From a virus, in the IMG/VR virus record IMGVR_UViG_3300042892_002410, positions 1 to 61,327 of that record: DNA of 61,327 bases. One strand, 5' to 3'. Made by a program: the position numbers and the translations under genes. Within the stretch, counting starts at the first letter, position 1. Every line of letters begins with the position of its first letter. This document shows positions 1 to 61,327 of the stretch, in pieces. Below the pieces are notes generated by a model. The model made no database searches. It had not been told where the DNA came from and worked only from the letters and a program-made list of their open reading frames with translations.

Positions 1-2
1 GA

Positions 3-836
3 ATGGTTCGTCTTAGCAGCGACATACTGAGTTTTTATACCGTGCCTGAATTTAATGATTTTTGGAAACAGGCTGACGTGGTAAACAGAATGGAACACCT
101 GTTTGCTCTGGTTGGTGAATCAGCCAGAGCAAATGATGTTAGACTTAGCATGCACCCAGGTCAATTTACAGTGTTGGCCAGTGTCAATCAAAATATAGTT
201 GAACGATCAATAGAGGAGTTTGAATATCATGCAGACATGGCAAGATACATGGGATATGGTGAGCAATTCCAAGATTTTAAAATCAATGTTCACATCAGTG
301 GAAAACAAGGGCCTCAGGGAATCATCGACGTTATCCCAAGACTCAGCCCCGAAGCAAGAAACTGCATCACAATTGAAAACGACGAAAACTCCTGGGGAAT
401 TGAATCCAGCCTTGAACTCGCCAGTCATTGTGCCCTCGTCCTCGACATACACCATCACTGGGTCCGTACAGGAGAGTACATTCAAGCCACCGACGATAGA
501 TGTAAACGTGTGATTGATTCATGGCGTGGTGTCCGACCCACTATGCACTTCTCGACCAGTCATGAGGATATACTAGTTGGGCACTCTGCTGCACATATGC
601 CCAATCTGGATCAATTGTTACTGGAAGGTCACAAGAAACAGAAGCTTAGGGCACACAGTAATTTTTACTGGAATGATGCAGTTAACGATTGGGCATTGAC
701 ATTCAATGATCAATTTGATATAATGTGCGAGAGCAAAGGTAAAAATCTTGCCAGCTTTACTTTGCATGATACATACTTAAATAAGGTAAAAACTAATGTT
801 GAACAAACTAAAAAACTTGTTTTCAAAGAAGACTAA
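3..836 (+). CDS. uvdE: UV damage endonuclease UvdE-like, 5' end cut by window edge
   Basis: Resembles UVDE, the TIM-barrel endonuclease that nicks DNA next to UV photoproducts and starts excision repair without UvrABC. Seen: RLSS near residue 3, HPGQF (H51), NVHISG (H97), ENDEN (E125-E128), LVLDIHHH (D148, H150-H152), HFSTSH (H182) and a late E243, in the order of the family's metal ligands. The frame is open from the first base and the family usually has several dozen residues before RLSS, so the true start lies outside the window. T4 uses the unrelated DenV for this task. The next gene overlaps its end by 41 nt. Confidence 0.85.
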   Translation: MVRLSSDILSFYTVPEFNDFWKQADVVNRMEHLFALVGESARANDVRLSMHPGQFTVLASVNQNIVERSIEEFEYHADMARYMGYGEQFQDFKINVHISGKQGPQGIIDVIPRLSPEARNCITIENDENSWGIESSLELASHCALVLDIHHHWVRTGEYIQATDDRCKRVIDSWRGVRPTMHFSTSHEDILVGHSAAHMPNLDQLLLEGHKKQKLRAHSNFYWNDAVNDWALTFNDQFDIMCESKGKNLASFTLHDTYLNKVKTNVEQTKKLVFKED

Positions 837-1224
837 CTCTGATCCAGTTAAAGAGGCAGCACCTGTTGTCAAACGAGTTAAGGTCAAGCAAGAAAAGGCA
901 GAGCCGTCTGAAAAAGACAAGGCCACTGCTGCTGGCGAACCATATGTGTCAATACTCAGAGTAGACATTGATCCAAACAATATCAACAACGGTGCGTTTG
1001 AGTTGGATTGGAATGATAAGTTTCTACTCAATTTAATCAAGGCTGGATATAAACTAAAAGAGGATGACAAGGACAATGTGATCATTGACCGATGGTTCCA
1101 AACAGTGTGTCGCAACATAGCACTGGAAGTGTATGAGCAAGAACAGGCCGATCCTGCCAATCGTGAATTTATCCGTCCCATATCTACAAGAGATATCGGT
1201 GGCGGCCGTACGGAGGTAAGTTAA
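796..1224 (+). CDS. conserved phage protein, 142 aa, unknown function
   Basis: Starts inside the 3' end of uvdE, with AAGG about 10 nt before the ATG. The first 50 residues are lysine-rich and look disordered; the rest is a compact domain with GAFELDWNDKF and DRWFQTVCRNIALEVYEQE and an acidic C-terminal half. I recall similar proteins in T4-like phages of aquatic bacteria, none with an assigned function. The tight overlap with uvdE suggests co-translation. Confidence 0.75.
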   Translation: MLNKLKNLFSKKTNSDPVKEAAPVVKRVKVKQEKAEPSEKDKATAAGEPYVSILRVDIDPNNINNGAFELDWNDKFLLNLIKAGYKLKEDDKDNVIIDRWFQTVCRNIALEVYEQEQADPANREFIRPISTRDIGGGRTEVS

Positions 1225-1761
1225 ATGCAAGAAGTTACTACAGTGTGGGAAGATTGGTTGTTAGTAGATGCGCCAGCTAAAAAATTCAATCCAAAGTTTT
1301 TACATGAATTGGTAGATGATTTATATGAAAACGAATCAGATAGTGTCCGATCATTTGCCATGAGAGAATTTTGGCAAGATGGGCAGATCAAGGGTCAGTT
1401 TTGGGAAAGAGTTTTAGAAAAACATATGCCTCACACCAGCCGATGTTTACGAAATACTGCACACATGGACTATTACGATTGGACCGATGCTAAATTCGCC
1501 TCTGCGTGTAGGTACAAAACCACTGGCGTTTGGCAGGCTACCATAAGTAATGTTGCCACAAAAATTGGTACTCTCAGGGTGTGCCTGAGCCTCAAGGGGA
1601 CAAAGTTTCATAAATTGTATTTTATGTTGATACCACATTCTTACTACAGCAAACTCAGCGGGCATCCAATAAAAATAACATTTAAGAACTTTGCTCCATA
1701 TGGGGACATATGGGACAAGTTTCAGTGTAGTTTTGAAGAAGTTACCCAAGAAATTGTGTAA
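1225..1761 (+). CDS. hypothetical protein, 178 aa
   Basis: The ATG directly follows the stop of the previous gene, so this is probably the last gene of that operon. The protein is aromatic-rich (WEDWLLVD near the start, HMDYYDWTD in the middle) and ends in an acidic tail. No catalytic motif or membrane segment is visible and I do not recognise a family. About 30 nt further on a strong sigma70 promoter begins the next unit. Confidence 0.65.
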   Translation: MQEVTTVWEDWLLVDAPAKKFNPKFLHELVDDLYENESDSVRSFAMREFWQDGQIKGQFWERVLEKHMPHTSRCLRNTAHMDYYDWTDAKFASACRYKTTGVWQATISNVATKIGTLRVCLSLKGTKFHKLYFMLIPHSYYSKLSGHPIKITFKNFAPYGDIWDKFQCSFEEVTQEIV

Positions 1762-1794
1762 AAATAATAACATTTTACTTGATTCGTTTGGTGG

Positions 1795-1835
1795 TTGACA
1801 GTAATTCCTTTTGGGTGTATAATGTACACATACAC
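1795..1835 (+). promoter_or_regulatory. class I early promoter with dyad
   Basis: TTGACA at 1795-1800, 17-bp spacer, TATAAT at 1818-1823. The -10 lies inside GTGTA-TAATG-TACAC (1815-1829), followed by ATACAC at 1830-1835. The same block recurs at eight other promoters in the window, on both strands. It drives the gene at 1853. Confidence 0.9.
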
Positions 1836-1852
1836 TGAAAAAGGAGAACACA

Positions 1853-2056
1853 ATGTCTAAAGCAAAAGTTTCTGATGCAAAATATAGCCCAACAAGAGAT
1901 AAATGGTCTGTGTTGTTAGAAATGCAAAATAAGTCTGGGGAGTTTGAATCCGCCTACGTGTTTCCCACCGAAGCTGATGCACTGTGGGCAGGATTTCGTG
2001 CTGTGCGTATACTTGAAGAAACAGGAAAATTTCCCAACATGTGCGAAGCATTTTAG
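1853..2056 (+). CDS. small hypothetical protein, 67 aa
   Basis: Preceded by AAAGGAG and its own class I promoter. The middle and C-terminal part (YVFPTEADALWAGFRAVRI) looks like an alpha/beta mini-domain: a strand, then a helix that places D-A-x-x-A-G-F. Function unknown. It ends just before another promoter whose -35 begins 3 nt after the stop, so it is a single-gene unit. Confidence 0.7.
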   Translation: MSKAKVSDAKYSPTRDKWSVLLEMQNKSGEFESAYVFPTEADALWAGFRAVRILEETGKFPNMCEAF

Positions 2057-2058
2057 TA

Positions 2059-2087
2059 TTGACACCAAATCCAAATGGTGCTATAAT
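2059..2087 (+). promoter_or_regulatory. sigma70 promoter
   Basis: TTGACA 2059-2064, 17-bp spacer, TATAAT 2082-2087. No GTGTA/TACAC dyad. Drives the gene at 2117. Confidence 0.85.
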
Positions 2088-2116
2088 ATGTGCATCGTAA
2101 ACAATAAGGAGCCGAA

Positions 2117-2383
2117 ATGAACCGTACAATAACTCTGCAAATTTTTGAAGATCCTGGTCATGGTTGGGCGCGGTTTCCAAAAGCACGCCTAACCAAACTG
2201 GGCATTGCTAATCAGATATCTTCTTATTCGTATCAAAAGGGTGTCAATGCGTTTTTGGAAGAAGATTGCGATCTTAGCACATTGATAAGTTCACTCACTA
2301 AGCTGGGCTATGATGTCAAGTTTAAAACTAATCATACTGATCGTCAAAGCAAAATCCGCAGTTATCAATCATACAAGGCTTGA
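2117..2383 (+). CDS. small hypothetical protein, 88 aa
   Basis: AAGGAG precedes the ATG. Basic protein with a glycine/aromatic segment (EDPGHGWARFPKARL) and a lysine-rich C-terminus; no recognised family. The next promoter's -35 overlaps its last codons, showing how tightly transcription units are packed here. Confidence 0.65.
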   Translation: MNRTITLQIFEDPGHGWARFPKARLTKLGIANQISSYSYQKGVNAFLEEDCDLSTLISSLTKLGYDVKFKTNHTDRQSKIRSYQSYKA

Positions 2384-2408
2384 CAATTAGTAAAATTAAT
2401 GCTATAAT
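2380..2408 (+). promoter_or_regulatory. sigma70 promoter of the exonuclease operon
   Basis: TTGACA 2380-2385, 17-bp spacer, TATAAT 2403-2408. The -35 overlaps the stop codon of the preceding gene. I see no other strong promoter before 7181, so this one probably also serves the mini-gene array at 3685-7171. Confidence 0.85.
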
Positions 2409-2435
2409 ATACACCTACTAATAATTTAGGATCAC

Positions 2436-3443
2436 ATGAAATACGCACTCATTGACACAGCAAACACCTTCTTTCGTGCCCGGCATGTGGCCAGTCGCAA
2501 CACTGACACTTGGGAAAAGATTGGCATGGCATTGCACTTGACATTTGCCAGTGTCAATCAAATTGTAAGAAAGTTTGGAGTTGACCATGTGGTGTTCTGC
2601 ACCGAGGGCAGGTCATGGCGCAAGGACCACTATTTGCCCTACAAGAAAAATCGCATAGTTGACGAACAATCTCAGACCCAAGCTGAGGTTGAAGAAAATA
2701 CTATGTTTTGGGAAACGTATGATATGTTCATTACCTATCTCAAAGAAAAAACCAATTGTAGCGTCCTTAGACAAGAACGGGCAGAAGCCGATGATGTCAT
2801 CGGCAGATTTGTACACTTACATCCCAATGATCAAATTTATATTATTAGTAGCGACACTGATTACATCCAGCTTATATCTGATAATGTCTTCCAATATAAT
2901 GGCATCTCCAACCAACTTATCACACCCCAGGGCTACTTTGACGATAAAGGCAAATTAGTCATTGACAAGAAAACTAAGGAGCCCAAGCTGTTGGGTGATC
3001 CTCAGTGGCACTTGTTTATGAAATGTATGCGTGGTGACAGTAGTGACAATGTGTTCAGTGCATATCCGGGAGTACGTGAGAAAGGTACCAAGAATAAAGT
3101 TGGCTTGACTGAGGCCTATGCTGATCGTACCAAACAAGGATTTAATTGGAACAATGTCATGCTGCAAAAGTGGACAGATCACCATGGCGTAGAGCATCGT
3201 GTTAAGGATGATTATGAGCGCAATCGCATACTGATTGACTTGACCGCACAGCCTGATGAAATCAAGCAATTGGTTGATGATGCTATTATTAATGGAGTAC
3301 GCACTACCTCTACCACACAAGTGGGCATGCACTTTATGAAACTGTGTGGCAAATATGAACTTACTAAAATCAGTGAACAAGCGGAGACATATGCAAAATG
3401 GTTAAACTCGCCTTACGTAGGTTGCTTAACAAATTCAAAATAG
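2436..3443 (+). CDS. 5'-3' exonuclease / flap endonuclease (T4 RNase H-like)
   Basis: FEN-family nuclease; in T4-like phages this enzyme removes RNA primers and flaps from lagging-strand fragments. Seen: ALIDTAN at the N-terminus (D7), EADDVIGRF (residues 117-125), SSDTDYIQL (138-146) and RGDSSDNV (199-206), which are the acidic metal-binding motifs in their usual order, followed by a helix-hairpin-helix-like region (GVREKGTKNKVG). At 335 aa its length is usual for the phage branch. TTTAGGATCAC precedes the ATG. The following gene probably starts 11 nt after its stop. Confidence 0.9.
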   Translation: MKYALIDTANTFFRARHVASRNTDTWEKIGMALHLTFASVNQIVRKFGVDHVVFCTEGRSWRKDHYLPYKKNRIVDEQSQTQAEVEENTMFWETYDMFITYLKEKTNCSVLRQERAEADDVIGRFVHLHPNDQIYIISSDTDYIQLISDNVFQYNGISNQLITPQGYFDDKGKLVIDKKTKEPKLLGDPQWHLFMKCMRGDSSDNVFSAYPGVREKGTKNKVGLTEAYADRTKQGFNWNNVMLQKWTDHHGVEHRVKDDYERNRILIDLTAQPDEIKQLVDDAIINGVRTTSTTQVGMHFMKLCGKYELTKISEQAETYAKWLNSPYVGCLTNSK

Positions 3444-3454
3444 GATATACTCAG

Positions 3455-3688
3455 ATGCGCAGAGATACACTAAAGGATGCATTCTACGGTGGACTAACCG
3501 AGTTACTCAAAAATCCCAACATATACTACACCAGTTCAATAGGCAAAGAGTACAGTAAGTTTACTGCAAAGGGTAGGGAAGAAATTGTAGAGTGGATAGA
3601 AAATCAGGCAAGAGACATCGCTGAGGCGGAAGAACGGTTCCTTGATGAACGTGCTAAGCAACTGGTATTGGACGAGCTAACACGATGA
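3455..3688 (+). CDS. conserved phage protein, 77 aa
   Basis: Start placed at 3455 (MRRDTLKDAFYGGL), preceded by AGGA about 10 nt upstream. An in-frame ATG at 3398 would give 96 aa but overlaps the exonuclease by 46 nt. I recall short phage proteins with the same opening and a YYxSSxGxEYS motif. The C-terminal half is a charged helix (AEAEERFLDERAKQL). The stop overlaps the first mini-gene of the LRW array (ATGA). Confidence 0.7.
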   Translation: MRRDTLKDAFYGGLTELLKNPNIYYTSSIGKEYSKFTAKGREEIVEWIENQARDIAEAEERFLDERAKQLVLDELTR

Positions 3689-3879
3689 ATCATTCTGACA
3701 CCTGGCATAAAATTTGTGATTACTACTATGATAATATACATTGGGAAATTGAAACCAAATGCATGGGCATTGAGACTTGGTTAAAAAAGGAACACGGTGC
3801 AGTATTCAATGCCGCTATTTCAGAGTTTATATTTGATGATGACAAAAAGAAAAGTTGGTTTATATTGAGGTGGTCATAA
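3685..3879 (+). CDS. LRW-array protein 1, 64 aa
   Basis: First array member; ATGA overlap with the upstream gene. Two helix segments (HKICDYYYDNIHW, GIETWLKKEHG) precede FIFDDDKKKSWFILRWS. The closing codons contain GAGGTGG, placed as ribosome-binding site for member 2. Function unknown. Confidence 0.75.
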   Translation: MNHSDTWHKICDYYYDNIHWEIETKCMGIETWLKKEHGAVFNAAISEFIFDDDKKKSWFILRWS

Positions 3880-4118
3880 TGAGCGTAAGGATTTCTATTA
3901 ATGAGCGTACATACTATAAAGAATTCAAGCAAATATGTGATTGGATGATTGAAAAATTTGGTAAACCTGAAGAAGAAGTTACTTGGTTTTGGTGTACCCA
4001 ATCCCACGAAGAAACCTGTTCCGGTAAAGATTATACAGAATCTACAATCGACCACGGAGTAAGAATTTGGAAAAATGCTCCCAACGATATCATGGTAACT
4101 GCATTGAGGTGGAGTTGA
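3879..4118 (+). CDS. LRW-array protein 2, 79 aa
   Basis: ATG overlaps the previous stop (TAATG), with GAGGTGG upstream. The helix ICDWMIEKFG is followed by Trp-rich strands (VTWFWC) and ends NDIMVTALRWS. It has two cysteines (CTQSHEETC), but these are not conserved across the family, so metal binding is doubtful. Confidence 0.75.
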   Translation: MSVRISINERTYYKEFKQICDWMIEKFGKPEEEVTWFWCTQSHEETCSGKDYTESTIDHGVRIWKNAPNDIMVTALRWS

Positions 4119-4119
4119 C

Positions 4120-4419
4120 ATGACCGGCAAAGAATTAAAAGTTACCAAGATGGACAACAGGCATACCGGCATTGGTATGTTTAGCCATTATGTGGTACAG
4201 TCACCGCGTGGATTCCCTTCGTTCAATGCAAAGATCAAGTCCTATATTAAATTTAGGCAGTGGTTCCATGATTCACTGGGACCTGGAATGGAAAGAGAAT
4301 TTGCACTACAACTTGATGAATACTGCACTGCCAAATGGGCCTGGCATTCAGTGGACGGTCTTAAGAGAATATATATGACACCAGAAGCATACACACTATT
4401 TGCACTCACTTGGCTATAA
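4120..4419 (+). CDS. LRW-array protein 3, 99 aa
   Basis: Starts 1 nt after the previous stop. Longer N-terminus than its neighbours (VTKMDNRHTGIGMFSHYVVQ), then FRQWFHDSLGPG and AYTLFALTWL. The LRW has drifted to LTW, and the junction to member 4 accordingly lacks the AGG core. Confidence 0.75.
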   Translation: MTGKELKVTKMDNRHTGIGMFSHYVVQSPRGFPSFNAKIKSYIKFRQWFHDSLGPGMEREFALQLDEYCTAKWAWHSVDGLKRIYMTPEAYTLFALTWL

Positions 4420-4420
4420 C

Positions 4421-4648
4421 ATGAGTGTGATAAAAAAAAGCAACGATGAATATGTGGTTCACATCAAGTGGGACAATGATGCTGACCATGACAAGGAACA
4501 AGAGTATTGGAATGACACTTGCATCTGGGCTATAGAGAATTTTGGATTACCAGGTCATAGGTTCGCCACCAAAGCCACAAGTGAATATATGGATTTTTAT
4601 TTTCAGAATGAACAGGATGCCATATTGTTTTCACTGAGATGGTTATAG
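4421..4648 (+). CDS. LRW-array protein 4, 75 aa
   Basis: Start placed at 4421, 1 nt after the previous stop. Canonical layout: charged N-terminus, CIWAIENFGLPG helix, FYFQNEQDAILFSLRWL end. The final codons give GAGATGG ahead of the next gene. Confidence 0.75.
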   Translation: MSVIKKSNDEYVVHIKWDNDADHDKEQEYWNDTCIWAIENFGLPGHRFATKATSEYMDFYFQNEQDAILFSLRWL

Positions 4649-4654
4649 CATTGT

Positions 4655-4906
4655 ATGAAAGTTGGTTTTTATGATAACTCTGATTATGCCTATTGGGTGG
4701 AAAACCCCAGTAAACTACGGTTTACTGACATAGAGGACTATCATGATGTCATGGCTCGCAACATAGAAATATTTGCTTGGGTAGAACAAACCTTTGGCGC
4801 CAAGAATTTAACTGAGTGGGGAACTGGTCGTTGGCAGGCCAGCAATAACAAATACTATTTCAAATATGAAAGCGACCGCACTTTGTTTATATTGAGGTGG
4901 TCATGA
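4655..4906 (+). CDS. LRW-array protein 5, 83 aa
   Basis: 6-nt gap from member 4. IFAWVEQTFGAKN helix, W-containing strands, KYYFKYESDRTLFILRWS end. Its last codons (TTGAGGTGG) are the apparent ribosome-binding site of member 6, which starts within its stop (ATGA). Confidence 0.75.
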   Translation: MKVGFYDNSDYAYWVENPSKLRFTDIEDYHDVMARNIEIFAWVEQTFGAKNLTEWGTGRWQASNNKYYFKYESDRTLFILRWS

Positions 4907-5085
4907 GAGTTACTGTACCCTACGATCCATTTTGGAAGCCGTTGGCCTGGGCTAAGAAACACTGCCCAAGTTATATTACTAACGATGTTCATAAAAATAA
5001 AAACGAATCTGGACAAGGTGTTCTTATTGATTACTTTTTTAGCGAAGGCAAAGACGCTATGGTTTTTATGCTGAGGTGGCAATGA
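4903..5085 (+). CDS. LRW-array protein 6, 60 aa
   Basis: ATG within ATGA of the previous stop; an upstream in-frame GTG at 4897 is less likely. One of the shortest members: PLAWAKKHCPSY, then DYFFSEGKDAMVFMLRWQ. It shows that the helix plus YF-DAxxFxLRW core is the minimal unit. Confidence 0.75.
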   Translation: MRVTVPYDPFWKPLAWAKKHCPSYITNDVHKNKNESGQGVLIDYFFSEGKDAMVFMLRWQ

Positions 5086-5285
5086 AAGCCGATTGGTGTA
5101 ATATTCCTGTCAGTGTGCCTTGGTATAGATACGAGCATTTACGTAATCTGCAGATATGGTTGCTGGATAACGTAGATGAACACAATTGGGATTGGGGTGG
5201 TGCTGACACTAAAAATCCTGACAATAGAGTTTATTACTTTGCTCGTCACCAAGACGCTACCATGTTTGCCCTGAGGTGGTTGTGA
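5082..5285 (+). CDS. LRW-array protein 7, 67 aa
   Basis: ATGA overlap. LQIWLLDNVDEHNWDWGG, then YYFARHQDATMFALRWL. Very tryptophan-rich. The codons for LRW give GAGGTGG just before the GTG of member 8. Confidence 0.75.
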   Translation: MKADWCNIPVSVPWYRYEHLRNLQIWLLDNVDEHNWDWGGADTKNPDNRVYYFARHQDATMFALRWL

Positions 5286-5581
5286 CCATAGTGACCCGCA
5301 ATCAATTTGCTGAACATTGGAACACAGTGAAGCCTGGTTTAGGTGATGCTGACAGTGGTCTGTGGGCTTATGAGAGAGCCTATGGCCCTGAATCGCAGTG
5401 GTTCATATGTATCAAACCAATACGATTGTCACTGTACAGTGCAAATCAACAACAATTTTGGGCCTGGTGTAAACGGCATTGTCCCAGCGGCGTAAGTTGT
5501 TACAGCGCCAGTGATGACGAGGAGTGGTGGGGATTTGTCAATAGTGATGAAATTATGCTTTGGTTGTTGAGGTGGGTATGA
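5282..5581 (+). CDS. LRW-array protein 8, 99 aa, GTG start
   Basis: The GTG at 5282 overlaps the previous TGA (GTGA) at the same geometry as neighbouring ATGA starts, so I prefer it to the GTG at 5276. N-terminal extension, then FWAWCKRHCPSGVS and EEWWGFVNSDEIMLWLLRWV. Confidence 0.7.
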   Translation: MTIVTRNQFAEHWNTVKPGLGDADSGLWAYERAYGPESQWFICIKPIRLSLYSANQQQFWAWCKRHCPSGVSCYSASDDEEWWGFVNSDEIMLWLLRWV

Positions 5582-5967
5582 GTAAACTTGAAATAAACGC
5601 AATCTTTAAGTTCAAAGGAAAGTATGGCGACCATTACATGCCCTGTGGTTTAAACATCGTTGATAAACTCTGGTGGCGATTCATGCCCGGCGCGGTGATC
5701 AATGTGGCATGGCCAAGAGGAGACATTGTAGTAGATCACAGTGATCCACGTTGGCGTGACATGGGTGGTGCTGTGTGGGTAAATTTAGGTTTTAGTGCTG
5801 ACCCCAATGATCATTATAGACCTTGGTTAGAACAACATGTAGGCAAGCAAGGATGGGATTGGAACTGGGGTATGGGCGGGATGGACGCTACAGAAAATCG
5901 TCTAACCATAAAGATTAGGCAAAAGTATGCAAAGTATGCTACAATAGCAGCATTGAACTGGTCATGA
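5578..5967 (+). CDS. LRW-array protein 9, 129 aa
   Basis: Longest family member. The N-terminal 80 residues form an extra strand-rich segment (NVAWPRGDIVVDHSDPRW, MGGAVWVNLGF), followed by the array core YRPWLEQHVGKQGWDWNWG and a degenerate end (ATIAALNWS). ATGA overlaps on both sides. Confidence 0.7.
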   Translation: MSKLEINAIFKFKGKYGDHYMPCGLNIVDKLWWRFMPGAVINVAWPRGDIVVDHSDPRWRDMGGAVWVNLGFSADPNDHYRPWLEQHVGKQGWDWNWGMGGMDATENRLTIKIRQKYAKYATIAALNWS

Positions 5968-6167
5968 AAGAATTACCCTATACTGTTAACGCTATCCAAC
6001 CAAACTACGATGCCCAAAAATGGTGCATTAGTTATATTGGTCCAAGATGGAGCGTACTTGCCAGAACTGGTGAGTGGACTTGCTTTTGGCGCGGCCCAGA
6101 AAAACGATATCAATGGTATTTTAAAAATGAGAACGATGCTATAATGTTTGCGTTGATGTGGCTATGA
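5964..6167 (+). CDS. LRW-array protein 10, 67 aa
   Basis: ATGA overlap. AQKWCISYIGPRWSVLAR, WTCFWRGPEKRYQWYF, NENDAIMFALMWL. The Arg of LRW is Met here (ATG for AGG), which weakens the ribosome-binding site for the next gene. Confidence 0.75.
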   Translation: MKELPYTVNAIQPNYDAQKWCISYIGPRWSVLARTGEWTCFWRGPEKRYQWYFKNENDAIMFALMWL

Positions 6168-6376
6168 TAGCTGAACAAGTAACAATGCCAAAGCTGGAGT
6201 ATTATAAAATATATGCTATGGAAAAATGGTGCTACAACCGCTTTGGTCAATCAGCCCGTGAACTGGATCAAGTGAGCAACTCTGCCACTTGGTGCCTGCG
6301 TTATAAATTTGGCGATACTATATGGTACTTTGCCAACGCCAAAGATGCACTTATGTTTAGACTGGTGTGGCTATGA
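6164..6376 (+). CDS. LRW-array protein 11, 70 aa
   Basis: ATG within the preceding stop. MEKWCYNRFGQSARELDQ helix, then TIWYFANAKDALMFRLVWL. Same helix/strand/helix plan as its neighbours. Confidence 0.75.
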   Translation: MIAEQVTMPKLEYYKIYAMEKWCYNRFGQSARELDQVSNSATWCLRYKFGDTIWYFANAKDALMFRLVWL

Positions 6377-6756
6377 CACTGCTGTTGAGTAGAAAAATCA
6401 TCATGCGTGAATATGATTTCATTAAGGAGCTCCAGCCGGTCCCAATGAAGTCAGGTGGACACTATTCGCTGTATGACAGAGCATACTTTACTCCAATCAC
6501 CAAAGATGGGTTAGAGAAAGAATATCTGATTCATGTGCTAACTGAAAAAGTAAGCGGTGATTCGTGGAAGCCAACTCACACCCCTGCCAAGTATCTGTAT
6601 GATATGAAGAAAAGATTATACAGCGAAAGTTATGTAAAATGGCAATTTCGATTCTGTGATGATGGTTACATATGGATTAGATATAACAAAAATACTCCTG
6701 AAACTAAACTGGGTTGGGGAATATTTGAAATGGACATCAAAACAAAATATCCATGA
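6373..6756 (+). CDS. hypothetical protein inside the LRW array, 127 aa
   Basis: Overlaps its neighbours by 4 nt on both sides like an array member but lacks the FxLRW end, finishing WGIFEMDIKTKYP. An internal ATG at 6403 (MREYDF) could be the real start. It may be an unrelated insertion or a member diverged beyond recognition. Confidence 0.6.
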   Translation: MTLLLSRKIIMREYDFIKELQPVPMKSGGHYSLYDRAYFTPITKDGLEKEYLIHVLTEKVSGDSWKPTHTPAKYLYDMKKRLYSESYVKWQFRFCDDGYIWIRYNKNTPETKLGWGIFEMDIKTKYP

Positions 6757-6983
6757 TCACATTACCAGAAAATCAGTGGCGCAAAATACTGGCGCAGCTA
6801 AAACAAGACTACTCTGATAACCCCTCAGTGTTTCTGGTGAGGAACACAATGAAACGGGTACTGGGATTTACTGTGCGTAATCATGAACCCAGCTGGCATG
6901 TGAAAACTGGATTCACGCACACGGTGTCACTTGACTTTTTTGACGAACAAAAGAAAACAATGTTTATACTAAGATATCTATGA
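6753..6983 (+). CDS. LRW-array protein 12, 76 aa
   Basis: ATGA overlap. The N-terminus WRKILAQLKQDYSDNPSVF differs from the family, but it ends LDFFDEQKKTMFILRYL, a clear variant of the C-terminal motif. Confidence 0.7.
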   Translation: MITLPENQWRKILAQLKQDYSDNPSVFLVRNTMKRVLGFTVRNHEPSWHVKTGFTHTVSLDFFDEQKKTMFILRYL

Positions 6984-7171
6984 GCAGGCGCGTAATACAC
7001 CATCACAGGCTTATGTTAAACTCAGCCAAGGAATCAGTTGAACACATCAAGTGGTGTCGTAGAAATTTGGGTGAGCGGGGAACTGATTGGGATTTTTCCG
7101 GATCAATACACTTAGACATAATGATATACACTGAAAAATACGTTCCATTTTATATGCTTATATTCGGCTAA
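6980..7171 (+). CDS. LRW-array protein 13, 63 aa
   Basis: Last array member. HIKWCRRNLGERGTDWDFSG matches the family helix, while the end (YVPFYMLIFG) has lost LRW. That loss fits the idea that the LRW codons are kept where a downstream start needs them, since the next gene has its own promoter and ribosome-binding site. Confidence 0.65.
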   Translation: MSRRVIHHHRLMLNSAKESVEHIKWCRRNLGERGTDWDFSGSIHLDIMIYTEKYVPFYMLIFG

Positions 7172-7180
7172 CCAAAACAC

Positions 7181-7209
7181 TTGCAAATTTATTTATAATA
7201 TGATACTAT
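7181..7209 (+). promoter_or_regulatory. probable sigma70 promoter
   Basis: TTGCAA 7181-7186, 17-bp spacer, TACTAT 7204-7209, upstream of the 7232 gene, which has AAAGGAAAC before its ATG. Weaker than the consensus promoters elsewhere; an overlapping TATAAT at 7194 lacks a matching -35. Confidence 0.5.
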
Positions 7210-7231
7210 TTACAGAACATAAAGGAAACAA

Positions 7232-7699
7232 ATGTCTAACACACTAATCGCAAAACCAGTGGTCAACAATCAATATTGGATCGTCACTGACGGTACACAA
7301 AAAGTGGGCAACGTAATGTCAGATGGTACGGGCTACGATGTGCGAATAGGCAACACTATCAAACATTATAGCAGCACCACTGCCATTGCCACTAAGGAAA
7401 AGATAGAGTTTATCCCCAATGCCAAAGCAGAAACCAAGCCCTTTGTTCCCTCATATGGCGTGTATCCAACTGGACACGCCCGAGTTTACAATTCAGTAGT
7501 AGACATCAAACGTAAAGTACACCTGTTTACCACTGAGCCAAAGAGCAAATGCTTTCATGCAGCTGGTTGGTTTAATATCAAACAGGGCACTGAATTTGTT
7601 ACCCTGCTGGCTCCCAAGTATATCTTTATTCAGCGATATGAAAGCTATGGTCCATATAAAACCCAAGATGAAGCTAAAAATGTGATAAATACACTATGA
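7232..7699 (+). CDS. conserved T4-like phage protein, 155 aa
   Basis: Opens with NNQYWIVTDGTQKVGNV and continues through YGVYPTGHARVYN and KSKCFHAAGWFN, a pattern I recall from uncharacterised proteins of marine and freshwater T4-like phages. Strand-rich and probably a single globular domain. First gene of a four-gene overlapping unit ending at 8589. Confidence 0.75.
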   Translation: MSNTLIAKPVVNNQYWIVTDGTQKVGNVMSDGTGYDVRIGNTIKHYSSTTAIATKEKIEFIPNAKAETKPFVPSYGVYPTGHARVYNSVVDIKRKVHLFTTEPKSKCFHAAGWFNIKQGTEFVTLLAPKYIFIQRYESYGPYKTQDEAKNVINTL

Positions 7700-7896
7700 T
7701 TCATATTAAACGATTTATTGACAAAGTATCCAGTATGGAGGGTCGCCAGGGGCGTGATGTGGTAATGACCAGTTCAGATGCTAGAGCACTGCGTGATGAA
7801 ATCGCCAAATTGATTATTGACCGATATGAACAGGTGCCCACTAATAACTCGCACGATGAAGTTATCAATGTGGAATTGAAAGGTAGCAAGTGGTAA
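7696..7896 (+). CDS. conserved small phage protein, 66 aa
   Basis: ATGA overlap with the previous gene. Predicted two-helix protein (IKRFIDKVSSMEGRQ, SDARALRDEIAKLIIDRYE). Proteins with the same opening and SDAxxLxxEI motif occur in T4-like phages; function unknown. Confidence 0.7.
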   Translation: MIHIKRFIDKVSSMEGRQGRDVVMTSSDARALRDEIAKLIIDRYEQVPTNNSHDEVINVELKGSKW

Positions 7897-7900
7897 CTTA

Positions 7901-8191
7901 ATGAGCAGAACTCAGCCAAAAATATTGTTAGAGATAGTAGATAAAACCACATACAAGAATGATCAGATTGTTGAGGCCGCTGGAATATGGGCAGTTTTCT
8001 TGGATGGTCAACCAATCAATCTAAAAAGTCAACATTATCTAGACAGTGAGAGTGTGCCCAAGTACAAGAAAACCAGTTTTAGCAATCCTGGACATGCACG
8101 TAACTTGTGTAGGAAACTAAACCAACAGTTCAAGACTGATCAATTTAGTGTGGTGTTTATGAATCATGGGACTAAAGTATATCCTGAATGA
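7901..8191 (+). CDS. conserved phage protein, 96 aa
   Basis: Contains QIVEAAGIWAVFLDGQPIN and KYKKTSFSNPGHARNL, distinctive segments I recall from conserved small proteins of T4-like phages. No enzymatic motif. 4-nt gap upstream, 4-nt overlap downstream. Confidence 0.75.
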   Translation: MSRTQPKILLEIVDKTTYKNDQIVEAAGIWAVFLDGQPINLKSQHYLDSESVPKYKKTSFSNPGHARNLCRKLNQQFKTDQFSVVFMNHGTKVYPE

Positions 8192-8589
8192 TCAGAGATT
8201 CAGTAAAATCTAGAATCACACAGGCAGTGCTGGATCAGCTACCAGAACAGAGTCAGCTGGAGTTGAGCATTGCAGCAAAATCATGGTGGGTGAATATCAG
8301 AAACGACGGTGGGTTGAGGTTGACTGAAGTGGGTAAACTTTACTTTTCACTGGCTGAGATAGAATACTTTGACTTGCCATTGGACTACAAAAAAAGCATT
8401 ACTAAAAATCAAACCACTTGGAATGCTTTCCTCATGGAACTGAACCACAAACTGACCTGTCCCTACTACCTGGGAAAAAACATCGCCGGCGGAGCACACA
8501 TCAGACTGTACGACAGCAAAGTGGCCATGATGATATCACTGTATGGTGATGTATATGACTATGTGAAATCTACGAAGCGCAGAAAATAA
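8188..8589 (+). CDS. conserved phage protein, 133 aa
   Basis: Starts in the previous stop. Conserved-looking blocks ELSIAAKSWWVNIRND, GGLRLTEVGKLYF and TCPYYLGKN, ending in a helix with YDSKVAMMISLYGDV. Similar proteins are widespread in T4-like phages without assigned function. A late-type promoter box overlaps its stop. Confidence 0.75.
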   Translation: MIRDSVKSRITQAVLDQLPEQSQLELSIAAKSWWVNIRNDGGLRLTEVGKLYFSLAEIEYFDLPLDYKKSITKNQTTWNAFLMELNHKLTCPYYLGKNIAGGAHIRLYDSKVAMMISLYGDVYDYVKSTKRRK

Positions 8590-8597
8590 CATAAATA
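8590..8597 (+). promoter_or_regulatory. late-type promoter box CATAAATA
   Basis: CATAAATATCT matches the recurrent late motif (T4 late consensus TATAAATA). It lies 23 nt before the 8613 ATG, which has GGAGG in between, so this transcript has a normal leader. Confidence 0.6.
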
Positions 8598-8612
8598 TCT
8601 GTGGAGGACACA

Positions 8613-8783
8613 ATGACTGAAGAAAAGAAAAGTAAGAATCCCTTTATCAACATGGCTGCTGAAGCCAAAGCCAAAAAGACAGCTGGGTTCGCTAACGGTA
8701 GTCAACCAGAGACCAAAGCCCCTAAACCAAACAAGGGATTTGGCGGAAGCTCATTAACACGAAAGGTAGGTAGAGGAAGATGA
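8613..8783 (+). CDS. small basic protein, 56 aa
   Basis: Start set at ATG 8613, 5 nt after GGAGG; an in-frame GTG at 8601 overlaps that site. Lysine/glycine-rich and likely disordered (KSKNPFINMAAEAKAKK, GGSSLTRKVGRGR). The late-type promoter suggests a virion or DNA-binding role, but this is only inference. Confidence 0.6.
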   Translation: MTEEKKSKNPFINMAAEAKAKKTAGFANGSQPETKAPKPNKGFGGSSLTRKVGRGR

Positions 8784-8989
8784 TTAAAAATACACTATGT
8801 GCAGCACTGGCAATTCTTGCAATTCTGGGTGCCACTCATGCAGTCGCGGTAGAAAAGAGTTTGCCGCCAGTAGAAGTGGTAGCCAATGCTCCAGTAACCA
8901 AGGGCAAATTGATGTTGGCTAAAAAGAAAGACCACAGCAAAGATGCAGAGAAGCCAGCTGCAAAAGGCAAAAAAGCTGTAAAAAAGTAA
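8780..8989 (+). CDS. small exported protein, 69 aa
   Basis: ATGA overlap with the previous gene. Clear Sec-type signal peptide (MIKNTLCAALAILAILG, with cleavage likely after ATHAVA), followed by a lysine/alanine-rich mature part. Probably periplasmic and expressed late; no family recognised. Confidence 0.65.
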   Translation: MIKNTLCAALAILAILGATHAVAVEKSLPPVEVVANAPVTKGKLMLAKKKDHSKDAEKPAAKGKKAVKK

Positions 8990-9010
8990 TAGTCTTTACG
9001 TAAAACAGTA

Positions 9011-9051
9011 GTATAAATACAATTACAGTTATGAGGTTCTGCAAAAACCTC
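9011..9051 (+). promoter_or_regulatory. late-type promoter box and leader hairpin
   Basis: GTATAAATAC at 9011-9020 is a perfect TATAAATA late box. 15 nt downstream the transcript can form GAGGTT / AACCTC (9033-9038, 9046-9051, 7-nt loop), ahead of AGAGGAC and the ATG at 9074. Confidence 0.6.
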
Positions 9052-9073
9052 AACCACACACACAGAGGACACG

Positions 9074-9229
9074 ATGGTAACACTATTCAACCGAATTATC
9101 GGCTGGTTTACGCCTACCCAACAGAGCGAACTAGAACGATACATACAGGCAAGACCTCCGCAAACAGCCGGAGACCTGGACAAACTCATACAAGAATTCA
9201 GTTATAAAAAGCAACAGGGTTGGTTATGA
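9074..9229 (+). CDS. small DUF3563-like protein, 51 aa
   Basis: Begins MVTLFNRIIGWF and contains ERYIQARPPQTAGDLDKLIQ, resembling the small DUF3563-type proteins common in proteobacteria and their phages. AGAGGAC lies upstream. The stop overlaps the next ATG (ATGA). Function unknown. Confidence 0.6.
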   Translation: MVTLFNRIIGWFTPTQQSELERYIQARPPQTAGDLDKLIQEFSYKKQQGWL

Positions 9230-9303
9230 ACCAATGGCAACCCATGACTGACGAGGATGTGGAGTGGGTAAACAATCCCACAAAACTTCCCCAAAGTGCT
9301 TGA
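9226..9303 (+). CDS. very small protein, 25 aa
   Basis: Starts in the ATGA of the previous stop and reads MNQWQPMTDEDVEWVNNPTK, then LPQSA. The overlap and coding-like content (acidic, W-rich) support a real gene. Its stop is embedded in the next promoter's TTGATA. Confidence 0.5.
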   Translation: MNQWQPMTDEDVEWVNNPTKLPQSA

Positions 9304-9328
9304 TATATATTATTCATTAATATATAAT
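9300..9328 (+). promoter_or_regulatory. sigma70 promoter
   Basis: TTGATA 9300-9305 overlapping the previous stop codon, 17-bp spacer, TATAAT 9323-9328. Drives the 9391 gene. Confidence 0.75.
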
Positions 9329-9390
9329 CAGTACAGTGCTGAACCAGAAGTAAGCACACCACACACAGACATTCACACAAGGAGATTATA

Positions 9391-9696
9391 ATGTCATTTG
9401 ATACACCTAAATTACCAGAAGTAAAATTCAACAAAAACGGATACGAGATCCGCACAGATATCTTGGCTATGGCCAAGGACATGGTCCAATCAGAACACAG
9501 TACCAAGTTTGCTGGTTGGGAAATGACAGCAGTAAAAGACGAAAAGACTGGTCAGATCGTTACCACAGTTGGTATGCCTGAGTTCCCAGGACTTGATAAA
9601 GTGCTTGAAGCCGCTGAAAAGATGTATGCATTTGTCAACAGTGGCTCCCTTGCAGGAGTTGCTAAAACAGCAGCAAAAGCCAAGAAAGCTGATTAA
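9391..9696 (+). CDS. conserved phage protein, 101 aa
   Basis: AAGGAGAT ribosome-binding site. Opens PKLPEVKFNKNGYEIRTDIL, a sequence I recall from abundant conserved proteins of T4-like phages of unknown role. Globular alpha/beta N-terminus, then an alanine/lysine-rich C-terminal helix. It has its own promoter and a very strong terminator, so it is a monocistronic, probably highly expressed gene. Confidence 0.75.
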   Translation: MSFDTPKLPEVKFNKNGYEIRTDILAMAKDMVQSEHSTKFAGWEMTAVKDEKTGQIVTTVGMPEFPGLDKVLEAAEKMYAFVNSGSLAGVAKTAAKAKKAD

Positions 9697-9710
9697 CAAA
9701 TTAGCAACAA

Positions 9711-9737
9711 AAAGCCCCTTAATTGGGGCTTTTTTTT
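9711..9737 (+). terminator. strong intrinsic terminator
   Basis: AAAGCCCC (9711-9718), loop TTAATT, GGGGCTTT (9725-9732), T run to 9737. The next promoter's -35 starts 3 nt later. Confidence 0.95.
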
Positions 9738-9739
9738 GG

Positions 9740-9780
9740 TTGACAGTAATTCCCGTTGGGTGTATAATGTACACATACAC
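9740..9780 (+). promoter_or_regulatory. class I early promoter with dyad
   Basis: TTGACA 9740-9745, 17-bp spacer, TATAAT 9763-9768, GTGTA-TAATG-TACAC at 9760-9774 and ATACAC at 9775-9780. Drives the STRSAIA gene at 9800. Confidence 0.9.
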
Positions 9781-9799
9781 TAGAGAAAAGGAAAAGAAA

Positions 9800-10222
9800 A
9801 TGTCAACTCGTTCAGCTATCGCAGTCACTCACAACAATGTTATCAAGGGCGCTTATTGCCACTATGATGGTTACCCTGACTATGTGGGTCGTTGTTTAGT
9901 AGACAACTATAATTTTGAGCAAGCAGTACAACTTGTGGCTCATGGTGACATGAGTTCATTGGGCAAACGTGTAGTGCCTCTGGGCGGTCATTCATTCACT
10001 ACTCCTGAAAAGGACACCACAGTGTTCTATGGTCGTGATCGCGGTGAGCGTGACATTGATTGGATGCAATTTGATATTGCTGAAGATTTTATGGCGCACT
10101 ATGAAAGTCTTGGTTGCGAGTTCTTTTACATTTTGGGAACCGATGGTGCTTGGTATGTTAAGGACCTGTCGGGTGCAGACTGGAAGAAGGTATCGGAAGT
10201 ACTAGAATCTGTTGCTGCATAA
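9800..10222 (+). CDS. STRSAIA-family conserved protein, 140 aa (copy 1)
   Basis: Start at ATG 9800 after AAAGGAAAAG; the frame is open further upstream across the terminator, which cannot be coding. MSTRSAIAVTHNNVIKGAYC, H-Y-D-G-Y-P, GDMSSLGKRVVPLGGH and VFYGRDRGE are shared with the paralogue at 11789. The family is common in phages and has no firm biochemical role that I know. Class I promoter. Confidence 0.8.
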   Translation: MSTRSAIAVTHNNVIKGAYCHYDGYPDYVGRCLVDNYNFEQAVQLVAHGDMSSLGKRVVPLGGHSFTTPEKDTTVFYGRDRGERDIDWMQFDIAEDFMAHYESLGCEFFYILGTDGAWYVKDLSGADWKKVSEVLESVAA

Positions 10223-10236
10223 CAACACTTTTTTGG

Positions 10237-10265
10237 TTGACAGTAAATCCAATCGGTGCTATAAT
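10237..10265 (+). promoter_or_regulatory. class II sigma70 promoter
   Basis: TTGACA 10237-10242, 17-bp spacer, TATAAT 10260-10265. The -10 region reads CTATAATATGGGTATAG, an inverted repeat CTATA-N7-TATAG that is repeated exactly at the minus-strand promoter 45435-45463. Confidence 0.85.
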
Positions 10266-10294
10266 ATGGGTATAGTGAATAACAAGGAGAAAAT

Positions 10295-10540
10295 ATGAGT
10301 TGGATGGGATTAGTTCGTGCGTATGCAGAAGATCATGCTACTGCTAAAGTTTACGGCCGCGCTCCGCGTCGCCAAAGTTATGCACAAGATGCACAATTTT
10401 ACAACAAAGGTCATGTAGCATTGCGTAATGCTATGGAGAAATTGATGCCTGAATATATTGCAAAAATGCAAACAGAAAAAGTTGCTAAGATGATAGCCGA
10501 CTTGGAACGCCAAGGTTATGCAGTAACTAAAAACGGTTGA
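10295..10540 (+). CDS. small hypothetical protein, 81 aa
   Basis: AAGGAG upstream. Helical, basic protein (GLVRAYAEDHATAKVYGR, KLMPEYIAKMQTEKVAKMI). No family recognised. The next promoter's -35 overlaps its stop codon. Confidence 0.7.
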   Translation: MSWMGLVRAYAEDHATAKVYGRAPRRQSYAQDAQFYNKGHVALRNAMEKLMPEYIAKMQTEKVAKMIADLERQGYAVTKNG

Positions 10541-10577
10541 CATTAAATCCGTTTGGGTGTATAATGTACACATACAC
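10537..10577 (+). promoter_or_regulatory. class I early promoter with dyad
   Basis: TTGACA 10537-10542, 17-bp spacer, TATAAT 10560-10565, dyad GTGTA-TAATG-TACAC from 10557, ATACAC at 10572-10577. Drives 10598 and probably the small genes to 11741. Confidence 0.9.
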
Positions 10578-10597
10578 TGAAAAACAAGGAGCACAAC

Positions 10598-10801
10598 ATG
10601 ACATGGAATCTTGAGGGTTTGCGTATTGCAGCAACATATTTAGAAGAATTTCCCATTTTAGGTGTTGTTGAACTCAGTCGGGTTACATATGGCGGGCGTG
10701 TTAATCACACCGTTGTGTTGGATCATCCTATTGCTGTTTATGGTGCCTTACGTGATCGTGTTATAATTGAACATACCCTAGTTGAACAAGTGATGCAATA
10801 A
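10598..10801 (+). CDS. small hypothetical protein, 67 aa
   Basis: CAAGGAG before the ATG. Strand-rich middle (FPILGVVELSRVTYGGR, NHTVVLDHPIAVY). First gene of a cluster of five tiny genes sharing one promoter. Not recognised. Confidence 0.7.
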   Translation: MTWNLEGLRIAATYLEEFPILGVVELSRVTYGGRVNHTVVLDHPIAVYGALRDRVIIEHTLVEQVMQ

Positions 10802-10814
10802 CAAGGAGCAGCAA

Positions 10815-10892
10815 ATGAACGGTTACTGGATTTTTGATGAGTACGAAGATGACTGGGTTTATGTTCCATCGGCTGAAGAACTTGCTGAATAA
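10815..10892 (+). CDS. very small acidic protein, 25 aa
   Basis: CAAGGAG sits 7 nt before the ATG. Reads MNGYWIFDEYEDDWVYVP, then SAEELAE, and is followed by another CAAGGAG for the next gene. The ribosome-binding sites at both ends are the main support. Confidence 0.55.
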   Translation: MNGYWIFDEYEDDWVYVPSAEELAE

Positions 10893-10905
10893 CAAGGAGA
10901 TGACA

Positions 10906-11181
10906 ATGACTACAATCAATGAAATCAATCAAGCAATTATGTCCGGTCAATTTTGTAATGACCAACTCAATGGTATTGCAATGTCAATCAAGTATGCCCG
11001 CATTCAGTTGACCAAACAAGCTCGCCGCAGTTTAACAATTGGTGCTCAGGTCCGTTTCATCAACAGTCGCACCGGTGGTTATACAGTGGGCACTGTTAAA
11101 GAAATCAAAATTAAGAATGTTATTGTTAATGTAGGATTGACGAACTGGCGTGTTCCAGCTAACATGTTGGAGGCAGTATAA
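10906..11181 (+). CDS. conserved phage protein, KOW/SH3-like, 91 aa
   Basis: Start at 10906 after CAAGGAGATGAC. N-terminal helices (INEINQAIMSGQFCNDQLNG) precede a small barrel-like segment: SLTIGAQVRF, GGYTVGTVKEIKIKNVIV, NWRVPANML. The same layout is common in T4-like phages. Barrel-type nucleic acid binding is plausible but unproven. Confidence 0.75.
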   Translation: MTTINEINQAIMSGQFCNDQLNGIAMSIKYARIQLTKQARRSLTIGAQVRFINSRTGGYTVGTVKEIKIKNVIVNVGLTNWRVPANMLEAV

Positions 11182-11363
11182 TGACTAAATTAGAACAATT
11201 GGCAAACGAAATTGCATTTCTCAACAACACCAGTATTTCTCAATTGGCAGCAATTCTGGTATATGATTACCCCACAAGGGCAGATGTACTAGAGACTTCA
11301 ATTGGTAATACTTTTCAAGACAAGTGCAATGCAACAATTAACTCAGATGAGGAACTGGCATAA
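11181..11363 (+). CDS. small helical protein, 60 aa
   Basis: TAATG overlap with the previous gene, ribosome-binding site GGAGG inside it. Acidic, helical (LEQLANEIAFLNNTSISQLA). Next gene also starts by TAATG. Confidence 0.65.
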   Translation: MTKLEQLANEIAFLNNTSISQLAAILVYDYPTRADVLETSIGNTFQDKCNATINSDEELA

Positions 11364-11515
11364 TGGATAACTTCTTGATTGAAATTGTATACGTGGCAAT
11401 GAATGGTGCATACATGGCCTGTTATGCAGATGGGCAAACGGTTTTGCTGGGTGCCAACACTTACCATGATGCAGTATTGGAAGCTGATACGCTGAGTCCA
11501 TCGGCCTATGCCTAA
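11363..11515 (+). CDS. small protein, 50 aa
   Basis: TAATG overlap start after GAGGAAC. MDNFLIEIVYVAMNGAYMAC then YADGQTVLLGANTYHDAV: two strands and a helix, no clear membrane span. The stop overlaps the next gene by 8 nt. Confidence 0.6.
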   Translation: MDNFLIEIVYVAMNGAYMACYADGQTVLLGANTYHDAVLEADTLSPSAYA

Positions 11516-11741
11516 GATTAAACAGTCAACAGCCGGTGCCTGCAAAACGCCACTTGGTGACAAACAGGCGTTTGCAGCAGCGGGACCAAATGGTCCACCA
11601 ATGACAAGGTTTGTATGTGCTGTGTGCGACACCAAATATTTTGACATGGGTGCTTACTTTTATGACAAGCCCAGTGTCAAGTGCATGTGGTGCGTAAAGT
11701 TTGCAAAAAAGAAACAGCCACAAACGGTTGACAGTAATTGA
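11508..11741 (+). CDS. zinc-ribbon-like protein, 77 aa
   Basis: CAVC (about residues 37-40) and CMWC (about 59-62) form a CxxC...CxxC zinc ribbon, followed by a Lys-rich tail. Probably a small nucleic-acid or protein-binding factor. The next promoter's -35 lies within its last codons. Confidence 0.65.
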   Translation: MPKIKQSTAGACKTPLGDKQAFAAAGPNGPPMTRFVCAVCDTKYFDMGAYFYDKPSVKCMWCVKFAKKKQPQTVDSN

Positions 11742-11768
11742 ATTTGGGTGTATAATACACACATACAC
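11728..11768 (+). promoter_or_regulatory. class I early promoter with dyad variant
   Basis: TTGACA 11728-11733, 17-bp spacer, TATAAT 11751-11756. The dyad is GTGTAT-A-ATACAC (11748-11760), with ATACAC repeated at 11763-11768. Drives the second STRSAIA gene. Confidence 0.9.
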
Positions 11769-11788
11769 TGAAAAACAAGGAGACGCAA

Positions 11789-12208
11789 ATGAGTACTCGT
11801 TCAGCTATCGCAATTGAATACGAAGGTGTAATCAAAGCAGTATCTTGCCACTGGGATGGTTATTTAGAACACAATGGCAAGATACTCAATGAATCTTATC
11901 AAGACACTGTTAAAATTGCACAGTTGATCAAACTGGGCAATATCAGTTCGCTGGGCAAAAACATAGTGCCAGTGGGTGACCATACGCATACTACCCCTGA
12001 AAAGGGTTGTACTGTGTTTTATGGTCGTGATCGTGGCGAAGATGACAACGAGTTTGCAGTGTTCACCAGTCGTGATGATTTTATCAATGGCATAGATGGC
12101 GAGTTCTTTTATTTGTACACTGGTGGCCAGTGGTTAGTGTCTGAGGGCAAGTACTGGAAAGTGCTCAAGGATGAAATTGAATCTATGATTGAGGATGATG
12201 CACAATGA
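11789..12208 (+). CDS. STRSAIA-family conserved protein, 139 aa (copy 2)
   Basis: Paralogue of the 9800 gene: MSTRSAIAIEYEGVIKAVSC, H-W-D-G-Y, GNISSLGKNIVPVGDH and VFYGRDRGE align without gaps in the core, while the C-terminal third differs. Both copies have a class I promoter, so they are probably expressed together. AAGGAGACG precedes the ATG. Confidence 0.8.
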   Translation: MSTRSAIAIEYEGVIKAVSCHWDGYLEHNGKILNESYQDTVKIAQLIKLGNISSLGKNIVPVGDHTHTTPEKGCTVFYGRDRGEDDNEFAVFTSRDDFINGIDGEFFYLYTGGQWLVSEGKYWKVLKDEIESMIEDDAQ

Positions 12209-12429
12209 CCGAACAAGATAAAGAAAATCTACGATTTTTATTAGAGTCAACTCCTGAGATTATCCATGCTTGGTTTCAAGATCAAACAGACGATAATATC
12301 AGATACGCAATGGAGTTGTTGGAAGTGATGAGCGAAGAATTGCGTTTGGAAGGTGCAGAAATCAATATAGCAAAAATGAACGCATACCCAGAAGCCATGA
12401 AAGTGTTGGCACAGATAATGAAACGCTAA
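12205..12429 (+). CDS. small acidic helical protein, 74 aa
   Basis: ATGA overlap with the previous gene. Almost entirely charged helix (TEQDKENLRFLLESTPEI, YAMELLEVMSEELRLEGAEI). No family recognised. Confidence 0.65.
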   Translation: MTEQDKENLRFLLESTPEIIHAWFQDQTDDNIRYAMELLEVMSEELRLEGAEINIAKMNAYPEAMKVLAQIMKR

Positions 12430-12441
12430 TAGGAAATCAAC

Positions 12442-12573
12442 ATGAAAAACTTTGTTTTTGGAACTGTATTTGGTATTGTAGTAGCAACAATTGGATTCAC
12501 TGGTGTAGCACGTATGCTAGACAAAGCAGTGGACGTTACTAAAACACAGGCTATTAAAGCCAGTCAGGAGTAA
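12442..12573 (+). CDS. small membrane protein, 43 aa
   Basis: AGGAAATC before the ATG. One membrane span (FVFGTVFGIVVATIGFTGVA) followed by a short charged helix. Short phage proteins of this design are common; the role is unknown. Confidence 0.6.
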   Translation: MKNFVFGTVFGIVVATIGFTGVARMLDKAVDVTKTQAIKASQE

Positions 12574-12575
12574 TC

Positions 12576-12929
12576 ATGGGACTAGATATGTGGGCATTTG
12601 CCACTGTGAACGCAGAGGCTGACGATAGAAATTCATCCAGTGAAATTGCTTACTGGCGCAAGCATCCCAATCTGCATGGTTGGATGAAGCAGCTTTGGGA
12701 ATCAAAAGGCAATAGCGGTGACTTTAATGGTGATGATCTAGAATTGACCTGGGACGATATTACTGATTTGGAAAATGCTATCATTCATGGTGAATTACCT
12801 GACACCAATGGATTCTTTTTTGGTAATAACAGTGATGACCATTACCGTGACAGGGATTTGGAGTTCATCACTGAGGCTCGTACCCAAATCTTTTTGGGAT
12901 TTAAGGTAATCTACAGCAGTTCATGGTAA
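12576..12929 (+). CDS. conserved phage protein, 117 aa
   Basis: Opens MGLDMWAFA and contains IAYWRKHPNLHGWMKQLW and PDTNGFFFGNNSDDHYRD, diagnostic for a family found in many phages and some bacteria, function unknown to me. AGGAG lies 5 nt before the ATG. End of the operon begun at 11789. Confidence 0.75.
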   Translation: MGLDMWAFATVNAEADDRNSSSEIAYWRKHPNLHGWMKQLWESKGNSGDFNGDDLELTWDDITDLENAIIHGELPDTNGFFFGNNSDDHYRDRDLEFITEARTQIFLGFKVIYSSSW

Positions 12930-12941
12930 CGCCCAAAACTA

Positions 12942-12971
12942 TTGCGCAACGCATGCATAGTATGAGATAAT
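12942..12971 (+). promoter_or_regulatory. possible promoter of the ligase gene
   Basis: TTGCGC 12942-12947, 18-bp spacer, GATAAT 12966-12971. Weaker than the other early promoters, but this 76-nt gap holds nothing else. Confidence 0.4.
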
Positions 12972-13005
12972 ACCATACTATAAAAAATAATTGAGGAGAG
13001 CAAGG

Positions 13006-14340
13006 ATGTCAGCTAGTTGGGTAACTAAATTAAACGAATCAGACAGCAGACTTCACAAGGAAGATGTGGTTCGCCAAGCCTTGGAAGCTGCAGTGTTGGG
13101 CAGCACCAATGCTATCAATTTTTTATCATTCACTAAAGCATGTTACAACCCCTACGTGGTTTTTGGTGTAAAACAGATTCCGGAAACAGTGGGTATCACT
13201 GGTGCAGAGAATCCCTGGGATGAATTCAACGATCTAATGGTACAACTGTCCACCCGCTGCCTGACTGGTCATGCTGCACGTGATGCCATTGTTGCCATGA
13301 GTGAACGGTTTGACAGTGAAGAATGGAATCTATTCTTAAAGCCTGTGCTGGCACGTGACCTTCGTGCGGGTATCAGTGACAAAACAATTAACAAAGTATG
13401 TAAGAAAACAGATTACGAAGTGCCCATCTTTGCCTGCCAACTGGCAACCAATTGCGAAGGCAGACCAGAGATGAAGGGACAGAAACGATTGGAGCCCAAG
13501 CTGGATGGTGTCAGAGTACTGGTGCTGTGTTCAGATTTTGATTCTGATTATCCATTTGTACAGTGTTACAGCCGCAATGGCAAAGTGTTTGAGAACTTCA
13601 CTCACATTGAAGAACAAATCAAATCCAAATTAACTAAGTTAATTGCCGCCGGACGCCAGCATCTGGTGGCTGGGTTTGTGCTAGATGGTGAGGTAATTGG
13701 CAACAGTTTCCAAGAACTCATGCGGCAAGCTCGGCGTAAGTCAGATACACAGGCCGATGACAGCGTGTTCAATATCTTTGACGTTATTCCAATCGTTGAT
13801 TTCAATCGTGGTTATTGGAATGCTCAACTGCACAAGCGCATTGATATCCTAGAAAAGATGCGTCCTGTCATTGATAGTATGCCCAACGTAGAACTGCTGC
13901 CTCACTTGATGGTTGATTTGGATTTTGCTGAGGGCAAAGATCAACTTGAGCGTTATGCCAAAGACAATGTAAATGCAGGCTTTGAAGGCATCATGATCAA
14001 AGATATTGATGCACCCTATGTGTGCAAACGCAGTACTGACTGGTTGAAATGGAAACCCACTATCACAGTTGACCTCTCCATCATTGGCGTAGACGAAGGC
14101 ACTGGACGCAATCTGGGTCGCCTGGGTGCATTGTTATGTGAGGGTACGGATGATGGTAAACACATCACAGTCAATGTGGGCAGTGGCTTCAGTGATGAGG
14201 ACCGCACTGAATACTGGACCAACAGCAATGTGATAATTGGTCGTACCGCAGAAGTCATGTGCGATGCCATAACACAGAATCAGGATGGCACATACAGTTT
14301 GCGTTTCCCTCGCTTTATCAGATTTAGAGATGACAAATGA
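13006..14340 (+). CDS. ATP-dependent DNA ligase, 444 aa
   Basis: Seals nicks in replication and repair. Motif I KLDG with nucleotidyl-lysine K165 (RLEPKLDGVRVL), later motifs DGEVIG, EGIMIKD and WLKWKP, and a C-terminal OB-fold region (LSIIGVDEGTGRNLGRLG). Length is close to T4 ligase. Start chosen at ATG 13006, directly after GAGGAGAGCAAGG; a TTG at 12991 would bury that site. Complements the exonuclease at 2436 for Okazaki fragment maturation and UvdE for repair. Confidence 0.92.
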   Translation: MSASWVTKLNESDSRLHKEDVVRQALEAAVLGSTNAINFLSFTKACYNPYVVFGVKQIPETVGITGAENPWDEFNDLMVQLSTRCLTGHAARDAIVAMSERFDSEEWNLFLKPVLARDLRAGISDKTINKVCKKTDYEVPIFACQLATNCEGRPEMKGQKRLEPKLDGVRVLVLCSDFDSDYPFVQCYSRNGKVFENFTHIEEQIKSKLTKLIAAGRQHLVAGFVLDGEVIGNSFQELMRQARRKSDTQADDSVFNIFDVIPIVDFNRGYWNAQLHKRIDILEKMRPVIDSMPNVELLPHLMVDLDFAEGKDQLERYAKDNVNAGFEGIMIKDIDAPYVCKRSTDWLKWKPTITVDLSIIGVDEGTGRNLGRLGALLCEGTDDGKHITVNVGSGFSDEDRTEYWTNSNVIIGRTAEVMCDAITQNQDGTYSLRFPRFIRFRDDK

Positions 14341-14585
14341 TCAATCAACTTAATGAACCAACAGAATATTTTTTAGTACGAGAGCGTGATCACCTAACTG
14401 ACCTGCGCCGCATCAGCGTACATCGTAGAGTGGGCAGTGGCAGTGGATTCAATCTAGTGAACTACTTGCAAGTACCCACCGGGCAACAGGGCATGGATAG
14501 ATATGTACACAAAGATGACTATGTGGAATATTGCACTCGCATGGGATTCAAAACACAAATAACACTACAGGAGGCAGCACAGTGA
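14337..14585 (+). CDS. small hypothetical protein, 82 aa
   Basis: ATGA overlap with ligase. Basic centre (LRRISVHRRVGSGSGF) and acidic end. Contains CAGGAGG near its 3' end, which serves the next gene. Not recognised. Confidence 0.65.
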   Translation: MINQLNEPTEYFLVRERDHLTDLRRISVHRRVGSGSGFNLVNYLQVPTGQQGMDRYVHKDDYVEYCTRMGFKTQITLQEAAQ

Positions 14586-15181
14586 AAGAATACACAATTG
14601 AAATTTTCAGCCGCGGCATGGACGTGGGCATTGGCACAATCACTCAAGCACAATATGATTACTGGAGCAGTGATGAGTTTGAGGAATATTTATCTGATGC
14701 GCTGCAGTCATCATTTGACTATGATGAGAATGGAACTCCAGAAGAATGTAAGCTGCTTGACTATTACAATGAATATGATGACGTGGTGTTTGCAGGCGGT
14801 CCAGACCTAGACGATGGTCTAGTGGTCATTAAGGATGCAGAAGGTAATATAGTGTACCACGGCAGTATTGGCGACATGATCAGTGAACATGATCCAGAAT
14901 ATGAACTGGGCATGAGTGATCATGGAGATCGGGACTACTACATTAGTGTGCTGGATCCTGGCTTCTATCTCAAATGGGTGCAGGGTGGTAAGGGCTGTTA
15001 CTTCGAGGGATCATTTGACTCTGAAGAAGATATTGACTTTACCAAACTAAAATTCCATGTGTCTGAAACCGATCACGGTGAAATTGTCAGCAGCATTGAG
15101 TATGCAGATCAACCGATTGACAACAATGCAGGCGAATATGATGTTAAATGGGGTGAGTACAGTGTTCACCATGTTGAATAA
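14582..15181 (+). CDS. hypothetical acidic protein, 199 aa, GTG start
   Basis: GTG at 14582 overlaps the preceding TGA, with GGAGG 7 nt before it; the ATG at 14531 lies inside the previous gene. Highly acidic, with repeated D/E-rich strands. Contains VVIKDAEGNIVYHG and WVQGGKGCYFEGSF. Very low pI could suggest DNA mimicry, but nothing specific supports that. Confidence 0.65.
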   Translation: MKEYTIEIFSRGMDVGIGTITQAQYDYWSSDEFEEYLSDALQSSFDYDENGTPEECKLLDYYNEYDDVVFAGGPDLDDGLVVIKDAEGNIVYHGSIGDMISEHDPEYELGMSDHGDRDYYISVLDPGFYLKWVQGGKGCYFEGSFDSEEDIDFTKLKFHVSETDHGEIVSSIEYADQPIDNNAGEYDVKWGEYSVHHVE

Positions 15182-15397
15182 ATGAAACAACTACTTGAAG
15201 GTAAATCATACCTGTTTGAAGATGGCATCAGTATTACTGTACTAGAGGTAAAGACCCGTGATGAAGGTGTTCAATGGGTACACTATGCCACTTCGCAGAC
15301 TAATTCTATACCTAAAAAATTGCAAATGGAAGCCAATGAATTTGTGTCAACTTATGGACATCTGTTTGATGTCGGTCAGCCACGTGATAAATACTAG
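15182..15397 (+). CDS. small hypothetical protein, 71 aa
   Basis: ATG directly follows the previous TAA. Strand-rich N-terminus (GKSYLFEDGISITVLEVK). No family recognised. Confidence 0.6.
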   Translation: MKQLLEGKSYLFEDGISITVLEVKTRDEGVQWVHYATSQTNSIPKKLQMEANEFVSTYGHLFDVGQPRDKY

Positions 15398-15400
15398 CTT

Positions 15401-17146
15401 ATGATATTCGCCTTAGCCATTCTATCCACCGCTCTGCTACTCAGTATGGTAGCAGCCTACTACTCAGTAGCCGGACTCACTGCCATCTTTTCTGCGGCGG
15501 TGATTCCTGTTATCATCATGGGCGCCAGCTTGGAATTGGGCAAGGTAGTTGCCACTGTTTGGTTACACAATAACTGGAAGCGTATCAGTTTCCTGTTCAA
15601 AGTATACTTGGTTCCTGCTATCTTGTTCCTCATGATATTGACCAGCATGGGCATCTTTGGATTCTTAAGCAAAGCCCACAGTGACCAGGGTTTGATCAGC
15701 GGTGATGCTATCAGTAAGGTAGCCATCTATGATGAAAAGATCGCCACAGAAAAAGACAACATAGCCAGTGCAAAAAAAGCAATTGAGCAAATGAATGCTC
15801 AGGTTGATGGTATGCTGGGCCGCACTGAAACTGATCGTGGTGCAGAACGTGCGGTGCAAATTCGTAAGAACCAAGCCAAAGAACGAGCCAATCTGCAGGC
15901 TGAGATCAATAAAGCTCAAAAGAGCATCATCCTATTACAGGAAGAACGTGCGCCACTGGCTGCAGAGTTTAGAAAAGTTGAGGCTGAAGTTGGTCCAATC
16001 AAGTACATAGCTGCATTTATATACGGCGACAATCCAGATCAAAACGTTTTAGAAAAAGCAGTGCGTTGGGTAATCATATTGATTGTGGTTGTGTTTGATC
16101 CACTGGCATTGTGTTTGATTCTTGCAGCCAATAAACAATTTGAATGGGGTAGAGAAGATAAAGAAAAAATCAGTGCTCCAATAACTACCACAGTGGGTGC
16201 TATGGAACCTGAACAACTGCCAGACACTGTGTTGGATATTGGCAATTGTTATAAATGTAATACTGCACTGTTGGATGCACCTGGCATTGGTCCATTCTGT
16301 CCAAACAAAGAGTGTGATGTAGCTGATAATGTTACCCCACCTGAACAACAGGTGACTGATAATGACCAATTTGTTGATGCACTGAGAACTCAGTCAGAGT
16401 TAGAGCAAATACATGATGAGCAGGCAGACATACTAGAGGCCAATGCTGCTATTGCATTGTTAGATCCAGTAGAAGAAATTATAGAAATAGATGAAGTGCC
16501 GCCAGTGGTTGTTTCAACCGAACCAGTGAGCAGTGATTCAGAGGTACTAACTGTTGACAGCATCATGCCAGTAGCAGAGGCTACGGCTGATACGTCAGAT
16601 GCATTTCCCTTCCCTCTGGAACGTCCTGAAGGCACACTGGAAGATGACCCCTTGGCCAATGTAGTGGCACCAACCGTTGAAGTATTAGTCAATGATGAGA
16701 TAGCAGCAGTGGTAGAAAATACCGAGATTGAAATTGCAGGCGTTACCAAAGAATCATATCGCAGACTCAAAGATTCAGAGTATGTTGAATTTGAGGGCAA
16801 GCGTATGCACGAAAAGGTACTCAAGCAAACTCGTCCAGATTTGTTTGGCCTACAGGAAGATGGCAAGGCAGACAAACAAACTGGCTTTGGTACAAGCTTT
16901 CCTGAATACGCAATCATGGGAGATATCTTTGTCAGAGTAGATGCACTGCCCAACCGCGTGTTCAAATTCAATGGTGGCAAATGGATTGAAGTGAACAGAG
17001 AACATTCAGAAAGTTATCTGACTAACAACCAGTATGTGCAATACTTGGTTGATAAAATTGGTACAGGGGAAATAGACCCTGAAATCCTAACAGACAGTGA
17101 AACTGACACTGTTACCTCATACATCACCAATCCCAAGCATATCTAA
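15401..17146 (+). CDS. large membrane protein with coiled coil and zinc ribbon, 581 aa
   Basis: Four predicted membrane spans: residues 2-20, 24-43, 69-91 and about 222-243. Between the third and fourth lies a long coiled coil (about 105-195). The cytoplasmic part has CYKC...C-x4-C (about residues 283-302), a zinc ribbon, then a long acidic linker and a C-terminal domain with YRRLKDSEYVEFEGK. The first two spans (IPVIIMGASLELGKVVATVW) resemble a conserved T4-like phage membrane protein. A strong terminator follows. Confidence 0.75.
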   Translation: MIFALAILSTALLLSMVAAYYSVAGLTAIFSAAVIPVIIMGASLELGKVVATVWLHNNWKRISFLFKVYLVPAILFLMILTSMGIFGFLSKAHSDQGLISGDAISKVAIYDEKIATEKDNIASAKKAIEQMNAQVDGMLGRTETDRGAERAVQIRKNQAKERANLQAEINKAQKSIILLQEERAPLAAEFRKVEAEVGPIKYIAAFIYGDNPDQNVLEKAVRWVIILIVVVFDPLALCLILAANKQFEWGREDKEKISAPITTTVGAMEPEQLPDTVLDIGNCYKCNTALLDAPGIGPFCPNKECDVADNVTPPEQQVTDNDQFVDALRTQSELEQIHDEQADILEANAAIALLDPVEEIIEIDEVPPVVVSTEPVSSDSEVLTVDSIMPVAEATADTSDAFPFPLERPEGTLEDDPLANVVAPTVEVLVNDEIAAVVENTEIEIAGVTKESYRRLKDSEYVEFEGKRMHEKVLKQTRPDLFGLQEDGKADKQTGFGTSFPEYAIMGDIFVRVDALPNRVFKFNGGKWIEVNREHSESYLTNNQYVQYLVDKIGTGEIDPEILTDSETDTVTSYITNPKHI

Positions 17147-17148
17147 CT

Positions 17149-17182
17149 AAAATAGCAACTATTTCACGATAGTTGCTATTTT
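17149..17182 (+). terminator. intrinsic terminator
   Basis: AAAATAGCAACTAT / ATAGTTGCTATTTT with a 6-nt loop, 14-bp stem ending in T's. A promoter follows 2 nt later. Confidence 0.9.
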
Positions 17183-17184
17183 AC

Positions 17185-17213
17185 TTGACAACAAACCCAT
17201 CCTGTTGTATTAT
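17185..17213 (+). promoter_or_regulatory. tandem promoter, distal copy
   Basis: TTGACA 17185-17190, 17-bp spacer, TATTAT 17208-17213 within TTGTATTATATCACT, a string repeated at the proximal copy. Confidence 0.8.
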
Positions 17214-17257
17214 ATCACTGTAAACACTGCTAACAGACAAAAAGATGTTGATTCTGG

Positions 17258-17286
17258 TTGACAGTAAATCCATTTTGTTGTATTAT
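17258..17286 (+). promoter_or_regulatory. tandem promoter, proximal copy
   Basis: TTGACA 17258-17263, 17-bp spacer, TATTAT 17281-17286, same TTGTATTATATCACT context 73 bp downstream of the distal copy. Both read into the lipoprotein gene pair. Confidence 0.85.
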
Positions 17287-17316
17287 ATCACTCTACACTA
17301 ATTAATAGGGAACATC

Positions 17317-17982
17317 ATGAAATTAAAATACTTAGTTTTAGCGGTTTCAGTATCACTGACTGCATGCGGTACACTTAGTGGTCCCAACACAGTGACTCCT
17401 GCGCCCGTGACTGCGATTCAAGAACAACGACTTAGTACCAATTTTAGAAAAGAAGGTATCAAAATCGACTGGACTATGACTGGTGAACTGAAATCAGTGG
17501 AAGTCACTGGCTACGCTCCTGCTGCAGGCAACACCGAGTTTGAACATGACAATGCGTTTGATGCAGCAGAACTTGATGCCAAAGCAAAGTTGGTCAGGTT
17601 CCTGCGTGAAGGCATCACCAGCTCGCGTGTGACCAATACCATGAGCAAGAACGTGGAGAAGGCGCATGACAAAACCCGAAACAAAATCAAGGGTGGTGAA
17701 GATGACGTAGTTGTAATGAGTGACGTTGAGGCAGCAGCGCCCGCAGCACCAGTGGCCAAGGACAAAGACGCTGGAGAGAACAACATTGCTATTCGTGACA
17801 ATATCAACCAAACCACTCGCACAGTAATCAAGAAAATCAGCGAGGAGAGTAATAGTATTCTGAGTGGTGTCTTTATTAAAGATACTGACATTATGTCAGG
17901 TGGTCGTATGGTGAAGGTGGTGATTCGCTGGGATCGTGACAGTCAGAAGGCTGTTGAAACTCTGCGCAAGAACTTCCGATAA
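17317..17982 (+). CDS. outer-membrane-type lipoprotein, 221 aa
   Basis: Lipobox SLTACG at residues 13-18 after a typical signal peptide, so lipidation is predicted at C17. The mature part has a helical domain (DAAELDAKAKLVRFLREGI), an Ala/Pro linker and a C-terminal GRMVKVVIRWD strand, resembling LPP20-like lipoproteins. Overlaps the next lipoprotein by 1 nt. Possibly a cell-surface modifier such as receptor masking (inference). Confidence 0.75.
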   Translation: MKLKYLVLAVSVSLTACGTLSGPNTVTPAPVTAIQEQRLSTNFRKEGIKIDWTMTGELKSVEVTGYAPAAGNTEFEHDNAFDAAELDAKAKLVRFLREGITSSRVTNTMSKNVEKAHDKTRNKIKGGEDDVVVMSDVEAAAPAAPVAKDKDAGENNIAIRDNINQTTRTVIKKISEESNSILSGVFIKDTDIMSGGRMVKVVIRWDRDSQKAVETLRKNFR

Positions 17983-18962
17983 TGCGCGCCGCTATCTTGG
18001 TGGTTTGGTTGTCATTGGTAATGGTGGGTTGTGCTACTACCAATGGCATCACAGCGAGTGGTCCCTATAACGTAACAGGACATGGCAACACGTTTGAGCA
18101 GGCAAAAGAATCGGCATTTAGACAAGCAGTAGAGCAAAGCATTGGCTCTGCTATTATCAGCAAACGGGTGACGGTTGACAGTAAACTGGTGACCAAAGAA
18201 ATCGCCAGCCATAGCTCAGGCTATGTTGACAGTTTTGTTATCTCCAGTACTACGCAAGCCAACGGCAAATACACAGTTGAAGCAAGTGTGTATGTAAAAC
18301 CCAGCATGATCAATGACTATGTGCTGCACGTGTCAGAGGCTTCAGGAAAACTTGACGGTGAGCGAGCCAGTGCCACAGTTTCTACTTATAAAAAAGAACG
18401 AGCCACTGGCGACGCATACTTGAACAAAGTGCTGCAGGATTACCCTACAAAAGCTTTTAAGATTGACCAGGGCAAAACTGAGATTCAAGCAGACCGTAAC
18501 CGCAGAATGATTTTGTACATACCATTCTGGTATGAGTTCAATCCTGAGTATTTAGTGGGATTAATGGGTGCTCTCAATGAGGTGCGAGACTTTGACTGTA
18601 AGGCCATGTGCGACAAGAACTTTGGTATCACAGTCAATGTAGTCAAGGGTTACGAAATACTGGGTACTGCTAAAACTTACTATTTCAACGATAGTGTAAG
18701 ACCAATGCAAGTGGTGAATACGTTTAGGGAATCAGTGACATTTCAAGTTGAGTTATCAGATATCACAGGCAAAGTGTTGGAGTACCGTTGTTTACTACCA
18801 GTTACCCCCAGTGTATATGACAGAAACCCTGGACGACTAATGGTGAACAATCGTTGGGCTGAGCAACTGGCATTTGGGTTGGATATGGACGATAGGATGC
18901 AGAACATAATGCCCAAGGTAGCCAACATCAAGGTCAAAGCAGTTAGTAATTGTATCTACTAA
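17982..18962 (+). CDS. lipoprotein with LPP20-like N-terminal domain, 326 aa
   Basis: Lipobox VGCA after MRAAILVVWLSLVMVGCA. Residues 25-110 (GHGNTFEQAKESAFRQAVEQ, GYVDSFVISS, YTVEASVYVK) match the LPP20/FlgT-N type fold; the remaining 200 residues are not recognised. TAATG overlap with the preceding lipoprotein, so a two-gene unit under tandem promoters. Confidence 0.75.
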   Translation: MRAAILVVWLSLVMVGCATTNGITASGPYNVTGHGNTFEQAKESAFRQAVEQSIGSAIISKRVTVDSKLVTKEIASHSSGYVDSFVISSTTQANGKYTVEASVYVKPSMINDYVLHVSEASGKLDGERASATVSTYKKERATGDAYLNKVLQDYPTKAFKIDQGKTEIQADRNRRMILYIPFWYEFNPEYLVGLMGALNEVRDFDCKAMCDKNFGITVNVVKGYEILGTAKTYYFNDSVRPMQVVNTFRESVTFQVELSDITGKVLEYRCLLPVTPSVYDRNPGRLMVNNRWAEQLAFGLDMDDRMQNIMPKVANIKVKAVSNCIY

Positions 18963-18984
18963 TTTAATAGGCACCCATCACTGA

Positions 18985-18992
18985 GATAAGTA
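18985..18992 (+). promoter_or_regulatory. possible late-type box before clpX
   Basis: GATAAGTA, one mismatch to GATAAATA, then exactly 6 nt and the ClpX ATG. No Shine-Dalgarno is present. Same geometry as the leaderless late-type genes at 21802, 22841 and 40852. Confidence 0.4.
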
Positions 18993-18998
18993 TTATAT

Positions 18999-20207
18999 AT
19001 GACTGAAGATACAAGACTAAATCACTGTAGTTTTTGCGGGACCAACAAAGAACAAGTTGAAAAACTTATAGTTGGTGACAATGTTGCTATATGTAGTACC
19101 TGCGTAGAACTATGCCAAGAGTTAATAGTAGATGAGACAGTTGAACCTGTTAGCATACCACCCAGCGAGCATGATCCCGAAACTATCAAAGCACATTTGG
19201 ATGAGCATGTTATCGGACAAGAGGATGCCAAAGTTGTACTCAGTGTAGCAATATACAACCACTATAAACGAATCACTCATCCCTCTAAAGATATTGATAT
19301 CCAAAAGGGTAACGTACTCATAGTGGGTCCTACTGGATCAGGCAAGACACTGTTAGCTAAAACAGTGGCCAAGTATCTGGATGTGCCATTTATAGTTACC
19401 GATGCCACCAGTCTCACTGAAGCTGGTTATGTGGGCGATGATGTTGAAAGCATGATTAACATGCTGGTGAACGCAGCTGGTGGTGATCTGCAAAAAGCTG
19501 AACGTGGTATCATCTTTATTGATGAAATTGACAAGATCGCCCGTAAAGGTGAGAGTGCCAGTATAACACGTGATGTGAGTGGAGAAGGTGTACAGCAGGC
19601 CCTGCTCAAGCTGGTAGAGGGTACAGTTTGCCGAGTGTCCACCGCAGGCGGTAGAAAGCATCCTGGCAGTGAAATGAGTGAAGTCAATACCAAAGACATC
19701 CTGTTCATTGCTGGTGGCGCGTTTGTGGGACTAAAGGAAGTTATCGCCAATCGCATGAGTGGTACCAGTATTGGCTTTGGTGCCAGTATAAAGAATGCCA
19801 AACTAGAGGGCGATCTGTCCAAACTCACGCCAGATGATCTGACCAAGTTTGGTATGATACCCGAGTTCGTTGGCAGATTTACCACTTCAGTTAGCATATC
19901 AGAGTTGACCAAAGAACAGTTGGTACATGTTCTGAAAAATGTCAAGAACAACTATATCAGTCAATACCAGTACTTGTTCAAGCTGGACAATATTGAACTG
20001 ACTTTTACCAATGAAGCGCTGGAGCAACTTGCGGAAAACACTCTTACGCTAAAGACAGGCGCTCGTGGGTTGCACACAGAAATTGAACGGGTACTGATGC
20101 CGCATATGTTCCATGTTAAACACTATAAGGATAACAAAATTACCTCACTGTGTATAAATATAGAGCAGGTAAAGGAACCTAAAAAAATTGAATCTTATCC
20201 AAAATAA
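18999..20207 (+). CDS. clpX: ATP-dependent protease ATPase subunit ClpX, 402 aa
   Basis: AAA+ unfoldase that feeds proteins to ClpP. N-terminal zinc-binding domain C10, C13, C32, C35; Walker A GPTGSGKT (110-117); pore loop GYVG (143-146); Walker B IIFIDEID (171-178); RKH loop (GGRKHPGSE); C-terminal GARGLHTEIERVL sensor 2. Full length. ClpP is 4.2 kb downstream. No ribosome-binding site is visible before the ATG. Confidence 0.95.
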   Translation: MTEDTRLNHCSFCGTNKEQVEKLIVGDNVAICSTCVELCQELIVDETVEPVSIPPSEHDPETIKAHLDEHVIGQEDAKVVLSVAIYNHYKRITHPSKDIDIQKGNVLIVGPTGSGKTLLAKTVAKYLDVPFIVTDATSLTEAGYVGDDVESMINMLVNAAGGDLQKAERGIIFIDEIDKIARKGESASITRDVSGEGVQQALLKLVEGTVCRVSTAGGRKHPGSEMSEVNTKDILFIAGGAFVGLKEVIANRMSGTSIGFGASIKNAKLEGDLSKLTPDDLTKFGMIPEFVGRFTTSVSISELTKEQLVHVLKNVKNNYISQYQYLFKLDNIELTFTNEALEQLAENTLTLKTGARGLHTEIERVLMPHMFHVKHYKDNKITSLCINIEQVKEPKKIESYPK

Positions 20208-20236
20208 TTTACTTTTTTACGCAAACGTAGTATAAT
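20208..20236 (+). promoter_or_regulatory. promoter of the Hsp20 gene
   Basis: TATAAT at 20231-20236 with weak -35 TTTACT at 17 bp. The same stretch (TATAATAAATAG) contains an AATAAATA late-type box, so the gene may be read both early and late. Confidence 0.5.
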
Positions 20237-20306
20237 AAATAGTGTTATAGATGCCGAACGGTCGGGTCTATATCAATGTCAATCGCTTATTTTTAAGGAG
20301 ACTAAA

Positions 20307-20753
20307 ATGACAAATCCAACACTAACCTTACGTGCGTTAAATATTCCATCAATTCATAAATTCGGAGTAGGTTTTGATACTATGCTTAATGAACTATTAC
20401 GTACAACAGAAGCTCAACAAACCAACTATCCACCTTACAACCTGCTGCAGGTTGATGACAACGACTTTTGCATTGAAGTGGCAGTAGCCGGATTTAAAGA
20501 GGGGGAAATTGATGTTACCATTGAGAAGAATCTATTAACTATCACTGGTGCTAAGAAAGAACTGATGCCTGAGAATGTGGAATATTTGCATCGTGGCATC
20601 AGCACTCGGAACTTTGAACGCACTTTCCCATTGGGCCCACATATTGAAGTAAAGGGCGCAGTGATGCGTGATGGTATGCTGGTGATAGACTTGATCAGAG
20701 TGATCCCTGAAGATCACAAACCCAAATCTATTGCAATTTCATATATTAAGTAA
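20307..20753 (+). CDS. small heat-shock protein, Hsp20/alpha-crystallin family, 148 aa
   Basis: ATP-independent holdase. The alpha-crystallin domain spans about residues 45-140: DFCIEVAVAGFKEGEIDVTI, LLTITGAKK, RGISTRNFERTFPLG, and a C-terminal IxI-type tail (SIAISYIK) for oligomer contacts. AAGGAGAC ribosome-binding site. Cyanophages and other T4-like phages also carry an hsp20; here it sits between ClpX and ClpS. Confidence 0.92.
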   Translation: MTNPTLTLRALNIPSIHKFGVGFDTMLNELLRTTEAQQTNYPPYNLLQVDDNDFCIEVAVAGFKEGEIDVTIEKNLLTITGAKKELMPENVEYLHRGISTRNFERTFPLGPHIEVKGAVMRDGMLVIDLIRVIPEDHKPKSIAISYIK

Positions 20754-20762
20754 TATAATAAC

Positions 20763-20790
20763 AGGTGTGTGGTAATCAAGCTGCACACCT
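20763..20790 (+). promoter_or_regulatory. hairpin in the Hsp20-ClpS gap
   Basis: AGGTGTG (20763-20769) pairs with CACACCT (20784-20790); only CATAACTTTT follows, so it is a weak terminator or leader hairpin of clpS. Confidence 0.45.
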
Positions 20791-20810
20791 CATAACTTTT
20801 AGGGTAACAA

Positions 20811-21110
20811 ATGTCAGATACTAAAATTACAATAACACCAAACTTGCGAGTTGAAGAACCCCCCATGTACAAAGTCATTTATATCAATGACGATCTTACC
20901 AGTATGGAATTCGTTGTGGGCAGCTTAATTGAACATTTCCATTACAATGGAGATACTGCGGGCAACATCACACAGAGTATTCACGAAGATGGTTCTGCCG
21001 TGGTAGCAGTGCTACCCTACGAAATCGCAGAACAAAAAGGAATTGAGGTTACAGTTGAGGCTCGCAGTCAGGGATTCCCACTGCAGGTAAAAATTGAAGC
21101 TGAAGCCTAA
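20811..21110 (+). CDS. clpS: ClpS-like N-end-rule adaptor, 99 aa
   Basis: ClpS binds destabilising N-terminal residues and delivers proteins to ClpA. The key elements are present: MYKVIYINDD with N26-D27-D28, SMEFVVGSLIEHF, and SIHEDG with H58 in the place of the conserved pocket histidine. The C-terminus is degenerate compared with bacterial ClpS. No ClpA is in the window, so it may serve host ClpAP or retune specificity. Ends convergently with the minus-strand gene at 21107 (4-nt overlap). Confidence 0.9.
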   Translation: MSDTKITITPNLRVEEPPMYKVIYINDDLTSMEFVVGSLIEHFHYNGDTAGNITQSIHEDGSAVVAVLPYEIAEQKGIEVTVEARSQGFPLQVKIEAEA

Positions 21111-21802
21111 TTGATTGGTATACACTTGGCCCAGTAGGGCTCAGTGGTAGTACGAGGATTAGCAAGATAGTTGATATCATTAATAGTGATATCAACTTTT
21201 TTATTGGATCCAGCAAACGCCCAATGTGTCACTTTCTTTTCAGTATCACCAAGTAAACTCACGGTAGGACTCATTGAGTCATTTATGGCAGTGTGTTCGC
21301 CAAAGTATAGTTCTTTACTGGGAACGCTGGCTGACAATATCAGTATGTGTTTTACTTCAGGATGCAATTGCATGCGTTTGATACTTTCATGCAAATAGAC
21401 CAAATCTTCTTGACGAAACGCATCCAGTCGTATACTATCCAGCGCGCCTGTTGCTTTAGTGTAATTTCCATACCATCCATTAATGCCCAGTATAGCTACG
21501 CCATTGACAATTATCACATTGTCATGCAAGTATACAGTGTTGTTGATATTTTTGCAGATTTTCTCAAGCTGAGTTATTCTTTCACTGCGCTGGAAGATAT
21601 TCAGGTGTTCAGCGGCACCATCTATGTAGAAGATACCCTGATAGAGTTCGGCCAAGTAGGTCAGTGTCTTTTTCACTATGGCCAAGTCGCTGCTTATATT
21701 ACCTGGAATCACGCAAAATAAGCTGGTTACTTTGCCTTCCCAAACAAACTTGTCACCGGGCGTTAGGTTGAGGTCACTGATTAAATCAAAACTTAAGTTC
21801 AT
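21107..21802 (-). CDS. calcineurin-like phosphoesterase fold pseudoenzyme, 231 aa
   Basis: Aligns along its length with the intact phosphoesterase at 28147, but the metal ligands are gone: LISDLNL for CSDLHL, DGAAEHLN for GNHEHYH, LSASVPSKE for GHHAPSKD, FAGSNKKVD for HGHTHEPFD, LANPR for CNPRG. The fold is probably kept without catalysis. A CATAAATA box lies 4 nt before the ATG, pointing to late, leaderless expression and perhaps a structural role. Convergent with clpS. Confidence 0.65.
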   Translation of the reverse strand: MNLSFDLISDLNLTPGDKFVWEGKVTSLFCVIPGNISSDLAIVKKTLTYLAELYQGIFYIDGAAEHLNIFQRSERITQLEKICKNINNTVYLHDNVIIVNGVAILGINGWYGNYTKATGALDSIRLDAFRQEDLVYLHESIKRMQLHPEVKHILILSASVPSKELYFGEHTAINDSMSPTVSLLGDTEKKVTHWAFAGSNKKVDITINDINYLANPRTTTEPYWAKCIPIN

Positions 21803-21806
21803 TAAG

Positions 21807-21814
21807 TATTTATG
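21807..21814 (-). promoter_or_regulatory. late-type promoter box CATAAATA
   Basis: Minus strand CATAAATA, then CTTA, then the ATG at 21802: leaderless geometry. Confidence 0.65.
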
Positions 21815-21824
21815 TGCGGTAAAA

Positions 21825-21846
21825 AAAAGGGGCCTAAGCCCCTTTT
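21825..21846 (-). terminator. intrinsic terminator
   Basis: GGGGC (21829-21833), loop CTAA, GCCCC (21838-21842). Read on the minus strand it is followed by an 8-T run, so it terminates the 21862 gene. Confidence 0.85.
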
Positions 21847-21861
21847 GTACTCAACACAGTG

Positions 21862-22260
21862 TTATTTCTTAGGAGCAGTCTTTTTGGAAATAGTTTTGGC
21901 TTTGTCAGCCACTTTCTTGACCACTGCTTTGGCATCAGCAGCATTAACTTTGCCGTCCTTGTTAACATCAGCTTTTTCCTTGACAGTTTTCACTATCTTT
22001 TTGGATACTTGTTGCACGATAGCGTTAACATCTTCCAGATTAACTTTTCCGTCTTTGTTGACATCAAGTTTGCTGGTTACTTCAGGTTCAGCCGTAATAG
22101 ATTCATGCCCGATACCATCAATTTTGGTAGTAACCTCGACTGCTGGTTCAACTTTATATGGTGCCTGTGGTGACATGGTTGGTGCTGTCTTGCTGGTGGG
22201 AAATGGCCAATCCTGTGGTGATTGTTTTGCCCCAAATAGTTTCTTTAAAAAATTAAACAT
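21862..22260 (-). CDS. dockerin-like / EF-hand protein, 132 aa
   Basis: Two near-identical calcium-loop repeats, LDVNKDGKVNLEDVNAIV and ADVNKDGKVNAADAKAVV, about 35 residues apart: the duplicated F-hand layout of type I dockerins. The N-terminus is MFNFLKKLFG followed by a Pro/Thr-rich linker, with no signal peptide. AAGGAGAAGGC before the ATG. May mediate calcium-dependent assembly on the virion (inference). Confidence 0.7.
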   Translation of the reverse strand: MFNFLKKLFGAKQSPQDWPFPTSKTAPTMSPQAPYKVEPAVEVTTKIDGIGHESITAEPEVTSKLDVNKDGKVNLEDVNAIVQQVSKKIVKTVKEKADVNKDGKVNAADAKAVVKKVADKAKTISKKTAPKK

Positions 22261-22319
22261 TGCCTTCTCCTTGATATAGTATATTTAGCACTAAAAATCC
22301 TACCCAAATTTTTCCCCGG

Positions 22320-22327
22320 ATTAAATA
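22320..22327 (+). promoter_or_regulatory. late-type promoter box ATTAAATA
   Basis: ATTAAATACTTT then ATG (22332): 4 nt between box and start; no ribosome-binding site. Confidence 0.55.
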
Positions 22328-22331
22328 CTTT

Positions 22332-22820
22332 ATGATCGACACAATGACACTAAAAGAGATTATGGCTATCCCTTTGCCCAAGATTTCTCTACAGAGAAAA
22401 TTGGCGTACAGAGCCAGCCAATCTGAAGTGGAATACGTGTACGATCTGATAAATCAGGCAGTTTTTGACAATGAGTTGACCAAACCCAATATAAAGCTGT
22501 CCAGCAGATGCAGAAAATACTGGGGCATGTGCTATGGAGAAACAATACCATACTCCTCAGGTAGCTATTGTGAGATAAAACTCATGGACAAATGGTACTG
22601 TACTCAGTGGATGGTGACCACTCTGGCACATGAGATGTGTCATCAATATCAGTGGGAAATATTCAGTGCGGAACGTGCAGAAAAGGGCAAAGACAGGATA
22701 ATGAGTCATGGTCCCAGCTTTTATCACAAACAGTTAAAACTCAGAGACATTGGCATATCATTGCGCACTTCACATTCAATGAAGAAATGGTTCAAGCATC
22801 AGGATTTGTTCAAGTGCTAA
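22332..22820 (+). CDS. SprT-like zinc metallopeptidase, 162 aa
   Basis: HExxH in TLAHEMCHQYQW (H100, E101, H104), third ligand likely within SHGPSFYHK. N-terminal YVYDLINQAVFDNELTKP is typical of SprT-like phage proteins, related to DNA-protein crosslink proteases. No C-terminal zinc ribbon. Predicted leaderless from a late-type box. Confidence 0.8.
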   Translation: MIDTMTLKEIMAIPLPKISLQRKLAYRASQSEVEYVYDLINQAVFDNELTKPNIKLSSRCRKYWGMCYGETIPYSSGSYCEIKLMDKWYCTQWMVTTLAHEMCHQYQWEIFSAERAEKGKDRIMSHGPSFYHKQLKLRDIGISLRTSHSMKKWFKHQDLFKC

Positions 22821-22826
22821 ATTTTA

Positions 22827-22834
22827 GATAAATA
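22827..22834 (+). promoter_or_regulatory. late-type promoter box GATAAATA
   Basis: GATAAATA, then CTCATT, then ATG at 22841. The flanking string GATAAATACT is the consensus form in this window. Confidence 0.7.
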
Positions 22835-22840
22835 CTCATT

Positions 22841-24352
22841 ATGCGCGATATTTTAGATATGTTAGACTTTCTTGTAGAAAGCAAAGGTCTTGTTGGTAGA
22901 AAAGCAGGGGATGTGTTTAAGAATCCACAGGGAGAAACCATTACATTCAACAATCTGGATTTCTTTCCAGAGGGTGGTGGAAAATATACTGCCGAGGAAA
23001 TGCAAGAAATGCTGTCTCAAGTTGAAGCTGAATTGAGCGACATCATTTGGCAGAATACCAGATCCGCTAAATCAGGTGGATTCGCTGTGGCTACTTTTGA
23101 CAGTGAACAGGGGCCTTTGTATTTTGGCACATTCTTACAGGAAGTTAAACCCAATCCCAGTGACAATCAGATAAAGAACACAGTGGGTGATTTTAAACTG
23201 GCCAGTGCAAGTGCTGAGAAAACTCAAGCCAAACTGACTCCTCAGGACCTGCTGACAGAAAAATTAAACTTGTCTGCCAAAGATGTTATGATTCAGTTAT
23301 CGCAGAGTTTGGGCACAGACAGTCCCTTGTACTATGTTGCACATCAAGTGGCAATGAACTCAGGATTTCCTATTGAAATTGACGCTCCTGAAGGATCCAG
23401 TTTTACTGCGTTCCGTGATTACTTTTGTGAAATACTACAACCCATTGCATTGCAAAATGGCATGTTTACAGGCAACGCAACTGATGCAGCAGAAAAGTTT
23501 TTGGGAATTAACTCATTTGCTGGCACCACTATAAGTTTTGATAGCAGTAAGAATGCTGGACTGAGCGACAGCGTTTTAGAAACTTCAGATGGTCGCCATG
23601 TAAAGATCAGTAGCAAAGGCGAAAAGGGTGCAGATGCAAGTTCCAAAAATCTATTGGATGAGATAGACAAAATCCAAGATCCAAGAATGCTAAAAAAATA
23701 CAGTGATATCATTGAAATGATTGAACTGATTGTTAGCAGTGGGCAAGCTGGAGCGCCACTGGTACTGGGTGTGCGTTTTGGCATTATATCCGATGAAGAT
23801 GCTGAGACAATAAAGGGACTGAAGAAGCTGGGGCCAACTGATTTAAGTTCGCTGAAGGGTGACACCATGCTTTCAAGTAATTTAAAGAAACTGGCATTGG
23901 GTCGCAGTACCAAAACTCCGCAAGCAACCAGTTTGTATTACCATATTATGGCGGCGGTGGCACACGAGGTAGCAGAAAAGGTCAACAGTGGAACCAACTT
24001 CAATGAAGCTGCCTGCAACATATTAAACAATGGTGCATTGGTTCAAGTATATACCAAGGCAAAACAATCAGGTGGCAAATGGATACTGGAAGGATTCGAT
24101 AGCAAATATCCAAGCAAGAGTGTTACTGGTGTTGTACTGACTGCAACCAAAAATTATTACAGCACAGATATCAAGGGTAACTTTACGTTTAAGATATTGC
24201 GTAACGGAGCCAAAGATGTGGTTGACACCAAAGACCAAGAGCCAGTAGAAACCGAACCCAGTGTTGATTTGACTACTGCTGCCCAGAGTATAGTATCTCC
24301 ACGACGCCTAGAAAAACCTGCTGCAGTGGGTGTGGGCAGAAAAAAACGGTAA
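22841..24352 (+). CDS. probable virion-associated protein, 503 aa
   Basis: Opens MRDILDMLDFLVESKGLV and continues GRKAGDVFKNPQGETITF and GGFAVATFDSEQGPLYFG; I recall similar large late proteins in T4-like phages. The first 15 residues resemble those of the dismutase-like protein at 40852 (MRDIITILEG), and both follow a GATAAATA box without a ribosome-binding site. Such a shared leader could be a capsid-targeting peptide. No catalytic motif seen; lysine/arginine-rich C-terminus. Confidence 0.65.
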   Translation: MRDILDMLDFLVESKGLVGRKAGDVFKNPQGETITFNNLDFFPEGGGKYTAEEMQEMLSQVEAELSDIIWQNTRSAKSGGFAVATFDSEQGPLYFGTFLQEVKPNPSDNQIKNTVGDFKLASASAEKTQAKLTPQDLLTEKLNLSAKDVMIQLSQSLGTDSPLYYVAHQVAMNSGFPIEIDAPEGSSFTAFRDYFCEILQPIALQNGMFTGNATDAAEKFLGINSFAGTTISFDSSKNAGLSDSVLETSDGRHVKISSKGEKGADASSKNLLDEIDKIQDPRMLKKYSDIIEMIELIVSSGQAGAPLVLGVRFGIISDEDAETIKGLKKLGPTDLSSLKGDTMLSSNLKKLALGRSTKTPQATSLYYHIMAAVAHEVAEKVNSGTNFNEAACNILNNGALVQVYTKAKQSGGKWILEGFDSKYPSKSVTGVVLTATKNYYSTDIKGNFTFKILRNGAKDVVDTKDQEPVETEPSVDLTTAAQSIVSPRRLEKPAAVGVGRKKR

Positions 24353-24362
24353 CCATAATCCT

Positions 24363-24390
24363 TTGTATTTTAACTGAGTTGTGTTATAAT
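24363..24390 (+). promoter_or_regulatory. promoter of clpP
   Basis: TTGTAT 24363-24368, 16-bp spacer, TATAAT 24385-24390. AAAGGATCAAC ribosome-binding site follows. Confidence 0.6.
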
Positions 24391-24419
24391 AGTGACTCAT
24401 TTAAATATAAAGGATCAAC

Positions 24420-25013
24420 ATGTCACTCGTACCAATCGTAATTGAACATACCAGTAAAGGTGAACGCAGCTATGACATTTACAGTCGTTTGCTGCGTGAC
24501 CGAGTTATCTTACTTGAAGGTGAAGTGAGTGACCAAATGGCAAATCTCATCGTAGCTCAACTGCTTTTCCTGGAAAGCGAAGACACCAACAAAGATATCA
24601 ATCTGTACATCAACAGCCCCGGCGGTTCGGTTACCGCAGGCATGGCAATCTATGATGCACTACAGTTTGTGGCACCAGATGTAAGCACTATTGTAATGGG
24701 TCAAGCCTGTAGTATGGGTTCACTGTTAGCGCAAGCTGGCTCAAAAGGCAAACGACTCATGTTACCCAATGCTCGTCATATGATACATCAGCCAAGCGGT
24801 GGTGCTCGTGGTCAGGCAACTGACATGCTGATTCAGGTCAACGAAATTCTTGAAATGAAAAAGAATCTGACCCAAATCTACGTTGACCACAACAGTGCAG
24901 GCAAAACATTTGAGCAACTGGCAGCAGACATGGAGCGTGACAATTTCATGAGCGCACAAACAGCATTGGAGTATGGTCTTGTTGACAGAATTGTAACAAA
25001 ACGAACCACTTGA
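24420..25013 (+). CDS. clpP: ATP-dependent Clp protease proteolytic subunit ClpP, 197 aa
   Basis: Serine protease forming the 14-mer chamber that pairs with ClpX. Catalytic S98 ([10 protein letters not shown]), H123 (MIHQPSGG) and D174 (MERDNFMSA) are all present, with [14 protein letters not shown] for the oxyanion region. N-terminus [20 protein letters not shown] matches the mature form without a propeptide. Encoded with ClpX, ClpS and Hsp20 within 6 kb. The next promoter overlaps its stop. Confidence 0.95.
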
Positions 25014-25038
25014 CAGTAAATCCCACTTCTGCTATAAT
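25010..25038 (+). promoter_or_regulatory. sigma70 promoter giving a leaderless mRNA
   Basis: TTGACA 25010-25015, 17-bp spacer, TATAAT 25033-25038; the likely ATG is at 25045, 6 nt after the -10, where transcription itself should begin. Confidence 0.8.
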
Positions 25039-25044
25039 ATGTTT

Positions 25045-25275
25045 ATGAATAAAGATATCGTAGTTTACTTGAAGTGGGTTGCAACTGTGATAACAATCGC
25101 AGGTGCAGTGGCTACCAGCATCAACATGTATCCCCTGGGTCCGGCATTGCTGAATCTGGGGGCTTTTGTTTGGCTTATCGTGTCTATTATGTGGCGTGAA
25201 TGGAGCTTGATTGTCATTAATGCAACACTGTTGTTGATCTACACAGTGGGTCTTGTTGTCAAATTCTTAACTTAA
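25045..25275 (+). CDS. small membrane protein, 76 aa, leaderless
   Basis: Start at 25045 because the in-frame ATG at 25039 directly follows the -10 box and would not be transcribed. Three membrane spans (WVATVITIAGAVATSINM; LLNLGAFVWLIVSIMW; LIVINATLLLIYTVGLVV). Proteins with the PLGPxLxNLGxxVWLIVSIMWREWSL signature recur in phages; unknown role. Confidence 0.75.
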   Translation: MNKDIVVYLKWVATVITIAGAVATSINMYPLGPALLNLGAFVWLIVSIMWREWSLIVINATLLLIYTVGLVVKFLT

Positions 25276-25280
25276 ATGGG

Positions 25281-25321
25281 TTGACAGTAAATCCATTTGG
25301 GTGTATAATGTACACATACAC
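25281..25321 (+). promoter_or_regulatory. class I early promoter with dyad
   Basis: TTGACA 25281-25286, 17-bp spacer, TATAAT 25304-25309, GTGTA-TAATG-TACAC from 25301, ATACAC 25316-25321. Opens the operon 25342 to about 27896. Confidence 0.9.
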
Positions 25322-25341
25322 TGAAAAACAAGGAGCACTAA

Positions 25342-25578
25342 ATGCAAATCGGAACTGTTATCAAATCGTTTGACTTCCCAGGTAACTTGAACTGCTACAT
25401 GGTGGGTACTGTTACTGCAGTAGAAGGCGACTTTATCACTTGCGATACTATTCGTCAGGTGTTTGACGGCAAAGCATTGCCGCTGGAAACATTCAATAAA
25501 GAATTTCGCACAGTAGCACAGGGTAAAAGTTTCATGGACGACATGAGCAAATTTGAACGTGTTGTGGTAATCGGCTAA
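25342..25578 (+). CDS. small barrel-like protein, 78 aa
   Basis: CAAGGAG upstream. Strand-rich: MQIGTVIKSFDFPG, NCYMVGTVTAVEGDFITCDT. Looks like a small beta-barrel; I recall similar proteins in phages, function unknown. Confidence 0.7.
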   Translation: MQIGTVIKSFDFPGNLNCYMVGTVTAVEGDFITCDTIRQVFDGKALPLETFNKEFRTVAQGKSFMDDMSKFERVVVIG

Positions 25579-25588
25579 GGAGCGCCTG

Positions 25589-25762
25589 ATGAAAGTTAAA
25601 GAATTGATAGAATGGCTGTCCAAACAAAACCCGGAGTTAGATGTTGAGGTTGGCATGAATCGAGAATACCAAAATGAGTTAGAATTGGATGAGGTGCAAG
25701 TAGTCAAATTAAACGGTTCAGAATACGTTTTGTTGGGCGAACCTGCACAAGATTGGGATTGA
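25589..25762 (+). CDS. small conserved phage protein, 57 aa
   Basis: AAGGAGCGCCTG before the ATG. MKVKELIEWLSKQNPELDVE is the typical opening of a small protein found in many phages and prophages. Next gene starts 2 nt after its stop. Confidence 0.65.
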   Translation: MKVKELIEWLSKQNPELDVEVGMNREYQNELELDEVQVVKLNGSEYVLLGEPAQDWD

Positions 25763-25764
25763 TC

Positions 25765-26013
25765 ATGAACGAGCGAATTAAAGAACTTGCTGAACAGGCT
25801 GGTATTGCCGTGTGGGGGGATGCTGTGTATATGTACGATCCAAAAGATACTCTGGACTCTACTGTTTTGGAAAAGTTCGCCGAATTGATTGTCAGGGAAT
25901 GTGTTGCTAAGATACGCAAGGGTACAGAAAATACTGTTCAATACGATTTAGCATACAATGCTATGCTGACCGCTATTATAGCAGACATACATGAATCGTT
26001 CGGAGTTGAATAA
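25765..26013 (+). CDS. FAELIV-family protein 1, 82 aa
   Basis: Start at ATG 25765 (MNERIKELAEQAGIAV). Family signature: N-terminal MNERIKEL helix, central EKFAELIVRECVAKI helix, C-terminal ESFGVE. Eight members lie between here and 31701. Similar proteins occur in many phages with no known function. Confidence 0.75.
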   Translation: MNERIKELAEQAGIAVWGDAVYMYDPKDTLDSTVLEKFAELIVRECVAKIRKGTENTVQYDLAYNAMLTAIIADIHESFGVE

Positions 26014-26348
26014 TGAAGGCAGGTGATCTCTATGAAATGTCCAACTTTTCAAGCAGGACAACGGGATTACCTTCCAACATTGTTATTTGGTGTAGAACAG
26101 ATCCGTTAGAGCATGGTCACGACAAGTATAGAATTAAAGTAACAAAAGATAATGATTGGGCGGCAATCTTTTCAGTTGGGTCTACATCAAAATTGGTCAA
26201 AAATGTCAATAGCAGTTTGTCCGGTAAAGAACTGCGAATGATTAGTGAATGGGTTGAGAAATATTCATCATTAATTATTAGTTTGATTGATGGGAAATTA
26301 GATACAACCGAATTTGGATTTGAAGTACAAAAGATAAGGAACATGTGA
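26013..26348 (+). CDS. hypothetical protein, 111 aa
   Basis: TAATG overlap start. LPSNIVIWCRTDPLEHGHDK then YRIKVTKDNDWAAIFSV: a strand-rich N-terminal half with a His/Asp cluster, followed by a helical second half. No assigned family. Confidence 0.65.
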   Translation: MKAGDLYEMSNFSSRTTGLPSNIVIWCRTDPLEHGHDKYRIKVTKDNDWAAIFSVGSTSKLVKNVNSSLSGKELRMISEWVEKYSSLIISLIDGKLDTTEFGFEVQKIRNM

Positions 26349-26614
26349 TGAACCAACGAATTAAACAACTTGCCCATCAGGCTGATTGGGACGATGAATT
26401 TAGGGAAGATTTTGATATTGAAAAGTTCGCCCAGTTGATTGTGGCTGAGTGTGCCCGAGTGGCCGCAGGTGCAGCATTTTGGGGCAAAGATACTGATGCT
26501 GTACGCAATGCAGTGATGCACACATTTGATACAACCGCGATGCAGGAATTCAGTGATGATATACACCGAGCGTTTAAGAATGGTGCTGACTTATCCAATC
26601 GTGACACCCCTTAA
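26348..26614 (+). CDS. FAELIV-family protein 2, 88 aa
   Basis: ATG overlaps the previous TGA. MNQRIKQLAHQADW, EKFAQLIVAECARVA; the usual FGVE end is replaced by RAFKNGADLSNRDTP, so the C-terminus has been exchanged or frameshifted. Confidence 0.7.
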   Translation: MNQRIKQLAHQADWDDEFREDFDIEKFAQLIVAECARVAAGAAFWGKDTDAVRNAVMHTFDTTAMQEFSDDIHRAFKNGADLSNRDTP

Positions 26615-26624
26615 GGAGATGACA

Positions 26625-26798
26625 ATGCAGAAATTTTCAGAATGGTTTTACAGTAAACGCAAGCCCGTTGGATATACTATTGGTGTCCTAAACATATTGG
26701 TATCATTGAACCATTTACTCAACAACGAGTATGGATTGTTCGCCTTGTGGTTGACAATCGGAGCCACCATTATTTTTGACACAAAGGAATACAAATGA
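26625..26798 (+). CDS. small membrane protein, 57 aa
   Basis: Start at 26625 after AAGGAGATGAC. Two spans (VGYTIGVLNILVSLNHLL; YGLFALWLTIGATIIF). ATGA overlap with next gene. Confidence 0.65.
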   Translation: MQKFSEWFYSKRKPVGYTIGVLNILVSLNHLLNNEYGLFALWLTIGATIIFDTKEYK

Positions 26799-27358
26799 GA
26801 ATAGTTAAAAGTGAATGGCACCAAGTGGAAAGACGCTATGCGCTGGACATTGAGCGTGAACAACTTGATGAGATTTTCCCAGATTTAGACAGCGAAGAAC
26901 AAGACGACATATGGCAGCAGTTGTTGGCTGGTGACTATAGTGCAGACGAATTGATTGAAAATGCACACAGTGAAAATATGTACAGCCTTGATTGGGACTG
27001 GCTTGATGAAGATGACTGGTGGACTGATCGTAAGGGTGGCTATGAAGTTACATATGAAGTGGACGCAGATTATGCACCACCCAAAACAGACAGAGATATA
27101 ATTCGTGAACTGCGTGATGAGGTAAATGCTCTTAGAGCACAATTGGGTCAAGAGGCAGAGTATGATACCAGGCCTGATGCTGTCAGATTGGCAGCACTAA
27201 AGCAAGAATTTGACCGGCTGATCAGTGAGGAATCAGAGGAATGCGTTAGCTGTGGTTCTGTACTCATAGTACAGGATCTGGTTGAACTGAATGGTCAATA
27301 TCGCTGCCCTGACTGTGGTGAGGGTTGGGTAATGCAAGATCAACGTGAAGGAAAGTAA
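26795..27358 (+). CDS. acidic protein with C-terminal zinc ribbon, 187 aa
   Basis: The acidic, Trp-rich middle (LDWDWLDEDDWWTD) is followed by a short coiled coil (RELRDEVNALRAQLG) and a C-terminal CVSC...CPDC zinc ribbon (about residues 150-176). Its opening (EWHQVERRYALDIEREQLDE) suggests a protein-interaction domain. Function unknown. Confidence 0.7.
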   Translation: MRIVKSEWHQVERRYALDIEREQLDEIFPDLDSEEQDDIWQQLLAGDYSADELIENAHSENMYSLDWDWLDEDDWWTDRKGGYEVTYEVDADYAPPKTDRDIIRELRDEVNALRAQLGQEAEYDTRPDAVRLAALKQEFDRLISEESEECVSCGSVLIVQDLVELNGQYRCPDCGEGWVMQDQREGK

Positions 27359-27756
27359 TGATGCAAGTGCCCACAAAAGACAGTAAGGTTCGCGTTAGCA
27401 TACGTTATGCACAGGGACCTCGTATGTTCCCACCGCAGCCTGACCACTATGTGTTTGAGGGCATGGTTGTTCCATCACACAAATGGTTGAATGACCGACA
27501 GTTTTGCATGACCGGTGATGAAACCATGCGAGTGCGTGTTATTGACATGAATTTGGTGCGTGACATTGAATTGTTGAGCGGTGATTTTAAAACAGTTGAC
27601 ACTGGCATGCAAACATTTGAAGTTACCGGTAGCAAGGGTAAAAAGTATGTGGTGACCAAAGACAGTGGCGGTTGGGATTGCAATTGCCCAGGCTTCACCT
27701 TTCGTAAATCGTGCAAGCACGTGAGTGAACTGAGTGCTATTGGAGATAGCAAATGA
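27358..27756 (+). CDS. SWIM zinc-finger protein, 132 aa
   Basis: C-terminal CNCPGFTFRKSCKH fits the SWIM motif CxCx(n)CxH, preceded by two strands (KYVVTKDSGGWD). SWIM domains mediate DNA or protein contacts. The N-terminal domain (VRVSIRYAQGPRMFPPQPD) is not recognised. Confidence 0.75.
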   Translation: MMQVPTKDSKVRVSIRYAQGPRMFPPQPDHYVFEGMVVPSHKWLNDRQFCMTGDETMRVRVIDMNLVRDIELLSGDFKTVDTGMQTFEVTGSKGKKYVVTKDSGGWDCNCPGFTFRKSCKHVSELSAIGDSK

Positions 27757-27896
27757 TGCATGACGTTGGTAAAAATATCGGCAGCATGATTGCCAGCATG
27801 GCTGTGTTGCTCATGATCTTTGTGCCTTTGGGCATATGGAAACTTGTGGATATCCTTATTTGGTGTTATAATCATATAAAGATAGGAATCGTATAG
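27753..27896 (+). CDS. small membrane protein, 47 aa
   Basis: ATGATG at the preceding stop, so either ATG may be used. One long span (MAVLLMIFVPLGIWKLVDIL). Similar WKLVxIxIW proteins occur in T4-like phages. Confidence 0.6.
   Translation: MMHDVGKNIGSMIASMAVLLMIFVPLGIWKLVDILIWCYNHIKIGIV
27844..27872 (+). promoter_or_regulatory. internal promoter
   Basis: TTGTGG 27844-27849, 17-bp spacer, TATAAT 27867-27872, inside the end of the preceding gene. AGGAATC precedes the GTG at 27896. Confidence 0.6.
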
Positions 27897-28150
27897 TGAA
27901 AGATTTATTGAAATTCTTACCACAGATACTGGCAATCATTCCCAGTATCATGGGTAACCTCAAGTCACTGGTCATATTGGTATTGGTAGTTAGTGTGCTT
28001 GGTGGCATTGGCTACGGTATATATTATTATATGTCAACCATGTACAGAGATCCATATAAATGTGTTAACGGTGAAATTTACAAACAGATAGATTTCAATT
28101 CAGATGTGTATGTGTTCAAGGGCGGCTATTGCGTTGAAAGTAAAAAATGA
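27896..28150 (+). CDS. membrane protein, 84 aa, GTG start
   Basis: GTG overlaps the preceding TAG. Membrane span about residues 22-45 (LKSLVILVLVVSVLGGIGYG), then a short exported domain with two cysteines (YKCVNGEIY...GYCVESKK) that could form a disulfide in the periplasm. Confidence 0.65.
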   Translation: MKDLLKFLPQILAIIPSIMGNLKSLVILVLVVSVLGGIGYGIYYYMSTMYRDPYKCVNGEIYKQIDFNSDVYVFKGGYCVESKK

Positions 28151-28971
28151 AAATCGCAGTGTGCAGTGATCTGCACCTAGAGTTTGGTGATTTAGATTTG
28201 GTCAACAGTGAGAACGCCGATGTGTTAATACTTGGTGGGGACATCTTTGTAGCCGGCGACTTAACCGCCAGTGGTACAGTGCTGCCAGTCACCGAGACTG
28301 TACAGGCCCGCGCCGAACGCTACAACAACTTTGTGACTCGTTGCAGTGAACGATTCCCGCAGGTGATCTTGATCATGGGCAATCACGAACACTATCACGG
28401 CGACTATGCTGGTACTGCTAAAATCATTCGTGGCACCTTTGGCGACTTGCACAATGTGCATTTCTTGGATAAAGAATGGCGTATCATTAACGGTGTGTTG
28501 TTCTTTGGTGGCACACTATGGACTGACATGAACGCACAGGACCCCATTACCATGATGCAGATGCAGAATACAATGAATGATTACTATCAGATCAAAAACA
28601 CTGCACCCACTGCAGGTGGCAAGTTTCTGCCCCAAGATTCTGTAGCAGATCATTTTGCTTTTCGTCAAGGACTGGATCAGGTGTTGGCGCAGCATGCACT
28701 AATGCCTGTTGTGGTAGTGGGTCATCATGCTCCCAGCAAGGACAGTACTCATCCCAGGTACAAGACGGAGTTTCACATGAATGGTGCATACAGTACCAAC
28801 ATGGACGATTTCATTTTGGATCGTAGACAGATTCGCCTGTGGACACATGGCCACACCCATGAACCATTTGATTATTGTATTGGCGGTTGTCGTATTGTGT
28901 GCAACCCTCGTGGTTATGATGGCTACGAAGATCGTGCAGACAATTTTGAACTTGTATACGTGGAGATTTAA
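28147..28971 (+). CDS. calcineurin-like metallophosphoesterase, 274 aa
   Basis: All metal-site motifs are intact: CSDLHLEFGD (D8, H10), GGDIF, GNHEHYHGDY, VVGHHAPSK and THGHTHEPFD, then CNPRGYDGY. A cyclic-nucleotide or nucleotide phosphodiesterase activity is plausible; phages use such enzymes in nucleotide metabolism or to cut immune signals. The inactive relative is at 21107. ATGA overlap with the preceding gene. Confidence 0.85.
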   Translation: MKIAVCSDLHLEFGDLDLVNSENADVLILGGDIFVAGDLTASGTVLPVTETVQARAERYNNFVTRCSERFPQVILIMGNHEHYHGDYAGTAKIIRGTFGDLHNVHFLDKEWRIINGVLFFGGTLWTDMNAQDPITMMQMQNTMNDYYQIKNTAPTAGGKFLPQDSVADHFAFRQGLDQVLAQHALMPVVVVGHHAPSKDSTHPRYKTEFHMNGAYSTNMDDFILDRRQIRLWTHGHTHEPFDYCIGGCRIVCNPRGYDGYEDRADNFELVYVEI

Positions 28972-29214
28972 ATGAACGACCAAATTGCTGAAATATTAAA
29001 CCAACCTGCTTTTGATCGCCTTAAAGATTGGCATGACATAGGTCCAGTGCAGAAGGCAACATTAGAATTATTTGCCGAGTTGATTGTGCGGGAATGTATG
29101 CGTATGTGCGAGGTTACGGAAATGAGTTTTGTGACTCATGATTGTGATGTTGAGGCATCGGGTGCAATTACTGTTAAACAATTTATCGCTGAACATTTCG
29201 GAGTTGAATCGTGA
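28972..29214 (+). CDS. FAELIV-family protein 3, 80 aa
   Basis: ATG immediately after the phosphoesterase stop. MNDQIAEILNQPAF, LELFAELIVRECMRMC, IAEHFGVES. Extra cysteines in the second half. Confidence 0.75.
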   Translation: MNDQIAEILNQPAFDRLKDWHDIGPVQKATLELFAELIVRECMRMCEVTEMSFVTHDCDVEASGAITVKQFIAEHFGVES

Positions 29215-29522
29215 TTGACTACTACCAAGCCTTACAAGAAATGCACAATGGTCGTGTGGTCAAGTATGTGGGCACAGTCAACGGCAATGTAATGAGTGAT
29301 AACGGTGCCAGTTTCTGTATGTGTCGTGGCTGTATCTTTTTGTTCGACAATGGGGTAATCAAATGGAACAAACTGGGCTACATGGTGTACGATCCAGATT
29401 TCAGATATGAACTCACAGGCGAAACAGTTGATCCCAGAGCCTGGAAACCAGAACGGAACCGGGACAGACGAGAAACAAAATCTAAGTTAGGTTATAGTAG
29501 AATAGGATTGGGGAATGTATGA
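29211..29522 (+). CDS. hypothetical protein, 103 aa
   Basis: GTG or ATG in the preceding TGA (the ATG gives MIDYYQALQEMHNGRVVKYV). Strand-rich with a CMCRGC cluster near residue 40. Arg/Lys-rich C-terminus. Resembles no family I can name with confidence. Confidence 0.65.
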   Translation: MIDYYQALQEMHNGRVVKYVGTVNGNVMSDNGASFCMCRGCIFLFDNGVIKWNKLGYMVYDPDFRYELTGETVDPRAWKPERNRDRRETKSKLGYSRIGLGNV

Positions 29523-29746
29523 ACGAACGAATTAGAGAACTTTGGGAGAAGGCTGCTGAATATACAGCCGCCTATCCAAGTGGACAGAATAACTCTTGGG
29601 AAACTCAGGTAAACTTTATGGACAAGTTCGCCGAGTTGATTGTGAAAGAATGTGCCAAAGTATGTGATGAGTTACAAAAGTGGCCATCAACTGAACCACG
29701 GCATTGTGCAAACGATATAAGGATACATTTCGGAGTTGAAGAATGA
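29519..29746 (+). CDS. FAELIV-family protein 4, 75 aa
   Basis: MNERIRELWEKAAEYTAAYP, DKFAELIVKECAKVCD, RIHFGVEE. ATGA overlaps at both ends. Confidence 0.75.
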   Translation: MNERIRELWEKAAEYTAAYPSGQNNSWETQVNFMDKFAELIVKECAKVCDELQKWPSTEPRHCANDIRIHFGVEE

Positions 29747-29841
29747 AATATAAAACAGAACTTATCATGATTGTGATTGGTATTGTGATGCTGACTGTTG
29801 GATTGACTTGGTTGATTAGCATTTTTCAGAGATTATCATGA
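29743..29841 (+). CDS. very small membrane protein, 32 aa
   Basis: Sits exactly between two FAELIV genes with ATGA overlaps on both sides. A single span (IMIVIGIVMLTVGLTWLISI) after a short charged start. Confidence 0.6.
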   Translation: MKYKTELIMIVIGIVMLTVGLTWLISIFQRLS

Positions 29842-30035
29842 ACGAACGAATTAAAGAACTTTTAGAAGAGGCTGGCGTAAAATATGTCACTATGCCCAAA
29901 GACACAGTATATGAAAAGTTCGCCGAGTTGATTATTGAAGAATGTGGTGTAGCATTGAGTCCTATGTTACGTGACATGGTTAGCCGTGGTCAAGCATACG
30001 ATTTGATTAAACAACATTTTGGAGTTGAAGAATGA
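29838..30035 (+). CDS. FAELIV-family protein 5, 65 aa
   Basis: Shortest full member: MNERIKELLEEAGVKYV, YEKFAELIIEECGVAL, IKQHFGVEE. The conserved gene-end string GGAGTTGAAGAATGA links it to the next member. Confidence 0.75.
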   Translation: MNERIKELLEEAGVKYVTMPKDTVYEKFAELIIEECGVALSPMLRDMVSRGQAYDLIKQHFGVEE

Positions 30036-30298
30036 ACAAACGACTTTTACTGGCTCTATATGATCGGTCTGGGCTTGGAGCATACATGCCAGTTGACTAT
30101 CGTGGTCACGAGTTGGAAGTAGAAAAACATATAGAAAAGTTCGCCGAGTTGATTGTTAAGGAATGTATTAAGGAAATAGAGTTCCAATACGGTGGCGGCA
30201 ACTTAATGGAAGACGGAGTTACACATAATCCTGAATGGGACAATGCCGTAGAATGTGTAAGTGCTATGATTAAACAACATTTTGGAGTTGAAGAATGA
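30032..30298 (+). CDS. FAELIV-family protein 6, 88 aa
   Basis: Divergent N-terminus (MNKRLLLALYDRSGLGAY), then IEKFAELIVKECIKEIE and IKQHFGVEE. ATGA overlaps both sides; the codons for FGVEE contain GGAG, usable as the next gene's ribosome-binding site. Confidence 0.75.
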   Translation: MNKRLLLALYDRSGLGAYMPVDYRGHELEVEKHIEKFAELIVKECIKEIEFQYGGGNLMEDGVTHNPEWDNAVECVSAMIKQHFGVEE

Positions 30299-30495
30299 AA
30301 CATCTTTTCAAGCAAACCAAAGTCATATATGATGCTCATATGGAAGAGTATGATGTGTATTACAAAAACTTTCTATTTTGGAAATTTGATAGAACGTATA
30401 AAGTATCTCAATATATGCGAGATGATGTTGCTTCACAAACTGCTATTAATTATGCCAAGAATATATTGAATACTGTTGAAGTATATAGGAGTTGA
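30295..30495 (+). CDS. small hypothetical protein, 66 aa
   Basis: ATGA overlap start. Aromatic, basic (HMEEYDVYYKNFLFWKFDR). Its end (GTATATAGGAGTTGA) merges into a remnant of the FAELIV gene-end sequence. Not recognised. Confidence 0.6.
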   Translation: MKHLFKQTKVIYDAHMEEYDVYYKNFLFWKFDRTYKVSQYMRDDVASQTAINYAKNILNTVEVYRS

Positions 30496-30498
30496 AGA

Positions 30499-30522
30499 AT
30501 GAACGAAACTTTGGTGAGGTGA
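30499..30522 (+). pseudogene. 7-codon remnant of a FAELIV-type gene start
   Basis: GGAGTTGAAGAATGAACGA at 30488-30506 is the exact junction string seen between FAELIV genes, but the frame stops after MNETLVR. It looks like the scar of a deleted family member. Confidence 0.45.
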
Positions 30523-30529
30523 TAGACGA

Positions 30530-30784
30530 ATGAAAAGATGGCAAGAAAAAGAGTTTTATCAATCTGTTTTTTATGATGACGTTGACGGTAAAATCATTGG
30601 AGTGGTCTATAGAGTTGGCACACAGAATACCATATGGGGTGCTAAAGTATATACTGATATGGAAGGTGTACTTGGACAATATATTGATTCTGACTATGCC
30701 AAAAAAGCAGTTGAACTGTTTTGGGATGTGCAGAGCAGAACGGTGTTAGAATACACTGACGTTAATTTAAAGGAAGCGAAATGA
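30530..30784 (+). CDS. small hypothetical protein, 84 aa
   Basis: Contains DDVDGKIIGVVYRVG and YAKKAVELFWDVQ; probably alpha/beta. A GAGGTGATAG site lies upstream. Not recognised. Confidence 0.6.
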   Translation: MKRWQEKEFYQSVFYDDVDGKIIGVVYRVGTQNTIWGAKVYTDMEGVLGQYIDSDYAKKAVELFWDVQSRTVLEYTDVNLKEAK

Positions 30785-31017
30785 AAATATTTGACACGTA
30801 TGAAGATGTGGGTGGTATGAGTGCTTGCATGAAGCGTCCAATTGTGGTTCAGGCCAGACAGATACATGAAGAATTCAGAGTCAATACCCTGGAAGGCAAT
30901 TACAAGAAAGGTAAAGCTGGCGACTATCTAATGCGAGGAGTAGACGCTGAATTGTATATCTGCGACCAGGCAATCTTTGAAAAGACATATGATTTCGTCA
31001 CTGATCCAATCACATGA
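30781..31017 (+). CDS. small conserved phage protein, 78 aa
   Basis: ATGA overlap. CMKRPIVVQARQIHEEFRVN then TLEGNYKKGKAGDYLMRGV and EKTYDFV are signatures of a family I recall from many phages and prophages (PGDYL-type), function unknown. Confidence 0.7.
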   Translation: MKIFDTYEDVGGMSACMKRPIVVQARQIHEEFRVNTLEGNYKKGKAGDYLMRGVDAELYICDQAIFEKTYDFVTDPIT

Positions 31018-31250
31018 CTGACATTAATAAAAACATAGAACGACTGCTACAACAATCCAAGCTAGTGTATCCGGCAAGAGATGGCAAGATGTATTGCCCT
31101 TTTGGTATCTACCAGGATGTAACTTTATATGCAGAGGTACTGGCTCATTTGCTACTGTACGAGGCCTGTATTGTAATGCGAAAGAATACCAAGGCAAAGA
31201 ATGGGCACGAGCATGCCGATGCAGTTAAAAAATATTTTGGAATGACATAA
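31014..31250 (+). CDS. divergent FAELIV-family protein 7, 78 aa
   Basis: ATGA overlap. INKNIERLLQQSKLVYPAR, YAEVLAHLLLYEACIVM, VKKYFGMT: same helix order and end as the family, but with AEVLAHLLLYEAC in place of AELIVRECV. Confidence 0.6.
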   Translation: MTDINKNIERLLQQSKLVYPARDGKMYCPFGIYQDVTLYAEVLAHLLLYEACIVMRKNTKAKNGHEHADAVKKYFGMT

Positions 31251-31474
31251 TGATACCACATATATTACTACTATGGACCATGGCTATCTCGCCAGTGACT
31301 GAAACTGAACATGGTGGCTGGCGATACCTGGGCACTTATGACAGTGCTGATGCGTGTGCAAACTCCTGGATGATACTATCCAGATATGAATACCATATCT
31401 TTGGTAAGTTCATGTGCGTACCACAAGGACCAGAGCGCGAGCCAGTGCCCGCTAAACCTGTGGTGAGGTTCTAA
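31250..31474 (+). CDS. small exported or membrane-anchored protein, 74 aa
   Basis: TAATG overlap start. Short hydrophobic N-terminus (MIPHILLLWTMAISPV), then WRYLGTYDSADACANSW and FMCVPQGP: two cysteines, likely periplasmic. Confidence 0.6.
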   Translation: MIPHILLLWTMAISPVTETEHGGWRYLGTYDSADACANSWMILSRYEYHIFGKFMCVPQGPEREPVPAKPVVRF

Positions 31475-31476
31475 AC

Positions 31477-31701
31477 ATGAATGAACGGATTCGGCAGCTG
31501 GCGGTAGAGGCTGGTTATGAAACAGATATGTTTGACATTGGGCACTGGGATATGCCAGAATTTAAAAAGTTCACCCAGTTGCTTATTGCAGAATGTTGTA
31601 CATTGATTGATGCCATGCAGTACGATGCTCCTGGATTTATAATACAGGCACCAGCACATGCACACATTCTTAAAATAAAAAAACACTTTGGAGTAGAATA
31701 G
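31477..31701 (+). CDS. FAELIV-family protein 8, 74 aa
   Basis: MNERIRQLAVEAGYETDMF, KKFTQLLIAECCTLI, IKKHFGVE. Last member of the dispersed array. Confidence 0.75.
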   Translation: MNERIRQLAVEAGYETDMFDIGHWDMPEFKKFTQLLIAECCTLIDAMQYDAPGFIIQAPAHAHILKIKKHFGVE

Positions 31702-31910
31702 TGCCCAATCACCTGAGCATTCCCTATGAGGTAGCAGACGCTATTACCCTAGCCAATCTGATTGAGGCAAGAAATTATCTGCTAACAGAATTAGAAAATC
31801 ATCTAGAGGGTAGCGTGTATGGCGCATTCTTGCACAAAGAAGATGTGCGCAAGAATAAAAAATTAGTAAAGTATATGACCAAATTGATTGAATACTACGG
31901 TGGCGAATGA
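31701..31910 (+). CDS. small helical protein, 69 aa, GTG start
   Basis: GTG overlaps the preceding TAG. Helical (LANLIEARNYLLTELENHLE) and lysine-rich C-terminus. Small helical phage proteins with the opening NHLSIPYEVAD are familiar to me, but not their function. Confidence 0.6.
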   Translation: MPNHLSIPYEVADAITLANLIEARNYLLTELENHLEGSVYGAFLHKEDVRKNKKLVKYMTKLIEYYGGE

Positions 31911-32416
31911 TGGAACAGGCATATCGCATAACAGCACTGGACAAGAAAAGTGTAGTGGTAACCAACGCCGTGTACGAAGACCTGGCAGATGGCACAACAC
32001 GTGGTTGGAGTGTAGAAGAAACTTACCGTTGGGGATATGGATTTAGAAGTGAGCAAGATCCAGTTACTGAATGGGAATTGAGCAACAATGGAATTCATTG
32101 CGAAGCCACTAGTGGATTTGCATGTGCAGAACTAACTGATTTGTGTGCCTGTTTCTTTGAGTTTGATGCTGGATTCACTGATGAAGAAAAGCAGTTGATT
32201 GAGAACAACTGGCATGAGGGTGGTATGAGTTGGTTACATGATGGTGAACATAACTGGCAAGTGGAAGAAAGCACCATGTTGATCTTGGGTCCAGTGTTAA
32301 TTGACCTGATTGACACTGACACTGACCAAGTGATAGAGTCCAATGTTGAACCAAAACCAAACCAAACTTCCACTTGGTCCATTGCCAGTGCAGCTTGGCC
32401 GTTTCCCACAGAATAA
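31907..32416 (+). CDS. hypothetical acidic protein, 169 aa
   Basis: ATGATG in the previous stop. Trp/Glu-rich; central FTDEEKQLIENNWHEGG. I recall similar proteins in T4-like phages. Last gene before an AT-rich promoter region. Confidence 0.65.
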   Translation: MMEQAYRITALDKKSVVVTNAVYEDLADGTTRGWSVEETYRWGYGFRSEQDPVTEWELSNNGIHCEATSGFACAELTDLCACFFEFDAGFTDEEKQLIENNWHEGGMSWLHDGEHNWQVEESTMLILGPVLIDLIDTDTDQVIESNVEPKPNQTSTWSIASAAWPFPTE

Positions 32417-32454
32417 GTTTGGTAAACTTAGTTGAACTAATGTTACCAAATGTG

Positions 32455-32483
32455 TTGTAAAGCAGTACGAGTGGTGTTATAAT
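32455..32483 (+). promoter_or_regulatory. promoter of the winged-helix gene
   Basis: TTGTAA 32455-32460, 17-bp spacer, TATAAT 32478-32483 inside GTGTTATAATGTTATCACG. Confidence 0.7.
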
Positions 32484-32529
32484 GTTATCACGTTGAGAGA
32501 TCAGCGAACTATTTAAAGGAAAATAAACT

Positions 32530-32799
32530 ATGTTAAAAACAGTAAAAGCAGAATCAAAACAAGCCCGCCTCTTAGAAGCATTTCAAAAAGGTGAACAACT
32601 GACAGCTAAACAAATCGCAACCCGTTTTAGCATTGCCAATCCAACAGCAACCGTAAGCAACTTGCGCTACAGTGGCTTTGCAGTATATGCAAACAACCGC
32701 ACTGACAGCAACGGTAAAGTAACTACCAAGTATCGTCTGGGTACTCCTAGCCGTGAAATCATTGCAGCAGGGTATCGTGCCCTTTCACTAGGCCTGTAA
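32530..32799 (+). CDS. winged-helix DNA-binding protein, 89 aa
   Basis: SKQARLLEAFQKGEQLTAKQ then IATRFSIANPTATVSNLRYSG: a helix-turn-helix with a wing (YANNRTDSNGKVTTKYRLG). Common small phage regulator type. Own promoter, AAAGGAAAA leader, and a structured element right after its stop. A candidate to bind the promoter dyads, untested. Confidence 0.8.
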   Translation: MLKTVKAESKQARLLEAFQKGEQLTAKQIATRFSIANPTATVSNLRYSGFAVYANNRTDSNGKVTTKYRLGTPSREIIAAGYRALSLGL

Positions 32800-32800
32800 T

Positions 32801-32877
32801 CAGCCTTTCTAAGAGACTGTATTTCTAATACAGATCAGGCAGCCGTCTGTGTCTCGCAAAGGCTGTCACTAATTTTT
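32801..32877 (+). ncRNA. structured RNA element, tRNA-like anticodon arm or attenuator
   Basis: Outer stem CAGCCTTT (32801-32808) with AAAGGCTG (32858-32865); inner GAGAC (32813-32817) with GTCTC (32851-32855); hairpin CTGTA-TTTCTAA-TACAG (32817-32833), shaped like an Arg-TCT anticodon arm. A competing stem GGCAGCC (32838-32844) with GGCTGTC (32861-32867) is followed by a short T run. D and T arms are absent, so it is not a normal tRNA. Confidence 0.45.
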
Positions 32878-32888
32878 GTACCTGAATA

Positions 32889-33413
32889 ATGAAAAATATA
32901 TTACATTCTATAATGAATAAATTAGGCAGGTACAGGCTGATACCTGATCGCAAGTCTGGCGCAGACTATATGCACAGGTATTACCTATTCCTCAAAGACC
33001 GCACCAGATTCCCATTCAACATTGCTCTACATAAAATTGTACGCAGCGATGATCCTATCTTTCATGATCATCCATGGTCCTACTTTACGATTATCCTCAA
33101 GGGTGGATACTGGGAGCATTTGCCAGTGTTTAATTCAGCCGGCGAGAAGATAGCAGAGTTTGCCAAATGGCGTGGCCCAGGTAGCGTGATCTGGCATCGC
33201 GCCACTGACATGCACTGGTTGGAACTGGAAGATGAGAACCCAGCCACCACACTAGTGTGCATGGGTCCACAACGCCGCGAATGGGGATTTCTAGTACAAG
33301 TAAAACAGAAAAAGCACAGATGGGTCAGATACGATTATTACCTAAACAACTGGACCAGCTATCACGAGAAGTATATAGTACCAAAATTTAAACAAACCAG
33401 AAAGAAAAAATAA
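32889..33413 (+). CDS. cupin-like protein, 174 aa
   Basis: IFHDHPWSYFTIILKGGYWE, then WRGPGSVIWHRATDMHWLEL: the two cupin motifs with HDH and later H/E ligands, typical of small phage cupin-fold proteins. Substrate unknown. Basic tail. The structured element precedes it. Confidence 0.75.
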   Translation: MKNILHSIMNKLGRYRLIPDRKSGADYMHRYYLFLKDRTRFPFNIALHKIVRSDDPIFHDHPWSYFTIILKGGYWEHLPVFNSAGEKIAEFAKWRGPGSVIWHRATDMHWLELEDENPATTLVCMGPQRREWGFLVQVKQKKHRWVRYDYYLNNWTSYHEKYIVPKFKQTRKKK

Positions 33414-33625
33414 TGTTCATCACACTGACCAACGCAGCCGATTTACATCGCGGCAACAAGATCGCAATTAGAAAAGACATGGTAGCAACTGTGTACAACA
33501 GCACTGTAGAAAAAGAAAGTGGCTTGTTGGAAAATGTTACCTATGTGTTTTGTCCACCTCATGGTACATGGGAAGTAACTGAATCACTGGAAAAAGTTGT
33601 AGAGCAATTGTCTGAGGCACAATGA
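33413..33625 (+). CDS. small hypothetical protein, 70 aa
   Basis: TAATG overlap. Beta-rich (RGNKIAIRKDMVATVYNS, VTYVFCPPHGTWEVTES); probably a small barrel. ATGA into the next gene. Confidence 0.65.
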   Translation: MFITLTNAADLHRGNKIAIRKDMVATVYNSTVEKESGLLENVTYVFCPPHGTWEVTESLEKVVEQLSEAQ

Positions 33626-33903
33626 ATTCAGACACAACCGAAGTACTAGTGATATTGCTGGAAGAATGTGCTGAAGTTGTACAGCAGGCGAGCAAGTGCA
33701 TGAGATTTGGTCCTGATCAGATTGCACACAACGCCACTGAAACCAATATGCAACTGTTGGAACAAGAGATTGCAGATGTTTATGCCATGGTAGAACTACT
33801 GATTGACCTAAACATAGGTGTCACTGAGCAGGGAATCATTGACAAAAAGCAGAACAAATTTGACAAACTCAAATTGTGGAGTAATCTGCAAATCAATAAA
33901 TAA
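33622..33903 (+). CDS. MazG-like nucleotide pyrophosphohydrolase, 93 aa
   Basis: LLEECAEVVQQASKCMRFGP holds the ExxE helix of all-alpha NTP pyrophosphatases, and LEQEIADVYAMVELL the second acidic helix (ExxD). Such enzymes clean (d)NTP pools or lower ppGpp-like signals during infection. In a cluster with the deoxycytidylate deaminase at 34804. Confidence 0.8.
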   Translation: MNSDTTEVLVILLEECAEVVQQASKCMRFGPDQIAHNATETNMQLLEQEIADVYAMVELLIDLNIGVTEQGIIDKKQNKFDKLKLWSNLQINK

Positions 33904-33917
33904 CTCAAAAGGACACT

Positions 33918-34277
33918 ATGATAGTAGAAATCGTTTACACCGTGGTTATATTCTATTTGGGTTGGATACTGGGACAGACTTATCAAATACTAAAGGTGCG
34001 GGAATTGATCAAAGCAACAGCCGAAAAATACCAAGTGGATCTTGACAGCATCGTCACTGAGGATACAGATGTTATGATCTTGTCTGCAGACCTGGAGGGT
34101 GATACCATTCTAATTTACGATAAGACTACCAGTGACTTTATCTGTCAGGCTGGCAACTTGGACACTGCAGCAGAACTGTTTAACCATCGCAAACCCAACA
34201 CTGTGGGTGCTCTGGTGTACAATGAAAAACCCGCATACTTTGTCAATGGCAAAGTAACATACGACACTCCAACATGA
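33918..34277 (+). CDS. membrane-anchored phage protein, 119 aa
   Basis: N-terminal anchor IVEIVYTVVIFYLGWILGQ, then a cytoplasmic domain (ILSADLEGDTILIYDKTTSD, AAELFNHRKP). The same build is frequent in T4-like phages. Function unknown. Confidence 0.65.
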   Translation: MIVEIVYTVVIFYLGWILGQTYQILKVRELIKATAEKYQVDLDSIVTEDTDVMILSADLEGDTILIYDKTTSDFICQAGNLDTAAELFNHRKPNTVGALVYNEKPAYFVNGKVTYDTPT

Positions 34278-34804
34278 AAATAAAAATGGGTGGTTGGGCA
34301 GCAAAGTCCAACCGTAGAAAAATTGAAATTCACATTGACAAGTTTGATACTTGGAACTGTGACGGCACTCTGTCGCACATAATTTACCCCATGTTGTTGC
34401 AGTTAAGAGATACCAAGCAGGGAGTTCCAAACGAGTTTGCCGACGTGGGTGGAGCAGACTATGAAAGTCAAGATAGCTTTGATTTTTACAAAGAGTCACA
34501 CAGCGATGCATTTGATGAGGGGTGCAAGAGATGGGATCAAGTGCTGAACAAGATGATCTGGAGCTTTGAGCAATTGACCAGACACGACTATTCTGAACAG
34601 TACCATCATGGGAAAATGCGCTGGGAGTGGCTGGAACTGAATCCCACTGCAGGCAACACAGGCGTGGCAGACAAATCGTATGAGATGAAAGACTTGAATC
34701 CCGATCAGCATTGGTTAGACATTGCTGGACTTGAACTGCATGAAGAACGAATCCAAGAGGGATTGAATTTGTTTGGTAAATATTTTAGAAGTTTGTGGGA
34801 TTGA
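34274..34804 (+). CDS. conserved phage protein, 176 aa
   Basis: ATGA overlap. Contains KIEIHIDKFDTWNCDGTLSH and MIWSFEQLTRHDYSEQYHHG, a family I recall in phages of many hosts; often near nucleotide-metabolism genes. No catalytic site recognised. Confidence 0.75.
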   Translation: MKIKMGGWAAKSNRRKIEIHIDKFDTWNCDGTLSHIIYPMLLQLRDTKQGVPNEFADVGGADYESQDSFDFYKESHSDAFDEGCKRWDQVLNKMIWSFEQLTRHDYSEQYHHGKMRWEWLELNPTAGNTGVADKSYEMKDLNPDQHWLDIAGLELHEERIQEGLNLFGKYFRSLWD

Positions 34805-35289
34805 TGAAACAGAAATTTATAGACTTGTACATGAACTGGGCCCGCAGTGCTGCAAAGTTAAGCCATGCACGAAGATTGCAAGTGGGCGCAGTTATAGTCA
34901 AGGACGACACTGTTATCAGCTACGGCTACAATGGTATGCCAGCTGGCTGGGATAACAACTGCGAGGATGTATTATCAACTTACGACGAACGTGACACTCA
35001 CTCAATGGGTGATTGGCAATACGATGAGTCTACAAAGAAATTTTCTAGACTAAAAACCAAGCCAGAAGTGTTACACGCTGAAATGAACAGTCTGATGAAA
35101 TTGGCTAAAAGTTCAAGTTCGGGTAGTCAAGCATCCATGTTTGTAACACACTCACCCTGCTTAGATTGTGCCAAGGGAATACACCAAGCTGGTATCAAGC
35201 AAGTCTTTTACCAAGAAGATTACCGAGACAGTGCAGGGATAGAATTTCTCAGAAGGTCCAATGTTGAGGTCACTAAGTATGAAGCTTAA
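34804..35289 (+). CDS. deoxycytidylate (dCMP) deaminase family, 161 aa
   Basis: Converts dCMP to dUMP for dTTP synthesis. HARRLQVGAVIVKDDTVISY, GYNGMPAGWDNNCED, zinc motif VLHAEMN and HSPCLDCAKGIH (H-A-E and P-C-x-x-C). ATG in the preceding TGA. Length fits the phage enzyme. Confidence 0.9.
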   Translation: MKQKFIDLYMNWARSAAKLSHARRLQVGAVIVKDDTVISYGYNGMPAGWDNNCEDVLSTYDERDTHSMGDWQYDESTKKFSRLKTKPEVLHAEMNSLMKLAKSSSSGSQASMFVTHSPCLDCAKGIHQAGIKQVFYQEDYRDSAGIEFLRRSNVEVTKYEA

Positions 35290-35473
35290 CTACGAAACCG
35301 TACTTGATGCGAAACTGGGTGAGCTGGGTCCATTGATGGAATGGTGCAAGAGAAATTGCAGTGACAGCTGGAGAGTGAGTGTTACAGAAGAGGCTGGTGA
35401 CTTGGCTGGCATTTATAAATTCTACTTTCAGTCAGAGAAAGATTTTATAAATTTTTTAGTTTGGAAAAAATGA
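35279..35473 (+). CDS. LRW-family relative outside the array, 64 aa
   Basis: Starts 11 nt inside the deaminase end. LMEWCKRNCSDSWRVSV, YKFYFQSEKDFINFLVWKK: same helix, strand and C-terminal helix as the 3685-7171 array, with LVW for LRW. Evidence that the family moves or persists as single genes too. Confidence 0.7.
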   Translation: MKLNYETVLDAKLGELGPLMEWCKRNCSDSWRVSVTEEAGDLAGIYKFYFQSEKDFINFLVWKK

Positions 35474-35721
35474 AATTCATAACCTTCTACAGAGAATCAA
35501 ACGATTTCACTGACATAGTGACTGATAAAAGTATTAAGAGTAAAATAGACCTGAAGGTATTTTGGTTAAACTACCTTCAGATTGGAATAGAAAATTATAC
35601 TGAGGAGAACGATAAGCTGTTCAGCTACATTGAGCTTAAGTACGGGGACAGTATCAAGACCAGACTGATTCCTGACTTTTCCCCTAAACCATACGTAGAC
35701 TACGTGCCCACTAAACGCTAG
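35470..35721 (+). CDS. small hypothetical protein, 83 aa
   Basis: ATGA overlap. MKFITFYRESNDFTDIVTDK with a lysine-rich middle. Not recognised. Convergent with the minus-strand gene at 35724, 2 nt apart. Confidence 0.6.
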   Translation: MKFITFYRESNDFTDIVTDKSIKSKIDLKVFWLNYLQIGIENYTEENDKLFSYIELKYGDSIKTRLIPDFSPKPYVDYVPTKR

Positions 35722-35723
35722 TG

Positions 35724-36041
35724 TTATATAGCAGTACCCAAGTTCAAGAGCACTTCTAGTTTTTCACCCACACTGAGTACACATGTAACGTCACCTTTGG
35801 TTGCCAATACAGTATACGATTTTGTCTCTGGGTTACCCCAAACACTCATTATACTCTTAGAAGCATCAGCACTGACGCCAGCCATGATTGGAATCTCGCC
35901 GTACTTGTTCTTTAGAGTGGCGATAACAGTTTCTGTCTTGTCACACACCGTTGGAATAGTACGCTTTTCTTGTGCATACGCATATGCAGTATATGCCACC
36001 AAAAAGGTACATCCCACTACAACTGCCAACCGGTTCTTCAT
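35724..36041 (-). CDS. small periplasmic protein, 105 aa
   Basis: Signal peptide (LAVVVGCTFLVAYTAYAYA, cleavage near AQE). The mature 80 residues, SYTVLATKGDVTCVLSVGEK included, hold one cysteine pair. I recall similar exported phage proteins. AAGGGAATACTA upstream. Confidence 0.65.
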   Translation of the reverse strand: MKNRLAVVVGCTFLVAYTAYAYAQEKRTIPTVCDKTETVIATLKNKYGEIPIMAGVSADASKSIMSVWGNPETKSYTVLATKGDVTCVLSVGEKLEVLLNLGTAI

Positions 36042-36051
36042 TAGTATTCCC

Positions 36052-36243
36052 TTAAGGTAATGTCATTACGTAATTAATAGCACCTTCCCAGGCGCTATTC
36101 AATACTATGATTGCCACTAGGATACAAATGACCAGTACCCTAACCAAAGCCCATATTTCCAACAGCAACAACACCGGTGCCAAATTCCAAATACACATGA
36201 TGTGTCGGAGCAGCCGTTTTACTAACTTTAGTACTAAACGCAT
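36052..36243 (-). CDS. membrane protein, 63 aa
   Basis: Start at 36243 after AAGGAG. Basic N-terminus (MRLVLKLVKRLLRH), one or two spans (LAPVLLLLEIWALVRVLVIC). Possibly holin-like by size, but without supporting context. Confidence 0.6.
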   Translation of the reverse strand: MRLVLKLVKRLLRHIMCIWNLAPVLLLLEIWALVRVLVICILVAIIVLNSAWEGAINYVMTLP

Positions 36244-36351
36244 TAGCACTCCTTATAACAATAGACACTATAAGTACTGCATCTATATACTTATATAGTA
36301 TTGGAGGCAGCGTAAAAATATTAGCAGTGATATGTCAATAGGTGCAGTCTA

Positions 36352-36813
36352 TCAACTGCGTTTTCCACCGCACAGTCTCAAATACAGCTTGTGTCTGGCT
36401 GTGCCAGGTGCTATCATGTCAACTGCATATTCAGTTGGCTCATGTGTCTGCACGTACACCACTTGATTGTCTTTGTTGGTAAACCACTCAGTAAGCATAA
36501 CCAATACACCTGATTCACAGTTTAGTACGCCAAATGTGAATATTCGTTTTACTGGGGTACTGAGAGCCTCAAACTTAAATCCCTCTGGGTCGTTAAACTC
36601 CACCATGGAATGTATTTGTACGCTGGCATTGGGCTTGACTTCATTGACAAAGCGATTGATATGTAGATTGTACGTAACTTCTGTTGCGACTAACTCCCAG
36701 TCGCCGCGGTCTAATATTATTTGTGTTGGATCTTCGAATTTGAGTTTAAATTCCTCATCAGCATTGGCAGAGATGGAGAATAGAAACATCATTGCAACCA
36801 GTAATGCTTTCAT
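36352..36813 (-). CDS. exported protein, 153 aa
   Basis: Signal peptide MKALLVAMMFLFSISANADE. Strand-rich mature domain with two cysteines (LNCESGVL, LRLCGGKRS). GGAGAGC ribosome-binding site behind a late-type box at 36835. Likely periplasmic or virion-associated. Confidence 0.65.
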   Translation of the reverse strand: MKALLVAMMFLFSISANADEEFKLKFEDPTQIILDRGDWELVATEVTYNLHINRFVNEVKPNASVQIHSMVEFNDPEGFKFEALSTPVKRIFTFGVLNCESGVLVMLTEWFTNKDNQVVYVQTHEPTEYAVDMIAPGTARHKLYLRLCGGKRS

Positions 36814-36834
36814 GATGCTCTCCTATAATAGTAG

Positions 36835-36842
36835 TATTTATC
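36835..36842 (-). promoter_or_regulatory. late-type promoter box GATAAATA
   Basis: Minus strand GATAAATACTAC, 21 nt before the 36813 ATG; this transcript has a leader with GGAGAG. Confidence 0.6.
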
Positions 36843-36874
36843 GGATCAACCCCAAACACAGCTAGCCCTGGGTA

Positions 36875-37531
36875 TTAGTCAAATTCGCAATTGACCCATC
36901 TGAGAGTACTATACCATTCATATCCTGGAGCGCCCCTGGGTATGAAACAGGTTCCCAATTCAGGATTCTGTATTTTTCTATCTTCCACTATCATGTACAT
37001 GGATCCTGCGTATATTGCCACTATTGCCAACACTGTTATGACCCAATGCGCATCGTGCCAGAGTTGCTCAAGCTGGCGCCTGCGTCTTGCTGCTTTTTGC
37101 AGTGCCTGCTCTCGTTCTCGTTTTGCCTGACGATCCAGTTCTTCTTGGTGTTTCTGCTGTAAGCCCCACAGTCTTTCTCTTTCTGCGCCAAATCTTGTCC
37201 AGATATCACCCAGTCCAGGAGTTTCATACACCAGCATTTCACGCAGTTCTTTTTCGGCGTTGGCCAACTGCATTTCCATCATGACATTGTTCAAGGCCTG
37301 ACTGTTGACCTTGCTGGGATCAAAGTTTTCTTCGCTTTCTTTCTTGGCTTTGGCAGCAGCATCTTGTACTACGCCCTTGGCATCCAGGAACTTACCAATG
37401 TTCCCGGACACTTCCATGGTGATATCAGATACATCGGCCGCAGCGGATTGACATTCCTTGTAAAATTCCACACCGGATCTAATGGCCTTTAAAGCCCCTT
37501 GCGCCATTGCAAAAGCGGTAATTGGATCCAT
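36875..37531 (-). CDS. conserved phage membrane protein, 218 aa
   Basis: MDPITAFAMAQGALKAIRSG is typical of a T4-like phage family; a long basic coiled coil (about 100-160, RQAKREREQALQKAARRRRQ) precedes one span (AHWVITVLAIVAIYAGSMYM) and a short outside tail with two cysteines. The palindromic late promoter lies upstream. Possibly cell-envelope or virion role. Confidence 0.7.
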   Translation of the reverse strand: MDPITAFAMAQGALKAIRSGVEFYKECQSAAADVSDITMEVSGNIGKFLDAKGVVQDAAAKAKKESEENFDPSKVNSQALNNVMMEMQLANAEKELREMLVYETPGLGDIWTRFGAERERLWGLQQKHQEELDRQAKREREQALQKAARRRRQLEQLWHDAHWVITVLAIVAIYAGSMYMIVEDRKIQNPELGTCFIPRGAPGYEWYSTLRWVNCEFD

Positions 37532-37563
37532 GAGGTAGCCCCTTTTTATTATTGTTATGGTGA

Positions 37564-37583
37564 CTAAATACTATAGTATTTAG
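37564..37583. promoter_or_regulatory. palindromic divergent late promoter
   Basis: CTAAATACTATAGTATTTAG is a perfect 20-bp palindrome, placing a late-type box on each strand between the divergent genes 36875(-) and 37655(+). Confidence 0.6.
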
Positions 37584-37622
37584 ATACAAAGTACGCAAAA
37601 AATAATCGCACTCATTGAGTAA

Positions 37623-37630
37623 GATAAATA
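37623..37630 (+). promoter_or_regulatory. late-type promoter box GATAAATA
   Basis: GATAAATA 25 nt before the 37655 ATG, with AAGGGAG in the leader. Confidence 0.6.
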
Positions 37631-37654
37631 AAGACTTTTTTAAGGGAGCAGTAA

Positions 37655-38236
37655 ATGAGTATTATAGATTCAATATTAAACATCGTAAACAAAACACCAA
37701 AAGATCCAGACGCACCCAAGCCGCCAGTTGGATCACGCAGCGAGCGTGAAGCTAAACTAAAAGACAAAGCAGGTATGGTTATTTCCGTATTTGCATTATT
37801 GTTAGCAGTAAATTCCTACATTGGTGGTGGATTAAGTTCTACCATAATGAATAACACTATTAAAGCAAATGACTTGTGGAGCTTCTATCAAGCAAAAAGT
37901 GTCAAGCAAACTCAATACGAACTGGCAGCACAGCAAACAACTGATCCAGCGAAGGCTAAAAAATGGTCTGAGAAAGCAGCCAGTTATGAAACTGATCCAG
38001 TGAATGGAGAAGGAAAAAGAGAATTATTTACACGAGCCAAAGGATTGGAAGCAGACCGTGACGCTGCCAAGAAAAAGAGCCCCTGGATTGGGTATGCTTC
38101 AACTGCATATCAGTTGTCAATTGTGTTACTGTCTGCTAGTATATTGGCAGTTAGTATGCCTTTATTTTGGGGTAGCTTTGTGATAGCTGGAGTTGGTATA
38201 ATTCTAAGCAGTCAGGGTATCCTACTCTGGATGTAA
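37655..38236 (+). CDS. DUF4337-like membrane protein, 193 aa
   Basis: One N-terminal span (VISVFALLLAVNSYIG), a helical loop with NDLWSFYQAKSVKQTQYELA, and two C-terminal spans. The W-x-x-Y-Q-A-K-S motif and layout match DUF4337, found in bacteria and phages. Function unknown. Confidence 0.75.
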   Translation: MSIIDSILNIVNKTPKDPDAPKPPVGSRSEREAKLKDKAGMVISVFALLLAVNSYIGGGLSSTIMNNTIKANDLWSFYQAKSVKQTQYELAAQQTTDPAKAKKWSEKAASYETDPVNGEGKRELFTRAKGLEADRDAAKKKSPWIGYASTAYQLSIVLLSASILAVSMPLFWGSFVIAGVGIILSSQGILLWM

Positions 38237-38255
38237 CCTAATAACTTGCATTTGG

Positions 38256-38263
38256 CATAAATA
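38256..38263 (+). promoter_or_regulatory. late-type promoter box CATAAATA
   Basis: CATAAATATATAATATACTG, 17 nt before the 38281 ATG. No clear ribosome-binding site. Confidence 0.55.
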
Positions 38264-38280
38264 TATAATATACTGATATT

Positions 38281-39243
38281 ATGAAAATACATGAACTCAC
38301 TGAAGATATAGACACAGAGCAACCTGAACAGTTGCCACCCATGCCACATTTATATTTGGACATGGATGGAGTTCAAGCCGACTTCTTTACTGCCTGGGCT
38401 AACATTCATAACAAAGCACGTTACAAAGAAATTGGTGGCAAAGAGGAACGTGAGCAAAGCATAAGCGATTTAACCAATCGTGGACCTGAGTTCATATACA
38501 AATTCTTTGCCACTCTGCCACCACTTAGTGGCGGTAATCAGTTGGTCAATTGGCTCAAGCAGAACAAGATTCCCTTTACCATATTGAGTGCCCCACTACG
38601 CGGCAATTACGAAGCCAGTATTGCAGGTAAAAAAGATTGGTTAGACCAATACAATCCAGGTACCAGCGGTGCTGCTATCTTTACTGGCATGAAGGAAAAG
38701 TATGCCACTACCAGTCAGCACAATGTATTGGTAGACGATCACAAGAAGTATATAGAACGCTGGGAGTCTGCAGGCGGCATTGGTGTACTACATCGTGACA
38801 ACAACACACAAGGTACTATAGAGCAACTAGCCAAAATTTATGCGCCCTACTTGAGCAACAGTATAAGCGAGGGTGATGTATTTGAGTTAGAGTTGGGTGA
38901 CCTATTGATAGAAACAGTTGTGACTGAGGTACTGGCAGATGGCATAGTTATCCACATGGATGAAACTGCTCTACAGATGCTGGACCAAGTACAAGAACTG
39001 CACGAAGCTGAATATCAGGGCCGTAAAGTTCCACTGGGCAAACCCATGCAGGGTGATGTAAAGAAAAGCAAAGTGTATGTGAAGAACGCCAAAGGCAACG
39101 TGGTCAAAGTTAATTTTGGTGACCCCAACATGACTATCAAACGGTCAAACCCCAAGCGCCGCAAAAGCTTTAGAGCAAGACATAATTGTGCTAATCCAGG
39201 ACCGCGTTGGAAGGCACGATACTGGAGCTGCAAGGCCTGGTAA
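38281..39243 (+). CDS. HAD-family phosphatase fused to a C-terminal cysteine module, 320 aa
   Basis: Residues 23-195: HAD domain with nucleophile motif LDMDGV (D27, D29), TILSAPL and VDDHKKY, like phage 5'-nucleotidase-type enzymes. Residues 196-250: acidic linker. Residues 255-320: a basic module, VYVKNAKGNVVKVNFGDPNM, RRKSFRARHNC...PGPRWKARYWSC, which I recall as a stand-alone or fused domain (DUF5872-like) in many phage proteins. The first ten residues (MKIHELTEDI) precede the HAD fold and could be a targeting leader. Confidence 0.75.
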   Translation: MKIHELTEDIDTEQPEQLPPMPHLYLDMDGVQADFFTAWANIHNKARYKEIGGKEEREQSISDLTNRGPEFIYKFFATLPPLSGGNQLVNWLKQNKIPFTILSAPLRGNYEASIAGKKDWLDQYNPGTSGAAIFTGMKEKYATTSQHNVLVDDHKKYIERWESAGGIGVLHRDNNTQGTIEQLAKIYAPYLSNSISEGDVFELELGDLLIETVVTEVLADGIVIHMDETALQMLDQVQELHEAEYQGRKVPLGKPMQGDVKKSKVYVKNAKGNVVKVNFGDPNMTIKRSNPKRRKSFRARHNCANPGPRWKARYWSCKAW

Positions 39244-39292
39244 CTGTCAACCATAATCTTCTATAATTGGGTTAATTTCCTATCATTACATA

Positions 39293-39322
39293 TTGACAAT
39301 GCATAGTCATATGTAGTACAAT
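39293..39322 (+). promoter_or_regulatory. sigma70 promoter giving a leaderless mRNA
   Basis: TTGACA 39293-39298, 18-bp spacer, TACAAT 39317-39322, then 7 nt to the ATG at 39330. No ribosome-binding site. Confidence 0.7.
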
Positions 39323-39329
39323 ACACCAT

Positions 39330-39524
39330 ATGACCGAACAGAAAAAATCAAAAAAGAAATCAAAGAACACCTCATATGAGGTTGTGACTAACCGTGATGC
39401 CAACGGTGATATACTGTTGCCTATACCACCTGCGCTGTTGAAAAAGCTGGGCTGGGATGAGGGCGACGATATTGAATTCTGCGCTGGCGCAGACGGCGAA
39501 TTTATACTAAGGAAAGTTAACTAA
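39330..39524 (+). CDS. SpoVT/AbrB-like swapped-hairpin protein, 64 aa
   Basis: After a lysine-rich N-terminus: GDILLPIPPALLKKLGWDEG then DDIEFCAGADGEFILRKVN, the AbrB-type fold of small DNA-binding regulators. A second AbrB-like protein is at 52269. Overlaps the next gene by 1 nt. Confidence 0.75.
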   Translation: MTEQKKSKKKSKNTSYEVVTNRDANGDILLPIPPALLKKLGWDEGDDIEFCAGADGEFILRKVN

Positions 39525-40141
39525 TGGCATCTTCTAAAAAAAGCGTCATCAATGGCATGGATGTGTTTATTTCCAAGGGATATGATATCTCTGACAGTTA
39601 TTCCTATCAGGGTGACCAAATGTCTTTAGACTTTGGAGACAGTTCTTTTGGTGAGGACACGATCTCAATCACTCCATTGGACAGTGATAGTCTTGGTGGG
39701 ATAGATTCAATAACCGCATCTACACTGGGCAGATCAATCACTGGTGGAATATACGACAGCAACCTAACCTGGGGTGGCAGCACTGTTACTCTGGCACCCT
39801 CAATTTATACTACTGGAACAGGTGGAGGTGGTACTGGCGGATTTGGTTACGGCGCGGCCATACCTGGTGGCTACGGCGCACAGTCCACGTGGGACACAAT
39901 CACTGGAAGGTCGCATGATATTAAAATTCATGGTGATGCAGAATTCGACGGCAAGGTATCTATCGGTGGCAAAGACATTGGCGCGTTGTTGGAATCCATT
40001 GAAGAACGATTGGCTATATTGCACCCAAATCCTGAGCTAGAAGAACGTTGGGAAACGCTAAAACAATTGGGTAAACAATACCGAGAACTTGAGGCTGACA
40101 TTAAAGAAAAAGAGCAGATTTGGGCTACTCTGAAGAAATAA
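39524..40141 (+). CDS. conserved phage protein, 205 aa
   Basis: Ser/Gly/Thr-rich, low-complexity N-terminal 125 residues, then DIKIHGDAEFDGKVSIGGKD and a helix-rich end (ESIEERLAILHPNPELEERW). The C-terminal part recurs in many T4-like phages. Probably virion-related; unproven. Confidence 0.75.
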   Translation: MASSKKSVINGMDVFISKGYDISDSYSYQGDQMSLDFGDSSFGEDTISITPLDSDSLGGIDSITASTLGRSITGGIYDSNLTWGGSTVTLAPSIYTTGTGGGGTGGFGYGAAIPGGYGAQSTWDTITGRSHDIKIHGDAEFDGKVSIGGKDIGALLESIEERLAILHPNPELEERWETLKQLGKQYRELEADIKEKEQIWATLKK

Positions 40142-40142
40142 C

Positions 40143-40171
40143 TTGACAGTAAATAGCCAACACTGTATAAT
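40143..40171 (+). promoter_or_regulatory. sigma70 promoter
   Basis: TTGACA 40143-40148, 17-bp spacer, TATAAT 40166-40171. The -35 begins 2 nt after the preceding stop. Reads into 40202 and the IF-1 gene. Confidence 0.85.
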
Positions 40172-40201
40172 ATTGTTATCGTCAACTCACAAATTATCAT
40201 C

Positions 40202-40591
40202 ATGACAATGCATCTTGCAAGCCCCGCCCTTACTACCACAGGTAAACGCAAAGGCAAACACAAATGGGCCAGTGCTGAACAAAAGCGCCAGCACGAACAC
40301 TTAGAACAGCAGTGGGCCGAGTTGCTTAAACGACAGGGTGTTGCTGCTGACGAAAAGCGCAGGACTCGTGCTCTCAAAAGCAAACCCTATGTTGCTGCAG
40401 TAAATCCCAGAATCGCAGAATTGCGCAAAGTAGCCAGTGTTGACAGTGGGCACACGGGTGCAGTCACCATTAAGCAGACTCCGCAGTACACCGGTACCAA
40501 GATTGTGGGTATCGGTACCATGCACAAAAGCAATGCAGTGCCCATCTTTAGTGACCAAGAGGCTAAAGATATCAGCAGCATGAGGAGATAA
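40202..40591 (+). CDS. conserved phage protein, 129 aa
   Basis: MTMHLASPALTTTGKRKGKH, basic and largely disordered, with HLEQQWAELLKRQGV; resembles a T4-like family of basic proteins. No ribosome-binding site is obvious 5' of the ATG. Ends SSMRR, where AGGAG may serve the next gene. Confidence 0.65.
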   Translation: MTMHLASPALTTTGKRKGKHKWASAEQKRQHEHLEQQWAELLKRQGVAADEKRRTRALKSKPYVAAVNPRIAELRKVASVDSGHTGAVTIKQTPQYTGTKIVGIGTMHKSNAVPIFSDQEAKDISSMRR

Positions 40592-40600
40592 TACAGTACG

Positions 40601-40816
40601 ATGTCCAAGGAAGAGGGTATTAGAATAGATGGGGTAGTTGATGAAGTGTTGCCAAACGCAATGTTTCGCATTACCCTGCCCAGTGGACAGCGGGTACTTG
40701 GTCACATCTCTGGTAAAATGCGCAAACACGGCATCAAAATTCTATTGGGCGACACCGTGGAAGTGGAATTCAGTCCATACGATATGTCAAAAGGCAGAAT
40801 CACTAGACGTAGGTAG
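40601..40816 (+). CDS. infA: translation initiation factor IF-1, 71 aa
   Basis: Full-length S1/OB-fold IF-1: [64 protein letters not shown]. Binds the ribosomal A site during initiation. AGGAG at 40583 is about 13 nt upstream. Co-transcribed with the 40202 gene. Finding it in a phage fits an ability to bias host translation, perhaps toward leaderless mRNAs (inference). Confidence 0.93.
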
Positions 40817-40838
40817 TATGTCAATCAGTTGCGCACAA

Positions 40839-40846
40839 GATAAATA
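40839..40846 (+). promoter_or_regulatory. late-type promoter box GATAAATA
   Basis: GATAAATA, TCTTA, then ATG at 40852. Same geometry and downstream sequence (ATGCGCGATAT) as at 22827. Confidence 0.7.
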
Positions 40847-40851
40847 TCTTA

Positions 40852-41406
40852 ATGCGCGATATCATCACAATACTTGAGGGCAAAGAAAAGCCCCAAGATA
40901 TAGAAATAATCAACTTAAACTTCACCGACAAGGATGTAAGTCCGGTCCTGAGTGCGGCTACAATCGCCCTACACTACGGCAAGCTGGCTCATGGCTACGC
41001 TGACAGATACAACAAGGGTGAGGGAGACAGTGACTTCAATTATGCTGGTGTTTTTCTGCATAATCTGCTGTTTACTCAGTTCCGTGAGGTCAGAAACAAC
41101 AATCAACCCACTGGGCCAATCAAGACATTTATAGACAAGAAGTTCTCCAACTGGGATAACTTCAAAGACCAGTTTGCAGAAGAAGCCATGAAGATACAGG
41201 GGTCAGGCTGGGTGTATTTGTCCCACAGTGGCGCCATTAAAACGATAAAAAATCATGAAGTTCGCAGTGATATACTGCTTATTGTTGATTGGTGGGAGCA
41301 TGCTTTCTTGTTGGACTACGGATCTGACAAAAAGAAGTACCTGCAGGAACAATGGAAGATAATCAACTGGAATGTGATCAGCACTAGATGGGGTCAAAGT
41401 CTGTGA
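40852..41406 (+). CDS. Fe/Mn superoxide dismutase-like protein, 184 aa
   Basis: Converts superoxide to peroxide if active. The four metal ligands are in place: H41 (ALHYGKLAHGYADRY), H70 (VFLHNLLF), D146 and H150 (IVDWWEHAFLLDY), with GSGWVYLS and W-x-x-I-N-W. The first 15 residues (MRDIITILEGKEKPQ) are extra to the fold and resemble the start of the 503-aa protein at 22841. Late-type box and no ribosome-binding site. Confidence 0.8.
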   Translation: MRDIITILEGKEKPQDIEIINLNFTDKDVSPVLSAATIALHYGKLAHGYADRYNKGEGDSDFNYAGVFLHNLLFTQFREVRNNNQPTGPIKTFIDKKFSNWDNFKDQFAEEAMKIQGSGWVYLSHSGAIKTIKNHEVRSDILLIVDWWEHAFLLDYGSDKKKYLQEQWKIINWNVISTRWGQSL

Positions 41407-41418
41407 AGTGTCCTTATT

Positions 41419-41426
41419 GATAAATA
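41419..41426 (+). promoter_or_regulatory. late-type promoter box GATAAATA
   Basis: GATAAATACTAGATAAGGAT; the tail fibre ATG is at 41449 with AAGGAT in the leader. Confidence 0.65.
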
Positions 41427-41448
41427 CTAGATAAGGATATACAATCAA

Positions 41449-43440
41449 ATGGCGATTTCAGGTCAACAAAAAATCAACGTAAGCTCAGCACCCAATCAAC
41501 AGATAGGCAGTGATTCGCTGTTTGTGGCTTTCAATAAGATAGAAAACAACTTTACCACGTTGTTTAGCTCAGCCAGTACCTATGTTAAATTCGTGGGTGA
41601 CACTGGCATATCAACTGCTACCAACGATCAGACTGGCACAGTTACAGTCAAAAACACGGGAGTAGTCAAGCTGCTTCCTGGCACTGGAATCACACTCTCC
41701 GGCAGCAACGGCGACGTAACAGTTAGCGTATCTGGGCTGTCTACTGGTGAATTAGTGGCAGGAGTCACAAGTGTGGGAGTGACCAGTAGCTCATTGACCG
41801 TAAGCAACTCGCCCATTGTCAGTGATGGGAATATCACTATCAATTTACCGGTAAGTGGCGTAGTGGCTGGTGCATATACTGCCCCCACAGTCACAGTTGA
41901 CAAATATGGTATAATAACCAGCATCGCAAACACAGTGAGTACTGGTACCGTGACCAGCGTGGCAGTGAGTCCTGGAACCGGAATTGCAGTAACTGGCAGT
42001 CCCATTACCAGTGCGGGAACTATCAGCATAGTAAATACAGGTGTTACTAAATTGACTGCAGGTACTGGAATTGTACTCAGTGGCAGCAACGGAGATGTTA
42101 CTATCTCTGCCAGATTGGCAACACAATCAGGAACCGTGACCAAAGTGGGAGTGGTCAGCAGCACATTAACAGTAACTGGTACTCCGGTTACCAGTTCAGG
42201 CAACATACACGTAGAGTTACCCAACAGCATCACACTAGCCGAACTCACAGTAACTAAAGCCAATTTAGGCAGCAATGCCAACCTTACAATTACTGGAGGA
42301 ACCAACGGACAGTTTCTACAAACTGACGGCGCAGGAAATCTTCAATGGGTGGATCAGTCCGGTACATTAACTGGAGGAGTGGGAGCAGAAGGCAGTAATA
42401 CTCATATTCAATTTAATGACGGTGGACTATTAGGAGCTAGCGCAGATTTAAAGTTTGACAAGGTTACTAAAGTGTTCACCACAGGCAATGTGGCGGCTAC
42501 CATAATTACCGCAAGTCAGCCCTTTATTACTACCCTGGGTAAGTTGACCACGTTAGAAGTTACAGGAAATATTGACGCTAAAGCAAATGTCAATGTGACT
42601 GGCAACTTAACAATCAGTGGCAGAGCAATAGCAACAACTGCAGCCAATGGTACCAACACCACTCAGATAGCAACTACCTCATTCGTTACTAATGCTCTTA
42701 CCAATTATCTTGGTTCATCTACAATTGAGGCATCATTAGAAGCTAAGGCTCCGTTGATGAGTCCAGTGTTTGTTGGTACTCCACAAGCACCAACCCCAAG
42801 TCAAATAGCTCCAGGTAGTACGCAATTGGCAACCACTGATTATGTAAAAACTGCAGTGAGTGCTTTAGCTACCACAGTAGCATCAGGCCAATCAATACCA
42901 ACCGGAATCATTATGATGTGGTCCGGACTAGTAACTGCGATTCCTGCAGGATTCAAACTGTGTGACGGTACCAGTAGTACCCCGGACTTAAGAAATAAAT
43001 TTATCGTGGGTGCTACTGGAACATATACAATTGGCCAAACAGGAGGCACAGCAGATGCAGTGGTAGCAAGTCATACTCACACTGCCAGTTCAGTTTTCTC
43101 GGGTGACCAAATGTCTGCACATACTCATGGTGTGATTGATCCCAAACACAACCATATTACAGGCACTGGTATTGAACCTAGGTTTGAATTATATGGTAAC
43201 AGCGGTGTTAGAACTCAGTTCAGAACAGTAAATGACTTTGATGATCCGGACTCTGGTATTATTGGATCGGCTGGTTTACAAGCCTATACTAGCACCCAAT
43301 CAACTGGGATTTCTGTAAATCCAGGCACTGCGGGCACTCCTGCAGGAGCAGTGACTACAACTGTGGCCAGTTCGGGCACCAGTGGAACCAATCAGAATCT
43401 GCCACCCTACTATGCACTGTGTTTCATAATGAAGACCTAA
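41449..43440 (+). CDS. tail fibre / tail collar domain protein, 663 aa
   Basis: Virion protein for host contact. Residues about 60-270 hold repeats of the type VVKLLPGTGITLSGSNGDVT, GTVTSVAVSPGTGIAVTGSP; the middle is a coiled or beta-helical stalk; residues about 480-540 are the tail-collar domain (PTGIIMMWSGLVTAIPAGFK, LCDGTSSTPDLRNKFIVGA). The C-terminal Gly/Thr-rich part with HTHTASS and NLPPYYALCFIMK is typical of short tail fibre tips. Late-type promoter. Confidence 0.9.
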   Translation: MAISGQQKINVSSAPNQQIGSDSLFVAFNKIENNFTTLFSSASTYVKFVGDTGISTATNDQTGTVTVKNTGVVKLLPGTGITLSGSNGDVTVSVSGLSTGELVAGVTSVGVTSSSLTVSNSPIVSDGNITINLPVSGVVAGAYTAPTVTVDKYGIITSIANTVSTGTVTSVAVSPGTGIAVTGSPITSAGTISIVNTGVTKLTAGTGIVLSGSNGDVTISARLATQSGTVTKVGVVSSTLTVTGTPVTSSGNIHVELPNSITLAELTVTKANLGSNANLTITGGTNGQFLQTDGAGNLQWVDQSGTLTGGVGAEGSNTHIQFNDGGLLGASADLKFDKVTKVFTTGNVAATIITASQPFITTLGKLTTLEVTGNIDAKANVNVTGNLTISGRAIATTAANGTNTTQIATTSFVTNALTNYLGSSTIEASLEAKAPLMSPVFVGTPQAPTPSQIAPGSTQLATTDYVKTAVSALATTVASGQSIPTGIIMMWSGLVTAIPAGFKLCDGTSSTPDLRNKFIVGATGTYTIGQTGGTADAVVASHTHTASSVFSGDQMSAHTHGVIDPKHNHITGTGIEPRFELYGNSGVRTQFRTVNDFDDPDSGIIGSAGLQAYTSTQSTGISVNPGTAGTPAGAVTTTVASSGTSGTNQNLPPYYALCFIMKT

Positions 43441-43441
43441 T

Positions 43442-43467
43442 AAAAAAGCCCCAATCGGGGCTTTTTT
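43442..43467. terminator. bidirectional intrinsic terminator
   Basis: AAAAAAGCCCC (43442-43452), AATC loop, GGGGCTTTTTT (43457-43467), between the convergent tail fibre gene and minus-strand genes. Confidence 0.95.
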
Positions 43468-43684
43468 ACTTTAGTTGCTTTAACATGTAATCAGAATACT
43501 TAGCATTACACATGCTGATGATATCGGCGTGAGGCCATTCCAAATAAAATGGACATCCATCTTTCCACTTACTGTGCTTTTTGAAGAATTTTAACACAGT
43601 CAAATCATCTCGCTTGCTGGGATCAAAATACCGTCTGGTATTAATTGATCTGTGCAAAATAGTTACACTATCATAGTAATTCAT
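43466..43684 (-). CDS. small hypothetical protein, 72 aa
   Basis: Basic, aromatic (MNYYDSVTILHRSINTRRYF, KFFKKHSKWKDGCPFYLEWP). Last gene of the minus-strand unit begun at 44376; its stop overlaps the terminator. Not recognised. Confidence 0.6.
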   Translation of the reverse strand: MNYYDSVTILHRSINTRRYFDPSKRDDLTVLKFFKKHSKWKDGCPFYLEWPHADIISMCNAKYSDYMLKQLK

Positions 43685-43686
43685 GA

Positions 43687-43875
43687 TTAGCTGCGCTCTA
43701 CTTTGGTAGCCTCTTCAATCAATTCGCTGACTTCTGCTAATGAAGTACACAGAATTTTTACATTAGCCCAATCGTCGCCATGATCACGACCGGACACTTC
43801 AACCAAAAACCCATTGTCGTACATATGCACGTTTACGGTTTCATCTACTTTTGACAGCTTGTCTGCAATTTTCAT
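43687..43875 (-). CDS. small hypothetical protein, 62 aa
   Basis: Start at 43875 after AAGGATATGGT. MKIADKLSKVDETVNVHMYD and a C-terminal helix (SLAEVSELIEEATKVE): one alpha/beta domain. Proteins of this type recur in T4-like phages. Confidence 0.65.
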   Translation of the reverse strand: MKIADKLSKVDETVNVHMYDNGFLVEVSGRDHGDDWANVKILCTSLAEVSELIEEATKVERS

Positions 43876-43919
43876 ACCATATCCTTTTAAAAAGGGCACC
43901 CTAGTGCCCACATGATACA

Positions 43920-44288
43920 TTACGCAGGATCTACATTGTGCAGATCGCTAGCGGTTACTGCTGCTTTCGCACGTGCTTTGATCGCATCCAAACTTGGTGC
44001 TTGTGATGCTTTTACCTTGATTTCGGTCTTGGGACTGGCGCCCTCACGATTCTGAATGGCATCAGTGATAGTTGCCTGATCGCCTGGGCTTTGGAACTCT
44101 GCTGCAGTCATGAGATAGCGCAGTGCTTCAATCTTAGTCATCTCGCTTGGCAACTCGACCAAGTCAATGCGGGTAGCACCCAGCTTGTTGAAAATCTTTA
44201 CCCGGCGAATAAGATCGTCAGTAAAGCGTACTTTGCTGTTACCATTTTGAGTCGTGATACCTGCTACTTTGAAAGTTTGCTCAGTCAT
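43920..44288 (-). CDS. conserved phage protein, 122 aa
   Basis: FKVAGITTQNGNSKVRFTDD, RIDLVELPSEMTKIEALRYL, then an Ala/Lys-rich tail. The opening is familiar from a conserved T4-like phage protein of unknown role. AAGGGAAC ribosome-binding site, promoter at 44348. Confidence 0.7.
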   Translation of the reverse strand: MTEQTFKVAGITTQNGNSKVRFTDDLIRRVKIFNKLGATRIDLVELPSEMTKIEALRYLMTAAEFQSPGDQATITDAIQNREGASPKTEIKVKASQAPSLDAIKARAKAAVTASDLHNVDPA

Positions 44289-44347
44289 TTTAGTTCCCTT
44301 ACGAAATAAATTAAATTAAAGTTAAATGTGCTTTATGCACAGTATGA

Positions 44348-44376
44348 ATTGTAACACACTTGCCTATTACTGTCAA
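44348..44376 (-). promoter_or_regulatory. sigma70 promoter
   Basis: Minus strand TTGACA (44376-44371), 17-bp spacer, TACAAT (44353-44348). Confidence 0.75.
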
Positions 44377-44411
44377 CTGCTTTGCTGCAAAAACTACTTG
44401 AAACGCTATAC

Positions 44412-44825
44412 TTATTTTACCAAAACATATGGGGTGTTCCATTTACCAATATTAACATCAACGTACCAACCCACATTAAAGTAGTCACTTTGAATGTCAC
44501 TCTTATCCCAATTACCATCATTCATTGCTTCCAATACTTCGGTCAAGAATGCCTTAGCATCACCGTCATAGTGATCCTTAAAGTGATAAGGGTTAATAGA
44601 TTCGTAACCACTTGTATTAGGAGCGAATCCACGTGCCACTTGATAAAAATCATTACCACAAACACGATTACTGTTACCAATAAAATCAATAGGGCCCGAC
44701 TTGATATTCAGGCACAATGACATGTGATTGCGTACACTTAATGAAGCCTTGACATTGTATTTCTTGAGAATAGCCTTAATTGCTGGGGCGATTTTTGCTT
44801 TGTTTTCCTGAGACATGTAAGCCAT
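44412..44825 (-). CDS. MAYMSQ-type conserved protein (LPD29-like), 137 aa
   Basis: MAYMSQENKAKIAPAIKAIL then KKYNVKASLSVRNHMSLCLN matches a family found in phages and plasmids, related to large-polyvalent-protein domains. YFNVGWYVDVNIGKWNTPYV closes the domain. Class I promoter directly upstream. Confidence 0.75.
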   Translation of the reverse strand: MAYMSQENKAKIAPAIKAILKKYNVKASLSVRNHMSLCLNIKSGPIDFIGNSNRVCGNDFYQVARGFAPNTSGYESINPYHFKDHYDGDAKAFLTEVLEAMNDGNWDKSDIQSDYFNVGWYVDVNIGKWNTPYVLVK

Positions 44826-44857
44826 TTTCTTTTCCCTTTTCTCTAGTGTAAGTGTAT

Positions 44858-44886
44858 ATTATACACCCAATTTGATTTAATGTCAA
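44858..44886 (-). promoter_or_regulatory. class I early promoter with dyad
   Basis: Minus strand TTGACA (44886-44881), 17-bp spacer, TATAAT (44863-44858); dyad GTGTAT-AAT-ATACAC, then TTACAC. Confidence 0.9.
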
Positions 44887-44892
44887 CCAAAA

Positions 44893-45027
44893 TTACATTG
44901 TGGGTTCTTTGCGACCATGTATATCTTGCACCATTTTAGCACCATCATCATAGCCCTGAATGTGACCCAAAACGTAGCTAACATAACAAGCAACTCCCAC
45001 TGCGGCTACTAAGATAATTGTCATCAT
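44893..45027 (-). CDS. very small membrane protein, 44 aa
   Basis: Own class I promoter and AAAGGAACTG site. One span (MTIILVAAVGVACYVSYVLG) then an acidic/basic tail with GYDDGAKMVQD. ATGATG start. A monocistronic unit. Confidence 0.65.
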   Translation of the reverse strand: MMTIILVAAVGVACYVSYVLGHIQGYDDGAKMVQDIHGRKEPTM

Positions 45028-45059
45028 GATACAGTTCCTTTTCTCTAGTGTAAGTGTAT

Positions 45060-45088
45060 ATTATACACCCAATTTGATTTACTGTCAA
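45060..45088 (-). promoter_or_regulatory. class I early promoter with dyad
   Basis: Minus strand TTGACA (45088-45083), 17-bp spacer, TATAAT (45065-45060), dyad as at 44858. The two promoter blocks, from -35 through CTCTAGTGTAAGTG, are nearly identical: a recent duplication or strong selection. Confidence 0.9.
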
Positions 45089-45093
45089 CCAAA

Positions 45094-45222
45094 TCAGCAA
45101 CCTCTACCCGATTGACACTTGATTGTTACGATAAAATCACTGCGAATTTGCTCAGCTATCTGGCGCCCAGTAGCTGCACAACCTGACAACATTAACATTA
45201 ACACAATGACAACTGCTCGCAT
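45094..45222 (-). CDS. very small lipoprotein, 42 aa
   Basis: MRAVVIVLMLMLSGCAATGR has a clear lipobox (LSGC), so lipidation is predicted at C15, leaving a 28-residue mature peptide. TAATG overlap with the upstream gene. Size and type recall entericidins or an outer-membrane spanin (Rz1), but no partner spanin is adjacent. Confidence 0.6.
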   Translation of the reverse strand: MRAVVIVLMLMLSGCAATGRQIAEQIRSDFIVTIKCQSGRGC

Positions 45223-45404
45223 TATGCCGCTTTCAGCATGAACACATTGTTGTCCTGCAGCAACATTTCTAATTTGATACTGTCCATTGCCAACATCACT
45301 GCCTGATCGCTATATTGATACTGGGCAACCAGTTGCTTTTTGAACAATACTGAGTAAAGATTTGCTGTTTTTGTAACAACTGCACCAGTCAGAAATTCAC
45401 CCAT
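45222..45404 (-). CDS. small hypothetical protein, 60 aa
   Basis: Start at 45404 after CAAGGAGCAAC; upstream in-frame ATGs lie in the promoter. MGEFLTGAVVTKTANLYSVL, then a helical end. Not recognised. Confidence 0.65.
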   Translation of the reverse strand: MGEFLTGAVVTKTANLYSVLFKKQLVAQYQYSDQAVMLAMDSIKLEMLLQDNNVFMLKAA

Positions 45405-45434
45405 TTGTTGCTCCTTGTTATTCACTATACCCAT

Positions 45435-45463
45435 ATTATAGCACTACTTAGATTTACTGTCAA
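45435..45463 (-). promoter_or_regulatory. class II sigma70 promoter
   Basis: Minus strand TTGACA (45463-45458), 17-bp spacer, TATAAT (45440-45435); the 27 nt from GTGCTATAATATGGG through the ribosome-binding site are the same as at the plus-strand promoter 10237. Confidence 0.85.
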
Positions 45464-45488
45464 CCGGTATTTGATGCTATTTTAGCAT

Positions 45489-45665
45489 CTATTTGGGGTC
45501 GATCAGCTGGTATTCTTTGCTCACTCGCCCGTGTAACCGGTCTGCACACTTGCGTATGTCTTCGCTCAATACACATTGGCCCAGTTCCTGCTCAATCAAT
45601 CGGGCAATATTGTGCAACTCCACAATGGCAGTGGCCAATTTGGTATCAATAGTTATTGTAGTCAT
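45489..45665 (-). CDS. small helical protein, 58 aa
   Basis: ATG 1 nt after the preceding stop. Helical with two cysteines (LGQCVLSEDIRKCADRLHGR). Last gene of the operon from 46827. Not recognised. Confidence 0.55.
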   Translation of the reverse strand: MTTITIDTKLATAIVELHNIARLIEQELGQCVLSEDIRKCADRLHGRVSKEYQLIDPK

Positions 45666-45666
45666 T

Positions 45667-45840
45667 TTACATGCTCATAATCTGTTGAATAGCTGCGCGG
45701 GCTTCGTGCAGATCGTTGTCCAGTAAATCATCAAATAAGTCAATCATGGTTGTTTGGTTGACTACAGGCGGTACTGGTCCAGTTTGCATGGCATATGGAT
45801 GGCCGTTGAATTGGTAGTTGTTGTCTTTGTAAGATTTCAT
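45667..45840 (-). CDS. small protein, 57 aa
   Basis: AAAGGAAAC site. Polar N-terminus (MKSYKDNNYQFNGHPYAMQT), then an acidic helix (MIDLFDDLLDNDLHEARAAI). Not recognised. Confidence 0.55.
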   Translation of the reverse strand: MKSYKDNNYQFNGHPYAMQTGPVPPVVNQTTMIDLFDDLLDNDLHEARAAIQQIMSM

Positions 45841-45855
45841 TGTGTGTTTCCTTTA

Positions 45856-46140
45856 TCAGATATATCGGTCTATGTGTAAGCCACTGTATGCAGCTACCTT
45901 GATCAAACTAATCTCATGTTGATTGGCAGTGTGCCAGTATAAATTGATTAACTCTGTATCTTTTCTGTAATTGTGATTGCGTAATATCCTGTTGGACTCC
46001 TGTAGCTTGGCCAGAGCCGCTGCCTCCAGATGAAACTGCTCAATGTCATCATGGTGCTTGTGCAGTCTAATACTAACAATTCTGTCCCCTGCTCTGGCCA
46101 CATTGTTCAGTAACGCATTTGGTACCTTATACTCTACCAT
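45856..46140 (-). CDS. hypothetical protein, 94 aa
   Basis: Helical, His-rich (IRLHKHHDDIEQFHLEAAAL). 5 nt gap to its upstream neighbour. Not recognised. Confidence 0.65.
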   Translation of the reverse strand: MVEYKVPNALLNNVARAGDRIVSIRLHKHHDDIEQFHLEAAALAKLQESNRILRNHNYRKDTELINLYWHTANQHEISLIKVAAYSGLHIDRYI

Positions 46141-46145
46141 GTGTG

Positions 46146-46346
46146 TTACCTGCTCAGGATTTCAACCATGTGGCTGTTGATCAGATTCATTTCCGCCTGC
46201 TCCACATAAAAGTCAGTGCGCGGATCCCAATACTGTCCCGCTTTTACATCATAGTACAGTACCTGACCATTGACAAAGGTAAAGGGACCTTCTAGTCCCT
46301 TGCGTGGACCATATGCCCGGCTAGTCTCCCAAACTGAGTATGCCAT
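46146..46346 (-). CDS. small hypothetical protein, 66 aa
   Basis: MAYSVWETSRAYGPRKGLEG with a Tyr/Trp-rich strand section (QVLYYDVKAGQYWDPRTDFY). TAATG overlap with the upstream gene. Confidence 0.65.
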   Translation of the reverse strand: MAYSVWETSRAYGPRKGLEGPFTFVNGQVLYYDVKAGQYWDPRTDFYVEQAEMNLINSHMVEILSR

Positions 46347-46504
46347 TATCCTGCATCCTTAAGCATCCGAGCCAGCTGTTCCTTCAGATCATAGTAGCCG
46401 CTCATGCTCAGGGCCATTTCGTAGCTGCCATCTTGACAACTTTTCCAATGCTGATTGGCTTCCAGCAGCAGGTCCATCTTGACTTGAATTTCGGTAGCAG
46501 TCAT
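46346..46504 (-). CDS. small helical protein, 52 aa
   Basis: Start at 46504 after AAGGAGATGGCA; the closer ATG at 46510 would abut the ribosome-binding site. TATEIQVKMDLLLEANQHWK, YYDLKEQLARMLKDA. Confidence 0.6.
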   Translation of the reverse strand: MTATEIQVKMDLLLEANQHWKSCQDGSYEMALSMSGYYDLKEQLARMLKDAG

Positions 46505-46514
46505 TGCCATCTCC

Positions 46515-46766
46515 TTAGAGTAAATCAACTTGAATATCAACCGTGATCTTGTCCATTTTATAATCATAGATGGCCAAACGGTGACCGATACCACCGCATT
46601 TTTCTTGCGCCATCATGTGCAGGGTTTGCTCTACTGCCTGATAGTGACTGACAGTTGCAAAAGTGTCAACTGTTTCGCCCACTGTCATATAGATGCCAAC
46701 GCCATCGATGATGACACGAATCTTTTGGGAATTCTTGAAGCCCTTGATAACAGCCATTTTACGCAT
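46515..46766 (-). CDS. hypothetical protein, 83 aa
   Basis: CAAGGAGACG site and class I promoter. Strand-rich (IRVIIDGVGIYMTVGETVDT) with a helical middle. First gene of the operon running to 45489. Not recognised. Confidence 0.65.
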   Translation of the reverse strand: MRKMAVIKGFKNSQKIRVIIDGVGIYMTVGETVDTFATVSHYQAVEQTLHMMAQEKCGGIGHRLAIYDYKMDKITVDIQVDLL

Positions 46767-46798
46767 TTTCGTCTCCTTGTTTTCTAGTGTATGTGTAC

Positions 46799-46827
46799 AT
46801 TATACACCCAAAGGGATTTAGTGTCAA
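46799..46827 (-). promoter_or_regulatory. class I early promoter with dyad
   Basis: Minus strand TTGACA (46827-46822), 17-bp spacer, TATAAT (46804-46799), GTGTA-TAATG-TACAC and ATACAC. Immediately follows the methyltransferase terminator. Confidence 0.9.
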
Positions 46828-46853
46828 CCAAAAAAACGTTGCTAAAAAGCAAC
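46828..46853 (-). terminator. intrinsic terminator of the methyltransferase operon
   Basis: Minus strand GTTGCT-TTTT-AGCAAC followed by G and a T run. Confidence 0.9.
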
Positions 46854-46859
46854 ATTTGG

Positions 46860-47336
46860 TCAACTAAACTCAAATAATGACTCCATTTGGAGTTCATCTA
46901 GTGTTTTATATGGATCTGTATTGTCAAATCTGTAATGATATTTGAGTGCATCGGCACATACAATATTCTTTTCTACAATATGGCGAAGATGTTCTTGCCC
47001 ACAAAGCAGCCGTTCTCTGCACAGATCCACATTGTCTGGCATTAGGTCAACGCCATATACAGTACTCAGTGCCTCTTCAAAGCTGCTACCATTCTCCATC
47101 TTGCTGATTAATACTTCACCTAAAAATTGTCCATCACCACATGAGTTATCTAAGAATGTTTTACTAGGGTCTTGAAACTGGTCTATGGGCATCTGTTCCA
47201 GTATTTCCTGCACAAGTTTGGTAGGAGTAAAGACCTCACCTGTGGCTTTTACCCTTAACTTGTCACGCTCCACCCCGCCCATGTAAGTGCGGTTTCGGAT
47301 GTGATCAATTACTTCACTTAACGTTGGCTTCAACAT
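46860..47336 (-). CDS. N6-adenine methyltransferase-like protein lacking the catalytic motif, 158 aa
   Basis: Has the SAM-binding half only: GEVFTPTKLVQEIL (residues 33-46), motif I FLDNSCGDGQF (61-71) and VYGVDLMPDNVDLCRERL, then CADALKYHYRF. It stops where the (D/N)PPY motif should follow, so it may bind SAM or DNA but cannot methylate alone. Start taken as 47336, overlapping the upstream enzyme gene by 23 nt, which implies translational coupling and a complex of the two. Confidence 0.75.
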   Translation of the reverse strand: MLKPTLSEVIDHIRNRTYMGGVERDKLRVKATGEVFTPTKLVQEILEQMPIDQFQDPSKTFLDNSCGDGQFLGEVLISKMENGSSFEEALSTVYGVDLMPDNVDLCRERLLCGQEHLRHIVEKNIVCADALKYHYRFDNTDPYKTLDELQMESLFEFS

Positions 47337-48486
47337 AATCAATTTCTTCTTGTGTAAGGCCAAAGTGAGCATACATGTCGGCATCAGACCAAACTTTGGT
47401 TAAATCAATTTTTGGTAATGTATAATTACCGATCCCTCGCATACCTGCTGATTTAATTCCTGCTAGGAATGTATATAAATTAGAATTGTATACCGCAATT
47501 AGAGCAGTACCTTCTTTTCTATTTTTGACTTCGATATAACCCGACATTTGATAACAACTACTGATTGGATTCTTGTTGCCGTCAAAGTATTTAAAATCAG
47601 GATATCCACTAAATGTCATCATCACTTTGTTTTTTGTGTGACATGTAGTTGGTTCAGAGACATAACAAGTTTTAACTATAGAAGCGTGTCGAATAGGATA
47701 TACACTTTTTCCTTTAGGAGAATCAAAGTAATCAGTATCATCGTTTTTATACTGTGTGCTATTATAGCCTTTATCTTGCTTACACTTGAATGTGGGAAGA
47801 TTTTTAATCTTATTAAGAATGCTAACAACAGTTGATGGTAGTGTAGGGTTGTCTTTAAGACCGTTAGGCCAAACATTGCCATTGACGATGAACGGCATAT
47901 TATGTTTACCTTCTTGAATAATCCAATATTTAATTTCACTCCCGACGCCGGGAAAATGTGAAGTTGCATCATTGCACAACACCATTGGAGTATTATTTGT
48001 AAAACAGTCTTTAAGATCGTTGCTGTCATACGGAAAACCAGGACATACCATACCCACGTATCCGTCTTTATTAACATTTTCAAAAGCCTGTTTAACAAAC
48101 TTTCTCCAAAGACTGTGTTTGCCTCCTTTTTCACCATTACCTGTCTGATAAGGTGGATTGCCTACCACAACATCAAATTTCATATTATTATCCAATTCAA
48201 AGAACTTCTCGTAGGGTGTACGAACATATTGGCCCACGAGGTTATACTTATTTACTGCAAAGCGAATGTGTAGATCACTGTCTTCGAAACCAAACACTCG
48301 GCTACGAATGTTGGCATCGCGGTGACCGCGACTACGAAGACGCTGTTCAATAGCACGAACAAACTGACCGCCGCCAATAGCAGGGTCAAAGAACGTAGAA
48401 GTCTTGCTGGACCATACAGCTTCAGGGAGCTGATCGAGCATTTCTGCAACTAGTGGATCAATCTTAAATTTTATTCTAGACAGCAT
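47314..48486 (-). CDS. N6-adenine DNA methyltransferase, 390 aa
   Basis: Motif I FFDPAIGGGQF (residues 32-42), acidic GFEDSD, and catalytic NPPY (110-113) in FDVVVGNPPYQTG. The C-terminal 250 residues (SMAGYIEVK-like strands, GIGNYTLPKIDL) look like the specificity part of Eco57I/TaqI-type enzymes. AAAAAGGATCAC site, own promoter 48511-48540. Lies between a helicase and a partial methyltransferase. Confidence 0.88.
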   Translation of the reverse strand: MLSRIKFKIDPLVAEMLDQLPEAVWSSKTSTFFDPAIGGGQFVRAIEQRLRSRGHRDANIRSRVFGFEDSDLHIRFAVNKYNLVGQYVRTPYEKFFELDNNMKFDVVVGNPPYQTGNGEKGGKHSLWRKFVKQAFENVNKDGYVGMVCPGFPYDSNDLKDCFTNNTPMVLCNDATSHFPGVGSEIKYWIIQEGKHNMPFIVNGNVWPNGLKDNPTLPSTVVSILNKIKNLPTFKCKQDKGYNSTQYKNDDTDYFDSPKGKSVYPIRHASIVKTCYVSEPTTCHTKNKVMMTFSGYPDFKYFDGNKNPISSCYQMSGYIEVKNRKEGTALIAVYNSNLYTFLAGIKSAGMRGIGNYTLPKIDLTKVWSDADMYAHFGLTQEEIDYVEANVK

Positions 48487-48510
48487 AGTGATCCTTTTTT
48501 ATTAACATAT

Positions 48511-48540
48511 ATTATAACACGTTTTTGTTAAATAGGTCAA
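48511..48540 (-). promoter_or_regulatory. promoter of the methyltransferase genes
   Basis: Minus strand TTGACC (48540-48535), 18-bp spacer, TATAAT (48516-48511). The -35 overlaps the helicase stop codon, allowing methyltransferase expression independent of the helicase. Confidence 0.8.
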
Positions 48541-50762
48541 GCAAATTTAAGATCGAGCAAGTCTCGATTGATAAAAACTCCGTCTAATACCAATTCTTTA
48601 ATCAAATCGTAATCAACACCAAATTGACGGGTCACATCATTTTGAATTGATTGTCCTTCTTTGTCCATAATTCGGAAGGCTTCTTCAATAGTACTACCAC
48701 CGTAGTACCGGATGATATCTATATTTTGACTGATTGTTACAATCATCTCACGTGCCCGTTCTATATCTTTTTTACTAGCGTCAGTCGCAGCCTTCGCACC
48801 TTTATTAGATTTGGATTTAAAGTCTCGGGTCTTGCCTTTCTGCGCCGACGCCTGTTTTGCTGAACGGAATACATCTACATTACCTTGCGCAAGGGCTCGA
48901 ATTAGGTCACCATCTGCGCCTTCCATCGGTGCAATCTTGCCCATTACTCGGTCAACACTGTTACGTGCAAGTGCTTGTTCCAAATAATCATCTACTTCAA
49001 TCTTTACAGCACCCGTTTGCTGGCACCTAAATATATCTACTGTACGTAGTACATCCCTCAGAGCCAGTTTTAAATCTGGAATACCATTGTTACGTTTGTA
49101 ATTTTGTGCAGTTTCGATCATCATTGCATCAAACTTGTCATCGCGGTTGGGATCGAAACTCAAACTAATAACTCGACCTATCTTGCCCGCTTTGTGTGGG
49201 GTGAGAGTTCGGCTCATCTTTTGAATTGTAGCACCATTGTCGCCTGTATCGTAAGCCAGATATAATTCTGTGATCTGAGGAATAGAGAAACTGCGTTGCG
49301 CCATGCCTGCGGACAAGATAAGAACGTGTTGGTTCTGCTTTTCTGCAAGTTCGATACAGTCTTTTACTTCACGTTCTGCTGTTGCATTGCTCATATCTTC
49401 AGCGCCACTAACCAAGACAATACGGAATCCCCGTAATGCTTGCTCCGCAATTGGTTTGATCTCTTTAAGATTCTCATTGGTGGTGGAACCAGGCAAAAAC
49501 ATCATGGCAACTTTCGTGCCTTCTTTGGCCTTGCGTCCGGTTTGATAGTCTACATTAAGACTGTCATCGCCGCCTTTACCTTCAAAAACCGCTTGAAGCA
49601 TGTTGGTGAAGAAGCCCTTGGCCTTAACAGGTTGCGCGGCAAACTTTGACCAGCTGGGTAAAAAGATACCGTTTTGAATAAATGCATCGGGTTCTGACTT
49701 TCGAGCAATGTCCACAACACTTGACAAGTTCATTTGATAAAATTCTACATCAACCACAAGGTCATGCCGCGTGTAGTCTACATTAAAATGCTGTAGGGCG
49801 CCAGTCGTAATAGCGCTCTTGGTGCGCTTCTCAATTAACAGCTCTGGATAAGTTACACTGAGATAATGATCCACTGGCCAAATACTTGCAGCCTTATCTC
49901 CATTAGTACCTGTCATCAGAATTACAGTATCATTTGCTTGGAGGGCATCAACCAGTGGCTGACTCTGGCCAGCACGATGCACACCAAAGTCGGCTTCATC
50001 AATAACAACTAACCGATCAGCATCTTGACTAAACAAAAAATCAATTTTAGTTTGGCGCCGACCACCACTGCACATACTCAAGAATACAATCACTTGCTTG
50101 TTATCGGCCAATCCCGCAGTGACTTGGTCTTCATAATCCAATGCCGACGCTTCTATTAACACCAAGTTACGAAATTGTTCGAAGCTGGTTAGGTCCTTTC
50201 TGAAACTGGCAAAACTGGTGAGCACGTAACTAGCTACAACGGTTAGTGTGGCCTCAGTTTCTCTGACTAGCGCGCCAGACCAAATGGTCTTGCCAAATCT
50301 AGCACACAGTTCAGCAATAATAGTGCGTTTACCAGCAGCAATGGCAGTTAGTACATTATCAAGAGCACTGTATTGATTTTGACTTAGACCGGCAATGGGC
50401 AATGGTTGATTATGCTTGATTAGTTCTTTGTTCACCCGTTCAATCAGCGTGTTAGCATCGATGCGGTGAACGTCAGCTTGTACGTGATGGCCAATAACTG
50501 GACGAATTACATCGTCAATCTTTTGATGTTTGCCAAAACGATCTTTTTGTTTAGCATATTCAGTAGCATCCCACATTTTGTGCAAGACAATACGACCTTC
50601 ATCAAATTTGTGTTTCTGTCGTCCTAGTGAGCCACGAATGTACTTGTGAGTTTCTGCGAATGCAGCCTCTAATGTTTCTGCCTCAGAATAGTGGTCACCG
50701 AACTTTTGTTCGGCTTCTGGGGCATCTAAATCTTCCCAGTCATATATGATTGTATATGCCAT
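48537..50762 (-). CDS. SF2 DEAD-type helicase, restriction-subunit-like, 741 aa
   Basis: Start set at 50762 (MAYTIIYDWEDLDAPEAEQK), 1 nt after the upstream stop; an earlier in-frame ATG at 50831 is less likely. N-terminal about 125 residues: possible nuclease or DNA-binding domain (KFDEGRIVLHKMWDATEYAK). Motor: Q-tip GLSQNQYSALDNVLTAI, Walker A-like ELCARFGKT (151-159), DEAD box VVIDEADFG (252-260), motif VI QKMSRTLTPHKAGKIGR. C-terminal about 200 residues basic. Resembles the translocase subunit of type I/III/ISP restriction systems. Confidence 0.85.
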   Translation of the reverse strand: MAYTIIYDWEDLDAPEAEQKFGDHYSEAETLEAAFAETHKYIRGSLGRQKHKFDEGRIVLHKMWDATEYAKQKDRFGKHQKIDDVIRPVIGHHVQADVHRIDANTLIERVNKELIKHNQPLPIAGLSQNQYSALDNVLTAIAAGKRTIIAELCARFGKTIWSGALVRETEATLTVVASYVLTSFASFRKDLTSFEQFRNLVLIEASALDYEDQVTAGLADNKQVIVFLSMCSGGRRQTKIDFLFSQDADRLVVIDEADFGVHRAGQSQPLVDALQANDTVILMTGTNGDKAASIWPVDHYLSVTYPELLIEKRTKSAITTGALQHFNVDYTRHDLVVDVEFYQMNLSSVVDIARKSEPDAFIQNGIFLPSWSKFAAQPVKAKGFFTNMLQAVFEGKGGDDSLNVDYQTGRKAKEGTKVAMMFLPGSTTNENLKEIKPIAEQALRGFRIVLVSGAEDMSNATAEREVKDCIELAEKQNQHVLILSAGMAQRSFSIPQITELYLAYDTGDNGATIQKMSRTLTPHKAGKIGRVISLSFDPNRDDKFDAMMIETAQNYKRNNGIPDLKLALRDVLRTVDIFRCQQTGAVKIEVDDYLEQALARNSVDRVMGKIAPMEGADGDLIRALAQGNVDVFRSAKQASAQKGKTRDFKSKSNKGAKAATDASKKDIERAREMIVTISQNIDIIRYYGGSTIEEAFRIMDKEGQSIQNDVTRQFGVDYDLIKELVLDGVFINRDLLDLKFA

Positions 50763-50763
50763 A

Positions 50764-50934
50764 TTATATACCAAAATCGGCTGAATCCATTTGCTCTTGC
50801 CAAAAGCGCCGAGCATCTGCCTCGTTGTCAAATGCGGCCAGCACCTCCATACCGCCCAGCGGATGAGGGAACCACACTAACCATTCATCAGTGTCAGAAT
50901 CTAACTCACAATGCAGTGCTACGGGTTCGTTCAT
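50764..50934 (-). CDS. small acidic protein, 56 aa
   Basis: Start at 50934 after CAAGGAGCAGCAA; upstream in-frame ATGs are in the promoter. MNEPVALHCELDSDTDEWLV then FDNEADARRFWQEQM. First gene of the helicase operon, possibly a small partner. Confidence 0.65.
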   Translation of the reverse strand: MNEPVALHCELDSDTDEWLVWFPHPLGGMEVLAAFDNEADARRFWQEQMDSADFGI

Positions 50935-50965
50935 TTGCTGCTCCTTGTTTTCAGTGTATGTGTAC

Positions 50966-50994
50966 ATTATACACACAAAGTGATTTAGTGTCAA
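50966..50994 (-). promoter_or_regulatory. class I early promoter with dyad
   Basis: Minus strand TTGACA (50994-50989), 17-bp spacer, TATAAT (50971-50966), GTGTA-TAATG-TACAC and ATACAC. Drives the 50764 gene and the helicase. Confidence 0.9.
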
Positions 50995-51009
50995 CAAATA
51001 TGGCAGCAG

Positions 51010-51432
51010 TTATGCTTGCATTTTTGACAACTTGTTGATTGCCCTGTCGATTTGGTCCAGTGCGACCCCGTTGGACTCATAGCCTTCAGTTACCATGTTC
51101 AGATAGCCCGTGTAGGGGCTCTCGCTGGGTCCTTGGTCAGTCATTTGATACACAATAGCCGTCACTGTGTCTGATTTGGTGTGGGCTGTTACATTAAATC
51201 TGGTGTAATAATAGGGAAAACCCTCAAGCCCGTCCAGTGCTTTCAAGTGGGCTTCATTGATTTCCCACAGTACTCCGTGACATTTGGCGTGCCGGCGTTT
51301 CACAATGTCGGCATGAGTCCTAAAAGTAAACTCATACCCGTCTATCCAGGCAGCGCCCAAGTTCACAGTCCCTGGGCAACGTGCTGCCATTTGGGAAAGA
51401 TTGGTGTTCATACCATATGCGAAATATTTCAT
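51010..51432 (-). CDS. gamma-glutamylcyclotransferase-like (GGCT/BtrG fold), 140 aa
   Basis: Opens YFAYGMNTNLSQMAARCPG, the substrate-binding loop of GGCT-fold enzymes, with the acidic catalytic residue likely in ALDGLEGFPYYYTRF. These act on gamma-glutamyl or related amide bonds. In phages the substrate is unknown. Start taken at ATG 51432. Confidence 0.82.
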   Translation of the reverse strand: MKYFAYGMNTNLSQMAARCPGTVNLGAAWIDGYEFTFRTHADIVKRRHAKCHGVLWEINEAHLKALDGLEGFPYYYTRFNVTAHTKSDTVTAIVYQMTDQGPSESPYTGYLNMVTEGYESNGVALDQIDRAINKLSKMQA

Positions 51433-51434
51433 AT

Positions 51435-51587
51435 TCAATCTAAGTTGGTTTTGTGTTTGGCCTTACGAGTATAAGTTGTTTTGTTTTTAACAACTTTTGG
51501 CTGAAAGGGAGTGTTCTCAGCAAACAGGGCATAGTGCGCCCTGTGCTTGAGTTTGGGTATTGCAAAAGTGATAACTTGTTTTTTCAT
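51435..51587 (-). CDS. small basic protein, 50 aa, near-leaderless
   Basis: Start at 51587, about 9 nt after the -10 box. Very basic (FQPKVVKNKTTYTRKAKHK) with KLKHRAHYALFAENTPF, similar to small Lys/Arg-rich proteins widespread in phages and proteobacteria. An upstream in-frame start would lie in the promoter. Confidence 0.65.
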   Translation of the reverse strand: MKKQVITFAIPKLKHRAHYALFAENTPFQPKVVKNKTTYTRKAKHKTNLD

Positions 51588-51596
51588 GATAGATAC

Positions 51597-51625
51597 ATTA
51601 TACAGGAACATGTATTTACTGTCAA
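51597..51625 (-). promoter_or_regulatory. sigma70 promoter with very short leader
   Basis: Minus strand TTGACA (51625-51620), 17-bp spacer, TATAAT (51602-51597); ATG 9 nt further. Confidence 0.8.
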
Positions 51626-51628
51626 CCA

Positions 51629-51973
51629 TTAGTAAACATCCAAATACTTAGTATTATATGTCCAATTGGGAGTGCCAGTGGAGTACCGGTGTAATCCCCA
51701 AATGATTCCCCAAATTGTTCCGTACAGATAGCCATGTCCAACAATGAGTCCGAAGGCGCCTGCCACCAAAAATCCTTTTATAAAACCAAACACAAATACA
51801 GGTATGGTTTTACTATCATAGTCAAATTCTCTAGTATCAACACAGATTCTTACTTGAGTTCCGCAACGGAAACAATAATGACCATTTTGCATTTGCGATT
51901 TCAAAAGTTGTTGCCTACATGTGTGATTGGGGCACGTGTAGTAAAGATCCGCTTGATCAAGGTCATTGGACAT
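51629..51973 (-). CDS. zinc-ribbon membrane protein, 114 aa
   Basis: N-terminal CPNHTC...CFRC zinc ribbon (residues 14-37) followed by Gly-rich membrane spans (IPVFVFGFIKGFLVAGAFGL, GTIWGIIWG). Its ATG directly follows the previous stop. Confidence 0.65.
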   Translation of the reverse strand: MSNDLDQADLYYTCPNHTCRQQLLKSQMQNGHYCFRCGTQVRICVDTREFDYDSKTIPVFVFGFIKGFLVAGAFGLIVGHGYLYGTIWGIIWGLHRYSTGTPNWTYNTKYLDVY

Positions 51974-52279
51974 TTATTCACCCATGGCAAATTTGATATT
52001 TTTAACTGACTTGACTACAAAACTACGCCATTCTTTAATGTCAGTATCGTATACAGCAATACTGTGTTCTGGAATCTTGCGCTCACGTTTGCCTTCTACT
52101 ACTGTAATAGCGGGCAGCAGTTGTGGGTCCAGGGTGCATTTCATCACTCGTTCGCTGCCATCTTTTTTTGTAAAGGTCACAGTGGCTGTGGTGGTCTTTA
52201 GTACACCCTCAATCCAAGTGTGGAAGGTGTTCCATTCAGGGTCTTGCCAGTTGGCAGTTGGGCTACATTCAGTCATCAT
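51974..52279 (-). CDS. conserved phage protein, WRSF-type small barrel, 101 aa
   Basis: VTFTKKDGSERVMKCTLDPQ, LLP, then SIAVYDTDIKEWRSFVVKSV: a beta-rich fold common in T4-like phages (DUF2693-like ending). Overlaps the upstream gene by 11 nt. Confidence 0.7.
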   Translation of the reverse strand: MMTECSPTANWQDPEWNTFHTWIEGVLKTTTATVTFTKKDGSERVMKCTLDPQLLPAITVVEGKRERKIPEHSIAVYDTDIKEWRSFVVKSVKNIKFAMGE

Positions 52280-52736
52280 TGCACCTCGTATTCAGTGGGT
52301 ATGTTGTAAAAAGTACTTCCATTTTCTTTTCGTCAGGCCAGCTGGAGCAATAGTCGTTGTCCTCATCGCAAATAGCCAGTGCTTCGTCTTCAGTAACTAC
52401 CCTATGTGAAACAATTGTTTCACCTAAATGCAACTGGCTAAACTCGTTTGCATCTTCCATTACCACCGTGTCCAATGCCCATTCTGCTTTTCCCTCTGGT
52501 ACTTGAACCATGTAACGGTGTCTAAATGTTGAGATACATTCAACAAGCACCCATTCTTTTTCCTCTGTTGAGGCAGATTCAAGCTTGGCCAGTGTCCATG
52601 AGCCGTCACCATTGTCGGTCCATTGTAGGTTGTCTCCCTCATTCCAGCCCGCCTGCTCTAGTACATCTTCGGGAAATTGAATGACGGCCTCACCCTGTTC
52701 GGTTTCTGTTACGTCTAACTTGTATGTTTTTGTCAT
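52269..52736 (-). CDS. AbrB-like N-terminus with acidic C-terminal extension, 155 aa
   Basis: Residues 1-50 (QGEAVIQFPEDVLEQAGWNE, GDNLQWTDNGDGSWTLAKL) match the SpoVT/AbrB swapped hairpin; the remaining 100 residues are acidic and contain FRHRYMVQVPEGKAEWALDT and SHRVVTEDEALAIC. I recall this two-part layout in phages. May be a DNA-binding regulator. No promoter is visible at once upstream. Confidence 0.7.
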   Translation of the reverse strand: MTKTYKLDVTETEQGEAVIQFPEDVLEQAGWNEGDNLQWTDNGDGSWTLAKLESASTEEKEWVLVECISTFRHRYMVQVPEGKAEWALDTVVMEDANEFSQLHLGETIVSHRVVTEDEALAICDEDNDYCSSWPDEKKMEVLFTTYPLNTRCNDD

Positions 52737-52737
52737 G

Positions 52738-53022
52738 TTATATCATCCTAAATAATCCAACTGAGTCAATGGTTACCAGCAATACATAGTTAGCCAGCAT
52801 GCCAAATGATTTCCTGCTATAAGCAGCCCAAGCATACATGGCACAACCACAAATCCAAAGAGGATAAAGTACAAGTAAAGGCGGATTGGGTACAGTAATT
52901 GCCATAGCGATTGCACAGCCCACGCTAATTGCCCAAGACAAAAATTCAATGGCGAATCTAACTGGATTGGTTTTATAATCATCTTTGATCCAAAGAAATA
53001 TATCGGTTAAAATTGTATTCAT
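52738..53022 (-). CDS. membrane protein, 94 aa
   Basis: Start at 53022 (MNTILTDIFLWIKDDYKTNP) by TAATG overlap with the preceding mini-gene. Three spans. FLSWAISVGCAIAMAITVPN and WICGCAMYAWAAYSRKSFGM are typical of a phage membrane family. Confidence 0.65.
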   Translation of the reverse strand: MNTILTDIFLWIKDDYKTNPVRFAIEFLSWAISVGCAIAMAITVPNPPLLVLYPLWICGCAMYAWAAYSRKSFGMLANYVLLVTIDSVGLFRMI

Positions 53023-53108
53023 TATACCGCTTGCACTACATATATAATCCCAACTGCAATACAAAACACAATGGGATCAGTAAAATAAATCATGTTGCGT
53101 GTAATCAT
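53022..53108 (-). CDS. very small membrane protein, 28 aa
   Basis: AAAGGAAACTGAAC before the ATG; overlaps on both sides (ATGA upstream, TAATG downstream). MITRNMIYFTDPIVFCIAVG then IIYVVQAV: a single span. Confidence 0.55.
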   Translation of the reverse strand: MITRNMIYFTDPIVFCIAVGIIYVVQAV

Positions 53109-53347
53109 AGTTCAGTTTCCTTTGGTAAGATTGTCTTCCAATTAAAACCCACATAGTACTCTAACATCAGTTCCAAACAGTCTTTGTACTTCATATGGTC
53201 CTCGAGGTCTTGCCGTTGAAAGTCTTCCAGTTTGGGCATTGAGTTCAACCGATTAATATCCTGTAACAGATACTGGTAGTCTTGGTGCAGGCGTGCTGCC
53301 ATTATCTTATCTACGAAATCGTTGTCTATGTCTATGTCAATTTTCAT
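53105..53347 (-). CDS. conserved phage protein, 80 aa
   Basis: AAAGGAGAACCTG site. Starts MKIDIDIDNDFVDKIMAARL and is otherwise helical (YLLQDINRLNSMPKLEDFQ, DCLELMLEYYVGF). Same opening recurs in T4-like phages. Unknown role. Confidence 0.7.
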   Translation of the reverse strand: MKIDIDIDNDFVDKIMAARLHQDYQYLLQDINRLNSMPKLEDFQRQDLEDHMKYKDCLELMLEYYVGFNWKTILPKETEL

Positions 53348-53363
53348 CAGGTTCTCCTTTATA

Positions 53364-53672
53364 TTATGCTATAATCCAATTTTCCATATCTCGCAACGAA
53401 ATTGATTCATTGCCGTCATATTCATCAATCTTGAACAAAGTGCCCAGTGGTATCCATCGGATGTGAAGGTCTTCTACTCTTCCAAGATATAGATCAGGAT
53501 ATCTTAGTGTCATGTAGGTTTTAATTTTATCGTATTCCTCAAGCTCGACCCACTGTATAATACTTGGATCAAAAAGCAATTCTTCAATGTGATGACTGGT
53601 GTACCAACCTGAACCGTATTCGGGTGAATACAGTACAGCAACTTGGCCATCTTTAACAGTTTTTTTCATCAT
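53364..53672 (-). CDS. conserved phage protein, 102 aa
   Basis: ATGATG in the preceding stop. VAVLYSPEYGSGWYTSHH, PSIIQWVELEEY and IPLGTLFKIDEYDGNESI. A similar protein is frequent in phages of enterobacteria and aquatic hosts; function unknown. Confidence 0.7.
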   Translation of the reverse strand: MMKKTVKDGQVAVLYSPEYGSGWYTSHHIEELLFDPSIIQWVELEEYDKIKTYMTLRYPDLYLGRVEDLHIRWIPLGTLFKIDEYDGNESISLRDMENWIIA

Positions 53673-53887
53673 AGTCCCTGTTGTTTTTGCATCAAGTCAT
53701 TGCATCTGCCGCGAACTTCCAATGGCGTGTTGGGCAACTTGTCAACGATTCTACAATCATACTTCACAGTGAACTTATTGCTAACTTTCAATTCGTCATG
53801 CACTCCCACTACGAATACCAGAAATAGCACCCACGTGATTATTAGGGCACAGCCAGTTATCAGAAACGGTAAATTTATTCTACGCAT
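53669..53887 (-). CDS. membrane-anchored protein, 72 aa, leaderless
   Basis: The ATG at 53887 is 6 nt from the -10 box; an ATG at 53902 lies upstream of any transcript. One span (LPFLITGCALIITWVLFLVF), then an exported domain with two cysteines (DCRIVDKLPNTPLEVRGRC). Confidence 0.65.
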   Translation of the reverse strand: MRRINLPFLITGCALIITWVLFLVFVVGVHDELKVSNKFTVKYDCRIVDKLPNTPLEVRGRCNDLMQKQQGL

Positions 53888-53893
53888 ATGAGT

Positions 53894-53922
53894 ATTATAC
53901 ATGGTCAGGCATTAAGTGTCAA
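53894..53922 (-). promoter_or_regulatory. sigma70 promoter giving a leaderless mRNA
   Basis: Minus strand TTGACA (53922-53917), 17-bp spacer, TATAAT (53899-53894), ACTCAT, ATG. Confidence 0.8.
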
Positions 53923-53928
53923 CCGGTT

Positions 53929-54246
53929 TTATTTGAAAGTGTTAAGTTTTGGGTTATATTGTTTGATCAATTCAGTCTCACGTGCATGCGCTGCCAGTTT
54001 ACCGCGTACAACTTCAACTAGCCCGTATGTAAACGATTGTGCGCCATGTGTGCGTATGCTGTTGCACAAGCCCCAAGTTTTGCACTCTGCATACGCACGT
54101 TGCACGTGTTTTCTCACGCGAATGTGCAATGATTTTCTAACAGTAGTGTCCAAATTAGTAAGCCCAATATACTGTTCAGCAGTCACAGTATTTGTGATTA
54201 CATAAATTGCATGATTTCTGTCTGATCTGCGTTTTCTTGATTTCAT
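53929..54246 (-). CDS. GIY-YIG nuclease-like protein, 105 aa, leaderless
   Basis: AIYVITNTVTAEQYIGLTNL carries the GIY-YIG core strand motifs, followed by Arg in HIRVRKHVQRA and the expected Glu region (ARETELIKQYNPKLN). Single-domain form, which in phages may be a free-standing homing or damage nuclease. Basic N-terminus. Confidence 0.8.
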   Translation of the reverse strand: MKSRKRRSDRNHAIYVITNTVTAEQYIGLTNLDTTVRKSLHIRVRKHVQRAYAECKTWGLCNSIRTHGAQSFTYGLVEVVRGKLAAHARETELIKQYNPKLNTFK

Positions 54247-54252
54247 AGTACT

Positions 54253-54281
54253 ATTATAGCACTATGGGGATTTATTGTCAA
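54253..54281 (-). promoter_or_regulatory. sigma70 promoter giving a leaderless mRNA
   Basis: Minus strand TTGACA (54281-54276), 17-bp spacer, TATAAT (54258-54253), AGTACT, ATG at 54246. The -35 lies in the end of the preceding gene. Confidence 0.8.
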
Positions 54282-54735
54282 GTTTGGCTAAATGTTGCTT
54301 TTTTGCTATCTCTAGTGCTTGTGTTAACAAGTTGTCAATTTTCATTTCAACATCTATTTCCCAGGGACAACTCTTGTAATCTTGATAACTCATGGCTTCG
54401 GGCATCACATTGTCGTATGGGATCCCGTGCCAATAATAGATGCCGTTGTTTTTGATTTCCAGTGTTTTGGTGTGACACTGGTGCACGTGAATCAGTTCAT
54501 GCACCAGTATTTTGGGAATGTCAGTCAGTGCAAGTGTGGCGTTGATGCCTATGCGATTGTGTACATGTTTGTCCATGCCACCGTACACAGTGTTGGGGAA
54601 ATCATATATGCATATTTCAATGGTATTGGGCAGTGCGATCAAGGTGGATAAAGAATTGACCAAAGTGCTGATGATCAATTCTTTTACTTGACTGTGTGGG
54701 GTGTTCTTGTAAAAATAGCAAACTGCTACTGTCAC
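54262..54735 (-). CDS. zinc metallopeptidase-like protein, 157 aa
   Basis: HExxH in ILVHELIHVHQCH (H79, E80, H83), with a Glu or Asp further on in PWEIDVEMKID as candidate third ligand. No signal peptide. Starts at the stop of the upstream gene. Substrate unknown. Confidence 0.7.
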   Translation of the reverse strand: MTVAVCYFYKNTPHSQVKELIISTLVNSLSTLIALPNTIEICIYDFPNTVYGGMDKHVHNRIGINATLALTDIPKILVHELIHVHQCHTKTLEIKNNGIYYWHGIPYDNVMPEAMSYQDYKSCPWEIDVEMKIDNLLTQALEIAKKQHLAKLDNKSP

Positions 54736-55022
54736 TAGTGCAATACTCTTTCGTTCACGTAATCCACGTACATGTGTACCTGCTCTAATAAATCTTCTTT
54801 GCTGTATCCCAATTGAGCCAACAGGGGCAACAATTCAACAAACAAGCCAAATGTGGCAGTACCATATACATAGTCCTCGTCCTCATTACCATAGTCAAAA
54901 TCACTGACCAGGGGCATGATTGTGTTTTCTATAAACACACAGGCCTTTTTGCCGCTTTCTTCGTACTGCCAATCTTCGTATGCTTCTTCTATTTCATCAA
55001 CGACTTCAACTGTTTTGCTCAT
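54735..55022 (-). CDS. acidic helical protein, 95 aa
   Basis: Many Asp/Glu (EVVDEIEEAYEDWQYEESGK), then helices with GLFVELLPLLAQLGYSKEDL. GAAAGAATTC is a weak ribosome-binding site. Late-type box about 48 nt upstream. Not recognised. Confidence 0.6.
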   Translation of the reverse strand: MSKTVEVVDEIEEAYEDWQYEESGKKACVFIENTIMPLVSDFDYGNEDEDYVYGTATFGLFVELLPLLAQLGYSKEDLLEQVHMYVDYVNERVLH

Positions 55023-55069
55023 GTGAATTCTTTCAATGGTTAAGTAAATCTCTAAAACATATACTTAAG

Positions 55070-55077
55070 TATTTATT
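55070..55077 (-). promoter_or_regulatory. late-type promoter box AATAAATA
   Basis: Minus strand AATAAATACTTAAGTAT, upstream of the 55022 gene. Confidence 0.5.
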
Positions 55078-55081
55078 CAGA

Positions 55082-55942
55082 TCAGGTGTTATATATGGTT
55101 TTAAGTGACTTCTCTATCAAATATGTGCGTTCCTTCTTGCTGTGAGCGCCCAGGATCACCAGATTGTACACTTTGTCCTCACAGTGAACCAGCATGGTAA
55201 TGCAAAATCCAGCTGCATTGGTAAACCCTGTTTTGATGGTTACCACTCCTGCTCGCCCAAACATGGTGCTGGTGGGGTTGGCTCTGATCTTAATGATTTT
55301 ATTGTTCCTAACTGCATCTATCACCAGAGTTTCAGTCTGCGCGGCCTGTCGGAATATTTCATATTTGCTGGCTGCATTGGTCAACAGTGATACATCCTGC
55401 AGGGTACTGCTGTTGTTGGCATCCAAGCCAGTGGGCTCATAGAAGGTGCTGTTGTACATGCCCAAATTCTTAGCATGCGTGTTCATGGAGCGCATGAAGG
55501 CCTCTTGCCCCCCAACGAAATTTTCACTGAGTGTGACTGCTGCCAGATTGTCACTGTGTACCAGTGCCAGCTTTACTAGATCACCTCTGGTCAACTGCAT
55601 GCCTGGGCACAGTCTGGTATGATTGCGCAGATTGGTTCGTACCATGAGTGTTTCACTGAAGTTTTGTTCGTTCTTTAACACTGTGTATATGGTCATCAAT
55701 TTGCTGATGCTGGCAATGCTGACTTTGGTGCTGTCATAGCTGCCATTTACCACTGCATTGTCGGTGATGTTCATCAACAACACGTTGGCTCGTGAGTGTG
55801 CATACTGGGCTACCGGTATTCTTTTGGCGTGCTTAACCTGTTTAGAGTGCTTGATCTGGATACGATGCTTGATGGGTTTTGCATGTGCAGTGTGTGCCCA
55901 TGTAAAGATCAGCAACAGTATCATTAAAGTGATTTTCTTCAT
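55082..55942 (-). CDS. D-Ala-D-Ala carboxypeptidase/endopeptidase (peptidase S11), 286 aa
   Basis: Serine peptidase acting on peptidoglycan peptides. Signal peptide (ITLMILLLIFTWAHTAHA), then SISK (S78, K81), SDN (S130-N132) and KTG (K237-G239), all in order; PBP7-like length without the PBP5 C-terminal anchor. Predicted leaderless from a late-type box. Probably trims host wall late in infection, aiding lysis. Confidence 0.88.
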   Translation of the reverse strand: MKKITLMILLLIFTWAHTAHAKPIKHRIQIKHSKQVKHAKRIPVAQYAHSRANVLLMNITDNAVVNGSYDSTKVSIASISKLMTIYTVLKNEQNFSETLMVRTNLRNHTRLCPGMQLTRGDLVKLALVHSDNLAAVTLSENFVGGQEAFMRSMNTHAKNLGMYNSTFYEPTGLDANNSSTLQDVSLLTNAASKYEIFRQAAQTETLVIDAVRNNKIIKIRANPTSTMFGRAGVVTIKTGFTNAAGFCITMLVHCEDKVYNLVILGAHSKKERTYLIEKSLKTIYNT

Positions 55943-55946
55943 ATAG

Positions 55947-55954
55947 TATTTAAC
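55947..55954 (-). promoter_or_regulatory. late-type promoter box GTTAAATA
   Basis: Minus strand GTTAAATA, CTAT, ATG at 55942: leaderless geometry. Confidence 0.6.
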
Positions 55955-56380
55955 TCCAAGAAAATCATTATACTATACTATGTGTTTAAAAGCAAGCTGC
56001 CAGTGCTCCAATAAATTTTACCAAATTGTGTTGACTTTAATCTGCAACTTGTGTACAGTATGAAATCTACTTGCGGTAGATGGCAAGTAACTAAGAGTAA
56101 CTAAAAATCGTTACAAAAAGTAAGATTATTATAGTACTAGTGTATAGTACTACTATAGCAGGTAGCAAGAACTTTATTACATTGTAAATATGAGTACAGG
56201 ATGATGAATGATATAAAATTACAGCAAGATCCAATTGTGACACTGCACGGTAGTGGAGTAGTAGATGTCAATTGGAACGCAATACGGTACCAGCCAGGAT
56301 ATAACGTCAGGCATATACCAATTGCTGATCCTTGGGTAGTTAACCAAATTACGACGATTCCTGTACCCAAGGAGAATTCC
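55955..56380. other. long intergenic or leader region
   Basis: 426 nt between divergent genes. Holds a candidate plus-strand promoter (TTGACT 56031-56036, 17 bp, TACAGT 56054-56059) and TAGTACTAGTGTATAGTACTACTATA-type repeats near 56134-56158. From 56201 the regulator's frame is open (60 codons ahead of the chosen start), so a longer protein is possible. Confidence 0.5.
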
Positions 56381-58102
56381 ATGCAATCAACAGTAATTTG
56401 TTACACAACTGATACTAAATTTACCCAAGCCAGTTCGTTGCACAAGTACATTGAGCGAAACACTGACAGTCAAATAGTACTGGTTACCAATTGGCAAGAA
56501 TTAGTGGTACAGATTGGATACACAAAACCAACTGCTATAGTATTTCATGCGGTCGAGGTTGAACCCCAACGCAGCTACCATGAATTCGTTGGCAACATTG
56601 AGCGACTGTGCATGCGATTGCCTAAAAAAATAAATATTGGCGCAATGGTTGAATGTGATGACACTGCTGATTTGGTGAATGAATTGCAATCCTGTAACAT
56701 AACAGGTATTGTGCCACATCCCGAACAGTTTGGTATTGATGCCACCGTTGAGGCCGTCAAAAATATCATGGTATCACATCCACATTGGCCCAATGATATC
56801 ATTGCCTGTTTGCAGATGAAGGGCCATCGCAAGAAAAATAAAACCACACGCAATCAGAAAAGAATTCAACAACAAAATACGGATGCGGCCATAGTTTCAG
56901 CACTGGCACTTGATGCGGCGATACAGGCAGGTAGCACTACACTGCCACTGGCCACTACGCCAGCTGATACATCCAATTCAAAACCACGACACCTCTATTT
57001 CCGAGAGGATCACCGTACCCCAGTCACTCCTGAACTGGCAGAGATATATAAACAAGTAATGCCAATAGACATTCACTATGTGATAGGTTGGGAAAATTTG
57101 GATTCTGCGCTGGCTATGAATCCCAAATATCTTTCATTTAATATTAGTACAATCATCCATGGTAGTATATCATTACCACAAATGATGACAATGATCAAAA
57201 CCAGATTAAAATTGTTCAACTTGAACATTCCCATTGCAGTTGGTGTTAACAAAGATACTCCACTATTTTACATAACAGAACTGAAAAGTTTGGGAGTACA
57301 TGGGATAATGCCTACCAATGAGTTTGGATTAGAAGAAACCCTTTTAGCTGCGCAGGCACTGGTAACCGGTGTACGCTACTGGCCTGAGCATATCATTAGC
57401 CAATTGCCCTCATCGTCAACGAGGTTTGCTGAAAATAACAATATTCCACATGTAGTTTATTTTCGTGATGACCACTCAACCAGCGCAGCCTGCACCGGTG
57501 ACCTATCAGCACGACTAAATTGTACATGGGATCTTCCCAGCACTTGGAACGAACTGTCTCACGCACTGGAAGCTGGGCACAGAACGTTGGCAACTCACAT
57601 TCGCATGATAGAGCAAAGTGGGTCCAGTGTCACTGAATTTGTAAACATGATCACATCCATGGTCAGATTCATGCCCAACAGTGACCAATTGAGAATTGGC
57701 GTGGTTATTGAAAAATCCACTCATATAAAAATCATCAAAGAAATGCAAAGAACATCCATTAACGGTGTTCTGTTGGATATCACTAACTTTAATATTGAGG
57801 AAGTTTCCGAAGCATTAAATCACCTAACTGCAGGCAAATCGTACTGGCCCAAACACATACTGGCTCAATTGCCAGGAAACCGACCAACTGCTGCAAACAC
57901 AAACGCTATCAAACTCACAGCCAGACAAGAGCAAATAGCCACACTGATCTGTCAGCGTGGATTGAGCAACAAGAAGGTTGCCAATATGTTGACCATTACT
58001 GAAAGCACAGTCAAGGCGCATGTTAGTGCAATACTAAAGGCCTATGGTGTGAGAAATAGAACTCAGCTGGTGTTGTCTGCAGTAAAAGATCACAGAGCAT
58101 AA
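56381..58102 (+). CDS. LuxR-type regulator with three pseudo-receiver domains, 573 aa
   Basis: Start at 56381 after AAGGAGAATTCC; ATG 56201 would add 60 aa. Three tandem receiver-like domains (about residues 1-146, 204-343, 357-498) each end in a variant of YWPxHIxxQLP (HWPNDIIACLQ, YWPEHIISQLP, YWPKHILAQLP). None keeps the phospho-accepting Asp pocket. The C-terminus (510-570) is a LuxR/FixJ helix-turn-helix: LTARQEQIATLICQRGLSNK, VANMLTITESTVKAHVSAIL. Likely a phosphorylation-independent DNA-binding regulator. Confidence 0.85.
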   Translation: MQSTVICYTTDTKFTQASSLHKYIERNTDSQIVLVTNWQELVVQIGYTKPTAIVFHAVEVEPQRSYHEFVGNIERLCMRLPKKINIGAMVECDDTADLVNELQSCNITGIVPHPEQFGIDATVEAVKNIMVSHPHWPNDIIACLQMKGHRKKNKTTRNQKRIQQQNTDAAIVSALALDAAIQAGSTTLPLATTPADTSNSKPRHLYFREDHRTPVTPELAEIYKQVMPIDIHYVIGWENLDSALAMNPKYLSFNISTIIHGSISLPQMMTMIKTRLKLFNLNIPIAVGVNKDTPLFYITELKSLGVHGIMPTNEFGLEETLLAAQALVTGVRYWPEHIISQLPSSSTRFAENNNIPHVVYFRDDHSTSAACTGDLSARLNCTWDLPSTWNELSHALEAGHRTLATHIRMIEQSGSSVTEFVNMITSMVRFMPNSDQLRIGVVIEKSTHIKIIKEMQRTSINGVLLDITNFNIEEVSEALNHLTAGKSYWPKHILAQLPGNRPTAANTNAIKLTARQEQIATLICQRGLSNKKVANMLTITESTVKAHVSAILKAYGVRNRTQLVLSAVKDHRA

Positions 58103-58250
58103 GCAATGTTAAGTTGAGTGACTCACCCAATTCCGCATAGCACTTCAGTCGTACATCTCAAGCACACTCACCAAGTTTATTTCTAGGTTTAAGTAAAATA
58201 GCACACTGGACACATGATGTTCAGTGTCATTTACCTTAAGGAAAAATAAA

Positions 58251-58838
58251 ATGGCTGATATGTTAACAATAGATCCGTTCTTCGTCTTAACCGGACAAGT
58301 TCATGATGTAAGAGAAAAAGTTTCAGATAGTATCTTTGAAAACTACAAACTACAAGTAGCACAAACAAACGACATTAATAATCGTGCAATGCAAGTTGCA
58401 TTAAACAAATCCACTGCATTGTCTGATTTAAAAGCAGCGGCGAGCAAAGGTGTATTGGAAACAATGTTAGCCGCAGCCCGCACTGATGCTGCTATTGGTC
58501 AAACTTCTGCTGCTGTACAACGTAGTGTGGCCGGTGCTGCTATTGAACAACAGTTCGTGACAATGCAAGAAGGCGAAAAAACACGTGGCTTAGCCAACGC
58601 ATTGAATACACAAAACTTGAACACTGCATTGATTAATACCAATGTTGCCTTCGCTGGCCTAAACACATTGTATGGTGGATTGGGAGTTGCATACGGCGGT
58701 GCAGTTGGTGCAGCACAAGTTGCACAAACTAACAGTGCAGTAAATGCATTGAACAGTGCTATTTCTAACCAGCGTTTAATCAACACTGGCGACATGGCAA
58801 ACACAACACAAACTAGTACTCCAACTAGTATCAACTAA
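58251..58838 (+). CDS. duplicated 195-aa protein, copy 1
   Basis: AAGGAAAAATAAA before the ATG; an in-frame TTG at 58224 is unlikely. MADMLTIDPFFVLTGQVHDV, SDSIFENYKLQVAQTNDINN, long Ala-rich helix, then a Gly/Tyr segment (YGGLGVAYGG) and a conserved tail (AISNQRLINTGDMANTTQTS, TPTSIN). Helix content suggests a rod-like virion or scaffold protein. Copy 2 follows 203 nt downstream. Confidence 0.7.
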   Translation: MADMLTIDPFFVLTGQVHDVREKVSDSIFENYKLQVAQTNDINNRAMQVALNKSTALSDLKAAASKGVLETMLAAARTDAAIGQTSAAVQRSVAGAAIEQQFVTMQEGEKTRGLANALNTQNLNTALINTNVAFAGLNTLYGGLGVAYGGAVGAAQVAQTNSAVNALNSAISNQRLINTGDMANTTQTSTPTSIN

Positions 58839-58861
58839 TAACACCCAGTGTTAATAGCGGT

Positions 58862-58886
58862 AAAACACTCCCACTGGGAGTGTTTT
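58862..58886 (+). terminator. intrinsic terminator
   Basis: AAAACACTCCC / GGGAGTGTTTT, 11-bp perfect stem, 3-nt loop. Confidence 0.9.
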
Positions 58887-59041
58887 ATTGTCCACTATAG
58901 TGCTTCAGTACTAGAACGCAAGCATACCCTAATTCACTGTTTCATCAATTAAGTAATTATATACAACAAGTAAAAATGGTTTTATTTGTTGTTACTAGGA
59001 CTTACTCCTAGGCTTTTTATACTTTATAGGAAAATAATAAA

Positions 59042-59629
59042 ATGGCTGATATGTTAACAACTGATCCTTTCTTCGCATTAACTGGTCAAATCCAGGGCGT
59101 AAGAGAAAAAGTCTCTGATAGTATCTTTGAAAACTACAAACTACAAGTAGCGCAAACAAACGATATTAACAATCGTGCTATGCAAGTTGCATTACACGAT
59201 GCAACAGCACTAGCTGATCTAAAGCAAGCAACTAGCGAAGGCACCCTACAGACTATGTTGGCTGCTGCTCGTACCGATGCTGCTATTGGTCAAACTTCGG
59301 CTGCTATACAGCGTAGTATTGCTGATGCTGCTATCTCACAACAACGTTTAACTATGGAGCAATCCGAAATTACTCGTGGTTTAATCAACGCATTGAATAC
59401 ACAAAACTTGAATACAGCATTAATCAACACCAATGTTGCTTACTCCGGTCTTGGCGTGCAATACGGTGGTTTAGGTCTTGCATACGGTGGTGCTGTAAGT
59501 GCTTTCCAAAGCGCAAGCACAAATAGTGCATTAAATGCATTGAACAGTGCAATATCAACTCAAGGTCTAGTTAACACTGGCACCATGACTGGTACTACAC
59601 AAACTTCAACACCAACAAGCATTAATTAA
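59042..59629 (+). CDS. duplicated 195-aa protein, copy 2
   Basis: Same length and order as copy 1: MADMLTTDPFFALTGQIQGV, SDSIFENYKLQVAQTNDINN identical, tail AISTQGLVNTGTMTGTTQTS, TPTSIN. The middle differs at many positions. AGGAAAATAATAAA lies before the ATG. Whether it has its own promoter is unclear; the terminator at 58862 separates the copies. Confidence 0.7.
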   Translation: MADMLTTDPFFALTGQIQGVREKVSDSIFENYKLQVAQTNDINNRAMQVALHDATALADLKQATSEGTLQTMLAAARTDAAIGQTSAAIQRSIADAAISQQRLTMEQSEITRGLINALNTQNLNTALINTNVAYSGLGVQYGGLGLAYGGAVSAFQSASTNSALNALNSAISTQGLVNTGTMTGTTQTSTPTSIN

Positions 59630-59649
59630 TTGCAAAGGGAGGATCAATC

Positions 59650-59823
59650 ATGTATAGGTCCGCATTAGGTTTTGGAGGGTGGTATCCCAGAGGATACTTG
59701 GCAGCCGGCATTGGTTACCCATATATGGGTGGCATTGCATGTCCTTATTGGGGTGGTTATGGCTACCCTGGTTACGGATGTGGTTATGGCGGCTATGGTT
59801 ATCCGGGATATGGGTATTACTAA
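59650..59823 (+). CDS. Gly/Tyr-rich protein, 57 aa
   Basis: GGGAGGATCAATC ribosome-binding site. MYRSALGFGGWYPRGYLAAG, then repeats of GGYGYPGYG. Low-complexity; possibly adhesive or phase-separating. Another frame (59679-59894) is open here but lacks a ribosome-binding site and has implausible composition. Confidence 0.6.
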   Translation: MYRSALGFGGWYPRGYLAAGIGYPYMGGIACPYWGGYGYPGYGCGYGGYGYPGYGYY

Positions 59824-59849
59824 TACCCTACTCTCTACTATGTAGAGCA

Positions 59850-59882
59850 GTGGGCCGGCTCACAAGGCTGGCTCACTTTTTT
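59850..59882 (+). terminator. intrinsic terminator
   Basis: GTGGGCCGGC pairs with GCTGGCTCAC (two G-T pairs), 7-nt loop, T6 to 59882. Confidence 0.85.
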
Positions 59883-59895
59883 AAAGGAAAATAAA

Positions 59896-60084
59896 ATGTT
59901 TGGATACGTTTATCCGTTTTACAGAAGTCCTTATATGTTTGGTGGTTATCCATATGGCTATCCATATGGCTACGGTGGCACTAGTACTAATGTCATTGGC
60001 AGTGCAATCGCCAATCAAAGTTTAGTTAACACTGGTGGAATGATCGGTGTCAATCAAATCGCAACACCAACCGCAATTTGGTAA
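59896..60084 (+). CDS. Gly/Tyr-rich protein with the duplicated family's tail, 62 aa
   Basis: AAAGGAAAATAAA site, as at copies 1 and 2. YPYGYPYGYGGTSTNVIG, then SAIANQSLVNTGGMIGVNQI, ATPTAIW. The last 25 residues align with the C-termini of the 195-aa pair, linking the three genes. Confidence 0.65.
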   Translation: MFGYVYPFYRSPYMFGGYPYGYPYGYGGTSTNVIGSAIANQSLVNTGGMIGVNQIATPTAIW

Positions 60085-60088
60085 TAAA

Positions 60089-60832
60089 ATGTACAAAAAA
60101 ATCACGCATGACATCGTAGAAGAACACTTTGGTCACCCAATGTCTCCGGAATTTAAAAAAAATGTAGAGGCTAAAAGAATGAATCCAAAGTCAAGCATAT
60201 ACTATACCAATGGTGATGGATCACTGGGATTCAATGATCCACTGCCACAGTATGTACTAACCGAAGATACCATGTTGTTCAGAATGGACTGTAGAACTGC
60301 TTGGAATAAGTGGGCCTACAGTTTAATGAATTACGCAGTTAGCTTGAATGGTAACTTGCCAGGTACAGACCAGGTAAAAGGCAGAATGCACAAAAACGCA
60401 GTGGCAATAGGTGATCTGATGCTTACCTATTATGGACCCACAGCCAGTAGGCTTGTGGGTACCTCACTGATTGCTATTGGTGACGTTGGTATGCACTATG
60501 TTGATGCATTAAAAAACAACCAACCAACAGAGGAAATTGTAGCCAGCTGGGTACCCTTTGTAAATGACTTTGCCAGTGTGTTAAATGAATTGAATCCCAA
60601 TAACTGGCCAACAACTGTGATTTCAGATATCATGCTTGCAGTGGTTCAGGCATGGCAAGATCAACTTACTGCTAGAGCAGCAGGTGATATCATTGCTGAT
60701 GAAATTGCAATTGACACTATTTCCAAATTGGTTGTTACTGGAATACCTGATCATGGTAAAGGGTACGACAGCTTGGCTGATATAATCAGCAGAGGCGTCA
60801 TTGCACAATTTCCATCTATGTTTCAGAGTTAG
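60089..60832 (+). CDS. hypothetical late-type protein, 247 aa
   Basis: Start at ATG 60089 just after the previous stop. Mostly helical; MYKKITHDIVEEHFGHPMSP, WNKWAYSLMNYAVSLNG, IGDVGMHYVDALKNNQPTEE. No recognised motif. I cannot assign a function. Confidence 0.6.
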   Translation: MYKKITHDIVEEHFGHPMSPEFKKNVEAKRMNPKSSIYYTNGDGSLGFNDPLPQYVLTEDTMLFRMDCRTAWNKWAYSLMNYAVSLNGNLPGTDQVKGRMHKNAVAIGDLMLTYYGPTASRLVGTSLIAIGDVGMHYVDALKNNQPTEEIVASWVPFVNDFASVLNELNPNNWPTTVISDIMLAVVQAWQDQLTARAAGDIIADEIAIDTISKLVVTGIPDHGKGYDSLADIISRGVIAQFPSMFQS

Positions 60833-60834
60833 TC

Positions 60835-61077
60835 ATGGCTTTCATTCCTAGTAGTGATAAGGATATAGAAAAAACCAATCTAGAAACACATGTGGTGTTG
60901 TCGTTAGAAAGAAATAAAGTATTAGAAGATAAGATCACCGCTACTGAACGCAAGATAGCTGATATTATTGAACAAACTAGAGCTATTAAAAGGATACTAC
61001 TGGGTGCAGCAATTTCTGCACTGTTTGGTATCATGGGAACACTGTTTACTGTGGCTGTAAACTTTCCCAAGCATTAA
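60835..61077 (+). CDS. small membrane protein with coiled coil, 80 aa
   Basis: Charged coiled coil (ETHVVLSLERNKVLEDKITA, TERKIADIIEQTRAIK), then one C-terminal span (ILLGAAISALFGIMGTLFTV). The layout matches XhlA-like/haemolysin-accessory proteins and holin partners of phages. 2-nt gap from the preceding gene. Confidence 0.7.
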   Translation: MAFIPSSDKDIEKTNLETHVVLSLERNKVLEDKITATERKIADIIEQTRAIKRILLGAAISALFGIMGTLFTVAVNFPKH

Positions 61078-61093
61078 TTGATTAGGTGATTGC

Positions 61094-61327
61094 ATGAGCG
61101 ATATTGAACAAACTAAACAAAGACTTGAGCTACTTAAAATGGCCAGAACTCTGTTAAACGAAGAATATATCAATCGTAGAGCAGAAGATCATAACAAGTG
61201 GCTGGCCGAATGTGATGAATCTTGGCGCACTAGGCGCATCAAATTACCCTACCCACCCTTCGCTCCCTATCCCTCAGAGGCAGAGATAGTGGCCAAGGCT
61301 CTCACACTGTATAATTTTGTTAATCCA
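61094..61327 (+). CDS. conserved phage protein, 3' end outside the window
   Basis: Opens MSDIEQTKQRLELLKMARTL, LNEEYINRRAEDHNKWLAEC, later LPYPPFAPYPSEAEI. A well-conserved T4-like phage family as I recall it; unknown role. 78 codons visible, no stop before the edge. Confidence 0.75.
   Translation, partial: MSDIEQTKQRLELLKMARTLLNEEYINRRAEDHNKWLAECDESWRTRRIKLPYPPFAPYPSEAEIVAKALTLYNFVNP

Follow-up and report, generated by a model that had tools for sequence, protein, structure and literature searches.

A chain of diverged small Trp-rich genes in a jumbo-like phage locus, with a C-terminal motif that appears to double as the next gene's ribosome-binding site

Fourteen consecutive plus-strand genes occupy positions 3685-7171 of the DNA analyzed here (the window: 61,327 nt, positions 1 to 61,327 of IMG/VR virus record IMGVR_UViG_3300042892_002410), and 12-13 of them are members of one protein family according to their ORFs and profiles. 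The initial annotation had described a 14-gene array at this location, and all 14 ORFs are present. The array (g1 to g14), the features preceding it, and a family member elsewhere in the window are as follows.

2380..2408, + strand: perfect sigma70-type promoter, TTGACA-N17-TATAAT (consensus match only), upstream of both the flap endonuclease gene and the array
2436..3443, + strand: phage 5'-3' exonuclease / flap endonuclease (phrog_107), with which the unit begins
3398..3688, + strand: g0, 96 aa, non-member; ATGA overlap with g1; L067 ortholog at the equivalent place
3685..3879, + strand: g1, family member, tail FILRWS (TTG AGG TGG); orthogroup 17
3879..4118, + strand: g2, family member, tail TALRWS (AGG TGG)
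4120..4419, + strand: g3, family member (weak on its own), tail FALTWL
4421..4648, + strand: g4, family member; predicted beta-beta-alpha-beta-beta-alpha, pLDDT 84.7
4655..4906, + strand: g5, family member, tail FILRWS (TTG AGG TGG TCA TGA)
4903..5085, + strand: g6, family member; L067 ortholog 52% identical
5082..5285, + strand: g7, family member, tail FALRWL (CTG AGG TGG)
5282..5581, + strand: g8, family member, GTG start, tail WLLRWV (TTG AGG TGG)
5578..5967, + strand: g9, longer relative (129 aa), tail AALNWS; ortholog L206:5767-6144
5964..6167, + strand: g10, family member; predicted beta-alpha-beta-beta-alpha, pLDDT 89.2, pTM 0.76
6164..6376, + strand: g11, family member, tail FRLVWL
6373..6756, + strand: g12, 127 aa, within the chain, non-member; orthologs within the L067 and L213 arrays
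6753..6983, + strand: g13, family member, tail FILRYL (AGA TAT)
6980..7171, + strand: g14, family member, degenerate tail; L067 ortholog 59% identical
35279..35473, + strand: solo family member outside the array, MKLNYETVLDAKLGELGPLMEWCKRNC...FINFLVWKK, profile E 9e-6; start codon picked by eye inside ORF 35261-35473

Ten of the 13 internal junctions overlap, nine by 4 nt (eight ATGA, one GTGA) and one as TAATG, and the overlapping stop and start codons by which termination-reinitiation coupling is judged are found at these ten. The claim that the genes overlap by ATGA or TAATG does not extend to the other three junctions, which are gapped (1 nt at g2/g3 and at g3/g4, 6 nt at g4/g5). The view of the array as one coupled block is supported; the gene after g14 starts 60 nt away. 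A single promoter had been placed at 2380. The site there matches the consensus perfectly, and no other perfect TTGACA-N17-TATAAT site lies between it and 9740, but the flap endonuclease gene comes first after it, which makes the array the distal part of that gene's unit. Perfect sites of this type number 19 in the window, as compared to 0.13 expected, and the array is probably expressed early from its perfect host-type promoter. The nearest isolate homologs of the flap endonuclease belong to PA5oct-like jumbo phages (49%).

At least 12 of the 14 genes had been said to share a common plan, and 12 do end in (F/W/A)xL-x-(W/Y); g14 ends in FYMLIFG and g12 (6373-6756) lacks the motif. A near absence of DNA identity, also claimed, holds for most of the sequence but not for the C-terminal 55 nt, which are 62-71% identical among six copies. 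Family proteins are ~60-100 aa long and Trp-rich, with a mean net charge of -1.7. Near-invariant positions in the profile are W, F, D, A, F, L, R, and W, and no conserved catalytic-looking residues are seen in it. In leave-one-out profiles, g4, g5, g6, g7, g10, g11, and g13 beat 1000 of 1000 full shuffles and g1, g2, g3, g8, g9, and g14 beat 989-999 of 1000. Thirteen of the 14 genes beat at least 989 of 1000 shuffles, and g12 fails (211/1000). A tail-less profile was also built, trained only on sequences from outside the window and cut short by nine residues at the C-terminus. By this profile g2, g4, g5, g8, g10, g11, g13, and g14 beat 300 of 300 shuffles and g7 beat 299; g3, g6, and g9 were weaker (296-297 of 300), and g1 and g12 failed on their own. 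Despite this failure, g1 has clear orthologs in other loci. Recovery of most members without the tail means that the family is more than an artefact of the motif.

The predicted family fold, beta-alpha-beta-beta-alpha, was confidently modelled for g10 and g4. These two diverged orthogroups give one shared core at pLDDT 89 and 85, so that structure prediction for two members returned a common fold and not unrelated folds. In the g10 model, the C-terminal motif sits in the last helix. No curated family model in Pfam, PHROGs, or NCBIfam covers the array family, a PDB sequence search gave no solved-structure family match, and a PADLOC search for defence genes gave only two single-member matches. 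Foldseek comparison of the g10 and g4 models to the PDB yielded no match with E<0.1, and RRM, KH, and DCoH were not confidently matched. The loose likeness of the g4 model to DCoH / pterin carbinolamine dehydratase (1uso; prob 0.93, TM 0.6, E=0.15, 11% identity) was not counted as homology. The same predicted fold is seen in BFVD proteins of uncultured Caudovirales (e.g. A0A6J5LGV9; prob 0.99-1.00 for the first 10 matches) and in A0A2L0UZT1 of Atu_ph07 (prob 0.72), a phage that the profile recovers too. Proteins of both kinds are unnamed and undescribed, without assigned function.

Sampled loci contain 674 family members at E<1e-3, compared to none in reversed or shuffled sets. Copy number ranges from 3 to 63 per record, the richest record being a single 417 kb contig with 63. 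Isolates also carry members: Sinorhizobium phage Phosso has 48, Agrobacterium phage Atu_ph07 has 6, and Pseudomonas phages PA5oct and Paride have 3 each. By these counts, the family is a large, previously unnamed superfamily of jumbo-like phages, spread over many uncultured ones. A tblastn search with g10 and representatives of three orthogroups found no match in 50,697 isolate phages, unlike the 65-row profile, which reached PA5oct, Atu_ph07, and Phosso. The profile finds no members in RaK2, 121Q, GAP32, XacN1, SCTP-2, T4, P-SSM2, HTVC008M, phiKZ, S-PM2, CcrColossus, Kaldavass, G, or TIN2, and these 14 phages double as a specificity control. A g4-type alignment has no relative in 84,980 bacterial and archaeal genomes, and therefore no host inference is possible. 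Because isolate members are often solo and without the RW tail, chaining is a trait of one branch and not of the whole family.

The Leu-Arg-Trp codons TTG-AGG-TGG contain GAGGTGG, a predicted Shine-Dalgarno (SD) sequence for the next gene, and "LRW" therefore appears to be dual-coding. It had been described as a conserved protein motif; because part of this C-terminus is also the next gene's ribosome-binding site, its conservation does not reflect the protein alone. Codon tests were performed on loci chosen by other proteins, since loci picked by the AGG motif biased the codon statistics. At overlapping junctions (n=138), the median share of synonymous versions that were as strong was 0.033, with 59% of junctions at <=0.05. 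Where there was no overlapping start (n=92), the median was 0.487 and 10% were at <=0.05. Arg was encoded by AGG in 67 of 88 cases at overlapping junctions, as compared to a background of 7%. Codon bias toward the SD was thus seen only where the next start overlaps, and the SD itself is present in the LRW codons at such junctions and absent from the others. That this signal is stronger than usual is only indicative, because the control set of non-family overlapping genes includes spurious ORFs. In the case of g4, viral contigs yielded 271 confirmed matches for its orthologs. Orthologs of g4 that lack an overlapping start keep FxL, and their tails drift to LTCG, LARG, or LAQG. The same was seen across junctions without such a start, where R drifts, as does W in one orthogroup, and DAxxFxL is kept.

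Orthogroups are under strong purifying selection, with a median dN/dS of 0.175 and no pair above 1. This supports the long-standing selection proposed in the initial annotation; its divergent Trp-rich fold with many retained variants is likewise borne out by the profiles, the two models, gene order, and dN/dS. A "variable interaction surface" does not hold within a gene, as purifying selection acts strongly on every orthogroup and each is kept across phages. The sequences suggest many different conserved binders rather than one hypervariable binder. Concordance of gene order is 0.99 at 60-80% identity and 0.56 below 45%, and 29 distinct cases of seamless joined/separated junction pairs were found. 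Only directly joined junctions were kept in this count, other apparent insertions being mostly genes missed by the profile. Order scrambles over time, and single genes are gained or lost precisely at the ATGA junction. An identity shift at a gene boundary is expected from any whole-gene indel and is no proof of homologous recombination at the junction.

We consider it about an even chance that these chained, exchangeable genes encode small, early-expressed binders without enzymatic activity, each having a conserved partner of its own. A ribosome ending one gene would reinitiate at the next gene's overlapping ATG, aided by the GAGGTGG in the Leu-Arg-Trp codons of the gene being ended. The short junction would permit whole genes to be gained, lost, or reordered, possibly by recombination there, while both neighbors stay intact. 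Each orthogroup would most likely act alone, its small product binding one particular, conserved partner from host or phage. The likeliest setting would be host takeover or counter-defence, and host or anti-defence targets are plausible. Somewhat more tentatively, the array may be a recombinase-free gene cassette system in which F-x-L-R-W serves as protein helix, next ribosome-binding site, and homology for swapping. If so, phages could put together and rearrange chains of genes for small binders with expression unbroken.

The main rival to independent binders is a heteromeric complex. The members would be subunits of one hetero-oligomer (ring, filament, or scaffold), with overlap coupling setting the stoichiometry. 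This would fit because genes coupled by overlaps in other systems frequently code for parts of a single complex, short overlaps being 4.5-8-fold enriched among heteromeric complex genes (PMC10666635). The common fold with a Trp-bearing C-terminal helix, as modelled for two members, and the individual conservation of every orthogroup also agree with it. However, a copy number of 3 to 63 per record, scrambled gene order, single-gene gain or loss between close relatives, and many solo members make a complex unlikely. By analogy with RRM/KH-type alpha/beta folds, the members could be RNA- or DNA-binding regulators; in Foldseek, g10 weakly resembles KH and RRM domains and g4 weakly resembles DCoH. 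Every PDB match has E>0.1, however, and the proteins are acidic on average (net charge -1.7) with neither a conserved basic patch nor an RNP-like motif in the profile, and we regard this as improbable. That unrelated small genes converged on LRW for GAGGTGG, the common C-terminus being a ribosome-binding site alone, is very improbable although the downstream start strongly shapes codon choice: members are found without their last nine residues, DAxxF sits upstream of the SD, and chain-less isolates retain DAxxFxL. Such convergence is refuted as a full explanation by the tail-less profile and is true for the Arg codon. Recent tandem duplication has the tandem arrangement and a precedent in the very similar gene arrays of phages G and 121Q (PMC5646251) in its favor but is refuted for this array, as the initial annotation had held, by 6-28% protein identity to g1, orthologs common to distant phages, DNA repeats confined to C-terminal ends, and the absence of profile matches in G or 121Q.

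Bacillus phage G and Escherichia phage 121Q carry tandem arrays of >30 very similar genes, read as tandem duplication (PMC5646251), and phage G also has ~35 zinc-ribbon copies (PMC7824862). These are likewise jumbo phages with many copies of one small protein, whereas the members here are strongly diverged and individually conserved, and belong to a family whose profile is absent from both. The SPO1 host takeover module (PMC6873191), a set of 26 early genes, most of them small, whose products act on varied host processes, is a similarly dense small-gene cluster behind host-type promoters and a model for a possible role of the array. Small genes behind an early-type promoter are found here as well (the promoter by consensus only), but they share one predicted fold and an embedded ribosome-binding site. 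The dual-coding LRW, the extent of the superfamily in jumbo-like phages, and purifying selection with turnover at the ATGA junction are new here. This unnamed family, which accounts for dozens of genes in certain giant phages, has no Pfam, PHROGs, or NCBIfam entry and so makes up a sizeable part of phage dark matter, and its members in culturable phages (Phosso, PA5oct, Paride, Atu_ph07) make function directly testable. Gene pairs that overlap and are coupled by termination-reinitiation (PMC6728339, PMC10666635) share with the array the ATGA/TAATG overlaps and an SD inside the upstream gene. In those systems coupling is a property of individual pairs, whereas here the site appears fixed in a conserved C-terminal motif and chains reach up to 16-18 genes, offering a testable rule for building and reshuffling small-protein arrays in which every gene is still translatable.

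An array of 14 genes (g1 to g14) is carried on the 61,327 bases of this IMG/VR virus record, together with the other features listed here.

3685 to 7171, + strand: array of 14 genes
6373-6756: g12, a non-family gene found at the same place in the chain in three phages (also L067:13449-13838 and L213:7615-8001, both in fetched viral loci)
35279-35473: lone member of the family; it overlaps a deaminase-like gene at that gene's end
58224-58838 and 59042-59629: neighbouring paralogous genes of ~200 aa each (MADMLT-DPFF-LTGQ...), apparently a duplication
696, 1795, 2059, 2380, 9740 and 25281, and 44858 and 46799 on the - strand: example sites of perfect TTGACA-N17-TATAAT promoters

The initial annotation held that all array genes overlap by ATGA or TAATG. 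This applies to ten of the 13 internal junctions (nine by 4 nt and one TAATG), but two others have a 1-nt gap and one a 6-nt gap. The C-terminal plan it described for at least 12 genes was borne out: the C-terminal motif, (F/W/A)xL-x-(W/Y), ends 12 of the 14, is degenerate in g14 and is absent from g12. At the usual junction the motif codons (T/C)TG-AGG-TGG are followed by an overlapping ATGA, and the anti-Shine-Dalgarno is complementary to GAGGTGG.

A synonymous-codon test was performed on loci picked without reference to the AGG motif. At overlapping junctions (n = 138) pairing was far stronger than in synonymous variants of the same codons, with a median fraction of 0.033 and 59% at <=0.05. 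Family genes without an overlapping start were near random (median 0.487; 10% at <=0.05; n = 92), and non-family overlapping genes from the same loci, a control that includes spurious ORFs, displayed little bias (median 0.365; 5%; n = 404). AGG accounts for 67 of 88 Arg codons at overlapping junctions as compared to a 7% background, and an overlapping start raises the frequency of AGG (p = 0.0008), R (p = 0.003) and W (p = 0.015). In close orthologs of g4 that have lost the overlapping start, FxL is kept and the tail reads LTCG, LARG, LAQG, LVCG or LRCG. Together, this codon bias and tail drift indicate that the protein's needs preserve DAxxFxL, those of translation preserve AGG, and W is under both constraints.

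Most array members were distinguishable from their own shuffles with leave-one-out profiles. Because the common tail might reflect a ribosome-binding site rather than homology, profiles were also tested with the last nine residues cut off, window sequences kept out of training and 300 shuffles. All 300 were beaten by g2, g4, g5, g8, g10, g11, g13 and g14, 299 by g7, and 296-297 by g3, g6 and g9; g1 and g12 were not separated from shuffles in this test. The expectation that a profile would recover the other members thus held for most of them. An iterated profile found 674 members in ~30 sequence groups across the fetched viral loci, and zero matches in reversed or shuffled copies of those loci. 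Relatives outside the window were found for most window genes, including g4 (271 confirmed matches), g6 and g14 (52% and 59% identity in L067) and g9 (in L206).

AlphaFold models of g10 and g4, built from alignments of their relatives, share a beta-alpha-beta-beta-alpha core (mean pLDDT 89.2 and 84.7), with the last helix formed by the motif DAxxFxLRW; for these two genes a common core is therefore predicted, not the unrelated folds that would have spoken against the initial annotation. Neither model matched a PDB structure at E<0.1, and many uncharacterised phage proteins in a viral model library were matched at high probability. The near-invariant positions (W, F, D, A, F, L, W) are structural core, not an active site. 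Family proteins are slightly acidic, and their Trp content is 5.4% vs 1.6%.

The nearest isolate homologs of the window's flap endonuclease (49% identity) are PA5oct-like jumbo phages. PA5oct groups ligase, ClpX, Hsp20 and ClpP-like genes in one region, and the window, read by eye, carries all of these too. Several uncultured contigs contain arrays with 12-18 members. The family profile A9 matched 63, 21 and 17 times in contigs of 417, 344 and 352 kb, and among isolates it gave 48 matches in Sinorhizobium phage Phosso, 6 in Atu_ph07 and 3 each in PA5oct and Paride; zero members were found in 14 other phages, including RaK2, 121Q, T4, phiKZ and G. Tails in the 417 kb contig and Phosso are mostly FKLxW(G), with AGG absent, and PA5oct members end in DALMFMLYFS or ALMFKLQFG. 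These tails indicate that the AGG-type chain is a trait of one branch. PA5oct members' record entries lack the mass-spectrometry note present for many PA5oct virion proteins, which weakly hints that they are non-virion proteins.

The 63 members of the 417 kb contig (G008, 416,714 bases, the contig of L192) lie on both strands with the tail FKLTWGG, whose codons TGG-GGA-GG may offer an alternative ribosome-binding site at some junctions. In Phosso (PV764938; L345, L346) the 48 members form several ATGA-overlapping clusters, some beside tRNA genes, and those inspected are annotated hypothetical. Further LRW-tailed arrays in L153, L169 and L199/L109 (e.g. L109:5994-7146), with bodies strongly unlike the main family, are possibly more diverged branches.

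Median dN/dS was 0.175, with none above 1 (orthologs 60-92% identical; pairs non-independent). Close relatives share their full gene order, with a concordance of 0.99 at 60-80% identity; below 45% identity the order is near random (0.56). In 29 distinct cases a gene pair joined by ATGA in one contig lies 100-1200 nt apart in a relative, and in the printed cases the separating segment is mostly one whole additional family gene. Compared with the left junction, identity is 0.91 up to the stop and 0.3 past it; compared with the right junction, it climbs from 0.4 to 0.7 across the last 20 nt and to 0.83 beyond. These alignments show seamless turnover of gene units; the recombination mechanism is outside their reach, because whole-gene indels necessarily change at a gene boundary.

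Large tandem arrays in jumbo phages are already known (PMC5646251, PMC13282480), and internal Shine-Dalgarno sites at gene overlaps are a general feature (PMC6728339). Neither the family, its size and its culturable-phage members nor the fixed dual-coding junction was described in the literature searched, which mostly excluded subscription journals.

The window holds 19 perfect TTGACA-N17-TATAAT promoters against 0.13 expected, many of them embedded in a longer common sequence, TTGACAGTAAATCC..TTGGGTGTATAAT, pointing to a putative phage-wide promoter family. Transcription of the array would likely start at the perfect promoter at 2380, judged by consensus match alone, and ribosomes would then be passed along the chain from each gene to the next. 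In other genomes, experiments found overlapping gene pairs usually coupled, and in E. coli removal of an internal Shine-Dalgarno often cost 60-90% of reinitiation (PMC6728339). The output would be a set of small, differing, individually conserved proteins without catalytic features. In the reading we favour, the proteins bind independently of one another and act early on targets in the host or its defences. A hetero-oligomer is the principal alternative, given that complex subunits are enriched for short gene overlaps (PMC10666635); however, copy number varies between phages, gene order is scrambled and solo members exist, all of which argue against a fixed complex. For independent binders with an early host- or defence-directed role, the SPO1 takeover module (PMC6873191) provides a model.
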